A stretch of 64,000 nucleotides of DNA from Prochlorococcus sp. AG-402-I21 (GTDB lineage Bacteria; Cyanobacteriota; Cyanobacteriia; PCC-6307; Cyanobiaceae): NCBI GenBank assembly GCA_003216955.1, contig QCHZ01000003.1, positions 124,001 through 188,000 on the forward strand, in the 5' to 3' direction. The position numbers were made by a program, and so were the translations under genes. The notes below the pieces were generated by a model. The model was not told the origin of the DNA and did no database searches. It was given only the letters and a program-made list of their open reading frames with translations. This document shows positions 1 through 64,000 of this stretch, one piece after another; positions within the stretch are counted from its first letter, which is position 1, and the number at the start of each line of letters is the position of its first letter.

Positions 1-3000
1 AAGTAATTGCAAGTGTTTCAACCATTAAGACAAATGGTGTTCAAACCACAGGTACTTATACCCTTACTTCAAATGCACCATCACTGACTGAGGGAGATAC
101 AGGCACTAAGACGTTAGCTTTCACTCTAAGTCTTGATAAAGCGGCTACTGCAGATACAGCTGTTAACTACGAGACTCTTTCAACAGGAAGTGCAACACCT
201 GGTGATGATTTCGTAGCCACATCTGGTCAAGTAACATTCGCTAAAGGACAAAAAACAGCAACAGTAAATGTAACTATCAATAACGACACTGATTATGAAA
301 GTGAAGGAGTAGCAGAAACAGTAGATATTAAATTTTCTAGTACTTCATTAACAGCTGATGTAACTGCTACTGGTTCTATTACAGAGAACGATTCAGCTCC
401 TGTTGCTTCTACTCCAACCACTTATACACTTACTTCAGATTCACCATCAATTACTGAAGGTGATACAGAAACTAAAACTCTTGCTTTCACTCTAAGTCTT
501 GATAAAGCTGCTACATCAGCAACAACTATCAATTACGAGACTTTGACTACTGGTTCAGCTACTCCTGGTGATGATTTCGTAGCTGCATCTGGAACAGTTA
601 GTTTTGCTGAAGGTCAAAAAACTGCCACTGTCAACATAACTGTCAATAACGACACTGATTATGAAAGTGAAGGAGTAGCAGAAACAGTAGAGATTAAGTT
701 CTCCGGTTCATCTTTGACTGCTGATGTGACAGCTTCAGGATCCATTAAAGAGAATGAAACTGATCCAGATTTAGTAGCTAAATCACTAACATTGACAACA
801 GGTGTAGATACATTAACTGGAAAGAAAGGAAACGATACATTTGATGGTTCTACAGCTGGTTCGATGGATACCAGTGACACCATTGAAGGTGGAGATGGTA
901 CAGATACTCTCTCTTTCACTATTGCAGGTGAGTCAATCCGTCCAACAATTAAAAACGTTGAGAAGATTAATTTTACTGCAACTGCTGACACCCTCAATAT
1001 TGATACAAGAAGCATTACTGGCGTAACTGAATTTACAAACGAATCCAGTGTTGGTGCATCTGCAATAAACAACCTTGCAACAATCCCGACAGTCACTATC
1101 AACAGTGCTTCCTCTGCTGCTGATCAGACTATTAACTTCCTTGACGCAACACTTTCTGGAACATCAGATGAACTAACAATTAATCTGAACAATTTTGGTG
1201 GCTCATCAGACATTATTGTTACTGATGCAGGTGGTACGACAAATAAACTAGAGACAATAATTTTTAACGCTACTTCTTTGCCAAGTACAGTTACTGATTT
1301 GAGAACTGATGATGGTACTGATGCTGATGTTGGAACAACAACTATTAAAGCTACTGGTGATGAATTACTAACCATTTCTACTGCTCTTGATACATCAATT
1401 ACAACCGTTGATTCGACAGGTTCAACTGGTGGTCTTGTTGCAACTGGTGCCAATACCACTGGAATGACAATGAAAGGTGGTTCTGGCCCTGACAGTTTCA
1501 CTTCTACATCAGGTGCAGATACTCTTGAAGGTGGAGCTGGTAAAGATACTCTTGTTCCATCGACAGGCATTGATACTGTCAAAGGTGGAGCAGGTAACGA
1601 CACAATCAAGCTTGCTGCAAACGACTTAACAGAAAAGGACACAATCGATGGTGGCGCTGGAACAGACACAATTGAGTACACAACTGATGAAGTTCATGCT
1701 GACGCTGATTTCACTCTTGTTAGTAATTTAGAAGTCATCACTGCAACTGCAAACAAGAATATCACTGCCGTTCTTGGGCCTTTGAGTGCTGCTGCTGGTC
1801 TTAATAGTATTGTTCTTGCAGATACTGAAGCTATTGACTCAATCACAATCAATAAGGATTTTACAAATGATTTGAGTGTCACACTGGTCGCTGATGGTAC
1901 CGCTAACAGTGGAAATTACAACAAAGTCGTAGCTAATGCTGATTACGCAAAAACTCTTTCAGTGACTGGAAAAGTTTCTGATATGGATGATGGTGATGGA
2001 GTATCTACAGCTGCTGACGCTAACGTCTATACAACAATCACCGGTGGTAAAGGTACTAGTGATTCTCTAACTTTAAAAATCGACGAATCTGATGACGCTG
2101 TACTAAGTCATGTCAGTAAAATTGAGACAATTAAGTTTGCTGATGGAGATACAGATAATAATCACACTTCTACTATTACCCTTGCAAATGGAAACGCAAC
2201 TTATACATCGGCAACTGACTATGAAACATTGACTGTTGATCTAACAGCAATTGGTGCTGATGGAGACACTGCAAATGCAGATGCTTCATCAGAAGCAGAT
2301 GCAAAGATCATCATTAAGGGTGGTGCTGGTATTAACACCATTACGGTCTCAGGTTCAGCCAATTTCGGTGACACCATTACTGCTGGTGCTGGAAACGACG
2401 TAATTAGTTTCGCTACTGCAAACCTTACAAAGGCTGATTCAATAGATGGTGGTGATGGAACAGATACAATACAATCAGCAGATAATGCAGAAGTCGTTGA
2501 TGCTGACTTCACTCTTGTTACTAACGTTGAGACACTAAGTGGTGGAGCAACATCTGATTTAGACGCAACTATTGATACCCTTGCTGCTGCTGCTGGTATT
2601 AATACTGTTACTTTCTTGCATACGGGTGATGTAGGTGATGCTCTTACTGTTAAGGCTGGTTTCACTAATGACTTAACCGTCAATTTGGATGACAACGCTA
2701 ATGATGACATCAATACTGTTGATGCATCTTTATATGTTGGATCTAATCTTGTCGTTAAAACTACTTCTACCAATATTGAGGACAGTACGACTTTCAGTCC
2801 TATAACTGGTAGTGCTAATTTAAATGATATCTATGAGATATCAGTCGATAATGCATCTACATCTAACAAACAGGAGAAAGTACTAAACTTTGAGACTTTC
2901 AAAATTGTTGATGGAGAAACAGGTACTGATAGAGCGTTTACCTTCACCCTTGCTGAGGAGAACGTAAGTTATACAAACAGTACTACTTACGAGACGGTTA

Positions 3001-6000
3001 CTATTGATGCTACGGCAATTGGTGCAGATGGAGACACCATCACAATCGATGCAAGTGATGAAAATAACGGAAAAGTAATAATTAAGGGTGGTGCTGGTGT
3101 AAACACTATTACGATTTCTCAGTCAGCTAACTTTGGAGACACCATTACAGCAGGCGCTGGCAACGACACAATTTCACTTGCTGCTGCTGCCGATCTAACT
3201 AAGGCTGATTCAATAGATGGAGGCACTGGTGATGACACAATTTCACTTGCAGGTACTGGAACACTTGTAGATGCAGACTTCACTGGTGTTACTAATTTCA
3301 AGACCATTACAGCTGCTGCAAACATTGAGTTTACTGGTTTAACTCTTGGAGCTGAGGCTGCAGAAGCAGGAATTAGCGTTGTAACTCTTGCCTCTACTGA
3401 TGCTGCTGCTGAGACAGTTACTGTTGGTTCTGGATTTACCAACGACCTAACAATCAATCTGGACGCAGATGCTGCTGCTAACACAATTACAGCTACTGGT
3501 TATACCAAAAACTTAACTGTTAAGGGTTTAGGCACTGACTTGGATGGAATTGCTTCCACGCTTACAGGTGGTAGTGGTACAGACAATTTACAAATTACAG
3601 GTACTGGTGATGCTCTCACCATGCTTCTTACAAGCGTCACTAAGTTTGAGACCATCACTATCAAAGACGACACTGATGCAACAGCTGATGCGATGACATT
3701 GACTACCGTTGAAGGCAACATTGCCGACGGCGAAACGATGACCATCGACACGACAGATTTATCTGTTGATACAGCTATAGTTTCCTTCTTAGCAGATACC
3801 GATGGTAATAACGTATTTAAAGGTGGTGCAACAGTAGATACAGTTACTGGATCAGCTTCTGACCTAGGAGATAACTTCTCTGGTGGAGCAGGAGATGACA
3901 TTTTCAAATTTGCAACTGCGAACCTCACTCTCTTAGACACAGTTGATGGTGGTACAGGAGATGACACGATTTCTATTACTGACGCAGCAACTGTTGTCGA
4001 CGCTGATTTCACAAACGTTACCAACATCAAAACAATCAAAGGTGCTAGCACCTTAGATATCACGTTGGATACATTGGCTCAAGCCGCTGGTATCACCACT
4101 CTTACAACGACATCTGGTTCAACTGGTAAGTATACAATTAACTCTGGTTACACCAACGCTATCTCTATTGCTTTAGGAGCAACCACAGCTACTGACACCA
4201 TTGATGCTTCTGCATCCACAGCGACTGTCACTATTACTGGTGATGTTGATCTGATTGCCTCTACCGATACCTTGAAAGGTGGTTCAGGTGGATCTGATGA
4301 GCTTAAACTTTCTTTGGATGGAAACACCGACTCATTGAATGGAACCAAGCTCGGTGGTGTTACCGGATTTGAAAAAGTCACAATTACTAATGACGATGCT
4401 CTAAGTTTCACCACTCCTGAGGGAATGGTTGCCGATAGTGAAACTCTTACTTTCAACGCTGACAAAATCACTACTCAGGTCCTTACATTCAACGGTTCGG
4501 CTGAAAACGACGGTAAATTTGTAATATCTGCTGCTGGTGCCGGTGGTCACATAATTACTCTTGGTAATTCTTCAGACACATACACCTCTTCAAGTACTGG
4601 CGTAGATTCTGTTACTGCTACAGCAGGAAACAACACTATTAGTACTGGTGATGGAGATGACGCCATTACGGGTGGTACTGGTGCTGACAACATCAAAGGC
4701 CAAAACGGAGCTGATACCTTCACTTTTGCTACAGCAAACCTAGATAGTAATGACACTATTGATGGTGGAGCAGGTACTGACATCATTGAGTTAAGTAATG
4801 ATGCGACCGTTATTGATGCTGATTTCACAAACATTACTAATACCGAAACTTTAACTTCTTCTGCTAACAGTAATCTAACTGCAACAGTTGGTACTAATGC
4901 CGCCTCATCCGGTTTGGCTACGGTTACTTTCGCTGATATAACCGGAAACGATTCACTAACAATTTCTTCTGGATTTACTCAAGATTTAACTGTTAACTTC
5001 GACTCTGATGCATCCAATGCAAACAGTGTTGTTGCTACCAATTACACCAAATCTTTGACAGTCAAAGCATCTGATGAAAATTTAGATACCACAGCTAGCA
5101 CTATTACTGGTGGTACAGGGTCTGACACACTTGAAGTAGCCGTTGGAAATACAGATACCCTTCTTTTGGGTTCAGTTACTAATATTGAGACAATCCTTCT
5201 AAAGGCAGACGGTATTGGAACAGATGTAACAACAATAACTACCGCTGATACTCTCGTTGCTGATGGCAAGTCAATCACTATTGACGGTAGAAATCTTGAT
5301 GATGGTACAACTGATGCGAAACTAGTATTCAGCGCAGCGGCTGAAGCTGATGGAACAGTTACTGTTCTTCTCGACGGTTCAGCAGCTCACGAAGTTACTC
5401 TTGGAGCCAAGAACGACACATTGACAGACACTGGTTCTGGTGCACTAATAGTTACTGCAACTGGTGGTGACAACACTATTAAGTTGGGAACAGGAGGTGC
5501 AACAATAACCGCTGGTACAGGTACTGACACAATTACTGTTGGTACTGGAGCTGACACAGTCAAATGGTCTACTGCTGCTGGCTCTATTGGAGATAGCATC
5601 ACTGACTTCGTCTCAGGTACAGATAAACTTCACTTCACAATTGACTTATCCGGTAAGGCACAACCAGTAACAGTTAATGCAGTAAGAACAGGAGCTGGTA
5701 AAGCAGGTGTTACAGCCGCTGAGTCAACCATGACTGGTAAGTATGGTGAATTTGTGTATGACACAACTAATTCCAAACTTGTTATGGACATAACAGGTGA
5801 TGGAACGATTAGTGGAGCTGATCACACTATCGGAATTAATGCAGCTACCACAGCGGCAAATACAATTGCTGTAGGTGATGTCTCCTTTACCATTACAGGT
5901 ACTGCAGGAGCTGACATCATTACTACCGGTGGAGGTGCAGATACCATCAGCGGCGGAGCTGGCCTTGACACCATTACATCCGGTGCAGGTAACGATATCA

Positions 6001-6653
6001 TCAACGCAAGTGCAGGAGCTGACGTCATTGTCGCCGGAGCTGGTGATGACAACATCACTACAGGTACTGGTTCTCAGACTGTTACTGGTGGTACTGGAGC
6101 TGACACATATACACTTGGTACTGGAGCAAACATTATTAAATTCACAACTAAGTCAGACGGTGGTACCCTCCATACTCTTACTGATGTGTCCGACTCTACT
6201 GATGACTTTGATGCTACTCCAGGTACTGACTGTGATGTTCTTGATAACACATGGGCAGTTGGCAGTGACTTCTTTGATTTCAGTGGAGATCTGAAAAGTG
6301 CACTTACTGCAGCTTCTGAAGATTTATCCAACGGTACTGGTACCGACTGTGATCCTGCCGATGCAAATGCTGCTGGTGTTGTTATCATCGCTCCTGCTGA
6401 TGGAAAACTATCTGGAACAGCTAACTTCGGTGACGTTACCGCGATTAAGTTGGCCTTTGATGGTCACACCAAGGGTCTAGTCGACGGTGATAACATTGTC
6501 TTCGGTGTTGAAAATACTGATGGTACTAAAACTGCCTTCTACTATCTAGAGAACACAACAGGTAATGATGCTATAGATGCTACAGATAAGCTTGCCCTAC
6601 TTGCAGTTGTTACTGACGCAACAATTACAGCTACTGAAATAACCTTCAGTTAA
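1..6653 (+). CDS. Giant Calx-beta / RTX-like repeat surface protein, 5' end outside window
   Basis: The reading frame is open from base 3 to the stop at 6651-6653, so this is the C-terminal part (over 2,200 residues) of a larger protein. Two near-identical Calx-beta-like repeats open the window (about 55-420 and 421-760, period 366 bp = 122 residues). Next comes a long Thr/Asp/Gly/Ala-rich region with five copies of a super-repeat of about 245-270 residues. Each copy begins near an 'xLTKxDSIDGGxGxDTI' element (near 1620, 2420, 3190, 3920 and 4740). RTX-like GGxGxDxI nonapeptides are scattered throughout and concentrate at 5900-6120. Aromatic and basic residues are scarce and cysteine is nearly absent, as in secreted Ca-binding adhesins. 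The tail ('AFYYLENTTGNDAID...') resembles C-termini of cyanobacterial type I-secreted surface proteins. The type I secretion operon starting at 12648 on the other strand is the likely exporter. A strong terminator follows. The exact function is unknown; it could be a surface layer, adhesin or motility-type protein. Confidence 0.85.
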   Translation, partial: VIASVSTIKTNGVQTTGTYTLTSNAPSLTEGDTGTKTLAFTLSLDKAATADTAVNYETLSTGSATPGDDFVATSGQVTFAKGQKTATVNVTINNDTDYESEGVAETVDIKFSSTSLTADVTATGSITENDSAPVASTPTTYTLTSDSPSITEGDTETKTLAFTLSLDKAATSATTINYETLTTGSATPGDDFVAASGTVSFAEGQKTATVNITVNNDTDYESEGVAETVEIKFSGSSLTADVTASGSIKENETDPDLVAKSLTLTTGVDTLTGKKGNDTFDGSTAGSMDTSDTIEGGDGTDTLSFTIAGESIRPTIKNVEKINFTATADTLNIDTRSITGVTEFTNESSVGASAINNLATIPTVTINSASSAADQTINFLDATLSGTSDELTINLNNFGGSSDIIVTDAGGTTNKLETIIFNATSLPSTVTDLRTDDGTDADVGTTTIKATGDELLTISTALDTSITTVDSTGSTGGLVATGANTTGMTMKGGSGPDSFTSTSGADTLEGGAGKDTLVPSTGIDTVKGGAGNDTIKLAANDLTEKDTIDGGAGTDTIEYTTDEVHADADFTLVSNLEVITATANKNITAVLGPLSAAAGLNSIVLADTEAIDSITINKDFTNDLSVTLVADGTANSGNYNKVVANADYAKTLSVTGKVSDMDDGDGVSTAADANVYTTITGGKGTSDSLTLKIDESDDAVLSHVSKIETIKFADGDTDNNHTSTITLANGNATYTSATDYETLTVDLTAIGADGDTANADASSEADAKIIIKGGAGINTITVSGSANFGDTITAGAGNDVISFATANLTKADSIDGGDGTDTIQSADNAEVVDADFTLVTNVETLSGGATSDLDATIDTLAAAAGINTVTFLHTGDVGDALTVKAGFTNDLTVNLDDNANDDINTVDASLYVGSNLVVKTTSTNIEDSTTFSPITGSANLNDIYEISVDNASTSNKQEKVLNFETFKIVDGETGTDRAFTFTLAEENVSYTNSTTYETVTIDATAIGADGDTITIDASDENNGKVIIKGGAGVNTITISQSANFGDTITAGAGNDTISLAAAADLTKADSIDGGTGDDTISLAGTGTLVDADFTGVTNFKTITAAANIEFTGLTLGAEAAEAGISVVTLASTDAAAETVTVGSGFTNDLTINLDADAAANTITATGYTKNLTVKGLGTDLDGIASTLTGGSGTDNLQITGTGDALTMLLTSVTKFETITIKDDTDATADAMTLTTVEGNIADGETMTIDTTDLSVDTAIVSFLADTDGNNVFKGGATVDTVTGSASDLGDNFSGGAGDDIFKFATANLTLLDTVDGGTGDDTISITDAATVVDADFTNVTNIKTIKGASTLDITLDTLAQAAGITTLTTTSGSTGKYTINSGYTNAISIALGATTATDTIDASASTATVTITGDVDLIASTDTLKGGSGGSDELKLSLDGNTDSLNGTKLGGVTGFEKVTITNDDALSFTTPEGMVADSETLTFNADKITTQVLTFNGSAENDGKFVISAAGAGGHIITLGNSSDTYTSSSTGVDSVTATAGNNTISTGDGDDAITGGTGADNIKGQNGADTFTFATANLDSNDTIDGGAGTDIIELSNDATVIDADFTNITNTETLTSSANSNLTATVGTNAASSGLATVTFADITGNDSLTISSGFTQDLTVNFDSDASNANSVVATNYTKSLTVKASDENLDTTASTITGGTGSDTLEVAVGNTDTLLLGSVTNIETILLKADGIGTDVTTITTADTLVADGKSITIDGRNLDDGTTDAKLVFSAAAEADGTVTVLLDGSAAHEVTLGAKNDTLTDTGSGALIVTATGGDNTIKLGTGGATITAGTGTDTITVGTGADTVKWSTAAGSIGDSITDFVSGTDKLHFTIDLSGKAQPVTVNAVRTGAGKAGVTAAESTMTGKYGEFVYDTTNSKLVMDITGDGTISGADHTIGINAATTAANTIAVGDVSFTITGTAGADIITTGGGADTISGGAGLDTITSGAGNDIINASAGADVIVAGAGDDNITTGTGSQTVTGGTGADTYTLGTGANIIKFTTKSDGGTLHTLTDVSDSTDDFDATPGTDCDVLDNTWAVGSDFFDFSGDLKSALTAASEDLSNGTGTDCDPADANAAGVVIIAPADGKLSGTANFGDVTAIKLAFDGHTKGLVDGDNIVFGVENTDGTKTAFYYLENTTGNDAIDATDKLALLAVVTDATITATEITFS
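55..760 (+). repeat. Tandem Calx-beta coding repeat, 2 copies of 366 bp
   Basis: The segment starting at 55 (CTTATACCCTTACTTCAAAT) recurs in frame at 421 with few changes, giving a 366-bp direct repeat. Both units encode TLTS-x-PS-x-TEGDT, then GDDFVA, then NNDTDYESEGVAETV, which is Calx-beta-like. More copies probably lie upstream of the window. Confidence 0.85.
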
Positions 6654-6681
6654 CTAATTTATTAGGATCAAGGCTGAAGAC

Positions 6682-6712
6682 AAAATCACCCCTGAAAAGG
6701 GGTGATTTTTTT
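6682..6712 (+). terminator. Rho-independent terminator of giant surface protein gene
   Basis: A perfect 12-bp stem (6682-6693 with 6698-6709), a GAAA tetraloop and a T-tract (TTTTTTT from 6706) lie 29 nt after the stop codon. This is the clearest intrinsic terminator in the window. Confidence 0.9.
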
Positions 6713-6730
6713 ATACAATTCTCTAAATCA

Positions 6731-7414
6731 ATGGATAGATCAATTAAGTCAAATATTGGGCAAATCAATCCAGAGCCATTAGGAGCATACGTTTTACCTC
6801 CTGAAAAGCATCAGCTCTATAAACGATTATTACTATCTATTTGTAAAAATGCGCCTATTGAATTTAGGCAACCATCTACTGATGGTGAACCTTTCACAGA
6901 CAGAGTTTGTCATAATAGTAATCAGAATCTTTTGAATGATTTTGATGAACTGAATGATTTAAAAAAAGATTTACAATCTATAACTCTTAATTTTATACAT
7001 CAATTAGGTTATCTTTCTGATCAAGTTGTTATTAATGATTGTTGGCTTAATGTGACAAATAAGGGTGCAATATTACCAACTCATTTCCACGCTAATTCAT
7101 ATATATCTGGTAATTATTTTGTTAATTATGATCCTCAAGTTGACACCAGACTTCAATTTTTGAATGATAGATATGATCGATCAGCTGCACCTGTGATTCA
7201 GTTGAAAAGAGATCCTAATAATAACACTGCTTATAATATGCCAAGTTTGAATATAAACGCAATGGAAGGTCAAATTTTAGTATGGCGGAGTCAGTTGGCA
7301 CATGGCTTTAAAAAACCCAATGAACGTAATAATCGAGTTACTCTAAGTTTTAATTCTATGCCAAAAATATGTACTAACGGGACAGGTAATTATAGCTTTG
7401 TAGTTGAAGGCTAG
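6731..7414 (+). CDS. Putative 2OG-Fe(II) oxygenase (TIGR02466-like)
   Basis: The protein has 227 residues and no signal peptide. The motif 'LPTHFHANSYISGNYFV' (about residue 115-131) supplies candidate iron ligands H-x-H. Near residue 190 'WRSQLAHGFKK' gives the distal histidine. The arginine in 'NNRVTLSFN' would bind 2-oxoglutarate. This order matches the TIGR02466 group of putative 2OG-Fe(II) oxygenases, whose substrates are mostly unknown. It sits between the giant surface protein and its likely secretion operon, which suggests hydroxylation of a surface protein or glycan; that is inference. The same H-x-H architecture recurs in the TPR fusion protein at 34610-36202. Confidence 0.7.
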   Translation: MDRSIKSNIGQINPEPLGAYVLPPEKHQLYKRLLLSICKNAPIEFRQPSTDGEPFTDRVCHNSNQNLLNDFDELNDLKKDLQSITLNFIHQLGYLSDQVVINDCWLNVTNKGAILPTHFHANSYISGNYFVNYDPQVDTRLQFLNDRYDRSAAPVIQLKRDPNNNTAYNMPSLNINAMEGQILVWRSQLAHGFKKPNERNNRVTLSFNSMPKICTNGTGNYSFVVEG

Positions 7415-7430
7415 TTGATATTGATTTTTA

Positions 7431-8600
7431 TTAGTTTAATGTTCTCAAGGAATCTGTTTTCTGTTGAAATGTATTTAAAAGTAATTGTAAATATGATACT
7501 TTTCTAAGTTTTATATTTGCTGTAAGGCTCATACCTACTTGTAGAGGCAGCTTTTTTTTATTTTTTAATTGTAGGTATTGATTTTTTAATTCAATTTTTG
7601 CAGGGAAACGAAATCCTTTATTTAAATTTGGTTCTGGAGGTAATGCATCTGAGCTAATACTTTTAATTCTACCCTCTATTACACCGAAATCAGATGCTGG
7701 GTATGAATCAATACTTATGTCAGTTAATTTACCGACCGATACAAAACCAATACTCTTGCTTTCGATTTCAATTTTTGCCTCCAATTTACTATTTGGGACT
7801 ATTTTCATCACTGGTAGCGATGGATCAGCAACATATCCAGGTTTTTTAGGTTTGAGATCAAAAACCATACCATCTACGGGTGAAACAATTTTTTGATACT
7901 TTAATTGAAAATTGTTTTGAGATATTTCACTTTCAAGATCACTTAATTTATTTTTCTGTTGAAGATACTGAATTTTAGATACAGCTCCTTCTTTAACCAA
8001 AAATTCAAGACTTTCTAAAATCTCGGTATTAATTTCTTTGCTTTTTCTTAAAGATATTTGTTTCGCTTCGCTTGATTGAGTATCTAATTTAATTAAGACT
8101 TGACCTTTTTTAACCCTTTCTCCTTCTTTAATTAATATTTCGTTTGTTATACCTCTAGAGGGGATTTTAATTTCAACAACACCATCAATTGGTTCAATTA
8201 TTCCTGTAGCAATTATTATTTCTTCTGTTTTTGCAATAGATAACCATGCAATACCAAATGCTGTTCCTCCCATCAAACTCCAGGTTATTACTTTTGCCCA
8301 AAATGTAGATTGCTTCAGAACAACCTCAAGTTTTTCTCCTTCAATACTTCTCTCTATGAAATCTTGAGAACGTTGAAATAGATTTGAAAAGGAGTACTTT
8401 CCTTTAAGTTTTTTAAAGTCAATATTTTTCTTGATTATATCTTTAGAACTTTGCAATTTATTAGCAAGGGATAATTTTTTTTTGAGTTTTTCTATATCAA
8501 TATTTTTTTTGATTAAATCTTTAGAGTGTTTTAGTGGATTAGAAAAAAAATACTTATTCAGTTGATTTTCGTTCTGATTAGAAGTGTTCTTTTTAGTCAT
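7431..8600 (-). CDS. HlyD-type membrane fusion (adaptor) protein of type I secretion
   Basis: The protein has 389 residues, shorter than most HlyD proteins (about 430-480). A cytoplasmic N-terminus of about 95 residues contains three imperfect repeats of the type 'S-KD-IKKNIDxxKLK'. One membrane segment follows (about 98-120), then a biotinyl-lipoyl-like half ('GIIEPIDGVVEIKIPSRG'). A short coiled coil lies at about 180-235, then the second lipoyl half ('KIVSPVDGMVFDL') and the C-terminal beta-barrel. It should bridge the inner-membrane ABC exporter to an outer-membrane channel. Its ATG overlaps the last base of the exporter stop (TAATG), so the two are co-translated. No TolC homologue is in the window. 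Confidence 0.85.
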   Translation of the reverse strand: MTKKNTSNQNENQLNKYFFSNPLKHSKDLIKKNIDIEKLKKKLSLANKLQSSKDIIKKNIDFKKLKGKYSFSNLFQRSQDFIERSIEGEKLEVVLKQSTFWAKVITWSLMGGTAFGIAWLSIAKTEEIIIATGIIEPIDGVVEIKIPSRGITNEILIKEGERVKKGQVLIKLDTQSSEAKQISLRKSKEINTEILESLEFLVKEGAVSKIQYLQQKNKLSDLESEISQNNFQLKYQKIVSPVDGMVFDLKPKKPGYVADPSLPVMKIVPNSKLEAKIEIESKSIGFVSVGKLTDISIDSYPASDFGVIEGRIKSISSDALPPEPNLNKGFRFPAKIELKNQYLQLKNKKKLPLQVGMSLTANIKLRKVSYLQLLLNTFQQKTDSLRTLN

Positions 8601-11600
8601 TAGTTTGATTCCTGTTGTCTGTAAAGTGCATAATATCTTCCTTTTAAATCCATTAATTCTTGATGAGTTCCTTTTTCGCAGATGTATCCATTATCCATCA
8701 TTATGATTAAATCGGAATTCTTGATGGTGCTTAATCTGTGAGTTATAAAAAACACTGTAGTTCCTTTGCAGGCTTGTTTTAAATTCTCACAAACATTTTT
8801 CTCTGTTTGATAGTCAAGTGCACTAGTTGCTTCATCCATAACTAGTAAATTTGGTTTATTTAAAAAAGTTCTTGCAATAGCCAACCTTTGCCTCTGCCCT
8901 CCTGATAAGTTTGCACCTCTCTCGCCTACACTTGTGCTGTAGCCTTCGGGGAGAGTCATAATAAAATCATGTGAGCACGATATTTTTGCTGCTTTTATAA
9001 TTTCATCACTTCCTATGTCTGGATTCGATACTGCAATATTTTCGCTAACGGTTCCGGAAAATAGAAGGGGGTCTTGAGGAACAATTCCTATTTGCCTTCT
9101 TAATGAGTAAAGCTCAGTTTTACTTACATCAAATCCATCAATTAATATTTTTCCGTCCGCTAATTCATATAATCTTGGAAGAACTTTCATTAAAGTGCTT
9201 TTACCACTCCCACTTTGACCGGCTATACCAACGAATTGACCAGGTTGGACAGTAAGATTGATATCTTTGAGAACAATTGGAGTTGAGGGATTAAATTGAA
9301 ACGAAACATCTACAAATTCAACCTTACCTTTAATTTGAGGCAATTGAATGTTGGTCTTATCTTTTTCTGTTGATTCCCTAGGTGTATCAACAATATCTGC
9401 TAGACGCTCAAACGATACCTTCAATTGTTGTATGCTTTGCCAAATGCTGCTTAGTCGAAGTAAAGGTTGAGTCACATAACCACTAATAATTCTGAATGCA
9501 ATTAGTTGCCCTAAAGTTAATCGTCCGCTTAAGACAAGACTAGCTCCAACCCAAAGGACTAGTAGCTGTGAAAGTTGTTGAAGAACCTGACTTACTTGAT
9601 TGAGAGTTGTGAAAGTTATTGTTTTTTCAAATGTTCTTGATATGTAGCTCCCATAAAGATCCTGCCATTTCCATCTACTTTTGGTTTCAACATTTTGAGC
9701 TTTTACAGTTTGAATTCCAGTCAATACTTCTACTAGGTGACTTTGAGTTCGTGCATTTTGATTAGCTACTTCTCTAATTTGTCTTCGGATTAAAGGTGCG
9801 CCTAATAAAGTCAGGAGTATCTGAATAGGAATGACTCCCAAGGCGATAAAAGTTAATAAATTACTGTAGATAAACATGACTATTATATAAATCACTGAAA
9901 ATGCAGCATCCAAAATAGTAGTTAAAGCCTGCCCAGTAAGAAAATCTCGAATTTTTTCTAATTCAGCTACTCGACTTGATAGTTCTCCAACAGGTCTTTT
10001 ATCAAAATATTTAAGAGGTAATCTTAATAAATGATCAATAATTTCTGCTCCAAGTCGAGTATCTATTTTGTTTGTAGTTTCTGTGAATAGAAATGTTCTT
10101 AAACCTCCCAGCAAACCGCCAAGTAAAGTGACGACGACCAGTGCAATTCCTAAAACTTGTAAGGTTTCTAAGCTTCTTTGCGAAATAACTTTGTCAATTA
10201 TGACTTGAATTAAAAGGGGATTAGCTAATCCAAATAATTGAACAATGAATGATGCACATAAAACCAGAAGAAGGCTTCCTTTGTATTTTTTTAAGGAAGG
10301 CCAAAACCATCCAACATTAAAGTTTTTACCTGGTGTGGTATTTGTCTTTTGCACCAATAATATTTCAATACCAGATGGAAATTTTTTATCTAATTGATCA
10401 TATGGAACTTTTATTAATCCATCTTTAGGTGATGCAATCGTAATTCCATTTGCACTACTTTCTTTAAGAAGCAATATCTCTTTTTCATAATGTATTAGGC
10501 TAGGAGTTGGCGCTCTAGTTCCAAAACGAGGAGGTATTTTACTTAAACCTACATACAAATCATGCATGGAGAGTATAGTTGCAAAAGTTTCATTGGATAT
10601 TTGTTTCCCTGCTCTAATTTCGTCTCTCAGAAACTTTTCAGCACTATCTTTTCTAAATGCAGCATTTAGCTCGTTAGTTAACATTTCTAATGTTGCAATG
10701 GTTTCTTGAATCAAACCATTTGCACGAATAAGTTTTGATTTGGCTGCTTTATTATATTCATTGAAATCGTAACCACTTTTCATTGGAAGTAGATTTAAGG
10801 CATCTTCTATATCAATGATATCTTTATCGATTGAGTGATCTTTTTGAGTTTTATTTAAATCATTAGTGAAATTTTCATTAGTAAATTCTTCATAAATTGA
10901 TTTATCAAAACTAATAATTCTTGGCTGAAATATAGAACTTTTTGATTTAATTAGAGTATTATTTTCAATGACTTCTCCAATTTTTTTACCTTCTATATTT
11001 TCACTAGCAATTATCATAACTCTATTTGGGTCATTATTTATGACTTTCTCATCTATAATATTTTCAAGTTTAGAGGATTTTATTAGCTTATTATATATGG
11101 TTTTTATATCTAAATTATTGCTAGAAGATATGCCATTTAATAATTCTATTAAGCCAATAATTTCATTTGGCAAAATAACTTGATCACAGAAAGCTTTGAA
11201 TTTTTTTTGAGTCTTATATAAATCAATAATAGATTCATCTGGGAATGATAAAGTAATAACTTCAGATGAAGAAGTTATTACTTCACATGGAAAATTTCTA
11301 ATTAGCGAAGTAAGACCAATAAGTGAACCTGGACCTAATTTAGAGATAGTTCTGACGTCATCATTAATCCGACTTAAAAGTCTTGCTTCTCCTTCAATAA
11401 TGATTGAAATCTTATTTTGAATAAAATTTTTATCTGATAAAGGTAAGCCAATTTTATATTTTAAAATCTCAACTTTTTGTGCAAGATCTTTTAATTCTTG
11501 TTCAGTTAAATAATTAAATAAGTTTATACCTTTCAGAAGTTTGATCTTTTGAGTTAGTTTCTTTTGAAAAGAATCATTTATGTTCTCATTTGATTTATTA

Positions 11601-11614
11601 CTCGCTTCAGTCAT
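8600..11614 (-). CDS. Type I secretion ABC exporter (HlyB-like) with N-terminal cNMP-binding-like domain
   Basis: The protein has 1,004 residues against about 710 for classical HlyB. Residues about 20-150 look like a cyclic-nucleotide-binding (CAP-type) beta-roll with 'IIIEGEARLL' and 'LGPGSLIGL'. Residues about 290-420 resemble the tail of a C39 peptidase-like domain without an obvious catalytic Cys, so leader cleavage is unlikely. A six-helix ABC membrane domain follows (about 430-720). The nucleotide-binding domain shows Walker A GQSGSGKST (about 800), signature LSGGQRQR (about 905) and Walker B LLVMDEATSALD (about 925). It is the ATPase and permease of the type I machine, coded between the PPIase and HlyD. 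The likely cargo is the giant RTX-like protein and possibly the metalloprotease at 13932-15125. Confidence 0.9.
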   Translation of the reverse strand: MTEASNKSNENINDSFQKKLTQKIKLLKGINLFNYLTEQELKDLAQKVEILKYKIGLPLSDKNFIQNKISIIIEGEARLLSRINDDVRTISKLGPGSLIGLTSLIRNFPCEVITSSSEVITLSFPDESIIDLYKTQKKFKAFCDQVILPNEIIGLIELLNGISSSNNLDIKTIYNKLIKSSKLENIIDEKVINNDPNRVMIIASENIEGKKIGEVIENNTLIKSKSSIFQPRIISFDKSIYEEFTNENFTNDLNKTQKDHSIDKDIIDIEDALNLLPMKSGYDFNEYNKAAKSKLIRANGLIQETIATLEMLTNELNAAFRKDSAEKFLRDEIRAGKQISNETFATILSMHDLYVGLSKIPPRFGTRAPTPSLIHYEKEILLLKESSANGITIASPKDGLIKVPYDQLDKKFPSGIEILLVQKTNTTPGKNFNVGWFWPSLKKYKGSLLLVLCASFIVQLFGLANPLLIQVIIDKVISQRSLETLQVLGIALVVVTLLGGLLGGLRTFLFTETTNKIDTRLGAEIIDHLLRLPLKYFDKRPVGELSSRVAELEKIRDFLTGQALTTILDAAFSVIYIIVMFIYSNLLTFIALGVIPIQILLTLLGAPLIRRQIREVANQNARTQSHLVEVLTGIQTVKAQNVETKSRWKWQDLYGSYISRTFEKTITFTTLNQVSQVLQQLSQLLVLWVGASLVLSGRLTLGQLIAFRIISGYVTQPLLRLSSIWQSIQQLKVSFERLADIVDTPRESTEKDKTNIQLPQIKGKVEFVDVSFQFNPSTPIVLKDINLTVQPGQFVGIAGQSGSGKSTLMKVLPRLYELADGKILIDGFDVSKTELYSLRRQIGIVPQDPLLFSGTVSENIAVSNPDIGSDEIIKAAKISCSHDFIMTLPEGYSTSVGERGANLSGGQRQRLAIARTFLNKPNLLVMDEATSALDYQTEKNVCENLKQACKGTTVFFITHRLSTIKNSDLIIMMDNGYICEKGTHQELMDLKGRYYALYRQQESN

Positions 11615-11621
11615 AACATCT

Positions 11622-12371
11622 TTATTTGCACTGATATTTTAGCTTAATATAGTCAACTAATACTTTTGTTTCTTCTTCTAGCTTGGATTCAAAAATTTCT
11701 TGGGATAAATTCAATTTCATTTGTTCATCAAGTTTCGATTTTTGAATAGCCTCCAATCTAAATATAACAAACATTCCGTCAATATTTTTTGGCTTATGTA
11801 ATTTTCCTATTTCACTGCTTCTTATTAATCCAGCTATTATTGGATGCCCTTTTGAAACTGCTACAGGTCCAACTAAGCCTTTCGATGCTTTTTCTGGGCC
11901 AATTGAATAGTTAAGGGCAATATCTTCAAATCGTTCTTCTGACTCATTTATTCTCATATATAACTCTTGAGCTAGTCCGTGATCATTTACTCTAATAAGG
12001 CTATATGTTGCTAAGTCTAAATCATCTTGTTTTTTTAGAAATAAAGACTCTGACATGTGCCCATAATTTGAAATAATATAATTTTTATATTTTATTGAGT
12101 TGATCATATCTCTAAAAAAAGTATTTTCATCGATATCAGATTCACTTAGCCAATTTTTGAATTCTTCATCGTTGGAAAAATTTTGCTGTTTATAAATATT
12201 TTTTTTAGTATTGTCTATTATATTTTTATCAATTTCGATGTCTTTAATTGTATAATTTGTTAATTCTTTTTTTACCAGATATTCTAAAAGATTATTATTA
12301 ATTAGTAACTGAACAAACTCGGAAGTAAAGGATTTAAAATTTTCTTGAATAAGTGGATGACTATCATTCAC
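11622..12371 (-). CDS. Parvulin-like peptidylprolyl isomerase in the secretion operon
   Basis: The protein has 249 residues. An alpha-helical N-terminal region (about 1-120, SurA/PrsA-like) precedes a parvulin rotamase-like domain (about 125-215) with 'RFEDIALNYSIGP', 'GLVGPVAV' and 'MFVIFRLEAIQ'. There is no signal peptide or lipobox, so the product should be cytoplasmic, unlike SurA or PrsA. It overlaps the DUF6447-like gene by 8 nt and ends 7 nt before the ABC exporter start, so it belongs to the same operon. A plausible job is keeping a Pro-containing giant substrate export-competent; this is inference. Confidence 0.75.
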   Translation of the reverse strand: MNDSHPLIQENFKSFTSEFVQLLINNNLLEYLVKKELTNYTIKDIEIDKNIIDNTKKNIYKQQNFSNDEEFKNWLSESDIDENTFFRDMINSIKYKNYIISNYGHMSESLFLKKQDDLDLATYSLIRVNDHGLAQELYMRINESEERFEDIALNYSIGPEKASKGLVGPVAVSKGHPIIAGLIRSSEIGKLHKPKNIDGMFVIFRLEAIQKSKLDEQMKLNLSQEIFESKLEEETKVLVDYIKLKYQCK

Positions 12372-12648
12372 CGTCTTCTAGCTCGGTTTGAAGAGCTTTA
12401 GTATAGGCAGCTTGAGCAGTTTTAGTTACTGCAAGTAGAGCTTCTAGTCTATTAGCTTCAGAGGCTGAAAATTGCAAACTAGCTAATTGTTTTTTAGCAT
12501 TATCTGTCATAGTGTCTGTGTCGTAATCCTTGCCGTCGATAGTAACTTTAGCCATTTTTTTGTTAGAACTCGTTGAATCGTAATTTGTGGTTGAGTTTAA
12601 AGACAGTTCGGGTTTCCGAACTATATTTTTCAGTAGTTTTTTAAACAT
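12364..12648 (-). CDS. Small DUF6447-like protein heading the secretion operon
   Basis: The protein has 94 residues. The part from Met32 ('MAKVTIDGKDYDTDTMTDNA') to the end matches what I recall of DUF6447, a small family of marine bacteria with a helical Ala/Leu/Gln-rich second half. An alternative start at 12555 would give a 63-residue product of more typical family length, so the first 31 basic residues may be untranslated. It is the first gene of the apparent operon to PPIase, ABC exporter and HlyD. Its function is unknown. Family assignment is from memory and not verified. Confidence 0.65.
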   Translation of the reverse strand: MFKKLLKNIVRKPELSLNSTTNYDSTSSNKKMAKVTIDGKDYDTDTMTDNAKKQLASLQFSASEANRLEALLAVTKTAQAAYTKALQTELEDGE

Positions 12649-12738
12649 GGTTGTAGTAAAAATTAATGTTTTAATGAACTCTAGTCTTAGTAAAAGATAT
12701 CATCAGTTTTTTAATTTTTATTCTCATTAATAGAAATC

Positions 12739-13800
12739 TTAGGAAAAGGATTTCTCTTGTTCAGCTTCAACTGTATCTTGCTCAATCATCTCTGAAACTA
12801 GTTCCTCTAGAGAAGTTGATGATTCCCAGCCTAGTTTTTTACTAGCTTTTCTCGAATCACCCAATAAATAATTCACTTCCGCTGGTCTGAAGAATTTGGG
12901 ATCAATTCTTATAACAATTTCATTAGTATCTACCCTATGACCTATTTCATCGGTTCCACTGCCTTCCCAATTTATTCCACCCCAGTTTAATTTTTTTGCA
13001 CATAACTCTATAAATTCTTTAACAGTTGCTTCTTTGCCTGTGGCGATTACATAGTCTTCGGGTTTGTCTTGCTGTAGCATTCTCCATTGCATTTCTACAT
13101 AATCCCTCGCATGGCCCCAGTCTCGAACAGAATTGATATTACCCAAAAATAAACATTCTTGAAGACCTGCATTGATTCTTGTTAGTCCTTTAGTCACTTT
13201 TCTAGTTACAAAAGTTTCACCTCTTCTAGGGGACTCATGATTAAATAAAATTCCATTACAAGCAAATATTCCGTAAGACTCTCTGTAATTAATAGTTATC
13301 CAGTGAGCGTATAATTTTGCCACCCCATAAGGACTTCTTGGATAAAATAAAGTATCCTCGTTTTGAGGAATCTCTTGTACCTTTCCATATAGCTCCGAAG
13401 TCCCGGCTTGATAAATTTTAGTTTTTTTTGATAATCCAAGAATTCTGACAGCTTCTAAAATTCTTAAAGGGCCTAAAGCATCTGTTTGTGCAGTATATTC
13501 TGGTGATTCAAAACTTACCGCTACGTGGCTTTGCGCCCCTAAGTTATATATTTCGTCTGGCTCGATTTCTTTTATTATTCTTAGTAAGTTTGTACTGTGG
13601 GTCAAGTCTCCGTAATGGAGTACTAAATCGTTTTTATCTTTAAGATTTTGTATGAGATGATCTATTCTCTTTGTATTAGATTGGCTTGATCTTCGTATTA
13701 ATCCGTGAACAATATAATTTTTTTTAATTAATAATTCTGCTAGGTAGCTACCGTCTTGGCCAGTGATCCCCGTTATTAATGAAGTTTTTCGCTTGCTCAT
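12739..13800 (-). CDS. gmd: GDP-mannose 4,6-dehydratase
   Basis: The protein has 353 residues, normal for the family. It converts GDP-D-mannose to GDP-4-keto-6-deoxy-D-mannose, the precursor of fucose, rhamnose or perosamine-type sugars for surface glycans. The Rossmann motif '[14 protein letters not shown]' (about 9-22) binds NADP. The family segments '[19 protein letters not shown]', '[10 protein letters not shown]' and the Tyr-x3-Lys pair in '[15 protein letters not shown]' give the catalytic core. It lies beside secretion genes and 4.3 kb from the Wzt/Wzm-like exporter. ManC at 58232-59701 would make its substrate. No GDP-fucose synthase is seen here. Confidence 0.95.
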
Positions 13801-13931
13801 AGTATTTTTTATTCTTTCTATTGTACTTTATAAGCTAATCAAAGCTTTTGGCTTTTAAAAAATCTTGGATAATAATTCTTAAATTCTTTTTTTTCTAATT
13901 TTAGTTGATGAAAATGGGATTCTATAATCAG

Positions 13932-15125
13932 CTATAAATTAATATTTAAGCCACAGTTGATTGAAAATAATCTTTTACTTTCTGAAGATTCTGCGAATCC
14001 TATAAGTATTTCTGCTTTTAATTCATTCCCTTGATCGATCTGCCCTAACCAATAATTAAAACCAGTTTGATCTGGTAATCTATTGAAAGTATTAGCATAG
14101 AGATTAGTTATAAAATCAGAATTGGATATTGTAGGTGAATATTTTAGTTGAAACTCCTCTGATTCTATGAAGGAGAAACCTGTTTGGCGGTAGTTATTCT
14201 CATTTGAACTATTTTTATGAACCCAATATTCAAATCCATCTTTATCTGGGAATCTGTTAAAACTACTTTCATAAAGCCTAAAAATCTTTCCAGTAATACT
14301 GTCAATTTCATCTAATTTATTAAAAACATTAATAATATTTTGAGAAACATTGACCTCTTTGTCTTGGAATTTGAGTGATTTAAGGGTTGTGATGTTTTCT
14401 ATTCCTGTAAGTGTATCTACAAAATAATTCTTTGAACGAGATCTCGAGAATGCATAGTTACTAAATTCATTGTCAAAACTCATTACTCCATTATCATTTT
14501 CTCTGCCCCACATGCTTTTCAGAGCTGATAAATCCTTTTCAGAAAACCAATCAGACCACTTATCGGCTGGTTTGTTATATGACATTACTGTATCTTCTGT
14601 TGTCCAGTGAATATTTGTTGGATCATTCTTAGGGTGTGATAAACCTAGAGTGTGACCTAATTCATGGATTAGAGTACTCTTTTCTAATGAACTTGTTTCA
14701 CTATGAGTGTATTCTTCTTCTTTCCAGAGGAGATCAAACCATGCACCATTCTCAGTCTCTTGGCTAATAACTTGTCCAATAACATTATTCGAAAAACTAG
14801 AAGATGAACTTACTGAATAGATATCTATTTGCGATCCATTATTATGTGACATTTCTTTAAAATCTAGATCAATTATTTTATCTAATTTAGAAAATATTGA
14901 TCTAATATATATTTTATCTGATGGATTGTGGCCTATGCTATTTATAATAATGGAGTTTTCTTTTTTTGAGCGCTCTCCATTTAATAAATAATACTCATTT
15001 ATTGACATTTCTCCTTTATAATCTTCTATATAAAATGTAATTGTTTCTTCCTCTCCTGAATTTTTCATTTTTTCTACGTGTATTTTCAGCGAATTACTGA
15101 TTAAATCTTGATAATCTAAGGTCAT
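13932..15125 (-). CDS. Metzincin (serralysin-like) protease with C-terminal DUF4214 repeats
   Basis: The protein has 397 residues. The zinc-binding motif HELGHTLGLSH is at residues 154-164 and the metzincin Met-turn 'VMSYN' is at about 180-184, so all expected ligands are present. From about 268 to 390 there are two DUF4214-like units, each with the hallmark 'LYxxxFNRxPDxxGFxYW'. There is no Sec signal peptide, which fits type I export through the neighbouring system. The C-terminus lacks an obvious RTX block. It is likely a secreted or surface-retained protease; the DUF4214 part may bind polysaccharide. Strand and position suggest its own transcription unit upstream of gmd. Confidence 0.8.
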   Translation of the reverse strand: MTLDYQDLISNSLKIHVEKMKNSGEEETITFYIEDYKGEMSINEYYLLNGERSKKENSIIINSIGHNPSDKIYIRSIFSKLDKIIDLDFKEMSHNNGSQIDIYSVSSSSSFSNNVIGQVISQETENGAWFDLLWKEEEYTHSETSSLEKSTLIHELGHTLGLSHPKNDPTNIHWTTEDTVMSYNKPADKWSDWFSEKDLSALKSMWGRENDNGVMSFDNEFSNYAFSRSRSKNYFVDTLTGIENITTLKSLKFQDKEVNVSQNIINVFNKLDEIDSITGKIFRLYESSFNRFPDKDGFEYWVHKNSSNENNYRQTGFSFIESEEFQLKYSPTISNSDFITNLYANTFNRLPDQTGFNYWLGQIDQGNELKAEILIGFAESSESKRLFSINCGLNINL

Positions 15126-15292
15126 TATCTATGATGTTATTTTATGACTATTATAATCTAGATATATTAATTTTTATCTTTGATAAACATAGTAATTTGT
15201 TAAATTTAAATTTCATACAAGGTTTGTAAAAATAATTTGAAGGCCAGATTTGGATCTAGTGAGTTATATTAGGTTGGTTGAATAGAAATTAC

Positions 15293-18130
15293 ATGTTTGG
15301 ACGCTTACTTGGAGATCCTGACGCGCGAAAGCTTAGAAGATTTTCTCCTTTAGTTGATGAGATCAATATTTTAGAAGAAGAAGTTTCTAATTTAACTGAT
15401 AATGATTTAAGAACTCGTACTTCAGAATTTCGAGCAAAGCTTGAAACTGCTTCTTCAATTAAGAAGCAGAGATTATTGTTGGATGATTTATTGCCCTCTG
15501 CCTTCGCGGTTGTGCGTGAAGCTTCTAAAAGAGTATTAGGTTTGCGTCACTTTGATGTCCAGTTGATTGGAGGCATGGTTTTGCATGAGGGACAAATTGC
15601 GGAGATGAAAACAGGAGAAGGAAAGACGTTAGTTGCGACTTTACCTTCTTATTTAAATGCTTTAACTGGCAGAGGAGTTCACGTCGTCACTGTTAATGAT
15701 TACTTAGCCAGAAGAGATGCAGAATGGATGGGACAAGTTCATCGCTTTCTTGGCCTTTCTGTTGGATTAATTCAGCAGGATATGTCACCACAAGTAAGAC
15801 GTAAAAATTATCTATCTGATATTACTTATGCCACGAATTCTGAACTTGGGTTTGATTATTTGCGCGACAATATGGCATCAACTTCAGAAGAAATAGTACA
15901 AAGACCTTTTCAATTTTGTGTTATTGATGAAGTTGATTCAATACTTATTGATGAAGCTCGAACTCCTTTAATTATTTCAGGACAAGTTGAACGTCCGCAA
16001 GAAAAGTATAAGAAAGCTGCTGAAGTGGTAATGAAGTTGGTAAGATCAAGTGAAATGAGCAAAGATGGAATAGATCCTGAAGGTGATTATGAAGTTGATG
16101 AGAAACAAAGAAGTTGTATCCTAACTGATGAAGGTTTTTCTAAAATTGAGAAATTTTTAAACATAAAAGATTTATATGATCCAAAAGATCCATGGGCGCA
16201 TTATGTAACTAATGCACTTAAAGCAAAAGAACTTTTCACAAAAGATGTAAATTATATTATTAGAAACGAAGAAGCAGTAATTGTTGATGAATTTACAGGA
16301 AGAGTGATGCCAGGAAGACGTTGGAGTGATGGTCAACATCAGGCTATCGAGGCAAAAGAAAATCTGCAAATACAACCAGAGACTCAAACATTAGCATCTA
16401 TTACTTATCAAAATTTCTTTTTACTTTATCCACGTCTCTCGGGAATGACCGGAACAGCTAAAACGGAAGAAGTTGAATTTGAAAAAACATATAAACTTGA
16501 AACAACAGTGATACCTACAAACAGGAAAGTTTCTAGAGAAGATTGGACTGATCAAGTTTTTAAGACTGAGGCTGCTAAATGGAGAGCAGTTGCGAAAGAG
16601 ACTGCAACTATATATAAACAAGGAAGACCTGTTTTGGTTGGTACAACAAGCGTAGAAAAAAGTGAATTGTTAAGTTCTTTACTTTCAGAGCAAGAAATTC
16701 CTCATAATTTGCTCAACGCCAAGCCTGAAAATGTTGAAAGGGAGGCAGAAATAGTTGCCCAAGCAGGACGTTCTGGTGCAGTCACTATTGCAACGAATAT
16801 GGCTGGACGAGGTACTGACATAATTTTGGGTGGCAATGGTGACTATATGGCTCGGTTGAAAATCAAAGGGATTCTTAGCCCAAGATTATTGAAACTTGAA
16901 GATAAACATAAGCCTCCGATCCCACTCCAAAGGCAAGAACCTTCCCAAGGTTTTCAAGATCAAGATACTGAAAGTGAATCGAATTCATTTAAAACTAAAC
17001 AAGCCACAGCTCTCAAAAATTTATTTCCTGCTACTTTGACTGATCAAACTAAGCAGTTCTTAAAAAAATTAGAAGTCCAATTGGTTAAATCTTGGGGGGA
17101 TAGAACTTTGAGTCAAATCGAGATAGATGACCGTATTGCAACAGCATCTGAAAATACTCCTACTAATGATGATGAAGATATTTCTTCCCTTCGTGCCGCA
17201 ATTAAATTAATAAAAGATGAGTATGAGGCTGTTATCCAACATGAAGAGAAAGCTGTTAGGTCAGCTGGTGGACTTCATGTGATTGGTACAGAAAGACATG
17301 AATCAAGAAGAGTTGATAATCAATTAAGAGGAAGGGCAGGAAGACAAGGAGATTCAGGGAGTACTAGATTCTTTTTGTCTCTTGAGGATAATCTCTTAAG
17401 AATATTTGGAGGCGATCGTGTCGCTGGATTGATGAATGCTTTTAGGGTTGAGGAAGATATGCCAATAGAATCTGGGATGCTTACACGTTCACTTGAAGGA
17501 GCGCAAAAAAAAGTAGAAACTTATTATTATGACATTAGAAAACAGATATTTGAATATGATGAAGTTATGAATAATCAAAGAAAAGCAGTTTATTCAGAAC
17601 GTAGAAGAGTCCTTCAAGGTAATGAATTAAAAGAACAAGTTATAGGTTATGGGGAACGAACGATGGAAGAGATTGTCGAAGCATATGTAAATGAAGACCT
17701 TCCAATAGAAGAGTGGGATTTAGATAATTTATTATCAAAAGTAAAAGAGTTTATTCATCTACTAAAAGACTTAAGTCCCACTGATTTATCATCATTAGAT
17801 GTTAATCAATTAAAAGAATTTCTCAAAGAGCAAATGAGAAATGCTTATGACATGAAAGAGGCACAAATTGAATCCTCTAATCCAGGAATAATGAGACAAG
17901 CTGAAAGATTTTTTATTTTACAACAATTGGATTCTTTGTGGAGAGAACATCTTCAATCTATGGATGCTTTGCGAGAATCAGTTGGATTGAGAGGTTATGG
18001 TCAAAAGGATCCATTAATTGAGTATAAAAATGAGGGTTATGATATGTTTTTAGATATGATGATTAATATGAGAAGAAATGTAATTTATTCCATGTTTATG
18101 TTTGAACCTGCTAAGAAAACAACTAATTAA
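15293..18130 (+). CDS. secA: Preprotein translocase ATPase SecA
   Basis: The protein has about 945 residues. It is the motor ATPase of Sec export at the cytoplasmic and thylakoid membranes. Walker A is in '[13 protein letters not shown]' and the DEAD-type Walker B in '[15 protein letters not shown]'. Also present are 'GTTSVEKSE', '[10 protein letters not shown]' and the '[10 protein letters not shown]' arginine-finger motif. It ends 'MFMFEPAKK' without the Cys-rich zinc tail of E. coli SecA, as in other cyanobacteria. I chose the ATG at 15293 (MFGRLLGDP, the usual N-terminus); a TTG at 15278 would add five residues. It is a core gene flanked on both sides by surface-related accessory genes. 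Confidence 0.95.
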
Positions 18131-18151
18131 ATCTATTTTATTAATTAGAGT

Positions 18152-19525
18152 ATGGTTCTTAAAGCTAAACAAATACAAGAACTTTATATAGCCTATTTTG
18201 CTAGACCTGCTGATCCATCTGGGATAAATTATTGGCTAAAAAACTTACCAAAAGATATTCATTTGAAACATGTTTCAGAACTATTTTCCTGTCAAGATGA
18301 ATATAAAAAATTAATCAACTCTAAGCTATTAATTGATTTTCAAATTAATCAATTTTATATAAATTTGTTTGATAGAAAGGCTAATTTTGATAGCATCAAT
18401 TATTGGTTGTCGTTATTGAATGGGGGTACGCATCAAATAAGTGATATTGTATGTGATTTGATTGATTCTGCTCATCATTCAACCGAAAAAAATTGTCAAC
18501 AAACTATTCAAGATTTAACAACTTTAGAAAATAAAGTTCATGCCGCTGAATTATTTACTGAAGAAATTAATTCCAGTATTAGTTGGATCAATTTATATAA
18601 ACCAGAATCTCTCGACCCATGGATTAGAGGTTTACCCTTGCAAGCTGGAGTAGATTTTTTAGCTCAGTTTAATCATACTAGGAAAGCATCAAAGAAAGAT
18701 GTAATTAGTTCTTTAAACTCATTTTCGTCGAAATCGTATAAGATACTTAAAGAACCAATATTAAAATTAGAGAATGTATCTTTAAATATACCAATATATG
18801 GAACGGATAAAAGACAATTTACAAAGATATTAATAAGCAAAACAATTAATTCTATTATTGGTGGGAAACTAAATAAAAAAGATAATCAAACGGTTATTGA
18901 CGCTTTGAAAAATATTAATCTAACGATTATGAACGGAGAAAGAGTTGCATTAATTGGTCATAATGGCTCGGGTAAAAGTAGCTTTCTTAGACTTATTTCT
19001 GGTATATATTCTCCCACTTTTGGGAAGTTAATAAAGAAAGTTGATGTATATCCGATGCTTCAAAAGACTTTCCTAACTAGTACAGAATTAAGTGGTTTAA
19101 ATGCATCAAAAGCCTATTATTTGATGTTAAATAATAGTTTAAAAGGTTTTGAAGATTTTCTCAATGATATTGTTTCATTCTCTGGTCTGGAGTCTTTTAT
19201 TGATTTACCAATAAAAACATATAGTGAGGGAATGTGCGCACGTTTAATCTTCTCTATGTTAACTTCTTCCCCTCAGGAATGTCTTGCTATTGACGAAGGT
19301 TTTGGTACTGGTGACGCTGATTTTTTTGAAAGAGCTCAAAAAAGATTACAGTCTTTTATGGATTCTGCAACTACTTTGATTTTAGCTAGTCATTCAGAAA
19401 CTCTTCTAAAACAATTCTGTAATAGAGGCCTTGTTTTTAATCAAGGTTTGATTATATATGATGGCCCGCTTGATGCTGCATTAAACTATTATCATTCAAA
19501 TGATTATTATAAATATAATGATTAA
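18152..19525 (+). CDS. DUF4214-fused ABC transporter ATPase for polysaccharide export (Wzt/KpsT type)
   Basis: The protein has 457 residues. Residues about 8-110 hold two DUF4214-like units ('LYIAYFARPADPSGINYWL', 'FYINLFDRKANFDSINYWL'). A linker leads to an ABC ATPase from about 200. It shows Walker A GHNGSGKSS (about 269), the relaxed signature 'YSEGMCARLIFS' typical of Wzt/KpsT/TagH (about 356) and Walker B 'CLAIDEGFGTGD' (about 378). The partner permease overlaps its stop codon. It should power export of a lipid-linked or capsular polysaccharide. The N-terminal DUF4214 is unusual; in known Wzt proteins a substrate-binding domain sits at the C-terminus. It starts 22 nt after secA. Confidence 0.85.
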   Translation: MVLKAKQIQELYIAYFARPADPSGINYWLKNLPKDIHLKHVSELFSCQDEYKKLINSKLLIDFQINQFYINLFDRKANFDSINYWLSLLNGGTHQISDIVCDLIDSAHHSTEKNCQQTIQDLTTLENKVHAAELFTEEINSSISWINLYKPESLDPWIRGLPLQAGVDFLAQFNHTRKASKKDVISSLNSFSSKSYKILKEPILKLENVSLNIPIYGTDKRQFTKILISKTINSIIGGKLNKKDNQTVIDALKNINLTIMNGERVALIGHNGSGKSSFLRLISGIYSPTFGKLIKKVDVYPMLQKTFLTSTELSGLNASKAYYLMLNNSLKGFEDFLNDIVSFSGLESFIDLPIKTYSEGMCARLIFSMLTSSPQECLAIDEGFGTGDADFFERAQKRLQSFMDSATTLILASHSETLLKQFCNRGLVFNQGLIIYDGPLDAALNYYHSNDYYKYND

Positions 19526-20294
19526 AAATATAAATCTTGCTTGGAATACGAGGCACTTCTGGTGGTTTAAGGCAACCTCAAGAACAAAAGCAAGATTTGC
19601 TCGAACTACTTTGGGAAGTTTCTGGTTAGGGTTTTCTAATTTATTATCTATAGCAACCTTAGGAATTGTCTATGGAACAGTTTTTTCTGTTGCCGACTTT
19701 AAAGATTATTTCATTTATTTAGGCGTTGGTTTGGTTATTTGGAACACTATAAGTGCATCAATATCTTCAGCTCCCGATCTTTTTTCTATTAATTCAGAAA
19801 ATATTAAAAATATGAATATTAGACCTATAGTTTATACTTTAGAAGAATGGTCTTTTCAAATTCAAACCTTTTTTCAATCTTTTTTACTGGTTTTCATAGT
19901 TCTTATTTTTTTTAAACAACAGTTGGTTTATAATTTAGTATTATACTCATTCTTTCCTTTTTTAAATTTTTTGCTTTTTTTATATTGGGTCCCTTTAATT
20001 ATTTGTTTAGTTAGTGTTCGTTATACAGATTTCTCACAATTTGTTCCTATTATCTTGCAATTAATATTTCTTACTTCTCCAATTCTATATAGGAAAGAAA
20101 ATTTAGGAGGATTGAGTTGGATAACTGATTATAATTTAATTTATAAAATTCTTGACCCCTTAAGGATAAGTATTATTGAGGGACAATTTAATTTTAAGTT
20201 TGGAATAATTACTTTTTTAATTAATATACTAGGAATATATCTTTCTCTTTTTGTATTGAAAAAACAATCAAATAAACTTCCATTCTTAGTTTGA
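19518..20294 (+). CDS. ABC-2 type polysaccharide export permease (Wzm/KpsM type)
   Basis: The protein has about 258 residues with six predicted membrane helices and an N-terminal amphipathic stretch 'WFKATSRTKARFARTTLGSFW', as in Wzm/KpsM/TagG permeases. It overlaps the ATPase gene by 8 nt (ATG inside AATGATTAA), which implies translational coupling. An ATG at 19500 would add six residues (MIIINI). The gene is markedly AT-rich and Phe/Ile/Leu-rich. It ends 15 nt before the convergent cysE. Confidence 0.85.
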   Translation: MIKNINLAWNTRHFWWFKATSRTKARFARTTLGSFWLGFSNLLSIATLGIVYGTVFSVADFKDYFIYLGVGLVIWNTISASISSAPDLFSINSENIKNMNIRPIVYTLEEWSFQIQTFFQSFLLVFIVLIFFKQQLVYNLVLYSFFPFLNFLLFLYWVPLIICLVSVRYTDFSQFVPIILQLIFLTSPILYRKENLGGLSWITDYNLIYKILDPLRISIIEGQFNFKFGIITFLINILGIYLSLFVLKKQSNKLPFLV

Positions 20295-20309
20295 AATAGT
20301 TTTTATGGC

Positions 20310-21056
20310 TTAGGAATCTTTTTCTTCTTCACCAATAAATTCAATAATTTCTCGATCTCTAAGACTTTGTGAAGTTCCAATATTCTTATTGTCTTTTATA
20401 TTTTGTTTCATTGAATAGTCCTCAAATTCTTGAATGGAACGTATCTGATTTTCCAGCTGGTCGATTCTCTCCATTAAATTTTTTATTACATTTGCTTCCG
20501 CATCGGGTAAAGCTGAATGTGCAAGTGGATTAATTTTGACTCCACTTTGATGAACAACTCTTCCAGGTATACCTACAACAGTACTGTTTGAATCAACATT
20601 CTTCACGACAACTGACCCTGCACCAATTCTTGTATTACTGCCTATGCAAATTGCTCCAAGAATCTTTGCACCAGCTCCAATAACTACATTCTCTTCCAGG
20701 GTGGGATGCCTTTTCCCATTTTCTTTACCAGTTCCACCTAATGTAACTCCCTGGTATAAAAGGCAACGATTGCCAATCTCACTTGTTTCGCCAATAACTA
20801 CTCCCATCCCATGATCTATGAAAACTCCTTGACCAATTTTCGCTCCAGGGTGAATTTCCACACCGGTAAGGAATCTTGTCAACTGACTCAGCAATCTAGG
20901 GAATAGTGGAATTTTATATTTCCAAAGCTTATGACTAATCCTATGGATTGTTAACGCTTGAAAACCGGGATAACAAAAAATGATTTCAAAGACTCCTCTT
21001 GCGGCAGGATCTCGTTCTCTAATAATTGAAAAATCTGATCTTAGTGATCGAAACAT
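20310..21056 (-). CDS. cysE: Serine O-acetyltransferase
   Basis: The protein has 248 residues. It acetylates L-serine with acetyl-CoA, the first step of cysteine synthesis. A short helical N-terminal region (about 1-60) precedes a left-handed beta-helix of hexapeptide repeats with 'IHPGAKIGQGVFIDHG', 'GVTLGGTG' and 'RHPTLEENVVIGAGAKILG'. This matches short cyanobacterial CysE. The C-terminal 50 residues are charged and predicted helical or disordered. The preceding GntR gene is 10 nt upstream on the same strand, so they may be co-transcribed. Confidence 0.95.
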   Translation of the reverse strand: MFRSLRSDFSIIRERDPAARGVFEIIFCYPGFQALTIHRISHKLWKYKIPLFPRLLSQLTRFLTGVEIHPGAKIGQGVFIDHGMGVVIGETSEIGNRCLLYQGVTLGGTGKENGKRHPTLEENVVIGAGAKILGAICIGSNTRIGAGSVVVKNVDSNSTVVGIPGRVVHQSGVKINPLAHSALPDAEANVIKNLMERIDQLENQIRSIQEFEDYSMKQNIKDNKNIGTSQSLRDREIIEFIGEEEKDS

Positions 21057-21066
21057 TTATTAAATC

Positions 21067-22065
21067 TCAATTAGTTGATTCAATCAATCCAATCTCTTTA
21101 CGAAGCTCTTCGATTGTGGAATCACTGAGATATTTTTTTGCACAGTGTACTTGAGGCATTCGCATTAATTGAGATCGATTTTGTCTAATTGTATGCTCAA
21201 CTAGCGGTAAACTTGGGCTATCACAAATAACATGACTAGCAGCTCTCAGAAGTGCAATTAGTCGACTTCCTACATCTGGATTAGCAGTCATAAGTAGAAT
21301 TTCATTTCCTCGCATGCTGTGCAAAATTACTTCTGCAGCTCTAAGTATTCCTGGACTGATACTCACAATTCCTACACAACTTCCTGTGCGTAGTTTTTTT
21401 AATATTGTGAGCTCTTTTTGGAAATCACTGAGATCTACAGCAATAGCTCTGACTTGATGACGTTTGGCAAGGTCCTCTAAAGGTTGTAAAAAATATCGAC
21501 TAGTAATAACGGTCCCTTGACTGGAGCTTTCCAGGACACTTTCAAGCTCTTCCATAGGTACCACTTCTACAGGAACATCAATATTTGGTGCTAATTCCTC
21601 AGCTATTAATAATGATGCACCTATGTCCTCTCTTGGTGTGCTCACTAGAAGGCGAGCCCCACAACGTAATCTCCAATCGATTTCACGAGTAAAGAGTTCA
21701 CGAGTTTGTTGCAATGTACAACCTGCATTTAGTAAATCATCAACGCTTTTACGTACTTCTAGGTCAAGATCCTTTACGATTTTTTTGCGTTGGGAAGAAG
21801 AAGTTGCTCTTAGATCTTTTTGTTTTTGCTGATCTCTAACGTAAATTCCTGAACCAGCGATAGCTTCTACAACACCATCTGTTTCTAATTGTCTATACAC
21901 CTTACTAATCGTATTTCTATGAAGTCCGGTTTGCATTGCTAATTGCCTTGTACTTGGCAATCTATGACCAGGTGGGTAATGTCTTGCAGCAATCGCAAAA
22001 CAAATTTGATTGTACAACTGGCTTGATGCAGGAATTTCGCTTTCTTGCTGTATATGGAATCTCAA
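21067..22065 (-). CDS. GntR-family transcriptional regulator
   Basis: The protein has 332 residues. The N-terminal winged helix-turn-helix (about 8-75) has the GntR signature 'YPPGHRLPSTRQLAMQTGLHRNTISKVYRQLETDGVV'-type spacing. The C-terminal part (about 90-330) is an effector or oligomerisation domain that does not look like a complete aminotransferase. The start is TTG, with no in-frame ATG nearby. Cyanobacteria have a GntR-type factor of similar layout (Sll1961 of Synechocystis, linked to photosystem stoichiometry); orthology is a guess. The palindromes at 22111-22144 could be its own operator. cysE follows after 10 nt. Confidence 0.8.
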   Translation of the reverse strand: MRFHIQQESEIPASSQLYNQICFAIAARHYPPGHRLPSTRQLAMQTGLHRNTISKVYRQLETDGVVEAIAGSGIYVRDQQKQKDLRATSSSQRKKIVKDLDLEVRKSVDDLLNAGCTLQQTRELFTREIDWRLRCGARLLVSTPREDIGASLLIAEELAPNIDVPVEVVPMEELESVLESSSQGTVITSRYFLQPLEDLAKRHQVRAIAVDLSDFQKELTILKKLRTGSCVGIVSISPGILRAAEVILHSMRGNEILLMTANPDVGSRLIALLRAASHVICDSPSLPLVEHTIRQNRSQLMRMPQVHCAKKYLSDSTIEELRKEIGLIESTN

Positions 22066-22110
22066 ACCTGGGGAGAACTTTTGTTGTGGCTACATTAATA
22101 AATTTAATGG

Positions 22111-22144
22111 CAAGTGACAATTACTTGTTTGTCATATAACAAGT
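22111..22144. promoter_or_regulatory. Nested palindromes upstream of the GntR gene (candidate operator)
   Basis: Between infC and the GntR gene are CAAGT-n7-ACTTG (22111-22127), TGACAA-n8-TTGTCA (22115-22134) and ACTTGT-n10-ACAAGT (22123-22144). The segment TTGTCATATAACAA fits the usual GntR half-site form (T-x-G-T...A-C-x-A). It lies 46-79 nt upstream of the GntR start codon, as expected for autoregulation. No binding data exist here. Confidence 0.45.
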
Positions 22145-22155
22145 TTTTAAAGCTT

Positions 22156-22761
22156 CTATATAGTTCTTAAAGCTTTTTTTGGATTATTGTTCTCAGTTTC
22201 TTTCTTTAAAAGTGGTGTCTTCCGAGGAGTTAAAAACATAATCATATTTCTTCCTTCTCTCTTGGGATTTTGTTGAACTTCGGCTTTCTCTTCAAGGTCT
22301 TTCGCCATTCTTTTTAATAAAGTCTCAGCGAGAGCCGTATGTTGAATTTCACGACCCCTAAAAATTACTGTGCATTTGACTTTATCTCCAGCTTTTAAAA
22401 AACGAGTTGCTTGACTAATTCGAACTTGATAATCGTGTTGGTCAATTTTGTAGCGCATTTTGACTTCTTTAACTTCAGTTTGATGTGATTTCTTTTTGGC
22501 TTCTTTTGCTTTTTTTTCTTGCTCAAATTTAAATTTTCCATAATTCATTATCCTGCAAACCGGGGGTGTAGCTTTTTCACTGACTAAAACAAGGTCGAGC
22601 TCTCTGTCTTGTGCAACTTCCAAAGCCTCTTCACGGCTTATAACGCCAAGTTGAGTGCCATCAGAATCTACAACTCGCAAATTAGGGTGACTAATTCTTT
22701 CATTAATGTTTGGAAGCTCTCTTTCGGGAGCGCGACGATCAAAACGAGGACGTGGTGGCAT
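22156..22761 (-). CDS. infC: Translation initiation factor IF-3
   Basis: The protein has 201 residues. IF-3 binds the 30S subunit, prevents 70S assembly and checks the start codon and initiator tRNA. The N-domain (about 17-85) holds '[16 protein letters not shown]' and '[23 protein letters not shown]'; the C-domain (about 95-180) includes '[22 protein letters not shown]' in pieces typical of the family. A basic N-terminal extension ([16 protein letters not shown]) and a polar tail are common in cyanobacteria. The start is ATG. miaA lies 60 nt upstream on the same strand. Confidence 0.97.
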
Positions 22762-22820
22762 TCAGTGACTAATTATGAAGAAAAAAATCTTTTGTACTAA
22801 TAGTAGGGTATTTGAAATGA

Positions 22821-23720
22821 TCAATTTAAAATTTCATCAATATATGATAAAACTTCTGAAAGAGGATTTTCATAATTTAACCATTTTAAATTATGTTTAT
22901 TCCTAAACCAAGTTTTTTGTCTTTTTGCAAATTGTCTAGTGCGTTGGATTGTTATTGCTAATGCCTCCTCGTAGGTGTTCTTTCCATTGATAATAGACCT
23001 TGCTTCTCCATATCCAATGGTTTTGAGCAACTTTAAATTATTTCCGTATTTAATAATCAAATTTTCAGTCTCTTCAATTAATCCATTTTTGTACATTTGC
23101 TCTGTTCTAACCTTGATTCTGCTTTGTAGATTTTCAGGGTTCAAACCGATTTCCAATATTGTCCAAGGTGGTGGGCAAAATCTTTGTTGATTAAAAATAC
23201 TTTGTCCTGTTGCATAAAAAACCTCCAGAGCTCTAATTGTTCTTGTTGAATCTTCTGGGTGTATTTTTTCTGCAGCTATTTGATCGCAACATCTCAATAA
23301 ATTATGTCTTTCGATTTTATTTATTTTCGACAGTTGCTCTCTTAAGAATTCTTGAGGCGCTACTGCAGGTGGCTTAAGACCTCTAATTAAAGCTTGAAGA
23401 TAGAGTCCACTTCCTCCAACGAGTAAAATTATTTTTTGTTGTGCTAATTCTCTTTCGATTGATGAAATTGCTAGGGATTGAAATTTATGTAGGTTGATTG
23501 GTTGAGAGGGTAAACACAAATTAATGAGCAAATGATGAACTTGTTTTTGTTGCTCTAAAGTTGGTTTTGCTGTGCCAATGTTCATATCAATATATATTTG
23601 TCTAGAATCGATATTGTGAATATTTGAGTTAATTTTTTTTGCAATATCTATGGCAAGATCTGTCTTTCCGCTTGCTGTAGGACCCATGAGCGCTATTACA
23701 AGAGGTTTATTGGGTTGCAT
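22821..23720 (-). CDS. miaA: tRNA dimethylallyltransferase
   Basis: The protein has 299 residues. It transfers a dimethylallyl group to N6 of A37 in tRNAs that read UNN codons. The P-loop '[15 protein letters not shown]' is at about 13-27. Family motifs '[17 protein letters not shown]' and '[12 protein letters not shown]' and the C-terminal '[18 protein letters not shown]' tRNA-binding segment are present. It is divergent from gyrB, with a 172-nt intergenic stretch that must carry both promoters. Confidence 0.97.
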
Positions 23721-23850
23721 GATTCGTATTCAGAAGTTTTATTGGCATTAATTGCATCACAATTAAGTTTTTGATTTTGTTTTGAAATTGTTTCTGAGCC
23801 TTTCTCTTGTACCAATGTTAAATTGAAGGTTCGGGAAAGGTTTTGGCTAA

Positions 23851-25859
<2,009 letters not shown>

Positions 25860-25860
<1 letters not shown>

Positions 25861-26198
25861 TGAATTTAATTAATACTTTCATACTTTGGACCTGGCTTTT
25901 AGGAAGTTCATTGGTAATGCCTACTACCTTGCCTGCTGGAGGTGCACAGAAGTCGATTATTCTACATAGCGTTAAGAATAGTGGATCTCCATTAATTGCC
26001 CTAAAAGGATTTAATTTGCTTTCTTCAGCCTATGTAGGTTCTTCTGTTTTAACTATTGTTAAGGCTGGAACTCCAGTAAATATTTTAAAGGTTTGGGATA
26101 ATGATGAGAGTGGAAAATGGTTGTTAGTGAATGTATTAAGTCAATACTCTCATCAATCATTTTATAGAAGAGGATGGGTTAATATTCATAGTTCTTAA
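25860..26198 (+). CDS. Small exported SH3-like protein
   Basis: The protein has 112 residues from the ATG overlapping the gyrB stop (TGATG). A hydrophobic N-terminus (about 1-25, ending near 'TLPAGGA') looks like a signal peptide. The rest, with 'YVGSSVLTIVKAGTPVNILKVW' split across a predicted beta barrel and ending 'RRGWVNI', resembles bacterial SH3-type domains. I do not recognise a named family. It probably travels in an operon with gyrB and the two crcB genes. Confidence 0.65.
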
Positions 26199-26202
26199 GA
26201 GC

Positions 26203-26574
26203 TTGCAAGAGATTTTATTGGTTTCATTGGGAGCACTTTTAGGTGTTAATAGTAGATATTTAATTTATAAAAAACTTGACCGGATTCACTTAAGAAAGGA
26301 AATTATAATTTTAATTATCAATATTGTGTCTTCTTTTTTTCTAGGTTTATTTCTCTCCTTAGTTCAGTATATAAATGATCAAAATATCACTCATCAATTG
26401 TTATTATTCTTTGCCACTGGCTTTTTAGGAAGTTTAAGTACTTTTTCTACGTTTATCTATGATTTATTTGATCTAATCAGACAATATAAATTTAATATTG
26501 CATTTAAATTAATCGCTTTTTCTTTGGCTTTTGGAATAGGTGCTTTTGCACTTGGTTTCTCCTTGGTAAATTAA
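26203..26574 (+). CDS. crcB: CrcB/Fluc fluoride channel subunit 1
   Basis: The protein has 123 residues and four membrane helices. Fluc proteins are dual-topology fluoride channels that expel F-. The motif 'GFLGSLSTFSTFIYD' (about 75-89) carries the conserved G-S-L-S-T-F-S-T core, and 'NIVSSFFLGLF' holds the family Asn. The start is TTG, 4 nt after the previous stop; no ATG fits. Its pair partner follows at once, so the functional channel is probably a heterodimer. Confidence 0.88.
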   Translation: MQEILLVSLGALLGVNSRYLIYKKLDRIHLRKEIIILIINIVSSFFLGLFLSLVQYINDQNITHQLLLFFATGFLGSLSTFSTFIYDLFDLIRQYKFNIAFKLIAFSLAFGIGAFALGFSLVN

Positions 26575-26577
26575 AAA

Positions 26578-26937
26578 ATGTATAAATTGTATTTAAAAAA
26601 TAATTACTTTTTTTTGATTTCACTTGGCGCTTTCCCTGCCGCATTATTTCGATGGCAAATTGATCAAATTTTTATTGTAAATATGATCGGTTGTTTTTCA
26701 ATAGGAATAATTAATGCTTTACCTCTTAATAAGAGGTACAAATTAATATTTGGCTTTGGATTTTGTGGATCCCTAACTACATTTGGTGGATGGTCGTCTC
26801 AGTTATTTCAATTCATCATACAAAATTCATATAAACAATTATTATTAAACTCAATATTATTCGTAGTAATTGGAATTTTATCTGTGGGTTTAGGTGATTT
26901 AATTGGTAAGAAAATAAGAAATTATTTAAGTAAGTAG
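26578..26937 (+). CDS. crcB: CrcB/Fluc fluoride channel subunit 2
   Basis: The protein has 119 residues and four membrane helices with 'NMIGCFSIGI' and 'GFCGSLTTFGGWSSQLFQF', the second Fluc-type signature. The first crcB stop and this ATG are separated by 3 nt. Paired crcB genes usually encode oppositely oriented subunits of a heterodimer; charge bias of loops would test this. The 3' end overlaps the convergent glutathione peroxidase gene by 12 nt. Confidence 0.88.
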   Translation: MYKLYLKNNYFFLISLGAFPAALFRWQIDQIFIVNMIGCFSIGIINALPLNKRYKLIFGFGFCGSLTTFGGWSSQLFQFIIQNSYKQLLLNSILFVVIGILSVGLGDLIGKKIRNYLSK

Positions 26938-27402
26938 ATCTTCAATTGATCTTGTAATCTCAAGGCTATTGGGTTCTATAGAACTTTTAAATCTTGCTAC
27001 AGCCTCTCCTTCTCTATTAACAAGGAATTTCTCAAAGTTCCACTCAACATCGCCAGCTGGACTCACTTTATTTAATGTTGTGAATGGTTCGGTAGTATTC
27101 CCTTTTGCATGAACTTTTTGAAAAAGTTGGAAACTTGCGCCGAACGAGACCGCACAGAATTCTTTTATTTGTTCTAGGTCTCCTGGTTCTTGGTTGCCAA
27201 AGTCATTGCAAGGAAAACCTAAAACTCTGAATCCTTTTGATTCATACTTGTCCTGAAGATTTTGAAGAGCTTCGTATTGTTTGGTAAAACCACACTTGCT
27301 GGCGACATTTACAATCAATAGAACATCACCTTTGAAATGATCAAAAGTGATTTTTTGATTGTCAAAAGAAAGAACTGTAACTTTGCTGATATTTACAGAC
27401 AT
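26926..27402 (-). CDS. Glutathione peroxidase-like thiol peroxidase
   Basis: The protein has 158 residues from the ATG at 27402 (MSVNISKVTVLSFD). A frame extension to 27486 would add a non-family N-terminus and overlap mgtE, so I reject it. The redox centre 'VNVASKCGFTKQYEALQ' contains the peroxidatic Cys. 'LGFPCNDFGNQEPG' supplies the resolving-Cys region and Gln, and 'VEWNFEKFLVNREG' supplies the Trp/Asn. Such Cys-type enzymes generally use thioredoxin or NADPH-linked reductants to reduce lipid peroxides. Confidence 0.93.
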   Translation of the reverse strand: MSVNISKVTVLSFDNQKITFDHFKGDVLLIVNVASKCGFTKQYEALQNLQDKYESKGFRVLGFPCNDFGNQEPGDLEQIKEFCAVSFGASFQLFQKVHAKGNTTEPFTTLNKVSPAGDVEWNFEKFLVNREGEAVARFKSSIEPNSLEITRSIEDLLT

Positions 27403-27464
27403 GGATATCGAAGTAACAAAATTGAGAGTTGGCCATAAAATAATAAAGGCTTGCTGCTCCAAAT

Positions 27465-28874
27465 ATGAACGAACAATTAGGGGCATCTAGTGAGTCTCAA
27501 TCTTTAGCGAATGGAAGTTTGGTCGCTGAAGCCGTTGCACAGCAATTGGAGGCAATGCTTTCGGCAGGTAATTACGACGGCGTCAAAATACTTTTAAGTC
27601 CTGTTCAGCCTGTCGATATAGCTCAGGCTATTGGTACTTTGCCAATGATTTTGCAGGCATTAGCATTCAGACTTTTAAATAAAAATGAAGCAATTGAAGT
27701 TTATGAATATTTAGATCCAGCCGTTCAGCAAAACCTGCTGGATCGCCTTAGATCGAACGAGGTACTTGACTTAGTTGAGGAGATGTCCCCTGATGATAGA
27801 GTTCGTCTTTTTGATGAGTTGCCTGCAAAAGTTGTCAGGCGTTTACTTGCTGAACTTAGCCCAGAAGAAAGAAGAGTAACTGCTCAACTTTTGGGTTATG
27901 AATCTGAAACAGCTGGTAGATTGATGACGACTGAATTTGTAGACCTCAAAGAATTTCTAAGTGTCTCTCAAGCATTAAAACTAGTAAGACAAAGAGCTAC
28001 TGTTTCAGAGACAATATATAGCCTTTATGTCACAGACAAAGAGAGGCATTTAACTGGGATTTTATCTTTGAGAGATTTAGTCGTAGCTGATCCAGAATCG
28101 CGTATAGGGGAAGTTATGACTAGAGAAGTTGTTAATGTCAGAACTGATACTGATCAGGAAGAGGTTGCAAGAGCAATCCAAAGGTATGATTTTTTAGCTT
28201 TACCTGTTGTGGATCTTGAAAAAAGACTAGTGGGAATTGTCACAGTGGATGATGTGATTGATGTTATTGAACAAGAAGCAACTAGGGATATATATGCCGC
28301 TGGCGCGGTTCAAGCTGGAGATGAGGATGATTACTTCCAGAGTAATTTATTTATTGTGGCGAGACGACGAATAGTCTGGCTTGCCGTGTTGGTGTTGGCT
28401 AATGGACTAACAACCCAAGTTATTGCTATGAATGACGAGGTTTTAAAACAAGTTGTTCTACTCGCTGCTTTTATTCCTCTATTGATTGGCGCTGGGGGCA
28501 ATGTTGGGGCTCAAAGTTCAACAGTTGTTATACGTGGTTTAAGTACTCAAAGAATTCAGAGACTAGGTTTGTTTAGGGCTATTGCAAAAGAAGCGCTAGC
28601 AGGAGCTTTGCTAGGTATTTTGATGGCTCTATTTGTTGTGCCTTTTGCTTGGTGGCAAGGACAAGGACCTTTGGTTGCAACAGCTGTAGGTATAAGTTTG
28701 ATGGCTATTACAACTCTTGCAGCGACAGCAGGGGCTGCTCTGCCTTTGTTATTTGACCGTATGGGATTAGACCCTGCATTAATGTCTGCTCCATTTATTA
28801 CTACTGCTACTGATGTGGCAGGCGTCTTGATCTACTTGAAAACAGCCTCTTGGCTTTTAGGAAGACTGGCGTAG
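27465..28874 (+). CDS. mgtE: MgtE-type magnesium transporter
   Basis: The protein has 469 residues. An N-terminal superhelical MgtE_N domain (about 30-140; 'ALAFRLLNKNEAIEVYEYLDP', 'LFDELPAKVVRRLLAELSPEER' in parts) is followed by paired CBS domains (about 150-275; 'SLYVTDKERHLTGILSLRDLV'-type). Five membrane helices (about 300-465) include the pore segment 'PLLIGAGGNVGAQSSTVVIRGL' region with GNVGAQ. The N and CBS domains gate the pore by sensing cytosolic Mg2+. The gene is divergent from gpx with a 62-nt gap. Confidence 0.96.
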   Translation: MNEQLGASSESQSLANGSLVAEAVAQQLEAMLSAGNYDGVKILLSPVQPVDIAQAIGTLPMILQALAFRLLNKNEAIEVYEYLDPAVQQNLLDRLRSNEVLDLVEEMSPDDRVRLFDELPAKVVRRLLAELSPEERRVTAQLLGYESETAGRLMTTEFVDLKEFLSVSQALKLVRQRATVSETIYSLYVTDKERHLTGILSLRDLVVADPESRIGEVMTREVVNVRTDTDQEEVARAIQRYDFLALPVVDLEKRLVGIVTVDDVIDVIEQEATRDIYAAGAVQAGDEDDYFQSNLFIVARRRIVWLAVLVLANGLTTQVIAMNDEVLKQVVLLAAFIPLLIGAGGNVGAQSSTVVIRGLSTQRIQRLGLFRAIAKEALAGALLGILMALFVVPFAWWQGQGPLVATAVGISLMAITTLAATAGAALPLLFDRMGLDPALMSAPFITTATDVAGVLIYLKTASWLLGRLA

Positions 28875-28930
28875 AAGCCGAATGAGTGTTTTTACTCAAA
28901 GTGTGGGAAGCCGTGCTCCACTTAATTGAT

Positions 28931-28960
28931 CTTTACAATTCTTAGTAGTAAGCTTTACAA
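28931..28960 (+). promoter_or_regulatory. CTTTACAA direct repeat 22 bp apart upstream of sigma gene
   Basis: The octamer CTTTACAA occurs at 28931-28938 and 28953-28960, exactly 22 bp (about two helical turns) apart, ending 14 nt before the sigma-factor ATG. TTTACA equals a half-site of the cyanobacterial HLR1 element bound by RpaB, but HLR1 half-sites are 10 bp apart, so this is only suggestive. Confidence 0.35.
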
Positions 28961-28974
28961 AACTCAACAAACCT

Positions 28975-29985
28975 ATGACAACGGCAGTAGAGGCTTCTCA
29001 GACTAAAAATAAATCTGCTGCTGCTGCTGCTGCAAGATCTGTGTCTGATATTGATTTGGTTAGGTCCTATTTGAGAGATATTGGAAGAGTGCCTTTACTT
29101 TCCCACGAGCAGGAAATCACTTTGGGAAGACAGGTTCAAGATCTGATGGTTCTAGAAAATCTTGAATCTGAACTTGAAAGTGATTTAGGTGAAAAGCCTG
29201 AAATTAATTATTTTGCCGATAAAGCTGGGATATCTCCCATCCAATTAAAAAAGAAGTTGAAAAGCGGGAGAAGAGCAAAAGAAAGAATGGTTGCGGCCAA
29301 CCTTCGATTAGTAGTCAGTGTTGCTAAGAAATATACAAAAAGAAATATGGAGTTACTTGATTTAATTCAAGAAGGGACTATTGGCTTAGTTCGAGGAGTT
29401 GAAAAATTTGATCCAACTAGAGGATATAAATTTTCAACCTACGCATATTGGTGGATTCGGCAAGGAATTACCAGAGCAATTGCTGAAAAGAGTAGGTCTA
29501 TTAGACTTCCTATTCATATAACTGAAATGCTAAATAAACTTAAAAAAGGTCAACGAGAATTAAGTCAAGAATTTTCTAGAACGCCCACATTGAAAGAACT
29601 TTCTGAATATGTTGAACTTCCTGAAAATGATGTCAAAGATTTGATGAGTAGAGCTGGTCAGCCAGTTAGCTTAGAAACTAAGATTGGTGATGGTGAAGAT
29701 ACCATTTTATTGGATTTATTATCTAACGAAATTGATATGCCCTCTGAACAAATAGAAAATGATTGTATGAAAGGGGATTTAGAAACCCTACTTGAACAAC
29801 TGCCTGAATTACAAAATCGTGTTTTAAGAATGAGGTATGGAATCGACGGAGATGATCCAATGAGTCTCACAGGCATTGGAAGAGTTTTAGGTATAAGTAG
29901 AGACAGAGTTAGAAATCTAGAACGAGATGGTTTGCGTGGATTACGTAAATCAGGAGAATCTGTAGAAGCCTATATGGCTTCTTGA
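28975..29985 (+). CDS. Group 2 sigma-70 family RNA polymerase sigma factor
   Basis: The protein has 336 residues. Region 1.2 (DLVRSYLRDIGRVPLLSHEQE), region 2 ('LRLVVSVAKKYTKR', 'DLIQEGTIGLVRGVEKFDP', 'KFSTYAYWWIRQGITRAI'), region 3 and region 4 ('LRMRYGIDGDDPMSLTGIGRVL') are complete. It lacks the long acidic region 1.1 of the principal sigma, so it is a group 2 factor, of which picocyanobacteria keep several. The 3' end overlaps the convergent hydrolase gene by 16 nt, and a stem-loop (29964-29982) lies in the overlap. Confidence 0.95.
   Translation: MTTAVEASQTKNKSAAAAAARSVSDIDLVRSYLRDIGRVPLLSHEQEITLGRQVQDLMVLENLESELESDLGEKPEINYFADKAGISPIQLKKKLKSGRRAKERMVAANLRLVVSVAKKYTKRNMELLDLIQEGTIGLVRGVEKFDPTRGYKFSTYAYWWIRQGITRAIAEKSRSIRLPIHITEMLNKLKKGQRELSQEFSRTPTLKELSEYVELPENDVKDLMSRAGQPVSLETKIGDGEDTILLDLLSNEIDMPSEQIENDCMKGDLETLLEQLPELQNRVLRMRYGIDGDDPMSLTGIGRVLGISRDRVRNLERDGLRGLRKSGESVEAYMAS
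29964..29982. terminator. Stem-loop over the convergent sigma/hydrolase stop codons
   Basis: AGAAGCC-tatat-GGCTTCT forms a perfect 7-bp stem with a 5-nt loop, inside the overlap of the two convergent reading frames. A second stem (TATTCT-tttg-AGAATA, 29988-30003) follows. The structure is symmetric, so it could act on both transcripts. There is no long T-tract. Confidence 0.45.
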
Positions 29986-30869
29986 ATTATTCTTTTGAGA
30001 ATAGGATTCACTTTTTCAGGCATTTCATCATGTGGACAATGCCCAGCATTAGGAATAACGTCTAAAGACTTGACACATTCGAAAGTTTCAAACCATTTTC
30101 GAGCCTCAGTAATTGGTTCCCAAGTATCTTTATCACCCCAAATTAAATAGACTGGAACTTTAAGTTCTTTTAATAAATCAGGTGCTAAGTGATCATCAAA
30201 TAAATTTATAAAGCCTCTGAATGCTTCAGGTGCTCCTTTTCTTTGTGTTGGTGTCCAAAGGGAATTAATCAAATACTTGTCGATGTTCCTCCCACTTGGA
30301 TAGGCAATTTTTAATATTTTTTCAATAAAATTGGGACTAGCTGCATTTTTAAAAATTCTTTCGCTTAAATATCTTTGTCTTACCAATGTTTTTATTACTG
30401 GCCTCATCAAACGCATAAATAGTGATTGCTCAGCTAAACGTTTATCATCCATTGTCCGTTGAGCGCAGTTGATTAAAACTACTCCTTTGCAAAGCTGATT
30501 AATTTTTTCTGAAGCATTTAAGGCTATGACTGCTCCAATAGAATTTCCAACTAATAAAACAGGTTTTTGAACAATTTCATCACAAAAATCGATAACCTGT
30601 TGACTCCATTCATCAAAACAATAATGAAAACTACATTGTGTTTGTCTTTCATATGATAATTGGGCAACCGGCTGACTACTTTCACCAAAGCCTATTAAAT
30701 CTATTGCGTAACATGGCCCTAACCAACTAATTGCTTTTTGATTAAATCGCCAATGATCTTTCGATGCACCAAATCCATGTATTAAAACTGTAGCAATTGG
30801 ATAGCCATTATTTTCATCTTCTAAATTCCAAGCTATTCGATGATTTTTCCAATGCCAAATATTTTTCAT
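29970..30869 (-). CDS. Alpha/beta-fold hydrolase
   Basis: The protein has 299 residues. The fold markers are the oxyanion segment 'VLIHGFGASKDHW' (about 27-39), the nucleophile elbow 'LLVGNSIGAVIAL' with Ser at about 111, the acid in 'YLIWGDKDTWEP' and the His in 'NAGHCPHDEMPE'. The cyanobacterial family is broad; members near photosynthesis genes have been linked to pheophytinase- or esterase-like activity, but the substrate is unknown here. The start is ATG. Confidence 0.88.
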   Translation of the reverse strand: MKNIWHWKNHRIAWNLEDENNGYPIATVLIHGFGASKDHWRFNQKAISWLGPCYAIDLIGFGESSQPVAQLSYERQTQCSFHYCFDEWSQQVIDFCDEIVQKPVLLVGNSIGAVIALNASEKINQLCKGVVLINCAQRTMDDKRLAEQSLFMRLMRPVIKTLVRQRYLSERIFKNAASPNFIEKILKIAYPSGRNIDKYLINSLWTPTQRKGAPEAFRGFINLFDDHLAPDLLKELKVPVYLIWGDKDTWEPITEARKWFETFECVKSLDVIPNAGHCPHDEMPEKVNPILKRIIQEAI

Positions 30870-30985
30870 ACTTTTTTAGCTATGGCTAGATATTATTTTA
30901 CAAATAATTAATGCATTTTTTCAACTCAAGAAGTTTTCAAATTCATTAGTCTTATAATGTGTCATTTATAATTGATAAATCTGGA

Positions 30986-31579
30986 ATGGATGGCTTTGAA
31001 AGAAACGAAAATTTAAAAATTAAAACAAATGAAGCAAGTACTTTTACAGTACCATTTACGATTGATGAAATGAATATAAACCATACTAAGACTTGTGAAA
31101 TCTCGAATGATTTATCTAAAGAGAAAATTATGTCACAGGCGTTTAGCTATCATTCTGCAGGTAAATTTGAAGAGGCAGCAAAATATTATCAATACTTTTT
31201 AGATCAAGGCTTTCTTGATGTAAAAGTTTTTTCCAATTATGGGTTCATTTTAAAAGATCTTGGAAAATTAGAAGAAGCAGAATTCTATATGCGTAAAGCG
31301 ATTCAACTAAAACCAGATTTTGCCGAGTTATATTCTAATCTTGGAATTATTTTGAAAGATCTGGGTAAATTTAAAGATGCTGAATTTTTTACTCGTAGAT
31401 CTATGGAATTAAAACCATCTTTGGTTCAAGCATATGGAAACCTTGCAGATATTTTGTTACAGATGGGGCAAGCTAATGAAGCCATGCTGTGGATAAAAAA
31501 AATGCTAAAAATTAGACCATGGTCAATAAAAGCTTTACATATTTTCAATCATATCTCTGAAATAGAATCAATTTCATAA
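30986..31579 (+). CDS. TPR protein (short member of a three-gene family)
   Basis: The protein has 197 residues from the ATG at 30986; a GTG at 30959 would add nine residues. A TATAAT box (30953-30958) sits immediately before that GTG, which favours the ATG. Residues about 35-85 carry 'LSKEKIMSQAFSYHSAGKFEEAAKYYQ', nearly the same as in the proteins at 32792 and 34610. About three TPR units follow (to about 185), with the alternating 'F/YSNLGIILKDLGK' pattern. It has no C-terminal enzyme domain. Its 3' end overlaps the convergent SET-like gene by 31 nt. Confidence 0.8.
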   Translation: MDGFERNENLKIKTNEASTFTVPFTIDEMNINHTKTCEISNDLSKEKIMSQAFSYHSAGKFEEAAKYYQYFLDQGFLDVKVFSNYGFILKDLGKLEEAEFYMRKAIQLKPDFAELYSNLGIILKDLGKFKDAEFFTRRSMELKPSLVQAYGNLADILLQMGQANEAMLWIKKMLKIRPWSIKALHIFNHISEIESIS

Positions 31580-32547
31580 TTAATAGCTTGACTAATTACC
31601 CTAGAAGAATAATTATCTAACAAGTTTAATTTTTCAGAGATTTCTTTACGTCTAGAGAGGTTATAATTTTTTATAATTGAAAAAAAATCATTTGGAATAT
31701 TTAAAAGTTTGTTTCTTATTATTAATTCATTAAAGTAACTTTTAATTACTGATGAATTTCTAATGGATGCAATAGGTAGGCCTTCTATAAATACTTGAGA
31801 CCCATTCTTATTTACATTAATTTTGTCATTAATTATATCGAGACCTTTACAAATTAATTGAATACCAGAATTTTGTATGTAAATACTAAAAGGTAGAGAG
31901 AAGATAATAGGTTCTTTACTAAAAAAACCATAGCTAAAAGCACGCTTTAAAGAGCTCTCATATCCATAACTATGTGTTAATTCATCTTTCATTTGTGAAT
32001 AATAAGGTGTGCTGATACCAGAAGTAGTTCTCACAAATGGTAATGATTTCACGTTATGATTTACAAGCTCTAATAAAGGACATATTACTGATAAATTTTT
32101 GAAATGAAATTGTCTAGCAGTTAAGAACTGTCTTTTAATTATTTGATCCCAATCCCCTTTATGTCTATCGTCTATATCCAAAATCATATATTGTTTTATT
32201 AATTTTTTTAAATTACTTGGAAAAACTTTTAAACCTTTTTCAAAAGACTCTGTTGTTTCTCTTCCCCCTGTTCCCCATGAAAAATTGTCTTGATAAAATT
32301 TAAAAAAATCTTTTATATCAATAGAATGTTCTGTATTTTCTTTTATTCTTAGTTTGTTGTCTTTTAAATAAATATCATTTATTCTAATCATTAAATGTGA
32401 TGGAATAAAAATTCTCGATTTCAGAGCTTCATTTATTGGAAAAATACCTCTGCCATCTTTTCCATGTTTTTGATAGACATTTTCTGCTTTTCCACCAAGC
32501 TTTTGAAATTTATCAACTAAAATGTCCCATTTTTCATTGCTTTCCAT
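31549..32547 (-). CDS. SET-domain-like protein (putative protein lysine methyltransferase)
   Basis: The protein has 332 residues. The opening 'KHGKDGRGIFPINEAL' (about 27-42) matches the first SET motif (G-x-G-x-F/Y). 'LLELVNHN' (158-165) matches the central N-H element. 'MKDELTHSYGY' (186-196) matches the GEEL-x-x-x-YG element that completes the SAM and lysine sites. The arrangement, with an insert between motifs, is like the Rubisco LSMT/SETD branch. No signal peptide is seen. The gene is convergent with the first TPR gene and divergent from the second. Substrates are unknown; the TPR proteins or surface proteins nearby are candidates by position only. Confidence 0.6.
   Translation of the reverse strand: MESNEKWDILVDKFQKLGGKAENVYQKHGKDGRGIFPINEALKSRIFIPSHLMIRINDIYLKDNKLRIKENTEHSIDIKDFFKFYQDNFSWGTGGRETTESFEKGLKVFPSNLKKLIKQYMILDIDDRHKGDWDQIIKRQFLTARQFHFKNLSVICPLLELVNHNVKSLPFVRTTSGISTPYYSQMKDELTHSYGYESSLKRAFSYGFFSKEPIIFSLPFSIYIQNSGIQLICKGLDIINDKINVNKNGSQVFIEGLPIASIRNSSVIKSYFNELIIRNKLLNIPNDFFSIIKNYNLSRRKEISEKLNLLDNYSSRVISQAINYEIDSISEI
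31558..31576. terminator. Short stem-loop in the TPR/SET overlap
   Basis: TGAAAT-agaatca-ATTTCA is a 6-bp perfect inverted repeat just before the TPR stop codon and inside the end of the SET-like gene. It is weak but repeats the stop-proximal stem-loop pattern of this window. Confidence 0.3.
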
Positions 32548-32730
32548 TTAAATTTTTTGGGTTAACATGATTTTAATCTATGAGTATGATTAAATTTTTC
32601 TAAGATACTTTTAATTATTTTTCTGTATCTCTAAATTCTATTTTTAATATGTTATGGAGAGATATTGCTAGGAAAATTTTTTTTATTATTAATTCTTTCA
32701 ATATCAAGAGCAAATAGGAAAATTAATGTT

Positions 32731-32760
32731 TTTACTTTCATAATTGAATCACCTTATAAT
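32731..32760 (+). promoter_or_regulatory. Candidate sigma-70 promoter for TPR-SGNH gene
   Basis: TTTACT (32731-32736) and a consensus TATAAT (32755-32760) are separated by 18 bp and lie 32 nt before the ATG. It falls in the largest protein- and RNA-free gap of the window (32548-32791, 244 nt), which is otherwise AT-rich with no further structure that I can see. Confidence 0.5.
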
Positions 32761-32791
32761 TACCAGAGATAGACGATCTTCCATATGACTC

Positions 32792-34528
32792 ATGGATAGA
32801 GAAGAAATAAACCAAGGATCAGATAATAATACTAAAGAAGGAACGACATTTCCGGTTGCAAATCCTTCTAAGCTTAGTAAAAGAGAAATTATTGCAAAAG
32901 CTTTTAGTTATCACTCAAAAGGTTATCTCATTGAGGCCGTAAAATATTATCAAAAATTTATTGATCAGGGTTATCATGATCCTCGTGTTTACTCAAACTA
33001 TGGATCCATACTGCAAAATAAAGGAAATCTTGATCAAGCAATTAAGCTTTTAAATAAATCAATTAAACTATTCCCCAGTAGTCCAGAAGCCTATTCTAAT
33101 CTTGGTAATTTATATAGAGATTTAGGAAACTTTAGTCAAGCAGAGTTGTTGTTAAATACTGCAATTAATTTAAATTCAAGTTTTTTTCAAGCATACTATA
33201 ATATTGGAAATTTATATAGAGATATTGGTCGATTCAAGGAAGCTGAAAAATCCATGAGAAAAGCTATAGAATTAAATAGTAATTTTGCAGAGGCATATAA
33301 TAATCTTGGAATCATATTAAATGAATTAAATCAATCTGATGAAGCCGAGTTGATGACAGTCAAGGCTATAGAACTTAACCCTGATTTTGCAGAGGCTCAT
33401 TGTAATTTGGGCAAAAGATATAGGGAGCTAGGTAAATTAAATGAAGCTAAGAAATTTATTGATAAAGCTATACGACTTAACCCTAATCTTGCTGAAGCTT
33501 ATTCTAATTTAGGAGGAATATTGAATGAACTTGGAAGATCAAAAGAAGCAGAGATGGCAATGAGGAGGGCTTTAGAGCTTAATCCTAATCTTGCAGAGAC
33601 TTATGCTAACCTAGGCGGAGTTTTAAGAGATCTTGGTAAATTAGAGGAGTTAATTCTCATCTCTGCATCTTCTCTAGAATTAGATAGTTTAAGTAATGGG
33701 GATAAATTACAGGCATCTTTAAAAATGGCATTAGCTAATCTAATGTTAGAGAACTTTTCAGAGACTTATTTTAATATTAATCAAACTATTGAATATATAA
33801 ATCAAGGTGGGATTGAAATGATTAAAAATAAACAAAATCAGAAGAATTCAATAGTTTTCTTTAAGTTAATTTCTGCTTTATATCCTAAACTTAAGAATAA
33901 CTTAAGTTATGTATGTAAAGAAAAGATACCTCATATTGGAGAAAGTCACTGTCTTTCTTTTTCTCACCAATCTGTCAAATTTGGCTCTAATATTAAAAAA
34001 ATTCAACCTGTTTTAGTAGTTGGTGCTAAAGCTTGGCATTTTGCAAATCAGAAGAGTAATCAATGGAAAAGCTCATTGCTAGAGCAGATCAGGAACCATA
34101 CCTATAGTGATGAAGTCTTTATTTCTTTTGGAGAGATAGATTGCAGGGAGGAAGAGGGAATATTATATTTTTCTCAAAAATATCAGAAGGATGTATCAGT
34201 TGTATGTAAAAACACTATAAATGGATATTTAGATTTTATGGAACAATCTCTTTCTAAATTTTATTCAAAAAGATTTTATTTTGGCATTCCAGCACCGACT
34301 GCAAAAGGAATTAATATCTCATTAGATATCCAACGAAAAGACTTGATCAAAACTTATAATTATTTATTGAAGAAAGAGGTTCTTTCTAGAGGTTCATATT
34401 TTCTTGATGTTTTTAAATTAACTGTTGATGAGGATGGCTTTAATAATAGTATTTATATGTGTGATGAGGTACACTTAGATCCAGACTGTTTGAACTTGTT
34501 ATTTATGAACCATTTATATATTCCTTGA
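32792..34528 (+). CDS. TPR protein with C-terminal SGNH-hydrolase-like domain
   Basis: The protein has 578 residues. The family N-terminus 'LSKREIIAKAFSYHSKGYL' (about 27-45) leads into about seven TPRs (to about 290), each ending like 'AIELNPDFAEAHCNLG'. After a helical linker, residues about 380-575 show 'IGESHCLSF' (G-x-S block, Ser about 384), 'FGEIDCRE' and a final 'CDEVHLDPD'. The last gives the D-x-x-H pair expected in SGNH/GDSL-type esterases and acyltransferases. Related domains modify polysaccharide acyl groups. There is no signal peptide. An 81-nt gap separates it from the next family member, which has the same strand and its own -10 box. Confidence 0.75.
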   Translation: MDREEINQGSDNNTKEGTTFPVANPSKLSKREIIAKAFSYHSKGYLIEAVKYYQKFIDQGYHDPRVYSNYGSILQNKGNLDQAIKLLNKSIKLFPSSPEAYSNLGNLYRDLGNFSQAELLLNTAINLNSSFFQAYYNIGNLYRDIGRFKEAEKSMRKAIELNSNFAEAYNNLGIILNELNQSDEAELMTVKAIELNPDFAEAHCNLGKRYRELGKLNEAKKFIDKAIRLNPNLAEAYSNLGGILNELGRSKEAEMAMRRALELNPNLAETYANLGGVLRDLGKLEELILISASSLELDSLSNGDKLQASLKMALANLMLENFSETYFNINQTIEYINQGGIEMIKNKQNQKNSIVFFKLISALYPKLKNNLSYVCKEKIPHIGESHCLSFSHQSVKFGSNIKKIQPVLVVGAKAWHFANQKSNQWKSSLLEQIRNHTYSDEVFISFGEIDCREEEGILYFSQKYQKDVSVVCKNTINGYLDFMEQSLSKFYSKRFYFGIPAPTAKGINISLDIQRKDLIKTYNYLLKKEVLSRGSYFLDVFKLTVDEDGFNNSIYMCDEVHLDPDCLNLLFMNHLYIP

Positions 34529-34578
34529 TTTTAATTGTTATTAATCTAATACTTGATGTTTATTGTATGTATAAATTG

Positions 34579-34584
34579 TATAAT
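34579..34584 (+). promoter_or_regulatory. Candidate -10 box for TPR-oxygenase gene
   Basis: A consensus TATAAT lies 25 nt upstream of the ATG at 34610. No convincing -35 hexamer is present at 16-18 bp. All three TPR-family genes have TATAAT within 35 nt of the start. Confidence 0.4.
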
Positions 34585-34609
34585 TTAGAGTAGTTATGAT
34601 CCTAAAAAA

Positions 34610-36202
34610 ATGCAAGGGTCTGAAAAAAAAAATAGATTCAATACAAACTACCAAATCAAAACTTATCCTATTCCATTTGTTAGTACATTTATTCAAGAAG
34701 ACATAACAATATTTAGTGGCTTTCCTAACACTCTGGACAAAGAACAAATTATTAGTGCAGCGTTCCACCACCATTCTAAAGGTGAATTAGTAGAAGCTGA
34801 TAAATATTATCAACTATTTTTTAAGAGAGGATTTACAGATCCAAAGGTTTTTTCTAATTATGGAATATTTAAAAAAAATCAAGGTAATCTCAATGATGCA
34901 GAAAAATGGACTCGCAATGCAATTAAGTTGCAGCCAAACTTCGGAGAGGCTCATGCTAATTTAGGGAGTATCTTGAAGGCTCAGGGAAAGTTAAATGAAG
35001 CTGAAAAATATCTTAGTGAAATAATTAAGTTATATCCAAGTCTAGTGGTTGCTCATATTAATTTAAGTAGTATCCTAAAAGATCTAGGTAGATTGAAAGA
35101 AGCCGAAATATCTATAAATAGAGCTATAGAATTAAAACCTAATTCTTCAGTTGCTCATTCTAGTCTGGGTATTATTTTACGAGAACAAGGAAGGCTTATT
35201 GAGGCTGAAAAATCTCTTCGGAAATCGATACATATTCAGCCAGATTTAGCAGATGCATATGTCAATTTGGGGCTCATATTAAAAGATCTTGGTAAAGTAA
35301 GTGAAGCACGTAGTCTTTGGATCAAGGCAATTGAAATTGAACCAAGAATTGAAAGAAATTATTTATTATTGGCTGAATCATTTTACCAAGAATGTAATTA
35401 TAAGAGCGCTCTCAAATATGTTGAAGGAAAACGATATGGTCGTAGTCAAAGTTTATACTTAGGATGTTTACTATCTCTTGATAAAGAGAGAGATTTTCAT
35501 CAGGAGTATGAAAAATGTTTATCGACATCTATCTGTAATGCAGAAATAGGTGCCATAGTAGATCATGCAAATCTTATTTATAAAAGGAGATATAATTCAC
35601 CTTTTTGTAATGAATCTATCAACTTTATTTATTTCGATAAAATATTTGAAGATTCATTCTCTACTTGTGATATAGAGAAGCTTCTTGATTATATTGCACA
35701 TGGTAAAATAGGAATGAGATCGCAGGGAATTCTGGATAATGGTGTTCAGACTTCGGGAAATCTATTTTCATTAGATTATCCATTTATTAAATCACTTAAA
35801 GAAGTAATAGAAGATAAAATTAATTTGTATAAACTTAGATTCAAGGATAGTCAAGAAGGTTTTATAAAGAATTGGCCTAAGAAATATGAACTGCGTTCTT
35901 GGATCATTTCTATGAAAAGTGGTGGGTTTCTTAAGCCGCATAATCACTATTATGGGTGGATCACAGGAAGCTTCTATTTAAAAGTGCCAAAATATACAAA
36001 TAGGCCTAAATCTGGAAATATTGTATTTAGCTATCAAGGTCCGCAATATCCAACTAAAAATAGTAATTTTACTGTGCTTGAAGAAAAAGTAGAAACTAGA
36101 GATATCTGTATTTTCCCTTCATCCTTATTTCATCATACTATTCCATTTGAAGGAACCGAAGAAAGAGTTTCTTTTGTCTTTGATTTGGTCCAAAAAATGT
36201 AA
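34610..36202 (+). CDS. TPR protein with C-terminal 2OG-Fe(II) oxygenase-like domain
   Basis: The protein has 530 residues. The family N-terminus 'LDKEQIISAAFHHHSKGELVEADKYYQ' (spread over about 43-70) precedes about six TPRs (to about 265). Residues about 350-530 form an oxygenase-like domain: 'LKPHNHYYGWITGSFYLKVP' region with H-x-H near 443-445, 'DICIFPSSLFHHTIPF' with distal His near 506, and the Arg of 'EERVSFVFDL'. This is the TIGR02466-type arrangement also seen in the stand-alone protein at 6731-7414. The TPRs would hold the substrate peptide. The substrate is unknown. Confidence 0.75.
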   Translation: MQGSEKKNRFNTNYQIKTYPIPFVSTFIQEDITIFSGFPNTLDKEQIISAAFHHHSKGELVEADKYYQLFFKRGFTDPKVFSNYGIFKKNQGNLNDAEKWTRNAIKLQPNFGEAHANLGSILKAQGKLNEAEKYLSEIIKLYPSLVVAHINLSSILKDLGRLKEAEISINRAIELKPNSSVAHSSLGIILREQGRLIEAEKSLRKSIHIQPDLADAYVNLGLILKDLGKVSEARSLWIKAIEIEPRIERNYLLLAESFYQECNYKSALKYVEGKRYGRSQSLYLGCLLSLDKERDFHQEYEKCLSTSICNAEIGAIVDHANLIYKRRYNSPFCNESINFIYFDKIFEDSFSTCDIEKLLDYIAHGKIGMRSQGILDNGVQTSGNLFSLDYPFIKSLKEVIEDKINLYKLRFKDSQEGFIKNWPKKYELRSWIISMKSGGFLKPHNHYYGWITGSFYLKVPKYTNRPKSGNIVFSYQGPQYPTKNSNFTVLEEKVETRDICIFPSSLFHHTIPFEGTEERVSFVFDLVQKM

Positions 36203-36239
36203 ATTATATATTCAATTAAATCTAAAATATCACATCTAA

Positions 36240-37463
36240 TTGCTTCAATTCCTGGCGAGTTCACTATTGTTTTCTATCTTTAAGCTTAGTAAAATCACTT
36301 TATCTCTTTTGTTAAACTACAATACCAAAATTAATAATTCTATTAAAGATATTCAAAATAATCTTTTAGATTGGTTTAGTGTAAATGGGCGACATTGGAT
36401 ACCTTGGAAATTAAAGATAGATGGTTCGATTCCAAAATTGGGTGAAAAAATATCTCCCTACCAAATTTGGATTGCAGAAGTTATGCTTCAACAAACTCAA
36501 ATTAAAGTTGTAGTTCCATATTGGAGGGAATGGATGAGTTCTTTCCCAACGCTTCTTGATTTAGTCAATGCTGATCAACAAAATATTTTGTTGAGATGGC
36601 AAGGTATGGGCTATTACTCAAGAGCTAAGAGAATCCACCAATCCTCCAAACTATTAATTAATACAATTGGAAAAACTCAGATTTCAGATCCTTCTTGCTG
36701 GCCAGTTGAATTAAGTTTCTGGATGAGTTTGCCTGGAATCGGTAGAAATACGGCAGGAAGTATTATTTCTTCTGCTTTTGATTTACCTGTTCCGATCTTA
36801 GATGGAAATGTAAAAAGGATTCTTTCAAGATTGATTGCTAGTACTAAACCTCCTCTTAAAGATGAGAAAAGGTTATGGTCGATTAGTAATAACTTAATCT
36901 CTAAAGATAGACCTCGGGATTTCAATCAAGCTTTGATGGATTTAGGTTCAAAAGTTTGCACTATAAATAATCCTCTTTGTCAAAGCTGTCCATTACAAAA
37001 AAATTGCTTTTCTTATGTTTATTACGATCCTATTGACTTCCCTAAAAAGAATATGAGAAAAACTATTCCCATTCAAGAAATAGGTATAGGTCTTATTTTT
37101 AATAAAAAAGGAGAATTACTAATTGATCAGCGGCTTGAAAATTCAAGCATGGGCGGAATGTGGGAGTTCCCAGGCGGAAAAAAAGAGCCTCATGAAACTA
37201 TTCAAGAAACAATTAAAAGAGAAATTGTTGAAGAATTAGGAATTGTTGTAAATGTGGGAAAGCAGCTTCTATCTTTTGAACACTCTTATAGTCATAAGAA
37301 ATTACATTTGACTGTTCATTTTTGTGAATGGGTTTCAGGCAAGCCAAAACCTATTACAAGTCAAAAATTGCTTTGGGTGGATCCTAGCCGATTATGTGAT
37401 TTTCCCTTCCCAGCTGCTAATAAAAAAATTATTTCTGAATTACATAAATATCTAAGTAATTAA
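36240..37463 (+). CDS. mutY: A/G-specific adenine DNA glycosylase with NUDIX domain
   Basis: The protein has about 407 residues. It removes adenine mispaired with 8-oxoguanine. The HhH-GPD core includes 'EVMLQQTQIKVVVPYWREWM', 'LPGIGRNTAGSI' with 'ILDGNVKRIL', and the Fe-S cluster Cys set C-x6-C-x2-C-x5-C ('CTINNPLCQSCPLQKNC'). The C-terminal MutT-like domain (about 275-405; 'GGMWEFPGGKKEPHE', 'REIVEELGI') recognises the 8-oxoG strand and has a near-complete NUDIX box. The start is uncertain: TTG at 36240 gives about 40 residues before the usual 'LLDWFSVNGRHWIPW'. Confidence 0.93.
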   Translation: MLQFLASSLLFSIFKLSKITLSLLLNYNTKINNSIKDIQNNLLDWFSVNGRHWIPWKLKIDGSIPKLGEKISPYQIWIAEVMLQQTQIKVVVPYWREWMSSFPTLLDLVNADQQNILLRWQGMGYYSRAKRIHQSSKLLINTIGKTQISDPSCWPVELSFWMSLPGIGRNTAGSIISSAFDLPVPILDGNVKRILSRLIASTKPPLKDEKRLWSISNNLISKDRPRDFNQALMDLGSKVCTINNPLCQSCPLQKNCFSYVYYDPIDFPKKNMRKTIPIQEIGIGLIFNKKGELLIDQRLENSSMGGMWEFPGGKKEPHETIQETIKREIVEELGIVVNVGKQLLSFEHSYSHKKLHLTVHFCEWVSGKPKPITSQKLLWVDPSRLCDFPFPAANKKIISELHKYLSN

Positions 37464-37511
37464 AATAAAAAATTTTATTATTCATAATAAGTTCATAAGT
37501 AATCCAAAAAA

Positions 37512-38528
37512 ATGAACTCACCAAAGGTAATTGCAATTGGAGAAGCTTTAATAGATCGACTGGGTCCAATAGGTGGAGATCCTTCTTTTGATACTCCAAG
37601 AATTGATTGTTTTGGCGGTGCTCCCGCTAATGTCGCTTGTGGATTAAGTCGTTTAGGTGTAAATGTTGCTTTTATTGGCTCACTGGGAGCGGACTCTTTT
37701 GGTCAAAGTTTTAAGAATTTAATGATAAATAGAGGAATAAATACAGCTGGGTTGCAACAAGATAACGAGCGTCCCACAAGAATTGTTTTAGTGCGTAGAG
37801 ATGCTCATGGTGAAAGATTTTTTGGAGGGTTTGAAGGAGATACAGGTTTGGGTTTTGCAGATCAAGCTATATCACTAGAAAAAATTACTCAAGCCTGGCC
37901 TTCTGTTAGTGATAAAGCTAAATGGCTAATACTTGGAACCATTCCTTTAGCTTCTCAAATTTCTTCTGAGACTTTTTATTGGTGTGTTGAACATGCCTTG
38001 AAAGTTGGAATCAAGATTGCATTGGACTTGAATTGGCGACCTACTTTTTGGCGTCAAAAAGCTTTTCAATCTTTAGCTCCAACTCTTCAAGAAAAAAAAG
38101 AAATTCATTTTATTTTGAAAAATGTCTCATTAATCAAACTCGCGAAAGAAGAGGCTAAATGGTTTTTTGATAATTTTGATCCAATTGAAATTTCATCATC
38201 TTTGCCTAATAGACCATCTGTAATTATTACCGATGGATCGAATCCTATTTCTTGGTTTATAAATAATCACTTTGGCAAATCAATGGCAATTTCTGTCCCT
38301 TCCGTAGTTGATACGACTGGTGCAGGAGATGCATTCACAGCAGGATTGATTTATAAACTCTTACCTATGGATATGGAACGAATCAGTAAAGAAATGGCAG
38401 AAGAAATTATTCAATTTGCTATTGCCTGTGGTGCTTTTGTTTGCCAGGGGGAAGGCGCCATAAATTCACAACCCTATTTAAAAGATCTCGAGAAGTTATT
38501 GTTTTCAACTAATGGAGGAATGAGCTGA
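37512..38528 (+). CDS. PfkB-family carbohydrate kinase (fructokinase-like)
   Basis: The protein has 338 residues. The ribokinase-fold signatures are 'FGGAPANVACGLSRLGVNVAFIG' in the N-terminal lid region and 'VDTTGAGDAFTAGLIYKL' with the catalytic Asp near 270. Cyanobacterial homologues are annotated as fructokinases, phosphorylating free fructose from sucrose breakdown; sugar specificity cannot be read from sequence alone. The 3' end overlaps the convergent tsaE by 55 nt. Confidence 0.88.
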   Translation: MNSPKVIAIGEALIDRLGPIGGDPSFDTPRIDCFGGAPANVACGLSRLGVNVAFIGSLGADSFGQSFKNLMINRGINTAGLQQDNERPTRIVLVRRDAHGERFFGGFEGDTGLGFADQAISLEKITQAWPSVSDKAKWLILGTIPLASQISSETFYWCVEHALKVGIKIALDLNWRPTFWRQKAFQSLAPTLQEKKEIHFILKNVSLIKLAKEEAKWFFDNFDPIEISSSLPNRPSVIITDGSNPISWFINNHFGKSMAISVPSVVDTTGAGDAFTAGLIYKLLPMDMERISKEMAEEIIQFAIACGAFVCQGEGAINSQPYLKDLEKLLFSTNGGMS

Positions 38529-38998
38529 AAAAACCTTGCATTGTTGTTAGATGAATATTCCAATGTTCCTCTCCAAGCATCTGGGATAGGAAGAGATAAT
38601 TTTTCTGACCATTCAACTACCATTAAAGCACCCATGATTTTTGACTCCTCTTCTTCTTGAAGAAAAAACTCGTTTGCTGCTCCTTGCTCTTCAATTCGAT
38701 AAAGATCAATATGAATCAATGGGGGAGACCCCAAAGGGTAGTGTTGAGATAATGGGAAAGTGGGCGAGGTGATTGGTTCTCGAATTCTTAGGCTTTTTGC
38801 GATTCCTTTAACTAATGTGGTTTTTCCTGCTCCAAGAGGACCATTTAAAAGGAGAATGCTAAGATTAGGAAATTTTTTTGTTAATGTTGAACCTAATGAC
38901 ATTGTTGATTCAGGTTTATCTAGAGTCCAGCAGAAATTATTTGATTGCTGAGCAAATGAATTACAAACCTTGAATTGTTCATCAGAATCGTTTTTCAC
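38474..38998 (-). CDS. tsaE: tRNA threonylcarbamoyladenosine biosynthesis ATPase TsaE
   Basis: The protein has 174 residues, starting at GTG. Walker A 'LNGPLGAGKTTLVKGIAKSL' is at about 54-73. 'SPTFPLSQHY' and 'LIHIDLYRIE' are the switch and Walker B regions, and 'MVVEWSEKL' completes the family pattern. With TsaB, TsaC and TsaD it makes the t6A37 modification on ANN-decoding tRNAs. The C-terminus runs 55 nt into the fructokinase frame on the other strand. Confidence 0.92.
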   Translation of the reverse strand: MKNDSDEQFKVCNSFAQQSNNFCWTLDKPESTMSLGSTLTKKFPNLSILLLNGPLGAGKTTLVKGIAKSLRIREPITSPTFPLSQHYPLGSPPLIHIDLYRIEEQGAANEFFLQEEEESKIMGALMVVEWSEKLSLPIPDAWRGTLEYSSNNNARFFQLIPPLVENNNFSRSFK

Positions 38999-39023
38999 AA
39001 TCTCTTAAAAAGAGTTTCACCCT

Positions 39024-40457
39024 ATGTTTGCAGCAACTAAATCAAATCTCAACAGTATTGAAAAAAATACCGACTATGTTGTTAATGACATAACTCAAGC
39101 AGCATTCGGCCGCAAAGAGCTTTTAATAGCAGAAACAGAAATGCCAGGATTAATGGCATTGAGAGAAAAATATAGTTCTGAAAAACCCTTAAAAGGAGCA
39201 TGTATTGCAGGCAGTCTTCATATGACTATTCAGACAGGAGTGCTTATTGAGACTCTTGTCGAATTAGGTGCAAAGGTTAGATGGGCTTCTTGTAATATTT
39301 TTTCTACACAAGATCATGCTGCTGCAGCTATTGCACAATCAGGAGTACCGGTATTTGCTAAAAAAGGTGAAACATTAAACGAGTACTGGGAATATACTCA
39401 CAAGATTTTTGAATGGGGTGATGAAGAATCTGCAAATATGATTCTTGACGACGGAGGTGATGCTTCAGGGTTAATTATTTTGGGGAGTAAAGCTGAAGAG
39501 GATATTTCAGTTCTTGATAATCCAACCAATGAAGAGGAAATTGCATTATTTGCTTCGATAAAGAAAAAACTTTCCAAAGATCCAAACTTCTATTCAAAAG
39601 CTAGATCATGCATCAAAGGTGTTACTGAGGAAACTACAACTGGTGTCGCTCGTCTTTATCAAATGGAAAAAAGCGGGGAACTTGTATTTCCTGCAATAAA
39701 TGTGAACGATTCTGTTACTAAAAGTAAGTTTGATAATCTTTATGGTTGCCGGGAATCATTGGTCGATGGCATAAAAAGAGCCACTGATGTGATGGTGGCT
39801 GGCAAAGTTGCTCTTGTTATGGGATATGGAGATGTCGGGAAAGGCTCAGCTCAGTCTTTAAAAGGTTTAGGTGCAACGGTCATGATTTCAGAAATAGATC
39901 CTATTTGTGCTTTACAGGCTGCAATGGAAGGTTTCCGAGTCGTGAGGTTAGAAGAAGTAGTTGAAGATGTAGATATTTTTGTGACTGCCACAGGGAATTT
40001 TCAAGTTATTCGTCATGACCATTTGATCAGGATGAAGAATGAAGCGATAGTTTGTAATATCGGCCATTTTGACAATGAAATAGAAGTTTCCTCTTTAAAG
40101 AACTATGAATGGGAAAATATCAAACCTCAAGTTGACCACATAACTTTACCAAGTGGTAATAAAATAATTCTTTTAGCGGAGGGAAGATTAGTTAATCTTG
40201 GATGTGCTACTGGTCATCCAAGTTTTGTTATGAGTAATTCTTTTACTAATCAAGTATTAGCTCAAATTGAATTATTTAAATATGGAGTTAAATATTTGAA
40301 TAAAGTTTATGTTTTGCCAAAACATCTAGATGAAATGGTGGCTATTCTTCACTTAGATAAAATAGGTGCAAAGTTAACTAAGTTAACTAAAGAACAAGCT
40401 CAATATATCAATGTTCCAATTGAAGGTCCCTATAAGACGGATCAATATCGTTATTAA
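39024..40457 (+). CDS. ahcY: Adenosylhomocysteinase
   Basis: The protein has 477 residues. It hydrolyses S-adenosylhomocysteine to adenosine and homocysteine, using bound NAD+, to keep methylation running. The substrate-binding segment '[21 protein letters not shown]' region and the NAD Rossmann motif '[20 protein letters not shown]' are intact, and the C-terminal 'DQYRY' is the family end. It starts 25 nt from the divergent tsaE, too little room for an SAH riboswitch. Confidence 0.97.
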
Positions 40458-40481
40458 TTGTATTTAAACAGTTCAATGTAA

Positions 40482-41138
40482 ATGGAAATTTCAGAATTTA
40501 TATCTTCTTTACCAGTATTGATAGGTAATGCAGTTGAGACTAACCAGTGGATTGGTTATGGGGCTATTTTGATGGCAATGTTTTTGGAAAATCTAATTCC
40601 ACCCATTCCTTCGGAATTGATAATGCCTCTTGGTGGTTTTTATATTGCTCAAGGTCAATTAGCTTTTTTTCCAGTTATTTTTGCCGGTTTAATAGGAACT
40701 GTAATAGGGGCTTTGCCTTGGTATGGAATAGGTAGATTAGTGAATGAAGAAAGATTAGAGCAATGGCTTGAGAAGAATGGACGTTGGATTGGAATTAATC
40801 CCCAAGAACTTGCTCGCAGTCGTAAGTGGTTCAATAGATATGGAGTATCTTTAGTGTTTTGGGGCAGATTAGTACCGGGGATTCGGACGTTGATTTCAGT
40901 GCCTGCTGGAGTTGAGTTAATGCCCATAACTCCCTTTCTTATATGGACTACGGCAGGAAGTCTGATTTGGACCTTGTTTCTAACAATTACAGGGTTATAT
41001 TTAGGAGATAATTATGCGAACATTGAGCAATGGATAAGTCCTTTCTCAAGTATTTTTAAGATTATTATTGTATTGATAATCTCTAGTGCTTTAATAAAAC
41101 TAATTTATAAAACTCTCCGCAAATTAATTAACAATTAA
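40482..41138 (+). CDS. DedA-family membrane protein
   Basis: The protein has 218 residues and four or five hydrophobic segments. DedA/VTT markers are the acidic 'FLENLIPPIPSELIMPLGGF' segment and the 'FWGRLVPGIRTLISVPAGVELM' helix with conserved Arg and Gly/Pro. DedA proteins have been linked to proton-coupled transport of lipid carriers such as undecaprenyl phosphate. It starts 24 nt after ahcY and may be co-transcribed. ssb converges on it after 11 nt. Confidence 0.88.
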   Translation: MEISEFISSLPVLIGNAVETNQWIGYGAILMAMFLENLIPPIPSELIMPLGGFYIAQGQLAFFPVIFAGLIGTVIGALPWYGIGRLVNEERLEQWLEKNGRWIGINPQELARSRKWFNRYGVSLVFWGRLVPGIRTLISVPAGVELMPITPFLIWTTAGSLIWTLFLTITGLYLGDNYANIEQWISPFSSIFKIIIVLIISSALIKLIYKTLRKLINN

Positions 41139-41149
41139 TATCGATATAT

Positions 41150-41539
41150 TTAAAATGGAATTTCATCATTACTTGGCTGAGAATTGTATGAATTGTTATT
41201 TTGGAAGTTACTATTTTCTGAATCTCTTTTTGATCCTAATAATTCAAGACGATCTACTCTAACAACTGGCTTATTTCTATCCTCTCCTGTATTTCGATCC
41301 TTCCAACTATCCAATTTGAAGCTACCAGTTATACCGATTAAGGAGCCTTTTTTTACATAATCAGCTGCAACTTGGGCTTGCTTACCCCAAATTTCTAGAT
41401 TGAACCAATCTGGTTCATCCTCTCGATTCCTTCTATTTACAGCCATTGTTAAATTTGCTACAACCGTTCCGGATTCAAAATACCTAACTTCAGGATCTCG
41501 TCCTGCTCTGCCAACAAGAGTGACTGAATTTATTGCCAT
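41150..41539 (-). CDS. ssb: Single-stranded DNA-binding protein
   Basis: The protein has 129 residues from the second of two adjacent ATGs. The Shine-Dalgarno AGGAGGT (41550-41544) is 1 nt from the first ATG (41542) and 4 nt from the second (41539), so the second (MAINSVTLVGRAG) is favoured. The OB fold (about 1-100) has 'RDPEVRYFESGTVVANLTMAVNR' type strands and 'DWFNLEIWGKQAQVAADYVKKG' in family order. An Asn/Ser-rich linker ends in the acidic protein-docking tip 'DEIPF'. Confidence 0.96.
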   Translation of the reverse strand: MAINSVTLVGRAGRDPEVRYFESGTVVANLTMAVNRRNREDEPDWFNLEIWGKQAQVAADYVKKGSLIGITGSFKLDSWKDRNTGEDRNKPVVRVDRLELLGSKRDSENSNFQNNNSYNSQPSNDEIPF

Positions 41540-41624
41540 CATTACCTCCTATGTTTACTGGTTGCTAAATAATATATTTATCTTAGTTCAACTCTCCTTA
41601 TGATGGCTCAAATGATTGAAATCT

Positions 41625-42677
41625 GTGTTTTTTAACCGTTTCAAATTCTCCCGTGATATTGGGATTGATTTGGGTACAGCAAATACCTTGATTTATGTTT
41701 CGGGTAAAGGAATCGTATTGCAAGAGCCTTCAGTTGTAGCGATGGATTTAGAGGAAGGAGTGCCTCTGGCTGTAGGTAATGATGCGAAATTAATGTTAGG
41801 GCGAACACCAGGCAATATTCGTGCCGTTAGGCCACTTAGAGATGGAGTGATAGCGGACTTTGATGCAGCTGAGCAAATGCTTAAGACATTTATTCAAAAA
41901 TGTAATGAGGGGCGTGGAATTATTGCACCCCGACTAGTTGTTGGTATTCCTAGTGGAGTAACTGGTGTAGAGAGACGAGCAGTTCGTGAAGCTGGTCTTG
42001 CTGGAGCTAGAGAGGTGCATTTGATTGATGAACCTGTAGCTGCTGCCATAGGAGCAGCTTTGCCAGTGACAGAACCTATTGGAACAATGATTGTTGATAT
42101 TGGTGGAGGTACGACTGAAGTTGCTGTTTTAAGCCTTGGTGGAACTGTGTTAAGTGAATCTGTAAGGGTTGCGGGTGATGAGATTAATGATGCTATCGCT
42201 ACCTATCTGAAAAAAGTGCATAACTTAGTAGTTGGTGAGAGAACAGCTGAAGAGATAAAGATAAAGATAGGATCAGCTTTTCCATCTAATGAATTTGATT
42301 TGCAATCAATAGATGTAAGAGGATTGCATTTACTTTCAGGATTACCAAGATCGATTAATTTGAAAGCAGGCGATATACGCGAGGCTATGTCAGAGCCTTT
42401 GAATAAGATTGTTGATGCTGTAAAAAGAACTCTCGAGAGAACTCCACCTGAACTGGCTGCAGATATTGTTGATAGAGGGATCATGCTGGCAGGAGGAGGA
42501 GCATTAGTTAAAGGAATTAGTGATCTTTTAAGTCATGAAACAGGGATTTTTACTCACGTCGCTGAAGATCCATTGCTTTGCGTTGTAAATGGATGTGGCT
42601 TGGTTTTAGATGATTTTAAATCAATGAGAAGAGTTTTAGATACGCCTGATTTCGCGAGAAATTTAATTAGAGATTGA
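41625..42677 (+). CDS. mreB: Rod shape-determining protein MreB
   Basis: The protein has about 350 residues. It is a bacterial actin that directs cell-wall elongation. Phosphate-1 motif 'DIGIDLGTANTLIYV', connect and phosphate-2 motif 'IVDIGGGTTEVAVLSL', and the adenosine motif 'IMLAGGGALVKGI' are all present. I chose GTG at 41625 (MFFNRFKFSRD); TTG at 41616 would add three residues. Neither has an ATG alternative. A short out-of-frame ORF (41600-41635) overlaps the start. mreC follows after 3 nt. Confidence 0.95.
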   Translation: MFFNRFKFSRDIGIDLGTANTLIYVSGKGIVLQEPSVVAMDLEEGVPLAVGNDAKLMLGRTPGNIRAVRPLRDGVIADFDAAEQMLKTFIQKCNEGRGIIAPRLVVGIPSGVTGVERRAVREAGLAGAREVHLIDEPVAAAIGAALPVTEPIGTMIVDIGGGTTEVAVLSLGGTVLSESVRVAGDEINDAIATYLKKVHNLVVGERTAEEIKIKIGSAFPSNEFDLQSIDVRGLHLLSGLPRSINLKAGDIREAMSEPLNKIVDAVKRTLERTPPELAADIVDRGIMLAGGGALVKGISDLLSHETGIFTHVAEDPLLCVVNGCGLVLDDFKSMRRVLDTPDFARNLIRD

Positions 42678-42680
42678 ACA

Positions 42681-43430
42681 ATGATTAAAGCCCGAGGGAA
42701 AATAGGGTTTCATACGCTTTTGAAAAGTAGGTTTTGGGTAATATTTATATTTGTGGTTTTACTATTTGGGATCCGTTGGACCAAAGGTGCCGGATTCATA
42801 GATTTATACTCTATTTTATTAAAACCGATACTCCCTGGTTCGGCTCAAAAAGAATGGATTCAGGAAGGAGAAAATATTGAAAGAAATATTCGATTAAAAT
42901 TACTTGAGGACGATAATACTCGCTTAAGAAAAGCGCTTTCTTTGAAAGAGTTTAATAGTAATCAAAGAATTTCGGCTGCAGTCATATCTAGATCCTCTAG
43001 AAATTGGTGGCAACAGTTAGAAATCAATAAGGGCGAAAAAGATGGAGTTTTAAAAGGGCAAACAGTAATTGGACCAGGAGGTTTAATTGGCCTAGTTGAT
43101 AGCACAACTCCCCTTACTTCAAGAGTTAGATTATTGACTGATCCTGGTCATCAGATAGGAGCTTGGATTGACCGAACTCAGCGTCATGGAATTTTAACTG
43201 GGATGGGAACAAACAGACCGAAACTAATTTTTTTAAATAAAAATAGTTTGGCTGAAATTGGAGACGCTGTAACTACATCTCCAGCAAGTACTTTATTACC
43301 CCCAAACTTAACAATTGGAATCGTTCAGTTTGTTAACGAAAAAGCTTTACCTTCTCCATATGCAATAGTTCAATTAACTGCATCACCTGAGGCAATAGAT
43401 TGGGTTCAGATTTTGAAAAATAATGATTAG
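42681..43430 (+). CDS. mreC: Rod shape-determining protein MreC
   Basis: The protein has 249 residues. An N-terminal membrane helix (about 15-35) leads to a coiled coil (about 65-95; 'ERNIRLKLLEDDNTRLRKAL') and two beta-barrel domains with 'SRNWWQQLEINKGEKDGV' and 'VIGPGGLIGLVDSTTP' motifs. It works on the periplasmic side with MreB and MreD in wall elongation. It overlaps mreD by 8 nt. Confidence 0.93.
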   Translation: MIKARGKIGFHTLLKSRFWVIFIFVVLLFGIRWTKGAGFIDLYSILLKPILPGSAQKEWIQEGENIERNIRLKLLEDDNTRLRKALSLKEFNSNQRISAAVISRSSRNWWQQLEINKGEKDGVLKGQTVIGPGGLIGLVDSTTPLTSRVRLLTDPGHQIGAWIDRTQRHGILTGMGTNRPKLIFLNKNSLAEIGDAVTTSPASTLLPPNLTIGIVQFVNEKALPSPYAIVQLTASPEAIDWVQILKNND

Positions 43431-43923
43431 AATTCCTAAAAATAGTTTAATTTTTTTGACTATACTTTGTTTACTTTTTTTTACAATTACATCTCCTGAT
43501 TGGCTTAAAATAAATGGAATAACTCCCTGCTGGCCTGTTATTTTATTGCTTCCATTTTCTCTTAAGAATAGTCCTTGGAGATCTGCTATAGCTGCATTTT
43601 TATTAGGAATGTTTGTAGATTCTTTTACAATTAGTGATGTTTCTTACATCCCCTCTTTGCTGGCATTATCTTTATTATGGAGTTATTATGGATTGCATAA
43701 TAAAAAAATTGAATTATTTTTAAATATTGGTTTGATGGCTATTTCTGGAACTGCTTTTGTTGGCATTTCTATTTGGGCCCAAAAAATTATTCAATATAGT
43801 GTTTTACGAAATAATTGGTTTCATTCTTGGTCAATTTATGTATTAATTTCTGAAGTCATAATTACTGGATTAGTTGCACCATTTTTGTCCTCATGGCTTC
43901 TTCTTGCCTATAAAAAAAACTAA
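43423..43923 (+). CDS. mreD: MreD-like membrane protein
   Basis: The protein has 166 residues and about five membrane helices. Sequence identity to MreD is weak, as usual for this fast-evolving family, but its place directly after mreC with ATG overlap, its size and the 'PFSLKNSPWRSAIAAFLLGMFVD' signature region (MreD 'GLLxD'-like) support the call. Confidence 0.8.
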   Translation: MIRIPKNSLIFLTILCLLFFTITSPDWLKINGITPCWPVILLLPFSLKNSPWRSAIAAFLLGMFVDSFTISDVSYIPSLLALSLLWSYYGLHNKKIELFLNIGLMAISGTAFVGISIWAQKIIQYSVLRNNWFHSWSIYVLISEVIITGLVAPFLSSWLLLAYKKN

Positions 43924-44019
43924 TGAGGAAATTTTTCAAGCTTTAGAAATAGAATAAATATTTATTATTTAGTGGGGTCTCTGTCTATTAAATTAGTGAA
44001 AGGGCTTTGAATACCTGAC

Positions 44020-44071
44020 ATGAAGATGATATCTTCATATAACAAGTTGACAACTTCGAAATAACATTTCG
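44020..44071. promoter_or_regulatory. Three adjacent palindromes in the rpaB leader
   Basis: ATGAAGAT-gat-ATCTTCAT (44020-44038, perfect 8-bp arms) is followed by AAGTTG-a-CAACTT (44044-44056) and, abutting, CGAAAT-aac-ATTTCG (44057-44071). They lie 33-84 nt before the rpaB ATG in the 180-nt mreD-rpaB gap. A TTGACA (44047-44052) overlaps the second. They could be operators, a 5' UTR structure or an mreD terminator; they do not match the HLR1 consensus. Confidence 0.5.
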
Positions 44072-44103
44072 ATGCTCCTGTCACTAAGGCAACAGCTAAT
44101 CTC

Positions 44104-44844
44104 ATGACCTGCATTTTGGTTGTAGATGATGAACCAGCAGTATTGAAAGTCTTGGTCACAAGGCTTAATCTTGCTGGCTATCAAGTTTTATCTGCACAGG
44201 ACGGAGAGGAAGCACTTGAGGTTTTTCATAAAGAAGCACCAGACTTAGTTGTTCTGGATGTCATGCTCCCCAAGATGGATGGATTTGCAGTTTGTCGAAG
44301 AATAAGAGCAGAATCTTGTGTCCCAATAATATTCTTGACTGCTCTTGAAGCGATTTCAGAAAGAGTTGCAGGTTTGGATTTAGGTGCTGATGATTATCTG
44401 GCTAAACCTTTTAGTCCCAAGGAGTTAGAGGCAAGAATTGCGACGATTTTGAGGAGGGTTGGACCTGCTCCTACAGTTGATGAGCCCAGAGAGGTGCCAT
44501 CAGGTCAAGGAGTAATGAAGCTTGGTGATTTAGTGGTAGACACCAATAGGAGGCAAGTCAGTAGAGGCGGAGAAAGAATAGGTCTTACATATACAGAATT
44601 TAGCTTGCTGGAATTATTATTTCGTGATCCCGGTCGTGTTGTTCCCCGTGCAGAGATTTTGGAACAGCTTTGGGGTTACCCCCCTAGAAGAGCTGCAGAT
44701 TTAAGGGTTGTGGATGTTTATGTCGCTCGTCTAAGGGGCAAGCTTGAACCAGATCCTAGAAATCCCGAGTTGATTTTAACTGTAAGAGGTATTGGCTACG
44801 CTTCTCAAAGAATGGGAGAATTTCCTACTGCTATTGCGAGTTAA
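44104..44844 (+). CDS. rpaB: OmpR-type response regulator RpaB
   Basis: The protein has 246 residues. The receiver domain (1-120) has the acidic pocket 'VVDDEPAVL', phospho-acceptor Asp about 52 in 'LVVLDVMLPKMDG', and Thr/Lys in 'FLTALEA' and 'LAKPFSPKELEAR'. The winged-helix DNA-binding domain (about 140-240) has 'GLTYTEFSLLELLFRDPGRVVPR' type elements and 'VDVYVARLRGKLE'. RpaB (Ycf27) binds HLR1 sites and controls photosystem and high-light genes in cyanobacteria. Identification from strong resemblance to RpaB. Confidence 0.93.
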   Translation: MTCILVVDDEPAVLKVLVTRLNLAGYQVLSAQDGEEALEVFHKEAPDLVVLDVMLPKMDGFAVCRRIRAESCVPIIFLTALEAISERVAGLDLGADDYLAKPFSPKELEARIATILRRVGPAPTVDEPREVPSGQGVMKLGDLVVDTNRRQVSRGGERIGLTYTEFSLLELLFRDPGRVVPRAEILEQLWGYPPRRAADLRVVDVYVARLRGKLEPDPRNPELILTVRGIGYASQRMGEFPTAIAS

Positions 44845-44913
44845 AGATTCATAGCTCAAAATTAATAGGTTTTTCATTTAATCTTTTTATGTCTGCCGTA
44901 TGTATGAATTGCC

Positions 44914-46434
44914 TTGTCTGACTTAAGAGATATCCGCCTTGAAAAGGCAAAGACACTAAAAAGCCTTGGACTAGGTCCATATGGTTTGAATTTTAAACCT
45001 ACTCACTCTGCCAATGCTTTACAGGTAAAATATGTAGATTTGCCCAACGGTCAAGAAAAAAAAGATGAAGTATCCATCGCAGGGCGAGTAACTTCTAGAA
45101 GAGTTATGGGCAAACTTGCCTTTTTTACTCTTGCAGATGAAACAGGCTTAGTTCAACTCTTTTTGGAAAAGGCGACATTAAATCAAAATGAAAATAGCAA
45201 AAACCCAACGAATAATTTCGAGAATATTACCTCTCTTGTTGATTCTGGTGATTGGATAGGAGTTAGAGGAATTTTAAGGAGAACTGATAGAGGTGAACTC
45301 TCTGTCAAGGTTTTCGGATGGTCAATGCTGTCAAAATCTTTGCAACCTTTGCCAGATAAATGGCATGGACTTGCGGATGTAGAAAAGCGCTATAGACAAA
45401 GATATCTAGATTTAATTGTGAATCCTCAGTCAAGAAAAACTTTTCGAACTAGAGCTTTATTAGTCAGTTCAATTCGACGCTGGTTAGATGAAAAAGACTT
45501 TCTTGAAATTGAGACTCCAGTTTTACAATCCGAAGCCGGAGGCGCAGATGCAAGACCTTTTATAACTCATCACAACACACTAGATTTACCTTTGTATTTG
45601 AGAATTGCAACAGAATTGCATCTTAAAAGACTTGTGGTGGGTGGATTTCAAAGGGTTTATGAACTTGGAAGGATTTTCAGGAATGAGGGAATTAGCACGC
45701 GACATAATCCTGAGTTTACTTCAGTTGAAATTTATGAGGCTTTTGCAGACTATTTCGACATGATGGAATTAACAGAAAAATTACTTTCTTCGGTTTGCGA
45801 AAAGATTTGTGGATCGACCAAAATTAGTTATCAACAGCAAGAAATAGATTTGAAACCTCCTTGGAGAAGGGCCACGATGCATGAATTGGTTCAGGAATTC
45901 ACTGGAATTGATTTTGAATTATTTGGAGATAATGTTGAAGATGCTAGAGCTGCAATGCTTCGAGAGGAGCTGCAAGTGCCCGATAAGGCAGATAGTGTTG
46001 GGAGATTATTAAATGAAGCTTTTGAACAAGTTGTAGAGCCTAAGCTGGTCCAACCTACCTTTGTTATGGATTATCCAATAGAGATTTCTCCATTGGCAAG
46101 AAAACATAGGACTAAAAAAGGTTTAGTTGAAAGATTTGAACTTTTTATTGTTGGTCGGGAGACGGCTAACGCTTTTAGTGAACTAATTGATCCTATTGAT
46201 CAAAAAGAACGTTTACTTTTACAGCAGGCAAAAAAAGACGCAGGTGACCTAGAGGCTCAAAGCTTGGATGAAGATTTTATTAATGCTCTTGAGGTAGGAA
46301 TGCCTCCAACAGGCGGCCTAGGAATAGGAATTGATAGGTTTGTAATGCTATTAACTGATAGCCCATCAATCCGAGATGTAATAGCTTTTCCACTGTTGCG
46401 ACCAGAATCAAATTTAAAACAAACTGGAAAGTGA
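44914..46434 (+). CDS. lysS: Lysyl-tRNA synthetase, class II
   Basis: The protein has 506 residues. An OB-fold anticodon-binding domain (about 45-165) with '[21 protein letters not shown]' parts precedes the class II catalytic core. Motif 2 is '[20 protein letters not shown]' and motif 3 is '[14 protein letters not shown]'. The start is TTG: an in-frame stop at 44905 excludes upstream ATGs and '[12 protein letters not shown]' is the usual N-terminus. A 10-codon out-of-frame ORF (44889-44921) overlaps it. The gap to rpaB is 69 nt. Confidence 0.96.
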
Positions 46435-46475
46435 CCCATCAGAGTGGATAATAGGCGAGTAAGGATTTTGTTCAG

Positions 46476-46727
46476 ATGAGTGGCGAGAGAGTTGGTTTTC
46501 GTTTCAAACATGCAGATGCTGTTGTGAAACGTAATCCCCAGGGGCGTTCTAGACGCGGTTGGGTTATGGAACCTGTTGAACAAACGACAAGCAGGGGGAC
46601 TAAAATGCCTGCTTATCGCATTAGATGGAGAGATAGCGAGCGTCCTGAAATTGTTTTACAACATATGCTCATTGCGGACCCTGATCCAACCCCGCCTCCT
46701 GAAAATGTCAGTTTGGATGCAAACTGA
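46476..46727 (+). CDS. Conserved small picocyanobacterial protein
   Basis: The protein has 83 residues, basic at the start and Pro-rich at the end ('DPDPTPPPENV'). 'GRSRRGWVMEPVEQTTSRGTKMPAYRIRW' type composition suggests a small beta-barrel (SH3 or KOW-like) protein, but I do not recognise a family. It follows lysS by 41 nt on the same strand and its stop is part of a stem-loop terminator. Confidence 0.65.
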   Translation: MSGERVGFRFKHADAVVKRNPQGRSRRGWVMEPVEQTTSRGTKMPAYRIRWRDSERPEIVLQHMLIADPDPTPPPENVSLDAN

Positions 46728-46754
46728 TAAAGAATAATTAAAATATTCTTTATC
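46726..46754. terminator. Stop-overlapping hairpin between the small gene and smpB
   Basis: GATAAAGAATA (46726-46736) pairs perfectly with TATTCTTTATC (46744-46754) across a 7-nt loop. The first arm begins inside the TGA stop. A TTTTTTCTTTTT run follows after about 25 nt. It is probably bidirectional for the convergent smpB. Confidence 0.65.
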
Positions 46755-46789
46755 TAGAAAAAACTAAAAAGTATTATAATTTTTTCTTT

Positions 46790-47287
46790 TTAAAAACGTT
46801 TAAGAGCATTATTTACATCTCTTTTTGAGTCATTAATTTTCTCTCTATCTCTTTTGTCATGTAGCTTTCTTCCTTTTCCTATTCCAATTTTTAACTTGAT
46901 CCATGAGCCTTTAAGATAAAGACTTAAAGGTATTAATGCTAAACCTTTTCTCTCTAAATTTATTTTTAATTTTTCGATTTCTTTGCGATGTGCCAGAAGT
47001 TTTTTTATTCTTAGTGGTTCGTGATTGAAAAATTTACCGGCATGATTATGGGGTGATATATGAACATTATGAAGTTGAATTTGATCCTTTTTAATTAGGC
47101 AAAATCCATCTTTTAAGTTGACTTTTCCAGCTCTAATAGATTTCACTTCGGTTCCTAGAAGCTCTAAGCCAGTTTCAAGTGTTTCAAGAATTTCATATTC
47201 ATACCTTGCCTGTCGATTTTCAGCTAGACGACGATTTCCATCAACTGAGGAATTTTTTTTGGATTTTTTCTTTCCTTTTTTGCTCAT
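46790..47287 (-). CDS. smpB: SsrA-binding protein SmpB
   Basis: The protein has 165 residues from the second Met ([12 protein letters not shown]); an ATG at 47305 would add six. SmpB carries tmRNA to stalled ribosomes. Core motifs are '[27 protein letters not shown]' in pieces, '[12 protein letters not shown]', '[17 protein letters not shown]' and the C-terminal basic '[12 protein letters not shown]' tail that enters the mRNA channel. The N-terminus is unusually Lys-rich. It is divergent from ruvB. Confidence 0.95.
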
Positions 47288-47334
47288 TCTTTTATTTAGC
47301 TCCATTTTTGTTGAGATGCCACTACCCTTCGATC

Positions 47335-48402
47335 ATGGCAATTGTGTCTTCAATTACTAATCATTCGCCTCTTCCTAATGATAAAGGAGAGGAAAGATTG
47401 GTTTCTTCAAATCTTTTAAAGGATGAGCTTAAATTATCTAAGCAAGATTCACTTAGGCCTAAATCTTTTGATGAATTTGTAGGTCAAGCTGAGTTAAAGA
47501 AAGTCCTTGAAATCTCAGTTAAAGCATCAGTGAAAAGAGGGGAAGCACTAGATCATTTAATGCTTTATGGGCCCCCTGGATTGGGAAAAACAACAATGGC
47601 CCTGGTGATTTCGGAGGAATTGGGAGTTAAAGCTAGAATGACCAGCGCCCCTGCACTTGAACGACCAAGGGATATTGTTGGATTATTAATCAATATGCAG
47701 CCTCGTGAATTGATTTTTGTTGATGAGATTCACAGACTTAATCGAATATCACAGGAACTGTTGTATCCAGCTATGGAAGATAGAAGGTTGGATTTAACTG
47801 TAGGGAAAGGCACTTCCTCCAGAATGCGATCAATCGAACTCCCCCCTTTCACCTTAGTGGGCGCAACTACAAAGCCAGCAGCGTTAAGTTCCCCAATGAG
47901 AGATCGTTTTGGTATAACTCAGCGACTAGATTTTTATACTTATTCGGATCTTCAAAACATAATCAAAAGATCTGCAAATCTTATAAATTTATCGATTACA
48001 GAAGAAGCATCTCAGCAATTAGCTAGAAGAAGTCGAGGTACTCCCAGAATTGCAAATCGGCTTATTCGAAGAGTGAGAGATTATGCAGAAGTTCATTCCT
48101 CTTCCAACATCATTGATGTTCAAGTTGTTAAGGATGCACTTGATCTACATCGGGTAGATCAAAGAGGGCTAGATGCCACAGATAGAAGTTATTTAGGCTT
48201 GCTGGTGAATCAATATCAAGGCGGACCAGTAGGACTTGAAACTTTGGCTGCTGCACTTGGAGAAGATCCAACTACTCTTGAAACTGTAGTTGAACCTTAT
48301 TTAATGCAAATTGGTTTTTTACAAAGAACCGCTAGGGGAAGGGTTGTTACTCCAGCAGCTGAAAAATATTATCTGCTGTCTTCACCGAATAAAATTTGCT
48401 AA
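47335..48402 (+). CDS. ruvB: Holliday junction branch migration helicase RuvB
   Basis: The protein has 355 residues from the ATG at 47335 ([10 protein letters not shown]). The open frame reaches back to 47179 but that part overlaps smpB antisense and is not RuvB-like. Walker A is '[15 protein letters not shown]', Walker B '[10 protein letters not shown]', sensor '[20 protein letters not shown]', and '[18 protein letters not shown]' lies in the lid. The C-terminal winged helix ('[16 protein letters not shown]') is intact. It forms the RuvAB motor. Confidence 0.97.
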
Positions 48403-49184
48403 TGATCAATATAGGAGTTGTCAAAGTATTGCTATTAATTTCTATCGTTTTTGTACCTTTTTCGTCTCAAGCTAAGGCGTCCCCAAAGTTTTTATTTGAG
48501 AAAGCGCTTCAAGAAAGTAATGATGGTGATTTCGTTCAAGCTGAAAAAGATTGGAGTTTTTACTTAAATGAAAATCCAGATGATGCTGCTGCCTTAAGTA
48601 ATAGAGGCAATATTCGTCTTGCTCTTGGCGATCCTGAAGGAGCTATAAAAGATCAAACTATGGCCATTGAAATTTCGCCTGAAGATTTAGATCCTTACCT
48701 AAATAGAGGAATAGCTGAAGAAGCTTTGCAGCTGTGGGAAGACGCTAGTAATGATTACAAACATGTTCTAAAGAATAATCCCAAAGATGTTTCAGCTTTA
48801 TATAACTTGGGTAATGTTATGGGCTCTTTGGATAATTGGATTGAAGCGAAGACTTTGTTTGCACAAGCTGCCTCTTCAAATAATGCCATTGCTATGGCTA
48901 GGTCGAGTGAGGCGCTTGCGATTTATCAATTGGGCGATCTAGAACTCGCTGAAAAGAAAATTAGATTATTAATTCTTAAATATCCTTTATTTGCAGATGC
49001 TAGAGCAGCACTAAGTGCGCTTCTATGGTCTAAAGGCTTCACCGGTGAAGCTGAAAGTAATTGGGCTGCAGCTGCTGGACTAGATATTCGATACCGTGAG
49101 AAAGATTGGTTGTTGAATATTCGTCGTTGGCCTCCAAAACCTACAAATGATTTGATTGCATTTCTTGCTCTGGAGGAGAGATGA
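48402..49184 (+). CDS. Exported TPR-repeat protein
   Basis: The protein has 260 residues from the ATG overlapping the ruvB stop (TAATG). Residues 1-26 ('VVKVLLLISIVFVPFSSQAKA') form a Sec signal peptide. About four to five TPRs follow ('AAALSNRGNIRLALGDPEGAIKDQ' style). It is unrelated in the N-terminus to the 30.9-36.2 kb TPR family. It overlaps the amidohydrolase gene (ATGA). Its place is the periplasm or thylakoid lumen; partner unknown. Confidence 0.8.
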   Translation: MINIGVVKVLLLISIVFVPFSSQAKASPKFLFEKALQESNDGDFVQAEKDWSFYLNENPDDAAALSNRGNIRLALGDPEGAIKDQTMAIEISPEDLDPYLNRGIAEEALQLWEDASNDYKHVLKNNPKDVSALYNLGNVMGSLDNWIEAKTLFAQAASSNNAIAMARSSEALAIYQLGDLELAEKKIRLLILKYPLFADARAALSALLWSKGFTGEAESNWAAAAGLDIRYREKDWLLNIRRWPPKPTNDLIAFLALEER

Positions 49185-50365
49185 AAAACTTAGAAAAAAA
49201 AATTGAGTACCTGTCCAAGGAGATACTTCCAGATTTGATTCAATTACGCCGCCATCTGCATGCGCATCCAGAGTTAAGTGGTCAAGAGTATCAAACTGCT
49301 GCTCTTGTTGCCGGGGAGCTTAGAAAATTAGGTTGGGAAGTAAAAGAGGCAGTTGGTAAAACGGGCGTCGTTGGTGAAATGGGTAATAAAAGTGGACCAG
49401 TCATTGGATTACGAGTTGATATGGATGCTTTGCCAATTGAGGAGAGAACAGGTTTGGATTATTCTTCTTCAACCCAAGGCTTGATGCATGCATGTGGTCA
49501 TGATCTGCATACTTGTGTCGGTTTGGGAGTGGCAAAAGTATTAGCAAGCAATGAATTTACAACTTCTCGAATTCGAATCATTTTTCAACCTGCCGAGGAG
49601 ATTGCTCAAGGTGCAAATTGGATGAGAGCTGAAAAGGTACTAGATGAAGTGCAAGCTCTCTTTGGTGTTCATGTGTATCCAGATTTACCAGTTGGAAAAA
49701 TCGGAGTAAGAAGTGGTACTTTTACTGCTGCAGCTGCTGAATTGGAAATAGATATTGTTGGTAATGGAGGGCATGGAGCTAGACCGCATGAAGGAGTAGA
49801 CCCGATTTGGATTTCTGCAAAAATTATTAGCGGTCTTCAAGAAGCAATTAGTAGACGTTTAAATGCACTTAAGCCAGTAGTTATTAGTTTTGGAAAAATT
49901 TCTGGAGGGAATGCTTTTAATATTATTGCTGAGAGGGTTAAACTTCTAGGGACAGTAAGGTGTCTTGATAACAAGCTTTATGAAAAATTGCCTCAATGGA
50001 TTGAGACAATAGTACAAAATATAGCCTCAAATTATGGTGCTCAGGCTAATATCAAATTCAAGTCAATCGCACCTCCAGTTTATAACAATCCAGAGTTGAC
50101 TAATTTGTTATCTAATTCTGCAAAGAATTTTATAGATGAAGAAGATGTTGTCTATTTAGAAAATCCTTCATTAGGTGCTGAAGATTTTGCTTTCTTTTTG
50201 CAAGATGTGCCAGGTACGATGTTTCGATTAGGAGTTGCTGGAGATAAAGGATGTGCTCCCTTGCATAGTGGTCATTTTTCTTTGGATGAAAGAAGTCTGG
50301 AATTAGGAATAAAAATTTTGACTCACACAATAGTCATGGCGACTAAAAACCCTCAACATATTTAG
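49181..50365 (+). CDS. M20D-family amidohydrolase (N-acyl amino acid hydrolase type)
   Basis: The protein has 394 residues. Metal-binding motifs of the IAA-amino acid/hippurate hydrolase family are present: 'RRHLHAHPELSGQEYQTA', 'LRVDMDALPIEE', 'MHACGHDLHTCVGLGVA', 'FQPAEEIAQGA' and 'SLGAEDFAFFLQDVPG'. It removes acyl groups from amino acids or hydrolyses related amides; the natural substrate is unknown. It is coupled by ATGA overlap to the upstream TPR gene. Confidence 0.92.
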   Translation: MKNLEKKIEYLSKEILPDLIQLRRHLHAHPELSGQEYQTAALVAGELRKLGWEVKEAVGKTGVVGEMGNKSGPVIGLRVDMDALPIEERTGLDYSSSTQGLMHACGHDLHTCVGLGVAKVLASNEFTTSRIRIIFQPAEEIAQGANWMRAEKVLDEVQALFGVHVYPDLPVGKIGVRSGTFTAAAAELEIDIVGNGGHGARPHEGVDPIWISAKIISGLQEAISRRLNALKPVVISFGKISGGNAFNIIAERVKLLGTVRCLDNKLYEKLPQWIETIVQNIASNYGAQANIKFKSIAPPVYNNPELTNLLSNSAKNFIDEEDVVYLENPSLGAEDFAFFLQDVPGTMFRLGVAGDKGCAPLHSGHFSLDERSLELGIKILTHTIVMATKNPQHI

Positions 50366-50377
50366 TTGCTTAATTTC

Positions 50378-50599
50378 ATGAAAAGATTAGGTAACCCATT
50401 GATATCAATTTCGGCTCCTTTGCTAATTTCTATAGCAATAATTAGCTTTGCGCATAGAGATGGAAAAGGGAAAATCCAAGTTATACCTGCTTTAGTAGTT
50501 GGAACTTGTTTTGTTTTAAATGGAGCGGTAAGAAGATTTAGACGTCGCCGAATGTTGTTTCTTGAGATTAAAAAGGATATGAATGATAAAAACTTTTAA
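50378..50599 (+). CDS. Small membrane protein, unknown
   Basis: The protein has 73 residues from ATG 50378 (a TTG at 50366 abuts the previous stop). Two hydrophobic stretches (about 7-26 and 36-52) are followed by an Arg-rich cytoplasmic cluster 'RRFRRRRM', giving a two-helix hairpin. I do not assign a family; small proteins like this are conserved in picocyanobacteria. It is probably the last gene of the ruvB-TPR-amidohydrolase unit. Confidence 0.6.
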   Translation: MKRLGNPLISISAPLLISIAIISFAHRDGKGKIQVIPALVVGTCFVLNGAVRRFRRRRMLFLEIKKDMNDKNF

Positions 50600-50663
50600 T
50601 TCGCGAATTTTTTATCTATAAAAACTTTAGGGTTTAATTGGTGATTTCGAGCTAATTTGTAAT

Positions 50664-50755
50664 TATCACTAGGGGTGCCATATTGCTTTGCTATGTGGCT
50701 GAGATCACACCCTCTGAACCTGATCTGGTTTGAACCAGCGTAAGGAAAGTGAAAT
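50664..50755 (+). ncRNA. TPP riboswitch (THI element) controlling thiC
   Basis: The conserved blocks are in order: 'ACTAGGGGTGCC' (50668-50679), 'GCTGAGATCACACCC' (50698-50712), 'TGAACCTGATCTGG' (50715-50728) and 'CCAGCGTAAGGAAAGTG' (50735-50751). This is the standard thi-box that binds thiamine pyrophosphate. The variable P3 arm is short. The ATG of thiC is 52 nt downstream, so control is probably over translation or early termination by TPP excess. Confidence 0.95.
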
Positions 50756-50804
50756 CTTGTGATCTTTGCATATTGCTCCCTTTGTTTATTCAATAGCTTT
50801 TTAG

Positions 50805-52230
<1,426 letters not shown>

Positions 52231-52260
52231 AATCGGATTAACTATGTAAAATAGTTGATT

Positions 52261-54273
52261 TTATTTGTTGAGAAGATTTCTAGACTTCTCTACTACGTTT
52301 TCAACTGTAAATCCAAATTTTTGCATGCATAATCCACCTGGAGCAGAGGCTCCAAAGCTATTCATAGTTACGCTGTCACCGTCAAGACCAATATATTTAT
52401 GCCATCCAAAGCTCTCTGCAGCTTCAACTACTAGACGCTTTCTGATGTTAGAAGGTAAAACTTTTTCTTTATAACTTTCGCTTTGTTCTTCAAAAAGTTC
52501 TACACATGGCATAGAAACAACTCGCACTTTTTTACCTTCTGAAGATAGTTTTTTCGCTGCTTGCACACATAAATCAAGTTCAGTTCCTGTTCCAATAAGT
52601 ATTAGGTCAGGTCTCCCATCGCAATCTTCAAGTACGTATCCGCCTAGAGCTACTTTTTCTAGGGATGAATTTTGCTGATTGACCATGCCCTGCCTGCTGA
52701 GGCATAAAGAACTTGGTCTTTTGCGGTTTTGTATTGCAACTTTATATGCTCCACTGGTTTCATTGCCATCTCCTGGACGGAAAACTAGCATATTTGGCAT
52801 TGCTCTTAATGATGGAATGGTTTCTATTGGTTGATGTGTTGGTCCATCCTCACCAACACCTATGGAATCGTGGGTTAAAACATAAATAACACCAAGCTCA
52901 CTTAGCGCGGAAAGACGCATCGAACCTCGCATGTAGTCTGCGAACACTAAGAATGTTCCTCCATATGGGATTAGACCACTATCGTGGTATGCAATACCAT
53001 TCAAGATGGCTGCCATAGCATGTTCTCTGACGCCAAAATGTAAATAACGTTTTTCAGGACTTTCATGTTGAAAAGATCCAGTCTCACCTTTGATATCTGT
53101 GTAATTTGAATGAGTTAAATCCGCAGAACCACCTATTAATTCAGGAACATTAGGTCCCAGAGCACCCAAACATATTTGAGAATGTTTTCTTGTGGCAAGA
53201 CCCTTGTCATCAGCAGTATATGAAGGCAAATCTTTGTCCCAACCTTCAGGAAGCTCCCCTCTCAGCATTCTTTCAAATTCAGAAGCTTCTGCAGGATACT
53301 TTTCTCTGTAATCCGCAAGTGTTTGATTCCAGTTGGCCTCCAGTTGTGATCCTCTCTCAATAGCTTGACGGTATTGATCGTAAGCATCTTGAGGAATTTC
53401 AAAAGGTTTATATGACCAATCAAGTTCTTTCCTTGTAAGTTCGGCCTCTTCTTCTCCTAGAGCTGCTCCATGGATCCCAGCTGTATCACTCTTATTTGGA
53501 GAACCGAATCCGATGGTTGTCGTAATTTTTATAATTGAAGGCTTATCGGTAACTGCTTTTGCTTTTTCTATAGCTTTAGAGATGCCTTCAACATCTGTAT
53601 TTCCATGAGGTATTTCTTGAACATGCCAACCATAGGCTTCATATCTCTTTAATACATCTTCTGTGAAAGATACATCTGTTCTACCATCAATTGTGATGCT
53701 GTTGTCGTCGTATAGAGCGATTAATTTTCCAAGCTTCAGATGACCAGCAAGAGAACAAGCTTCTGAAGCTATTCCTTCTTGATTACACCCATCACCCATA
53801 ATTACGTATGTGTAATGGTCTACAACTGTTGAATCAGGTTTATTGAATTTGGCTGATAAATGCGCTTCAGCTATTGCAAGTCCCACCGCATTTGAAATGC
53901 CAGCTCCCAATGGCCCAGCAGTTACTTCTACCCCCGGTGTCTCGAAGGTTTCTGGATGACCAGGAGTTTTTGCACCCCATTGTCGGAATTGTTTTATGTC
54001 CTCCATCGTTACAGAGTCGTAGCCAGTTAAATGCAATAGTGCATACAACAACATGCATCCATGCCCTGCAGAAAGAACGAATCTGTCTCGGTTAAACCAT
54101 TTCGGATTTTTTGGATTATGACGAAGATGTTTGTCCCATAATGCGTAACCCATCGGTGCGCAACCCATGGGAAGTCCCGGGTGACCACTGTTTGATTTGT
54201 TAACTGCGTCAACTGCAAGCATTCTGATGCTATTGATGCATAGAGTGTCTAGAGAATTAGTCAGGGCAACCAT
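52261..54273 (-). CDS. tkt: Transketolase
   Basis: The protein has 670 residues. It moves two-carbon units in the Calvin-Benson and pentose phosphate pathways with thiamine diphosphate. N-terminal 'SGHPGLPMG' and '[14 protein letters not shown]', the ThDP/Mg motif '[20 protein letters not shown]' with '[10 protein letters not shown]', and the transketolase motif '[20 protein letters not shown]' are intact. It is convergent with thiC, whose pathway makes its cofactor. Confidence 0.98.
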
Positions 54274-54321
54274 TTGTATTTAGTGAAAAAAATTTTAAGT
54301 GGACAGTGAAGACGAAATTGA

Positions 54322-55569
54322 TTAGATCATTTGTCGAAAAGCTAGACAGACATTGTGACCGCCAAATCCGAAAGAGTTAGATAGTACGACGCCTAAATTC
54401 TTTTCTCTTGCTTTGTTGGGAACATAATCAAGATCACAATTTGGGTCGGGATTGGAATAGTTAATTGTTGGCGGGATTATTTCATGTTTTATTGCTAAAA
54501 CACAAGCAACGGCTTCTATTCCACCTGAACCTCCCAACAAATGGCCCGTCATGGATTTAGTTGAGCTCGTGGGAACTTGGAACGCATGATTGCCTAATGC
54601 AGTTTTAATTGCCGAAGTTTCATTACTATCATTTGCAGGAGTACTGGTACCATGAGCATTGATGTAATCGACTTGCTCAGGATTAATTTTCCCATCCTTT
54701 AATGCGAGTTTCATGGCTTCTGCACCTCCTACTCCTCCTGGCGTAGGAGATGTGATGTGATGTGCATCACATGTGGTCCCATAACCAATTATTTCTGCAT
54801 GGATTGTTGCGTCTCTTTTTAAGGCATGGTCAAGAGTTTCTAAAATTAAAACTCCTGCTCCTTCTCCAATAACGAATCCATCTCTTTCAGAATCAAATGG
54901 TCTACTTGCTGTCGATGGATCGTCATTCCTAAATGATAGGGCCTTCGCACTCGCAAAACCTGCCACCCCTAGAGGAGTGATACTTGCTTCTGCTCCACCA
55001 CATACCATTGCATCTGCCTTACCTAATTGGAGGAGTCTGAATGCATCACCAATAGCATTTGATCCTGCGGCACAAGCAGTTGAAACTGCTGAACTTGGAC
55101 CTTTAGCGCCAAGTGCAATTGCAGCAAGACCAGTAGCCATGTTTGGAATCATCATGGGGACGGTAAATGGACTGACTCGACTAGCTCCTTTGTTGCTTAA
55201 AACATGTGCTTGAGTTTCCATCGTTAGTAATCCGCCCACTCCAGATCCAATAATCACTCCAATTCTTGCAGAATTTGAATCGTCAATTATTAGACCTGAA
55301 TGATTCAGGGCTTCTTTAGCGGCAATGACTCCAAATTTTGAGAAACGATCCCATCTTTTGGACTCTTTTGGCTCTAATATCCCTTTTGGGTCAAAACTTT
55401 TTACCTCTGCTGCAAATCTGCAGGCATGGGATGAGGCATCAAAGAGAGTTATTTGATCTACCCCATTTTGACCAGATTGAAGGCCTTTGAGATAACTTGT
55501 TAGGTTATTGCCAATGGGAGTAATGGCACCAAGACCTGTAATAACAACTCGATGGAGTTTCTCCATCAT
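54322..55569 (-). CDS. fabF: 3-oxoacyl-ACP synthase II (KAS II)
   Basis: The protein has 415 residues. It elongates acyl-ACP with malonyl-ACP. The active Cys lies in 'STACAAGSNAIGDAF' (about 166), and the His residues in 'NAHGTSTPAND' and 'STKSMTGHLLGGSG'. The first of two adjacent ATGs (55569) follows GAGG by 5 nt. acpP is 7 nt upstream on the same strand, the usual fab pairing. tkt follows 48 nt downstream. Confidence 0.97.
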   Translation of the reverse strand: MMEKLHRVVITGLGAITPIGNNLTSYLKGLQSGQNGVDQITLFDASSHACRFAAEVKSFDPKGILEPKESKRWDRFSKFGVIAAKEALNHSGLIIDDSNSARIGVIIGSGVGGLLTMETQAHVLSNKGASRVSPFTVPMMIPNMATGLAAIALGAKGPSSAVSTACAAGSNAIGDAFRLLQLGKADAMVCGGAEASITPLGVAGFASAKALSFRNDDPSTASRPFDSERDGFVIGEGAGVLILETLDHALKRDATIHAEIIGYGTTCDAHHITSPTPGGVGGAEAMKLALKDGKINPEQVDYINAHGTSTPANDSNETSAIKTALGNHAFQVPTSSTKSMTGHLLGGSGGIEAVACVLAIKHEIIPPTINYSNPDPNCDLDYVPNKAREKNLGVVLSNSFGFGGHNVCLAFRQMI

Positions 55570-55576
55570 TTAAACC

Positions 55577-55819
55577 TCAAGACTGTTTTTCTTCGATGTA
55601 TTTGACTGCATCCCCGACAGTGGCAATGCCTTCTGCAGCTTCGTCAGGGATTTCTATGTCAAATGCTTCTTCGAGAGCCATCACTAATTCGACAGTATCG
55701 AGAGAGTCTGCACCGAGATCGTTTTGGAAATTTGAATCCGGTTTTACTTCACCGGCTTCAACGCTAAGTTGTTCTGCGACAATAGAACGAACTTTTTCAA
55801 GGATTGCTTCCTGGGACAT
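55577..55819 (-). CDS. acpP: Acyl carrier protein
   Basis: The protein has 80 residues from the ATG at 55819 ([10 protein letters not shown]); the frame back to 55843 adds a non-family 'MEVRSKKV'. The phosphopantetheine site is Ser39 in '[11 protein letters not shown]'. It carries growing fatty acyl chains and feeds fabF directly downstream. The divergent psaC lies 136 nt away. Confidence 0.97.
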
Positions 55820-55907
55820 AACCTTCTTAGACCTGACTTCCAATCTTACGGGTTAGAGTGTCGAGTTAACAAAAGTGACGGCATTGCAACTATTTTTTTT
55901 TATGTAG

Positions 55908-56201
<294 letters not shown>

Positions 56202-56268
56202 AAATTAGTATTTTTCATAACGAACGTTTATTTTATATTTAAATAATTTGTGACATTAATTAAAATAT

Positions 56269-58173
56269 ATGTGTGGCATATTTGCTGTTATCGGATCTAG
56301 AGAAGTCTCTTCTTTACTTATAGATGGATTAAGAAAGTTGGAATATCGTGGATATGATTCAGCAGGGATAGCAACAATTGAAAATTTAAATAACGATCAA
56401 ATTGGACAATTAAATGTCAAAAAATCAAAAGGAAAGCTGAAAAATTTATCAAATTTAATTAAACAGAATACTCCAAAAGGTCATGTAGGTGTTGGTCACA
56501 CTAGGTGGGCTACTCATGGTAAGCCCGACGAAATAAATGCTCATCCCCATCTTGATTCATCAGGACAAATTGCAGTTGTGCAAAACGGGATTATTGAAAA
56601 TTATAGAGATTTGGCTAGAGACCTTAAACTTAAAGGAATTAAATTTACCTCCGAAACTGATACTGAGATAATTCCACATTTAATTGGGCTAGAAATTGAG
56701 AACTCTTTGGCTAATGGACTTTCCCAGAATGAACAAACATTATTAAGAGCTGTTCAAAAGGTGGTGACTTTGTTAGAGGGGACTTATGCCATAGCTGTGA
56801 TTTGGTCTAAGGCACCTAATGCTCTTGTCGTAGCAAGTGGACATGCACCATTAGTGCTTGGTTTTGGTGAAGGAGAGTTTTTTTGTGCAAGTGATACGCC
56901 AGCATTGGTTGGATTTACGCGTACATTTTTACCTTTGAGGGATCATGAAATTGCACTTTTAACTCCTTTAGGGATTGAACTTTATGATGATGATGGGAAT
57001 AGGCAACACAGAGCACCATCTCTTTTAGAAGGCACTGAACTTTTTGCAGATAAAAGAAATTTCCGCCATTTCATGCTCAAAGAAATTTATGAGCAGCCTG
57101 AGACAGCACAACTATGGATAGATAGATTTTTGCCTATTGATTTGCCTTCACAGAATTCAGTGGCTTTGCCGATTTCGAAATCTATCCTTGATAAGATTGA
57201 ACAAATACAAATACTCGCCTGCGGTACTAGCAGACATGCAGGTATGGTTGGTGCTTATTTGTTGGAACAGTTTGCCGGAATTCCAACAAAGGTATATTTC
57301 GCAAGTGAATTTCGCTATGCCCCTCCCCCCCTTTCCCCTAACACTTTGACAATAGGAGTAAGTCAATCTGGCGAGACTGCAGATACCTTGGCGGCACTAA
57401 GGATGGAAAAGGAGAGAAGAGATTCGATTGACGATGATAATTTTTCTTTTCATCAATTAGGAATTATTAATAGAGTTGAAAGCTCATTAGGTCGCGAACT
57501 TGATAATGTTATTGATATCGGATCAGGCATTGAAATAGGTGTTGCAGCAACCAAAACTTTTCTTGGTCAAATGTTGGCTTTTTATGGATTGACACTTTTA
57601 TTTGCCTCTCATAGACAATCAAGAACCCCTCAAGAAATTTTAAATCTCTCTAATGATTTGAAATTAATTCCGAAACAGTTAACTGATCTAATAAAAAAAC
57701 ATGATTCTGTCTCTAAGGAAATAGCACATATGTTTGTTGAAACTAAGGATGTAATTTTCTTAGGTAGAGGAATAAATTATCCTATTGCATTGGAAGGCGC
57801 TCTTAAACTCAAGGAAATAAGTTACATCCATGCTCAAGGTTATCCAGCAGGAGAGCTAAAACATGGACCAATTGCATTGTTAGATCAACATGTTCCAGTG
57901 GTGTCAATAGCTATTCCTGGTGTCGTATATGAAAAGGTTCTAAGTAACTCGCAAGAGGCTAAAGCCAGAGATGCACGTCTAATTGGAGTTTCGACATATG
58001 GACCGGAATCAGATATCTTTGATGAATTATTTACTATTCCGGACGTTAGTGAATGGGTTAGTCCACTTTTGACCGTTGTACCTTTACAGCTATTCAGTTA
58101 TCACATAGCTGCTCATAAAGGTTTAGATGTTGATCAGCCTCGAAATTTAGCAAAAAGTGTAACTGTGGAATAA
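56269..58173 (+). CDS. glmS: Glutamine-fructose-6-phosphate aminotransferase
   Basis: The protein has 634 residues. It makes glucosamine-6-phosphate for peptidoglycan and LPS. The glutaminase nucleophile Cys2 starts 'MCGIFAVIG', with 'HTRWATHGKP' and 'NGIIENYRDL' in the same domain. Two SIS domains follow (about 300-630) with 'CGTSRHAG', 'SQSGETADTLAAL' and the end 'DQPRNLAKSVTVE'. No glmS ribozyme sequence is evident in the 67-nt leader. Confidence 0.97.
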   Translation: MCGIFAVIGSREVSSLLIDGLRKLEYRGYDSAGIATIENLNNDQIGQLNVKKSKGKLKNLSNLIKQNTPKGHVGVGHTRWATHGKPDEINAHPHLDSSGQIAVVQNGIIENYRDLARDLKLKGIKFTSETDTEIIPHLIGLEIENSLANGLSQNEQTLLRAVQKVVTLLEGTYAIAVIWSKAPNALVVASGHAPLVLGFGEGEFFCASDTPALVGFTRTFLPLRDHEIALLTPLGIELYDDDGNRQHRAPSLLEGTELFADKRNFRHFMLKEIYEQPETAQLWIDRFLPIDLPSQNSVALPISKSILDKIEQIQILACGTSRHAGMVGAYLLEQFAGIPTKVYFASEFRYAPPPLSPNTLTIGVSQSGETADTLAALRMEKERRDSIDDDNFSFHQLGIINRVESSLGRELDNVIDIGSGIEIGVAATKTFLGQMLAFYGLTLLFASHRQSRTPQEILNLSNDLKLIPKQLTDLIKKHDSVSKEIAHMFVETKDVIFLGRGINYPIALEGALKLKEISYIHAQGYPAGELKHGPIALLDQHVPVVSIAIPGVVYEKVLSNSQEAKARDARLIGVSTYGPESDIFDELFTIPDVSEWVSPLLTVVPLQLFSYHIAAHKGLDVDQPRNLAKSVTVE

Positions 58174-58218
58174 AAATTTTAAAGTTATCAATAACTTTAT
58201 TGAACCCTTTTTAACTAA

Positions 58219-58253
58219 TTTAGTTAATAAACTATAGTTTTTTATTAACTAAA
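58219..58253. terminator. Inverted repeat spanning the manC stop (glmS/manC convergent)
   Basis: TTTAGTTAATAAA (58219-58231) pairs with TTTATTAACTAAA (58241-58253), 13 bp perfect, 9-nt loop that begins with the manC stop. A smaller AAAGTTAT/ATAACTTT hairpin (58181-58198) lies just after the glmS stop. It is suited to terminate both genes; no long T-tract is present. Confidence 0.6.
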
Positions 58254-59701
58254 TTATTAATTCTTCCATAGGAATCTTCAAAACGAATGATATCTTCTTC
58301 ATCTAGATATGTCCCACTTTGAACTTCAATAAGCTCAAGCTTAATTTTTCCTGGATTGCTTAACCTATGCTTGCAACCCAATGGAATAAATGTACTTTCA
58401 TTTTGATGTAAAAGTTCTTTTTTTCCATTTTTTTCTATCAATGCTGTTCCATTAACTACAACCCAATGCTCAGCTCTATGATTATGCATTTGTAAAGAAA
58501 GTGATGCATTCGGTTTAACTTCTATTAGCTTTGCTAGCCACCTATCTCCCTCGCCTATTGTCGTGTAATTACCCCACGGCCTATAAATCTTCTGGTGAAT
58601 TTTACCCTCTGGAAATTTTGATGAACTCAAGCTTTTGATTATATTTCCAACATTTTGAGATTGATCTCTACTCGCTACTAATAGAGCATCATTTGTATCT
58701 ACAACTATAAGATTTTCTATCCCTATTCCTACTATTAGACGCTTCTCACTTTTAAAATAACAGTTTTTACTTTTTTCAACTATTACTCTACCATTTATAT
58801 AATTTCCATCATCATTCTTTTGACTAATATCCCATAAAGACTTCCAACTACCTATGTCACTCCATCCTACATTTAAGGGAAGAACAGTTCCTAATTTTGT
58901 TTTTTCCATAACTGCGATATCTAAAGATACTTTTGGACATTTCTTGAAGGATTCTGGCTCTAATCGTAGAAAATCAAGATCTTCTACATCTTTTTCAATA
59001 GCAATTTTGCAATAATGAATTATTTCGGGAGAGAATTTTTTTAATTCATCTATTATTGAACTCGCTTTAAAAAGAAACATTCCACTATTCCAAGTATAGC
59101 GAGAATTTTTTATTAATTTTTCAGCTATATCCTTATTAGGTTTTTCTATAAATTTGTTTATTTCTAAGCCTATTTCTTGACCTTCTTGATTAGACGATTC
59201 TTTTGCTTCTATATAACCGTAACCAGTTTCAGCACATGTAGGCACTATTCCAAAAGTAACTAGTCTCCCCTGGTTAGCATATGTTTTTGCAGATTGAATT
59301 ACTCTTTTAAACTCGTCGATATTTTCTATTAAATGATCAGCTGCCAAAATCAACAGTAAAGGATCTTTCCCTAAAGAAATTGCTTGAAGAGCAGCAACTG
59401 CTATTGCTGGAGCCGTATTACGACCGATTGGTTCAAGAATAATTGCCTGGGGATTAGTATTTATCTCTCTAAATTGCTCTGCAACTATAAATCTATGATC
59501 CTCATTACATATCAATATCGGTTTTTCAAGTCCTTTTAAACCTAGAAGCCTGTCATAAGTTTTCTGCAAAAGAGTTTTCTTGGTTCGTGAATCCAGTGCT
59601 AGAAATTGTTTAGGGTAACTTTCCCTAGACAGTGGCCACAGTCTTGTTCCTGATCCACCACTAAGAATTACAGGAGTTATTGGATGATCGATTATTTCCA
59701 T
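58232..59701 (-). CDS. manC: Mannose-1-phosphate guanylyltransferase / mannose-6-phosphate isomerase
   Basis: The protein has 489 residues. The nucleotidyltransferase domain (about 1-290) has 'LSGGSGTRLWPLSRESYPKQF', 'EPIGRNTAPAIA' and 'FIEKPNKD'. The C-terminal cupin (type II phosphomannose isomerase, about 380-485) has 'YRPWGNYTTI', 'QMHNHRAEHWVVVNG' and 'IPLGCKHRLSNP'. It makes GDP-mannose, the substrate of Gmd at 12739-13800. Confidence 0.95.
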   Translation of the reverse strand: MEIIDHPITPVILSGGSGTRLWPLSRESYPKQFLALDSRTKKTLLQKTYDRLLGLKGLEKPILICNEDHRFIVAEQFREINTNPQAIILEPIGRNTAPAIAVAALQAISLGKDPLLLILAADHLIENIDEFKRVIQSAKTYANQGRLVTFGIVPTCAETGYGYIEAKESSNQEGQEIGLEINKFIEKPNKDIAEKLIKNSRYTWNSGMFLFKASSIIDELKKFSPEIIHYCKIAIEKDVEDLDFLRLEPESFKKCPKVSLDIAVMEKTKLGTVLPLNVGWSDIGSWKSLWDISQKNDDGNYINGRVIVEKSKNCYFKSEKRLIVGIGIENLIVVDTNDALLVASRDQSQNVGNIIKSLSSSKFPEGKIHQKIYRPWGNYTTIGEGDRWLAKLIEVKPNASLSLQMHNHRAEHWVVVNGTALIEKNGKKELLHQNESTFIPLGCKHRLSNPGKIKLELIEVQSGTYLDEEDIIRFEDSYGRINNLVNKKL

Positions 59702-59753
59702 AGAGAACTTTGTAATCCATGCTTGAAGTTCTGAGTAAAAACCTGAATGATTT

Positions 59754-60284
59754 TTAGAGTTCCAATAAACCAGGGGGTGGATTGATTAGCAGCCATTTTT
59801 CTTTAATTTCTATTTCTGGGACAATTTCTTTAACAAAAGGTACCAAAACTTTTTTACCTTCTAGTAACTCTATCTCTAGAAGGTCGTTCCCTCCTGTTAT
59901 TAAGTCAGTTACATAACCAATTAAAGCTTTTTGGGTTCCTATTCTTACTTCTAAACCAATCAAATCAAAATAATGGTACTCATCTTTATGTAAGTTTGGT
60001 CTGCTATTAGTTGGTATGACTAATTTCCATCCAACAATTTCTTCAGCAGAACTCCTATCAGATACTCCCTCGATGGAAAGGACATAGATTGATTTACCTG
60101 GGATAAGCGTTCCTTTCTTTAATTTAATTGCCTTAGGCAATTCATTAGTTTTTTGAATCCATCGTTTTCCTGGTTTTGTAAACCTTTCAGGAAAGTCGCT
60201 GCTAGGTTTAATGCGAATATCTCCTCTTAAACCCTGTGGAGCAACAATTTCACCAATTGACATCCATTTATCTTTTTCGATCAT
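59754..60284 (-). CDS. rimM: 16S rRNA processing protein RimM
   Basis: The protein has 176 residues. 'IGEIVAPQGLRGDIRIKP' is the N-terminal RimM beta-barrel start, 'GWKLVIP' and 'YHYFDLIGLEV' link to the PRC-barrel (about 95-175) with 'VPFVKEIVPEIE'. It aids 30S head assembly with S19. It is on the same strand as manC with a 52-nt gap and divergent from ndhS. Confidence 0.95.
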   Translation of the reverse strand: MIEKDKWMSIGEIVAPQGLRGDIRIKPSSDFPERFTKPGKRWIQKTNELPKAIKLKKGTLIPGKSIYVLSIEGVSDRSSAEEIVGWKLVIPTNSRPNLHKDEYHYFDLIGLEVRIGTQKALIGYVTDLITGGNDLLEIELLEGKKVLVPFVKEIVPEIEIKEKWLLINPPPGLLEL

Positions 60285-60329
60285 TTTTATGAGTAGACTT
60301 TTTTAATAGTTTATTGAATCTCTTTACTT

Positions 60330-60515
60330 ATGAATGATTCAAAAGATCCAATTCTCCCTGGAACAACAGTAACTGTTAATAATCAAGAGTCAATTTATAA
60401 TGGTTATGAAGGCTTTGTTCAAAGAATTAGTGGTGATAATGCGGCAGTACTTTTTGAAGGAGGTAATTGGGATAAATTATTGACATTACCTTTGAAAGAT
60501 CTCCTGAGAAGTTAA
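60330..60515 (+). CDS. ndhS: NAD(P)H dehydrogenase (NDH-1) subunit S
   Basis: The protein has 61 residues. The family core 'ILPGTTVTVNN' and 'FEGGNWDKLLTLPL' matches cyanobacterial NdhS, an SH3-like subunit that forms the ferredoxin-docking site of photosynthetic NDH-1. The length is normal. It is convergent with rnc, and both stop codons lie in an inverted repeat. Confidence 0.85.
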   Translation: MNDSKDPILPGTTVTVNNQESIYNGYEGFVQRISGDNAAVLFEGGNWDKLLTLPLKDLLRS

Positions 60516-60544
60516 TTAATATTTTTTCGATAAAATTAATTAAC
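60511..60544. terminator. Inverted repeat over the ndhS and rnc stop codons
   Basis: GTTAATTAAT (60511-60520) pairs with ATTAATTAAC (60535-60544). The ndhS TAA (60513-60515) is in one arm and the rnc stop (60542-60540) in the other. The loop contains TTTTTT on the plus strand. It is a symmetric bidirectional terminator candidate. Confidence 0.55.
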
Positions 60545-61283
60545 TATCAATCGTTTTAGTTTCAAAAAACTTTAATGCTTTTCTTGCAGCATTTTTCTCA
60601 GCTTGCTTCATTGACTTTCCCCAACCTTCCGCTATTGATCGATTTTTGATATGAACAGTGCAAAAGAATCGCCTAGGATTATCATGCTTTCTATCAACCT
60701 CTATTGTCTTATAAATTGGAATTGAACAGCCTTCACTTTGAGTAAATTCTTGAAGTGCTGATTTATAATTTTTTCTATGAGGATCAGATAGAACTTCTTT
60801 ACTTTTTTCATCCCAGAATGGAATAAGCCAATTTTTTATAGGTTCTATAACATTGAGACTTTCATACAAAGCTCCTATTAATGCTTCAGTTGCCTCAGCT
60901 TGAATAGTTGAGCTTGCTGATTTATCTCTAAGGGCTTTTTTCCCAATTAATAATACATTTTTGATCTCTATTTTTTTACCGACTTCTTCTAGCCATTGAT
61001 CACTTACAAGATGTGAACGAAGTTCAGATCTTTCTCCAACTTTCATATATGGAAATTTAACTTTTATGAAATCTGATGCTATGAGTCTTAGGACTGCATC
61101 TCCAAGAAATTCAAGATTTTCATAATTAATTTCACTATTTGCTGAGCTATGAGTTAGTGATTCATTAATAAATAAAATATTTTTTATTTTTTCATTAGTA
61201 AATTCCTTTTGATATGTTCTCTCTAAATTGAGGCCTTTAATAAAATTAATTATTTCCTCTACTCTTTGATTTGAGATTTTCAT
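60540..61283 (-). CDS. rnc: Ribonuclease III
   Basis: The protein has 247 residues. The RNase III domain (about 10-155) has the signature 'NYENLEFLGDAVLRL' and metal-binding acidic residues in 'EATEALIGALYES'. The C-terminal dsRNA-binding domain (about 168-240) has 'NYKSALQEFTQ' and 'GKSMKQAEKNAARKAL'. It processes rRNA precursors and structured RNAs. It is next to rnpB on the same strand, an RNA-processing pair. Confidence 0.95.
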   Translation of the reverse strand: MKISNQRVEEIINFIKGLNLERTYQKEFTNEKIKNILFINESLTHSSANSEINYENLEFLGDAVLRLIASDFIKVKFPYMKVGERSELRSHLVSDQWLEEVGKKIEIKNVLLIGKKALRDKSASSTIQAEATEALIGALYESLNVIEPIKNWLIPFWDEKSKEVLSDPHRKNYKSALQEFTQSEGCSIPIYKTIEVDRKHDNPRRFFCTVHIKNRSIAEGWGKSMKQAEKNAARKALKFFETKTIDS

Positions 61284-61358
61284 AATTATTTAAAGCACAA
61301 AACAGAATTGAGAAAAATAAGATTTTGACTTTAAGTTATTTTTAAAAATTAATAAAGT

Positions 61359-61758
61359 GAAAGCAGGTCATAAGCCGGGTTCTGTTCATTCGTCTTCCTT
61401 TAGGAAATGAATGGGTGATCATCTATCTGGGACTATCGTTACCGATAGACTCAAGCGGCTCTGTTTAGGGACTAGGTTTATGGCCATCCAGTGCCCCTCG
61501 CCTTGCTCCTAGCCGGGGTTTACCTAGCCAGCACCTCTCAATGCTGCTGGTGCGCTCTTACCGCACCTTTGCACCCTTACCATGCTTGTAGGGATTTCCC
61601 CATGAAGCATTCGGCGGTGTGTTTCTGTGGCACTATCCTCACGGTCACCCGCACTGGGAATTACCCAGCAAGCCTGGCCAAATAGGAGCCCGGACTTTCC
61701 TCAATTGAATTCTTTAGCTTTTTGCTGAAGTTCAATTGCGATTACCTCCCCTGCTTTC
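61359..61758 (-). ncRNA. rnpB: RNase P RNA (M1 RNA), cyanobacterial type A
   Basis: Read on the minus strand, helix P1 is closed by GAAAGCAGG (61758-61750) pairing with CCTGCTTTC (61367-61359). The hallmark 5' conserved block 'GAGGAAAGTCCGGGCTCC' (around 61703-61686) and the 3' block 'CAGAACCCGGCTTAT' (around 61384-61370) are in place. Length is about 400 nt. It is the catalytic RNA that matures tRNA 5' ends. It is transcribed divergently from the tRNA-Arg that starts 36 nt away. Ends are set by P1 and may be a few bases off. Confidence 0.93.
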
Positions 61759-61793
61759 AACTCCATCATGCCTCAAGGCATAATTATTTTCAG

Positions 61794-61867
<74 letters not shown>

Positions 61868-61968
61868 TGCGAAAAACGAATTAAAACTAAAAATATGTAC
61901 TCCTATATGTGGTGGGTGTGCAAAATCCTAACTCTCTCGCTAGCGTTGAAGTAGTGAAATAAGTCAAC

Positions 61969-62307
61969 ATGGCCCAGCTTCACGATCTTCGCTTACGTTT
62001 GCTTGTTCAACAAGAGAGTGAGCACATATCTAATTCCCAGCCGAGTGATTTAGATTTATCAATTGTGCAAGCACGATGTTTATGTTGGTTAACACTTCTG
62101 GCTGAAGCGCATGAAGATCAAGCTAATGATGCTGAAGGAAGAGGAGATGCAGAACAAGCTATGGGATGGTTCGCCGATTCAATGAGATTGCGTGATGTTA
62201 TTCAAGTGGTCACTAGCATTGAAATACCTCTACCTGAAAGTTCTGATTTAGAGAGCAATGATGGAGTAGATGACCTATATAACGGTGAGCCCCCTATGAC
62301 GGCCTAA
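61969..62307 (+). CDS. Conserved acidic picocyanobacterial protein, unknown
   Basis: The protein has 112 residues, soluble, predicted all-helical and acidic at the C-terminus ('PLPESSDLESNDGVDD'). The helices 'LDLSIVQARCLCWLTLLAEAHEDQ' and 'AMGWFADSMRLRDVI' suggest a small helical bundle. I do not recognise a family. The start ATG is clear and the next gene follows 31 nt later. It begins about 100 nt after tRNA-Arg. Confidence 0.6.
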   Translation: MAQLHDLRLRLLVQQESEHISNSQPSDLDLSIVQARCLCWLTLLAEAHEDQANDAEGRGDAEQAMGWFADSMRLRDVIQVVTSIEIPLPESSDLESNDGVDDLYNGEPPMTA

Positions 62308-62338
62308 TAAATGCAATGATGGTTTCTAAGTTGCCTTG

Positions 62339-62797
62339 ATGAAGGTGCCTGAAGAACCTTGCCAATGTCCAGATTGCCTCAGATTTTATAGGGAACACGA
62401 TCGTTTAATTAGAGAATTCCCAACTCTGAGGGCACAACAAGAGATCAACTGGGCGGCACTTCAATCTTTTAGAACTTTATGTGGAAAAGTTTTAGAAGAT
62501 TTGCAAAAGAACTTTAATTCAAATTCGTCACATCAATCCGAAGAGAATTGTCATACTGAGAAGATTGAGAAAAAAGAAAAATCCGTAACACAAGTAATTG
62601 CTGATCTGGAAAATATTAATGCTCATTTATATTCTATTGAAGCATTAATGGAAAGAATTTTCGATGTTAAAGTTCCGAATGAAATTGAAGAGAAATTTAG
62701 AGAAATAGCTGGTGAAATAGCGCCAGATCCATTAAATATTGATCGATTAAGATTGAACAGATTATTACATCAAACCCCAGACTTACCTGATAAATAG
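62339..62797 (+). CDS. Conserved protein with N-terminal Cys cluster, unknown
   Basis: The protein has 152 residues from ATG 62339 (a TTG lies one codon earlier). 'EEPCQCPDCLRFYREHDRL' near residue 3-21 gives a C-x-C-x2-C group with a following His, which could bind metal. The middle is charged, and the C-terminal part is helical ('EIEEKFREIAGEIAPDPL'). There is no known family that I can name. Its stop lies in a hairpin shared with the convergent glgP. Confidence 0.6.
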   Translation: MKVPEEPCQCPDCLRFYREHDRLIREFPTLRAQQEINWAALQSFRTLCGKVLEDLQKNFNSNSSHQSEENCHTEKIEKKEKSVTQVIADLENINAHLYSIEALMERIFDVKVPNEIEEKFREIAGEIAPDPLNIDRLRLNRLLHQTPDLPDK

Positions 62798-62809
62798 ATA
62801 TTTATTTTT
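62790..62809. terminator. Hairpin over the stops of the Cys-cluster gene and glgP
   Basis: ATAAAT-agat-ATTTAT (62790-62805) followed by TTTT. The plus-strand stop TAG (62795-62797) and the glgP stop (62804-62802) are both inside it. Confidence 0.5.
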
Positions 62810-64000
62810 CACAACTTATCTCTACAGGTAATGGTTTAACTTTCCATATTGACTGACAATATTCTCTTATAGATCTGTCTGATGAGAAAAATCCTGACCT
62901 TGCTGTGTTTAATAGTGCCATACGATTCCATTTTTGACTCTTTTTCCACGCTTTACTTACCTCATCTTGTGCACGGAGGTAATCGTCAAAATCTGCCATA
63001 ACAAAGAAAGGATCGTTCCCCGTCAAATTATTTATTATTGGTCTAAACAGCTCACTATCGCCGTTACTAAAATGACCAACGTCTATTAAATTAAGAGTTT
63101 CTTGTAGTTCATTTGATTCCTTAATAAAGCTATTGGGACTATAACCTCGATCTCTTAATTCCATGATTTCTGATTCAGTCTTACCAAACAAAAAGAAATT
63201 TTCAGCTCCCACTCTTTCTCTAATTTCTACATTAGCTCCATCAAGTGTTCCAATTGTTAATGCACCATTCATCGCGAATTTCATATTCCCAGTTCCTGAA
63301 GCTTCTTTACCAGCAGTTGAAATCTGCTCAGAAAGATCAGTTGCTGGATAGACTTGTTCACCTAGCTTTACATTGTAGTCAGGAAGAAAAACTACCCTTA
63401 GTAATCCATCCATATCAGGATCTGCATTCACTACATCTGCAATTCCATTAATAAATCTAATCATTAACTTAGCCATGAAATAACCTGGCGCCGCTTTGCC
63501 ACCAAAAATGACGGTACGCGGTGCAATATTTTTTGTTATTCCATTTTTAATTCTTAGATATTGGGCAATGACTTGCAGAGCATTCAAGTGCTGTCTCTTA
63601 TATTGGTGAATTCTTTTGACTTGAACATCAAATAAACTTGAGGGATCTACCAGAACACCAGTTTGTCTGTGTATGTATCCAGCTAGTTTCCTTTTCCCAG
63701 AAAGTTTAGCTGATGCAAATAGATCTAAGAAATTAGAGTCATTTTCTTTTTTTTCTAATTCTAGTAAAAGGTCCATATTAGTAATCCAATTTGGACCAAT
63801 CTCTTTGTCAAGAAGTTTAGAAAGTTCAGGATTTGCTAAAGCTACCCATCTACGTGGAGTAACTCCATTGGTGACGTTAGTGAATTTTTCAGGCCAGAGT
63901 TCTGCAAATTCAGGTAGTAATTGTCTTTTGATTAAATCTGAATGAAGTGCAGCTACTCCATTTACATGATGTGCTCCAATTGTCGCTAAATGCGCCATAC
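62802..64000 (-). CDS. glgP: Glycogen phosphorylase, C-terminal part (5' end outside window)
   Basis: About 400 residues of an expected 830-840 are present; the frame runs off the right edge, so the Met at 63998 is internal. It releases glucose-1-phosphate from glycogen. The PLP-Lys signature 'EASGTGNMKFAMNGALTIGT' and upstream 'VQVKRIHQYKRQ' and 'VNGVAALHSDLIK' are intact. The C-terminus is normal. Confidence 0.96.
   Translation of the reverse strand, partial: MAHLATIGAHHVNGVAALHSDLIKRQLLPEFAELWPEKFTNVTNGVTPRRWVALANPELSKLLDKEIGPNWITNMDLLLELEKKENDSNFLDLFASAKLSGKRKLAGYIHRQTGVLVDPSSLFDVQVKRIHQYKRQHLNALQVIAQYLRIKNGITKNIAPRTVIFGGKAAPGYFMAKLMIRFINGIADVVNADPDMDGLLRVVFLPDYNVKLGEQVYPATDLSEQISTAGKEASGTGNMKFAMNGALTIGTLDGANVEIRERVGAENFFLFGKTESEIMELRDRGYSPNSFIKESNELQETLNLIDVGHFSNGDSELFRPIINNLTGNDPFFVMADFDDYLRAQDEVSKAWKKSQKWNRMALLNTARSGFFSSDRSIREYCQSIWKVKPLPVEISCEK

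Follow-up and report, generated by a model that had tools for sequence, protein, structure and literature searches.

Gene content and insertion site

The window analysed here, a stretch of 64,000 nucleotides, corresponds to positions 124001-188000 of contig 3 in a 1.73-Mb Prochlorococcus genome. It carries an insert of ~5.4 kb, filled by four genes, between an alpha/beta-hydrolase gene and mutY (Table 1), which are directly adjacent, as an empty site, in 26 relatives. Three of the inserted genes lie on the plus strand and, as the initial annotation had recognized, encode neighbouring TPR proteins with a common N-terminal block (N-block; 54-55% identity over 57 aa), within which AF-x-HS-G...EA-KYYQ...VxSNYG is invariant among the three proteins. 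The open reading frame of the first TPR gene opens at GTG 30959, with ATG 30986 as the likely start.

Table 1. Coordinates of the insert, its genes and domains, and the flanking genes (window positions)
Feature	Position	Strand	Remarks
Conserved alpha/beta-hydrolase gene flanking the insert	29970-30869		
Insert between alpha/beta-hydrolase gene and mutY	30870..36330	.	Approximate limits; absent in 26 relatives
TPR protein with N-block, without fused enzyme	30986..31579	+	Ends in KIRPWSIKALHIFNH, a tail restricted to SET-paired members
N-block of first TPR protein (TPR1, family-specific)	31103..31273	+	
Predicted LSMT/SETD3-type SET-domain methyltransferase	31549..32547	-	Fold from model; convergent with first TPR gene, 31 nt overlap
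TPR protein with N-block and SGNH-like C-terminal domain	32792..34528	+	
SGNH-like domain	33677..34525	+	Blocks GES-H (S90), G116, GEID (D155), DxxH (D263, H266); segment numbering
TPR protein with N-block and C-terminal 2OG-FeII_Oxy_5 (PF13759)	34610..36202	+	
mutY ORF flanking the insert	36240-37463		

The same site is occupied by an N-block-sulfotransferase gene in one relative (G030) and by an N-block-SGNH gene in another (G011; L196:5395-7795), in which the adjoining mutY is a 141-aa C-terminal ORF with its N-terminal part gone; the MutY repair enzyme has probably been lost in this strain. No integrase-like ORF was recognized among the four genes of the window's insert, and inspection of the site by eye found no common sequence to explain insertion. 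A phage origin was considered and rejected, as the SET protein is unmatched in phage records and neither the N-block nor the SGNH domain has relatives in viral contigs.

A lineage-specific leader and first repeat

Each of the three TPR proteins begins with a common ~45-residue leader (TFxVPF), followed by a family-specific first TPR. In an alignment of 100 proteins the leader has the consensus KKITEVKTFPVPFALGEIKENITINTNTPSKPSKEQIINQAF, with no hydrophobic stretch over its ~45 residues, and the first repeat after it reads KFHSQGNISEAAKYYQYFINQGFKDHRVFSNYG. Within the leader motif TFxVPFxL, proline is conserved in 94%, phenylalanine in 88% and valine in 86% of these 100 proteins, and the motif was detected by pattern in 86 of them. 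By register, the N-block is TPR repeat 1, with helices at 30-42 and 46-58 in a single-sequence model.

A search for further TPR proteins with this N-terminus in related genomes, which the initial annotation had proposed, recovered 40 and 45 copies in two complete relatives (G034 and G011), alongside 25 in the window genome (E <= 1e-4), a number far beyond chance; other genera of the family hold 0-6 copies among the best 21 candidates per genome. The caveat that the N-block could be only a generic TPR is correct in so far as register and model make it a repeat, but is rejected in that form, since the repeat is family-specific and linked to the leader. On sequence comparison, leader and TPR1 together are a distinct lineage-specific family. 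The dN/dS of the N-block (0.35-0.42) is moderately low, though influenced by recombination, suggesting that the segment matters as protein; because it is a TPR repeat, part of its conservation is structural. In two further genes (L100:8205-10259 and L100:16309-18828), the leader precedes TPRs of another type and a radical SAM-SPASM domain.

Enzymes fused to the common N-terminus

To describe the C-terminal ends, we used 109 non-redundant N-block proteins from the clusters of four genomes, with classes backed by Pfam. GT9-like (n = 27) and 2OG-FeII_Oxy_3-like (n = 3) modules were assigned from scores under the Pfam cut-offs, whilst the remaining modules comprised GT41 (n = 17, a true GT41 match), sulfotransferase (n = 12), 2OG-FeII_Oxy_5 (n = 12), class I methyltransferase (n = 6), TylF-like (n = 5), SGNH-like (n = 4) and glycerophosphotransferase (n = 2), besides singletons including FkbM and an alpha/beta-hydrolase-like domain named from motifs only. 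Three methyltransferase and two 2OG-oxygenase types are thereby represented, and 16 of the 109 proteins have no C-terminal domain. The family thus has the architecture of an N-terminal TPR array with a C-terminal enzyme (FlmG/OGT type).

Within the window, profile searches of the C-terminal domains settled one of the fused ends. The 2OG-oxygenase-like end proposed for the third TPR protein matched PF13759 with 81.2 bits against a cut-off of 27 (E 7.7e-23), but the SET and SGNH candidates gave no significant profile match. For the second TPR protein, the proposed SGNH-like end is suggested by mostly invariant SGNH blocks: G88, S90, G116, D263 and H266 are unchanged in 16 homologues, giving the block I Gly-x-Ser, the oxyanion Gly and the block V Asp-x-x-His. 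However, no Pfam family matched the domain, and block III, expected as GxND, reads GEID, with Ile in place of Asn in most of the 16 homologues, for which reason we call the domain SGNH-like only. Matches to SGNH esterases in the PDB were sub-threshold (E 0.18-0.21), as was a GDSL_2 match for L163 (E 0.01), and it is the motifs that suggest its SGNH identity.

Enzymes encoded beside TPR-only members

The minus-strand gene convergent with the first TPR gene had been read as a putative lysine methyltransferase. As Pfam SET matched none of the 19 SET-like members and profile searches found none in the PDB, structure was used in place of sequence-profile proof. An AlphaFold model (24 homologues in the alignment) reached pLDDT 92.6 and pTM 0.88, and its top PDB matches by Foldseek were SET enzymes or complexes containing one, namely LSMT, SETD3, SETD6, SMYD2 and a plastid polymerase subunit, with a best E of 9.5e-7 and probability 1.00, albeit TM of just 0.40-0.49 for the LSMT/SETD3 matches. 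GRG 32-34, N163 and Y194 are invariant and H164 nearly so across 25 homologues, and by analogy these positions would serve as the GxG, NH and catalytic Tyr motifs. Modelling, rather than a sequence profile, thus supports a SET fold of the LSMT/SETD3 type for this putative methyltransferase.

Wherever the contig permits a check (26 loci), the SET gene and a TPR gene converge, and in 23 of these loci their 3' ends overlap. The partner carries the N-block in most loci; at L020 and L111 it is cut by the contig end. Such a convergent overlap differs from an operon and does not imply joint expression. An (R/K)(P/S)W tail closes all 26 SET-paired TPR proteins but none of 105 other N-block proteins; in the window, the overlap does not include this motif. 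Three SET relatives from Synechococcus (26-36% identical) occur without a TPR partner, and as they stand alone, the pairing looks like recruitment. A standalone Synechococcus SET relative (L133:613-1692) has a phage-type integrase gene about 2.3 kb away. In one locus, L127:3998-6105, from a single-cell genome labelled as a gammaproteobacterium, the TPR partner convergent with the SET gene has a PWS tail and no N-block, possibly an older form of the pair, a transfer or contamination.

A second type of TPR-only member ends in the tail GxIxF(D/N) and is followed directly downstream by a 199-aa P4H-like 2OG oxygenase gene in 18 of 19 cases, spaced at -4 to +22 nt with one at -55; the P4H-like neighbour is absent at all 11 distant core homologues. 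Carbamoyltransferase genes lie directly downstream of two further members without a fused enzyme. The initial annotation had the first protein of the window ending in nothing. It does stop after its TPRs, yet it bears the SET-specific tail beside its partner enzyme gene, and the description is misleading for two types of TPR-only members, as both have a class-specific tail and a partner enzyme gene. For the SET and P4H-like types we accordingly rejected the idea that TPR-only members lack chemistry.

That the family consists of ordinary TPR paralogues joined to unrelated enzymes through neutral duplication is highly improbable. TPR repeats are prone to recombination, and low-light Prochlorococcus strains have high TPR Pfam counts, an enrichment attributed to photosystem assembly (PMC11357015), but the leader and N-block are specific, the trans pairs carry enzyme-specific tails, the pairing is conserved across contexts and the chemistries recur. 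We are instead confident that the family is a modular handle-enzyme system. Its handle is built from the conserved leader, TPR1 and a variable number of TPRs, with the enzyme either fused C-terminally or encoded beside a TPR-only member, the SET and P4H-like partners having the enzyme-specific tail.

Exchange of modules at the common 5' end

There is strong support for the proposal of one N-terminus with interchangeable chemistry, including the SET enzyme, and with cis and trans arrangements taken together it covers at least 14 enzyme classes. When each of the 109 proteins was compared with its nearest neighbour in N-terminal DNA, the enzyme class agreed in 15 cases, against 14.8 expected by permutation, and the genome of origin agreed in 53, against 26.8 expected and a maximum of 46 over 1000 permutations. 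These tests rest on a short segment from four genomes and do not count events. Of the 12 most similar N-terminal DNA pairs (>=90%), 11 join different enzyme classes in one genome, and several of the top pairs are 93-99% identical over 571-921 nt, with similarity stopping before the enzyme. As N-terminal DNA is uninformative on enzyme class and near-identical tracts lead into different enzymes, the modules are swapped, with handles and enzymes recombining freely in these genomes.

Of 98 regions upstream of N-block genes (L077-L108), 16 contain the 12-mer TTAGTAGTAAAA, against a shuffle maximum of about 2.5; it is possibly a common promoter or a recombination site. Some common tracts reach past the start codon into the upstream DNA (as far as -84, -102, -360 and at least -599). 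Both observations would suit an expression cassette, whereby the common 5' end is a promoter and start region joined by newly acquired enzyme genes, and the protein segment has no common partner. We consider this unlikely, given that other near-identical tracts start inside the coding sequence, that the leader motif is kept as protein, with the N-block dN/dS given above, and that TPR-only members with enzyme-specific tails would be senseless as promoters. It is probable, rather, that the shared N-terminus docks to a common partner.

Genomic context and proposed function

Family members are located in surface-polysaccharide islands and, elsewhere, insert singly or as small cassettes. In four genomes picked for having clusters, recurrent neighbours included rmlA, rmlB, kdsB, kdsC, a KDO8P/DAHP-type synthase and an RfbH-like aminotransferase, and no recurrent candidate substrate protein was recognized. 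These neighbourhoods point to surface-polysaccharide islands rather than to surface-protein targets and, because such neighbours make nucleotide sugars and KDO, the decoration of surface glycans (or glycoproteins) would be the likeliest role.

FkbM, TylF, sulfotransferase, carbamoyltransferase and glycerophosphotransferase modules are typical of glycans, whereas SET, GT41 and P4H-like enzymes usually modify proteins. As glycans are the customary target of most of these chemistries, a surface glycan is favoured over a protein, and we rate it at about even chances as the final target. The same modular system could alternatively act on a surface or pilus protein, or on the TPR proteins themselves, a reading to which we give perhaps one chance in four. 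SET-fold enzymes of the LSMT/SETD3 class, the fold modelled here, act on proteins, and GT41 is the family of the O-GlcNAc transferases. The precedent of FlmG also has a protein substrate (PMC7591256). Against this stand the glycan-type modules with their rml and kds neighbours, and the clusters in which no recurrent substrate protein was recognized.

The explanation that we consider best, and on balance probable as a whole, is one of cytosolic modification enzymes on one common handle. The leader and TPR1 would dock every enzyme on one partner, which may be a common acceptor or a complex that assembles glycans or glycoproteins. The acceptor would be positioned by the TPR superhelix for the enzyme, fused or recruited, to carry out its step, whether glycosylation, sulfation, methylation, carbamoylation, hydroxylation or ester exchange. 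In the window, the (R/K)(P/S)W tail would let the TPR protein bring the SET enzyme to a lysine (or histidine) substrate. Recombination at the common 5' end would swap decorations and generate cell-surface diversity, plausibly under phage and grazer pressure. We tentatively propose, at somewhat less than even chances, an undescribed combinatorial surface-decoration system in which one docking N-terminus serves more than 12 chemistries in cis or trans, recombination at the common end provides built-in diversification, and strains of one genus differ in the decorating enzymes held at the same sites.

Relation to known systems

In the open literature (openly licensed papers) we found no description of this system, only TPR Pfam counts, and the family, which is real and large, is apparently undescribed as a system, with an architecture and module swapping legible in its sequences and a docking role and target that we infer. 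In FlmG of Caulobacter, the TPR domain binds flagellin and the C-terminal GT (GT-B) modifies it, so that in bacteria an N-terminal TPR domain can choose what a transferase fused to it will modify (PMC7591256). The present proteins likewise join an N-terminal TPR domain to C-terminal chemistry and, by analogy with FlmG, their TPR domain may bind the acceptor; FlmG, however, is one protein with one chemistry, without a shared leader, swapping or trans partners. GT41 O-GlcNAc transferase and SPINDLY also combine a TPR superhelix with GT41; here, GT41 belongs to a set of at least 14 exchangeable modules on the same N-terminus. The SET-like protein resembles Rubisco LSMT, SETD3 and SETD6 (class VII SET) in its modelled fold and in the conserved GRG, NH and catalytic-type Tyr positions, but is bacterial, has no sequence-level match and is paired with a TPR protein bearing a specific tail.

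Cellulosomal dockerins are docking tags, a common module on many different enzymes, as is seen in the Prochlorococcus family too; unlike them, the family is intracellular and TPR-based, with no known cohesin-like partner and with heavy module shuffling. Polymorphic toxins and prochlorosin leaders similarly have a shared N-terminal segment and a functional C-terminal end exchanged by recombination, but the parts exchanged here are glycan- or protein-modifying enzymes rather than toxins or peptides.

Prochlorococcus genomes are streamlined, yet in these strains 25-45 of about 2,000 genes belong to this one shuffled family, which offers an alternative reading of the TPR-domain excess in low-light strains. 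If the N-terminus is a docking tag, it would provide a single handle with which to isolate the surface-decorating machinery of a very abundant photosynthetic organism, and would specify how recombination diversifies the surface against phages and grazers. The SET/TPR pair, in turn, is a putative bacterial protein-methylation unit that can be tested.

Elsewhere in the window, a standalone 2OG-FeII_Oxy_5 protein of 227 aa (6731-7414, plus strand; 59 bits) is encoded without N-block or TPRs, and similar short standalone proteins are present in relatives.
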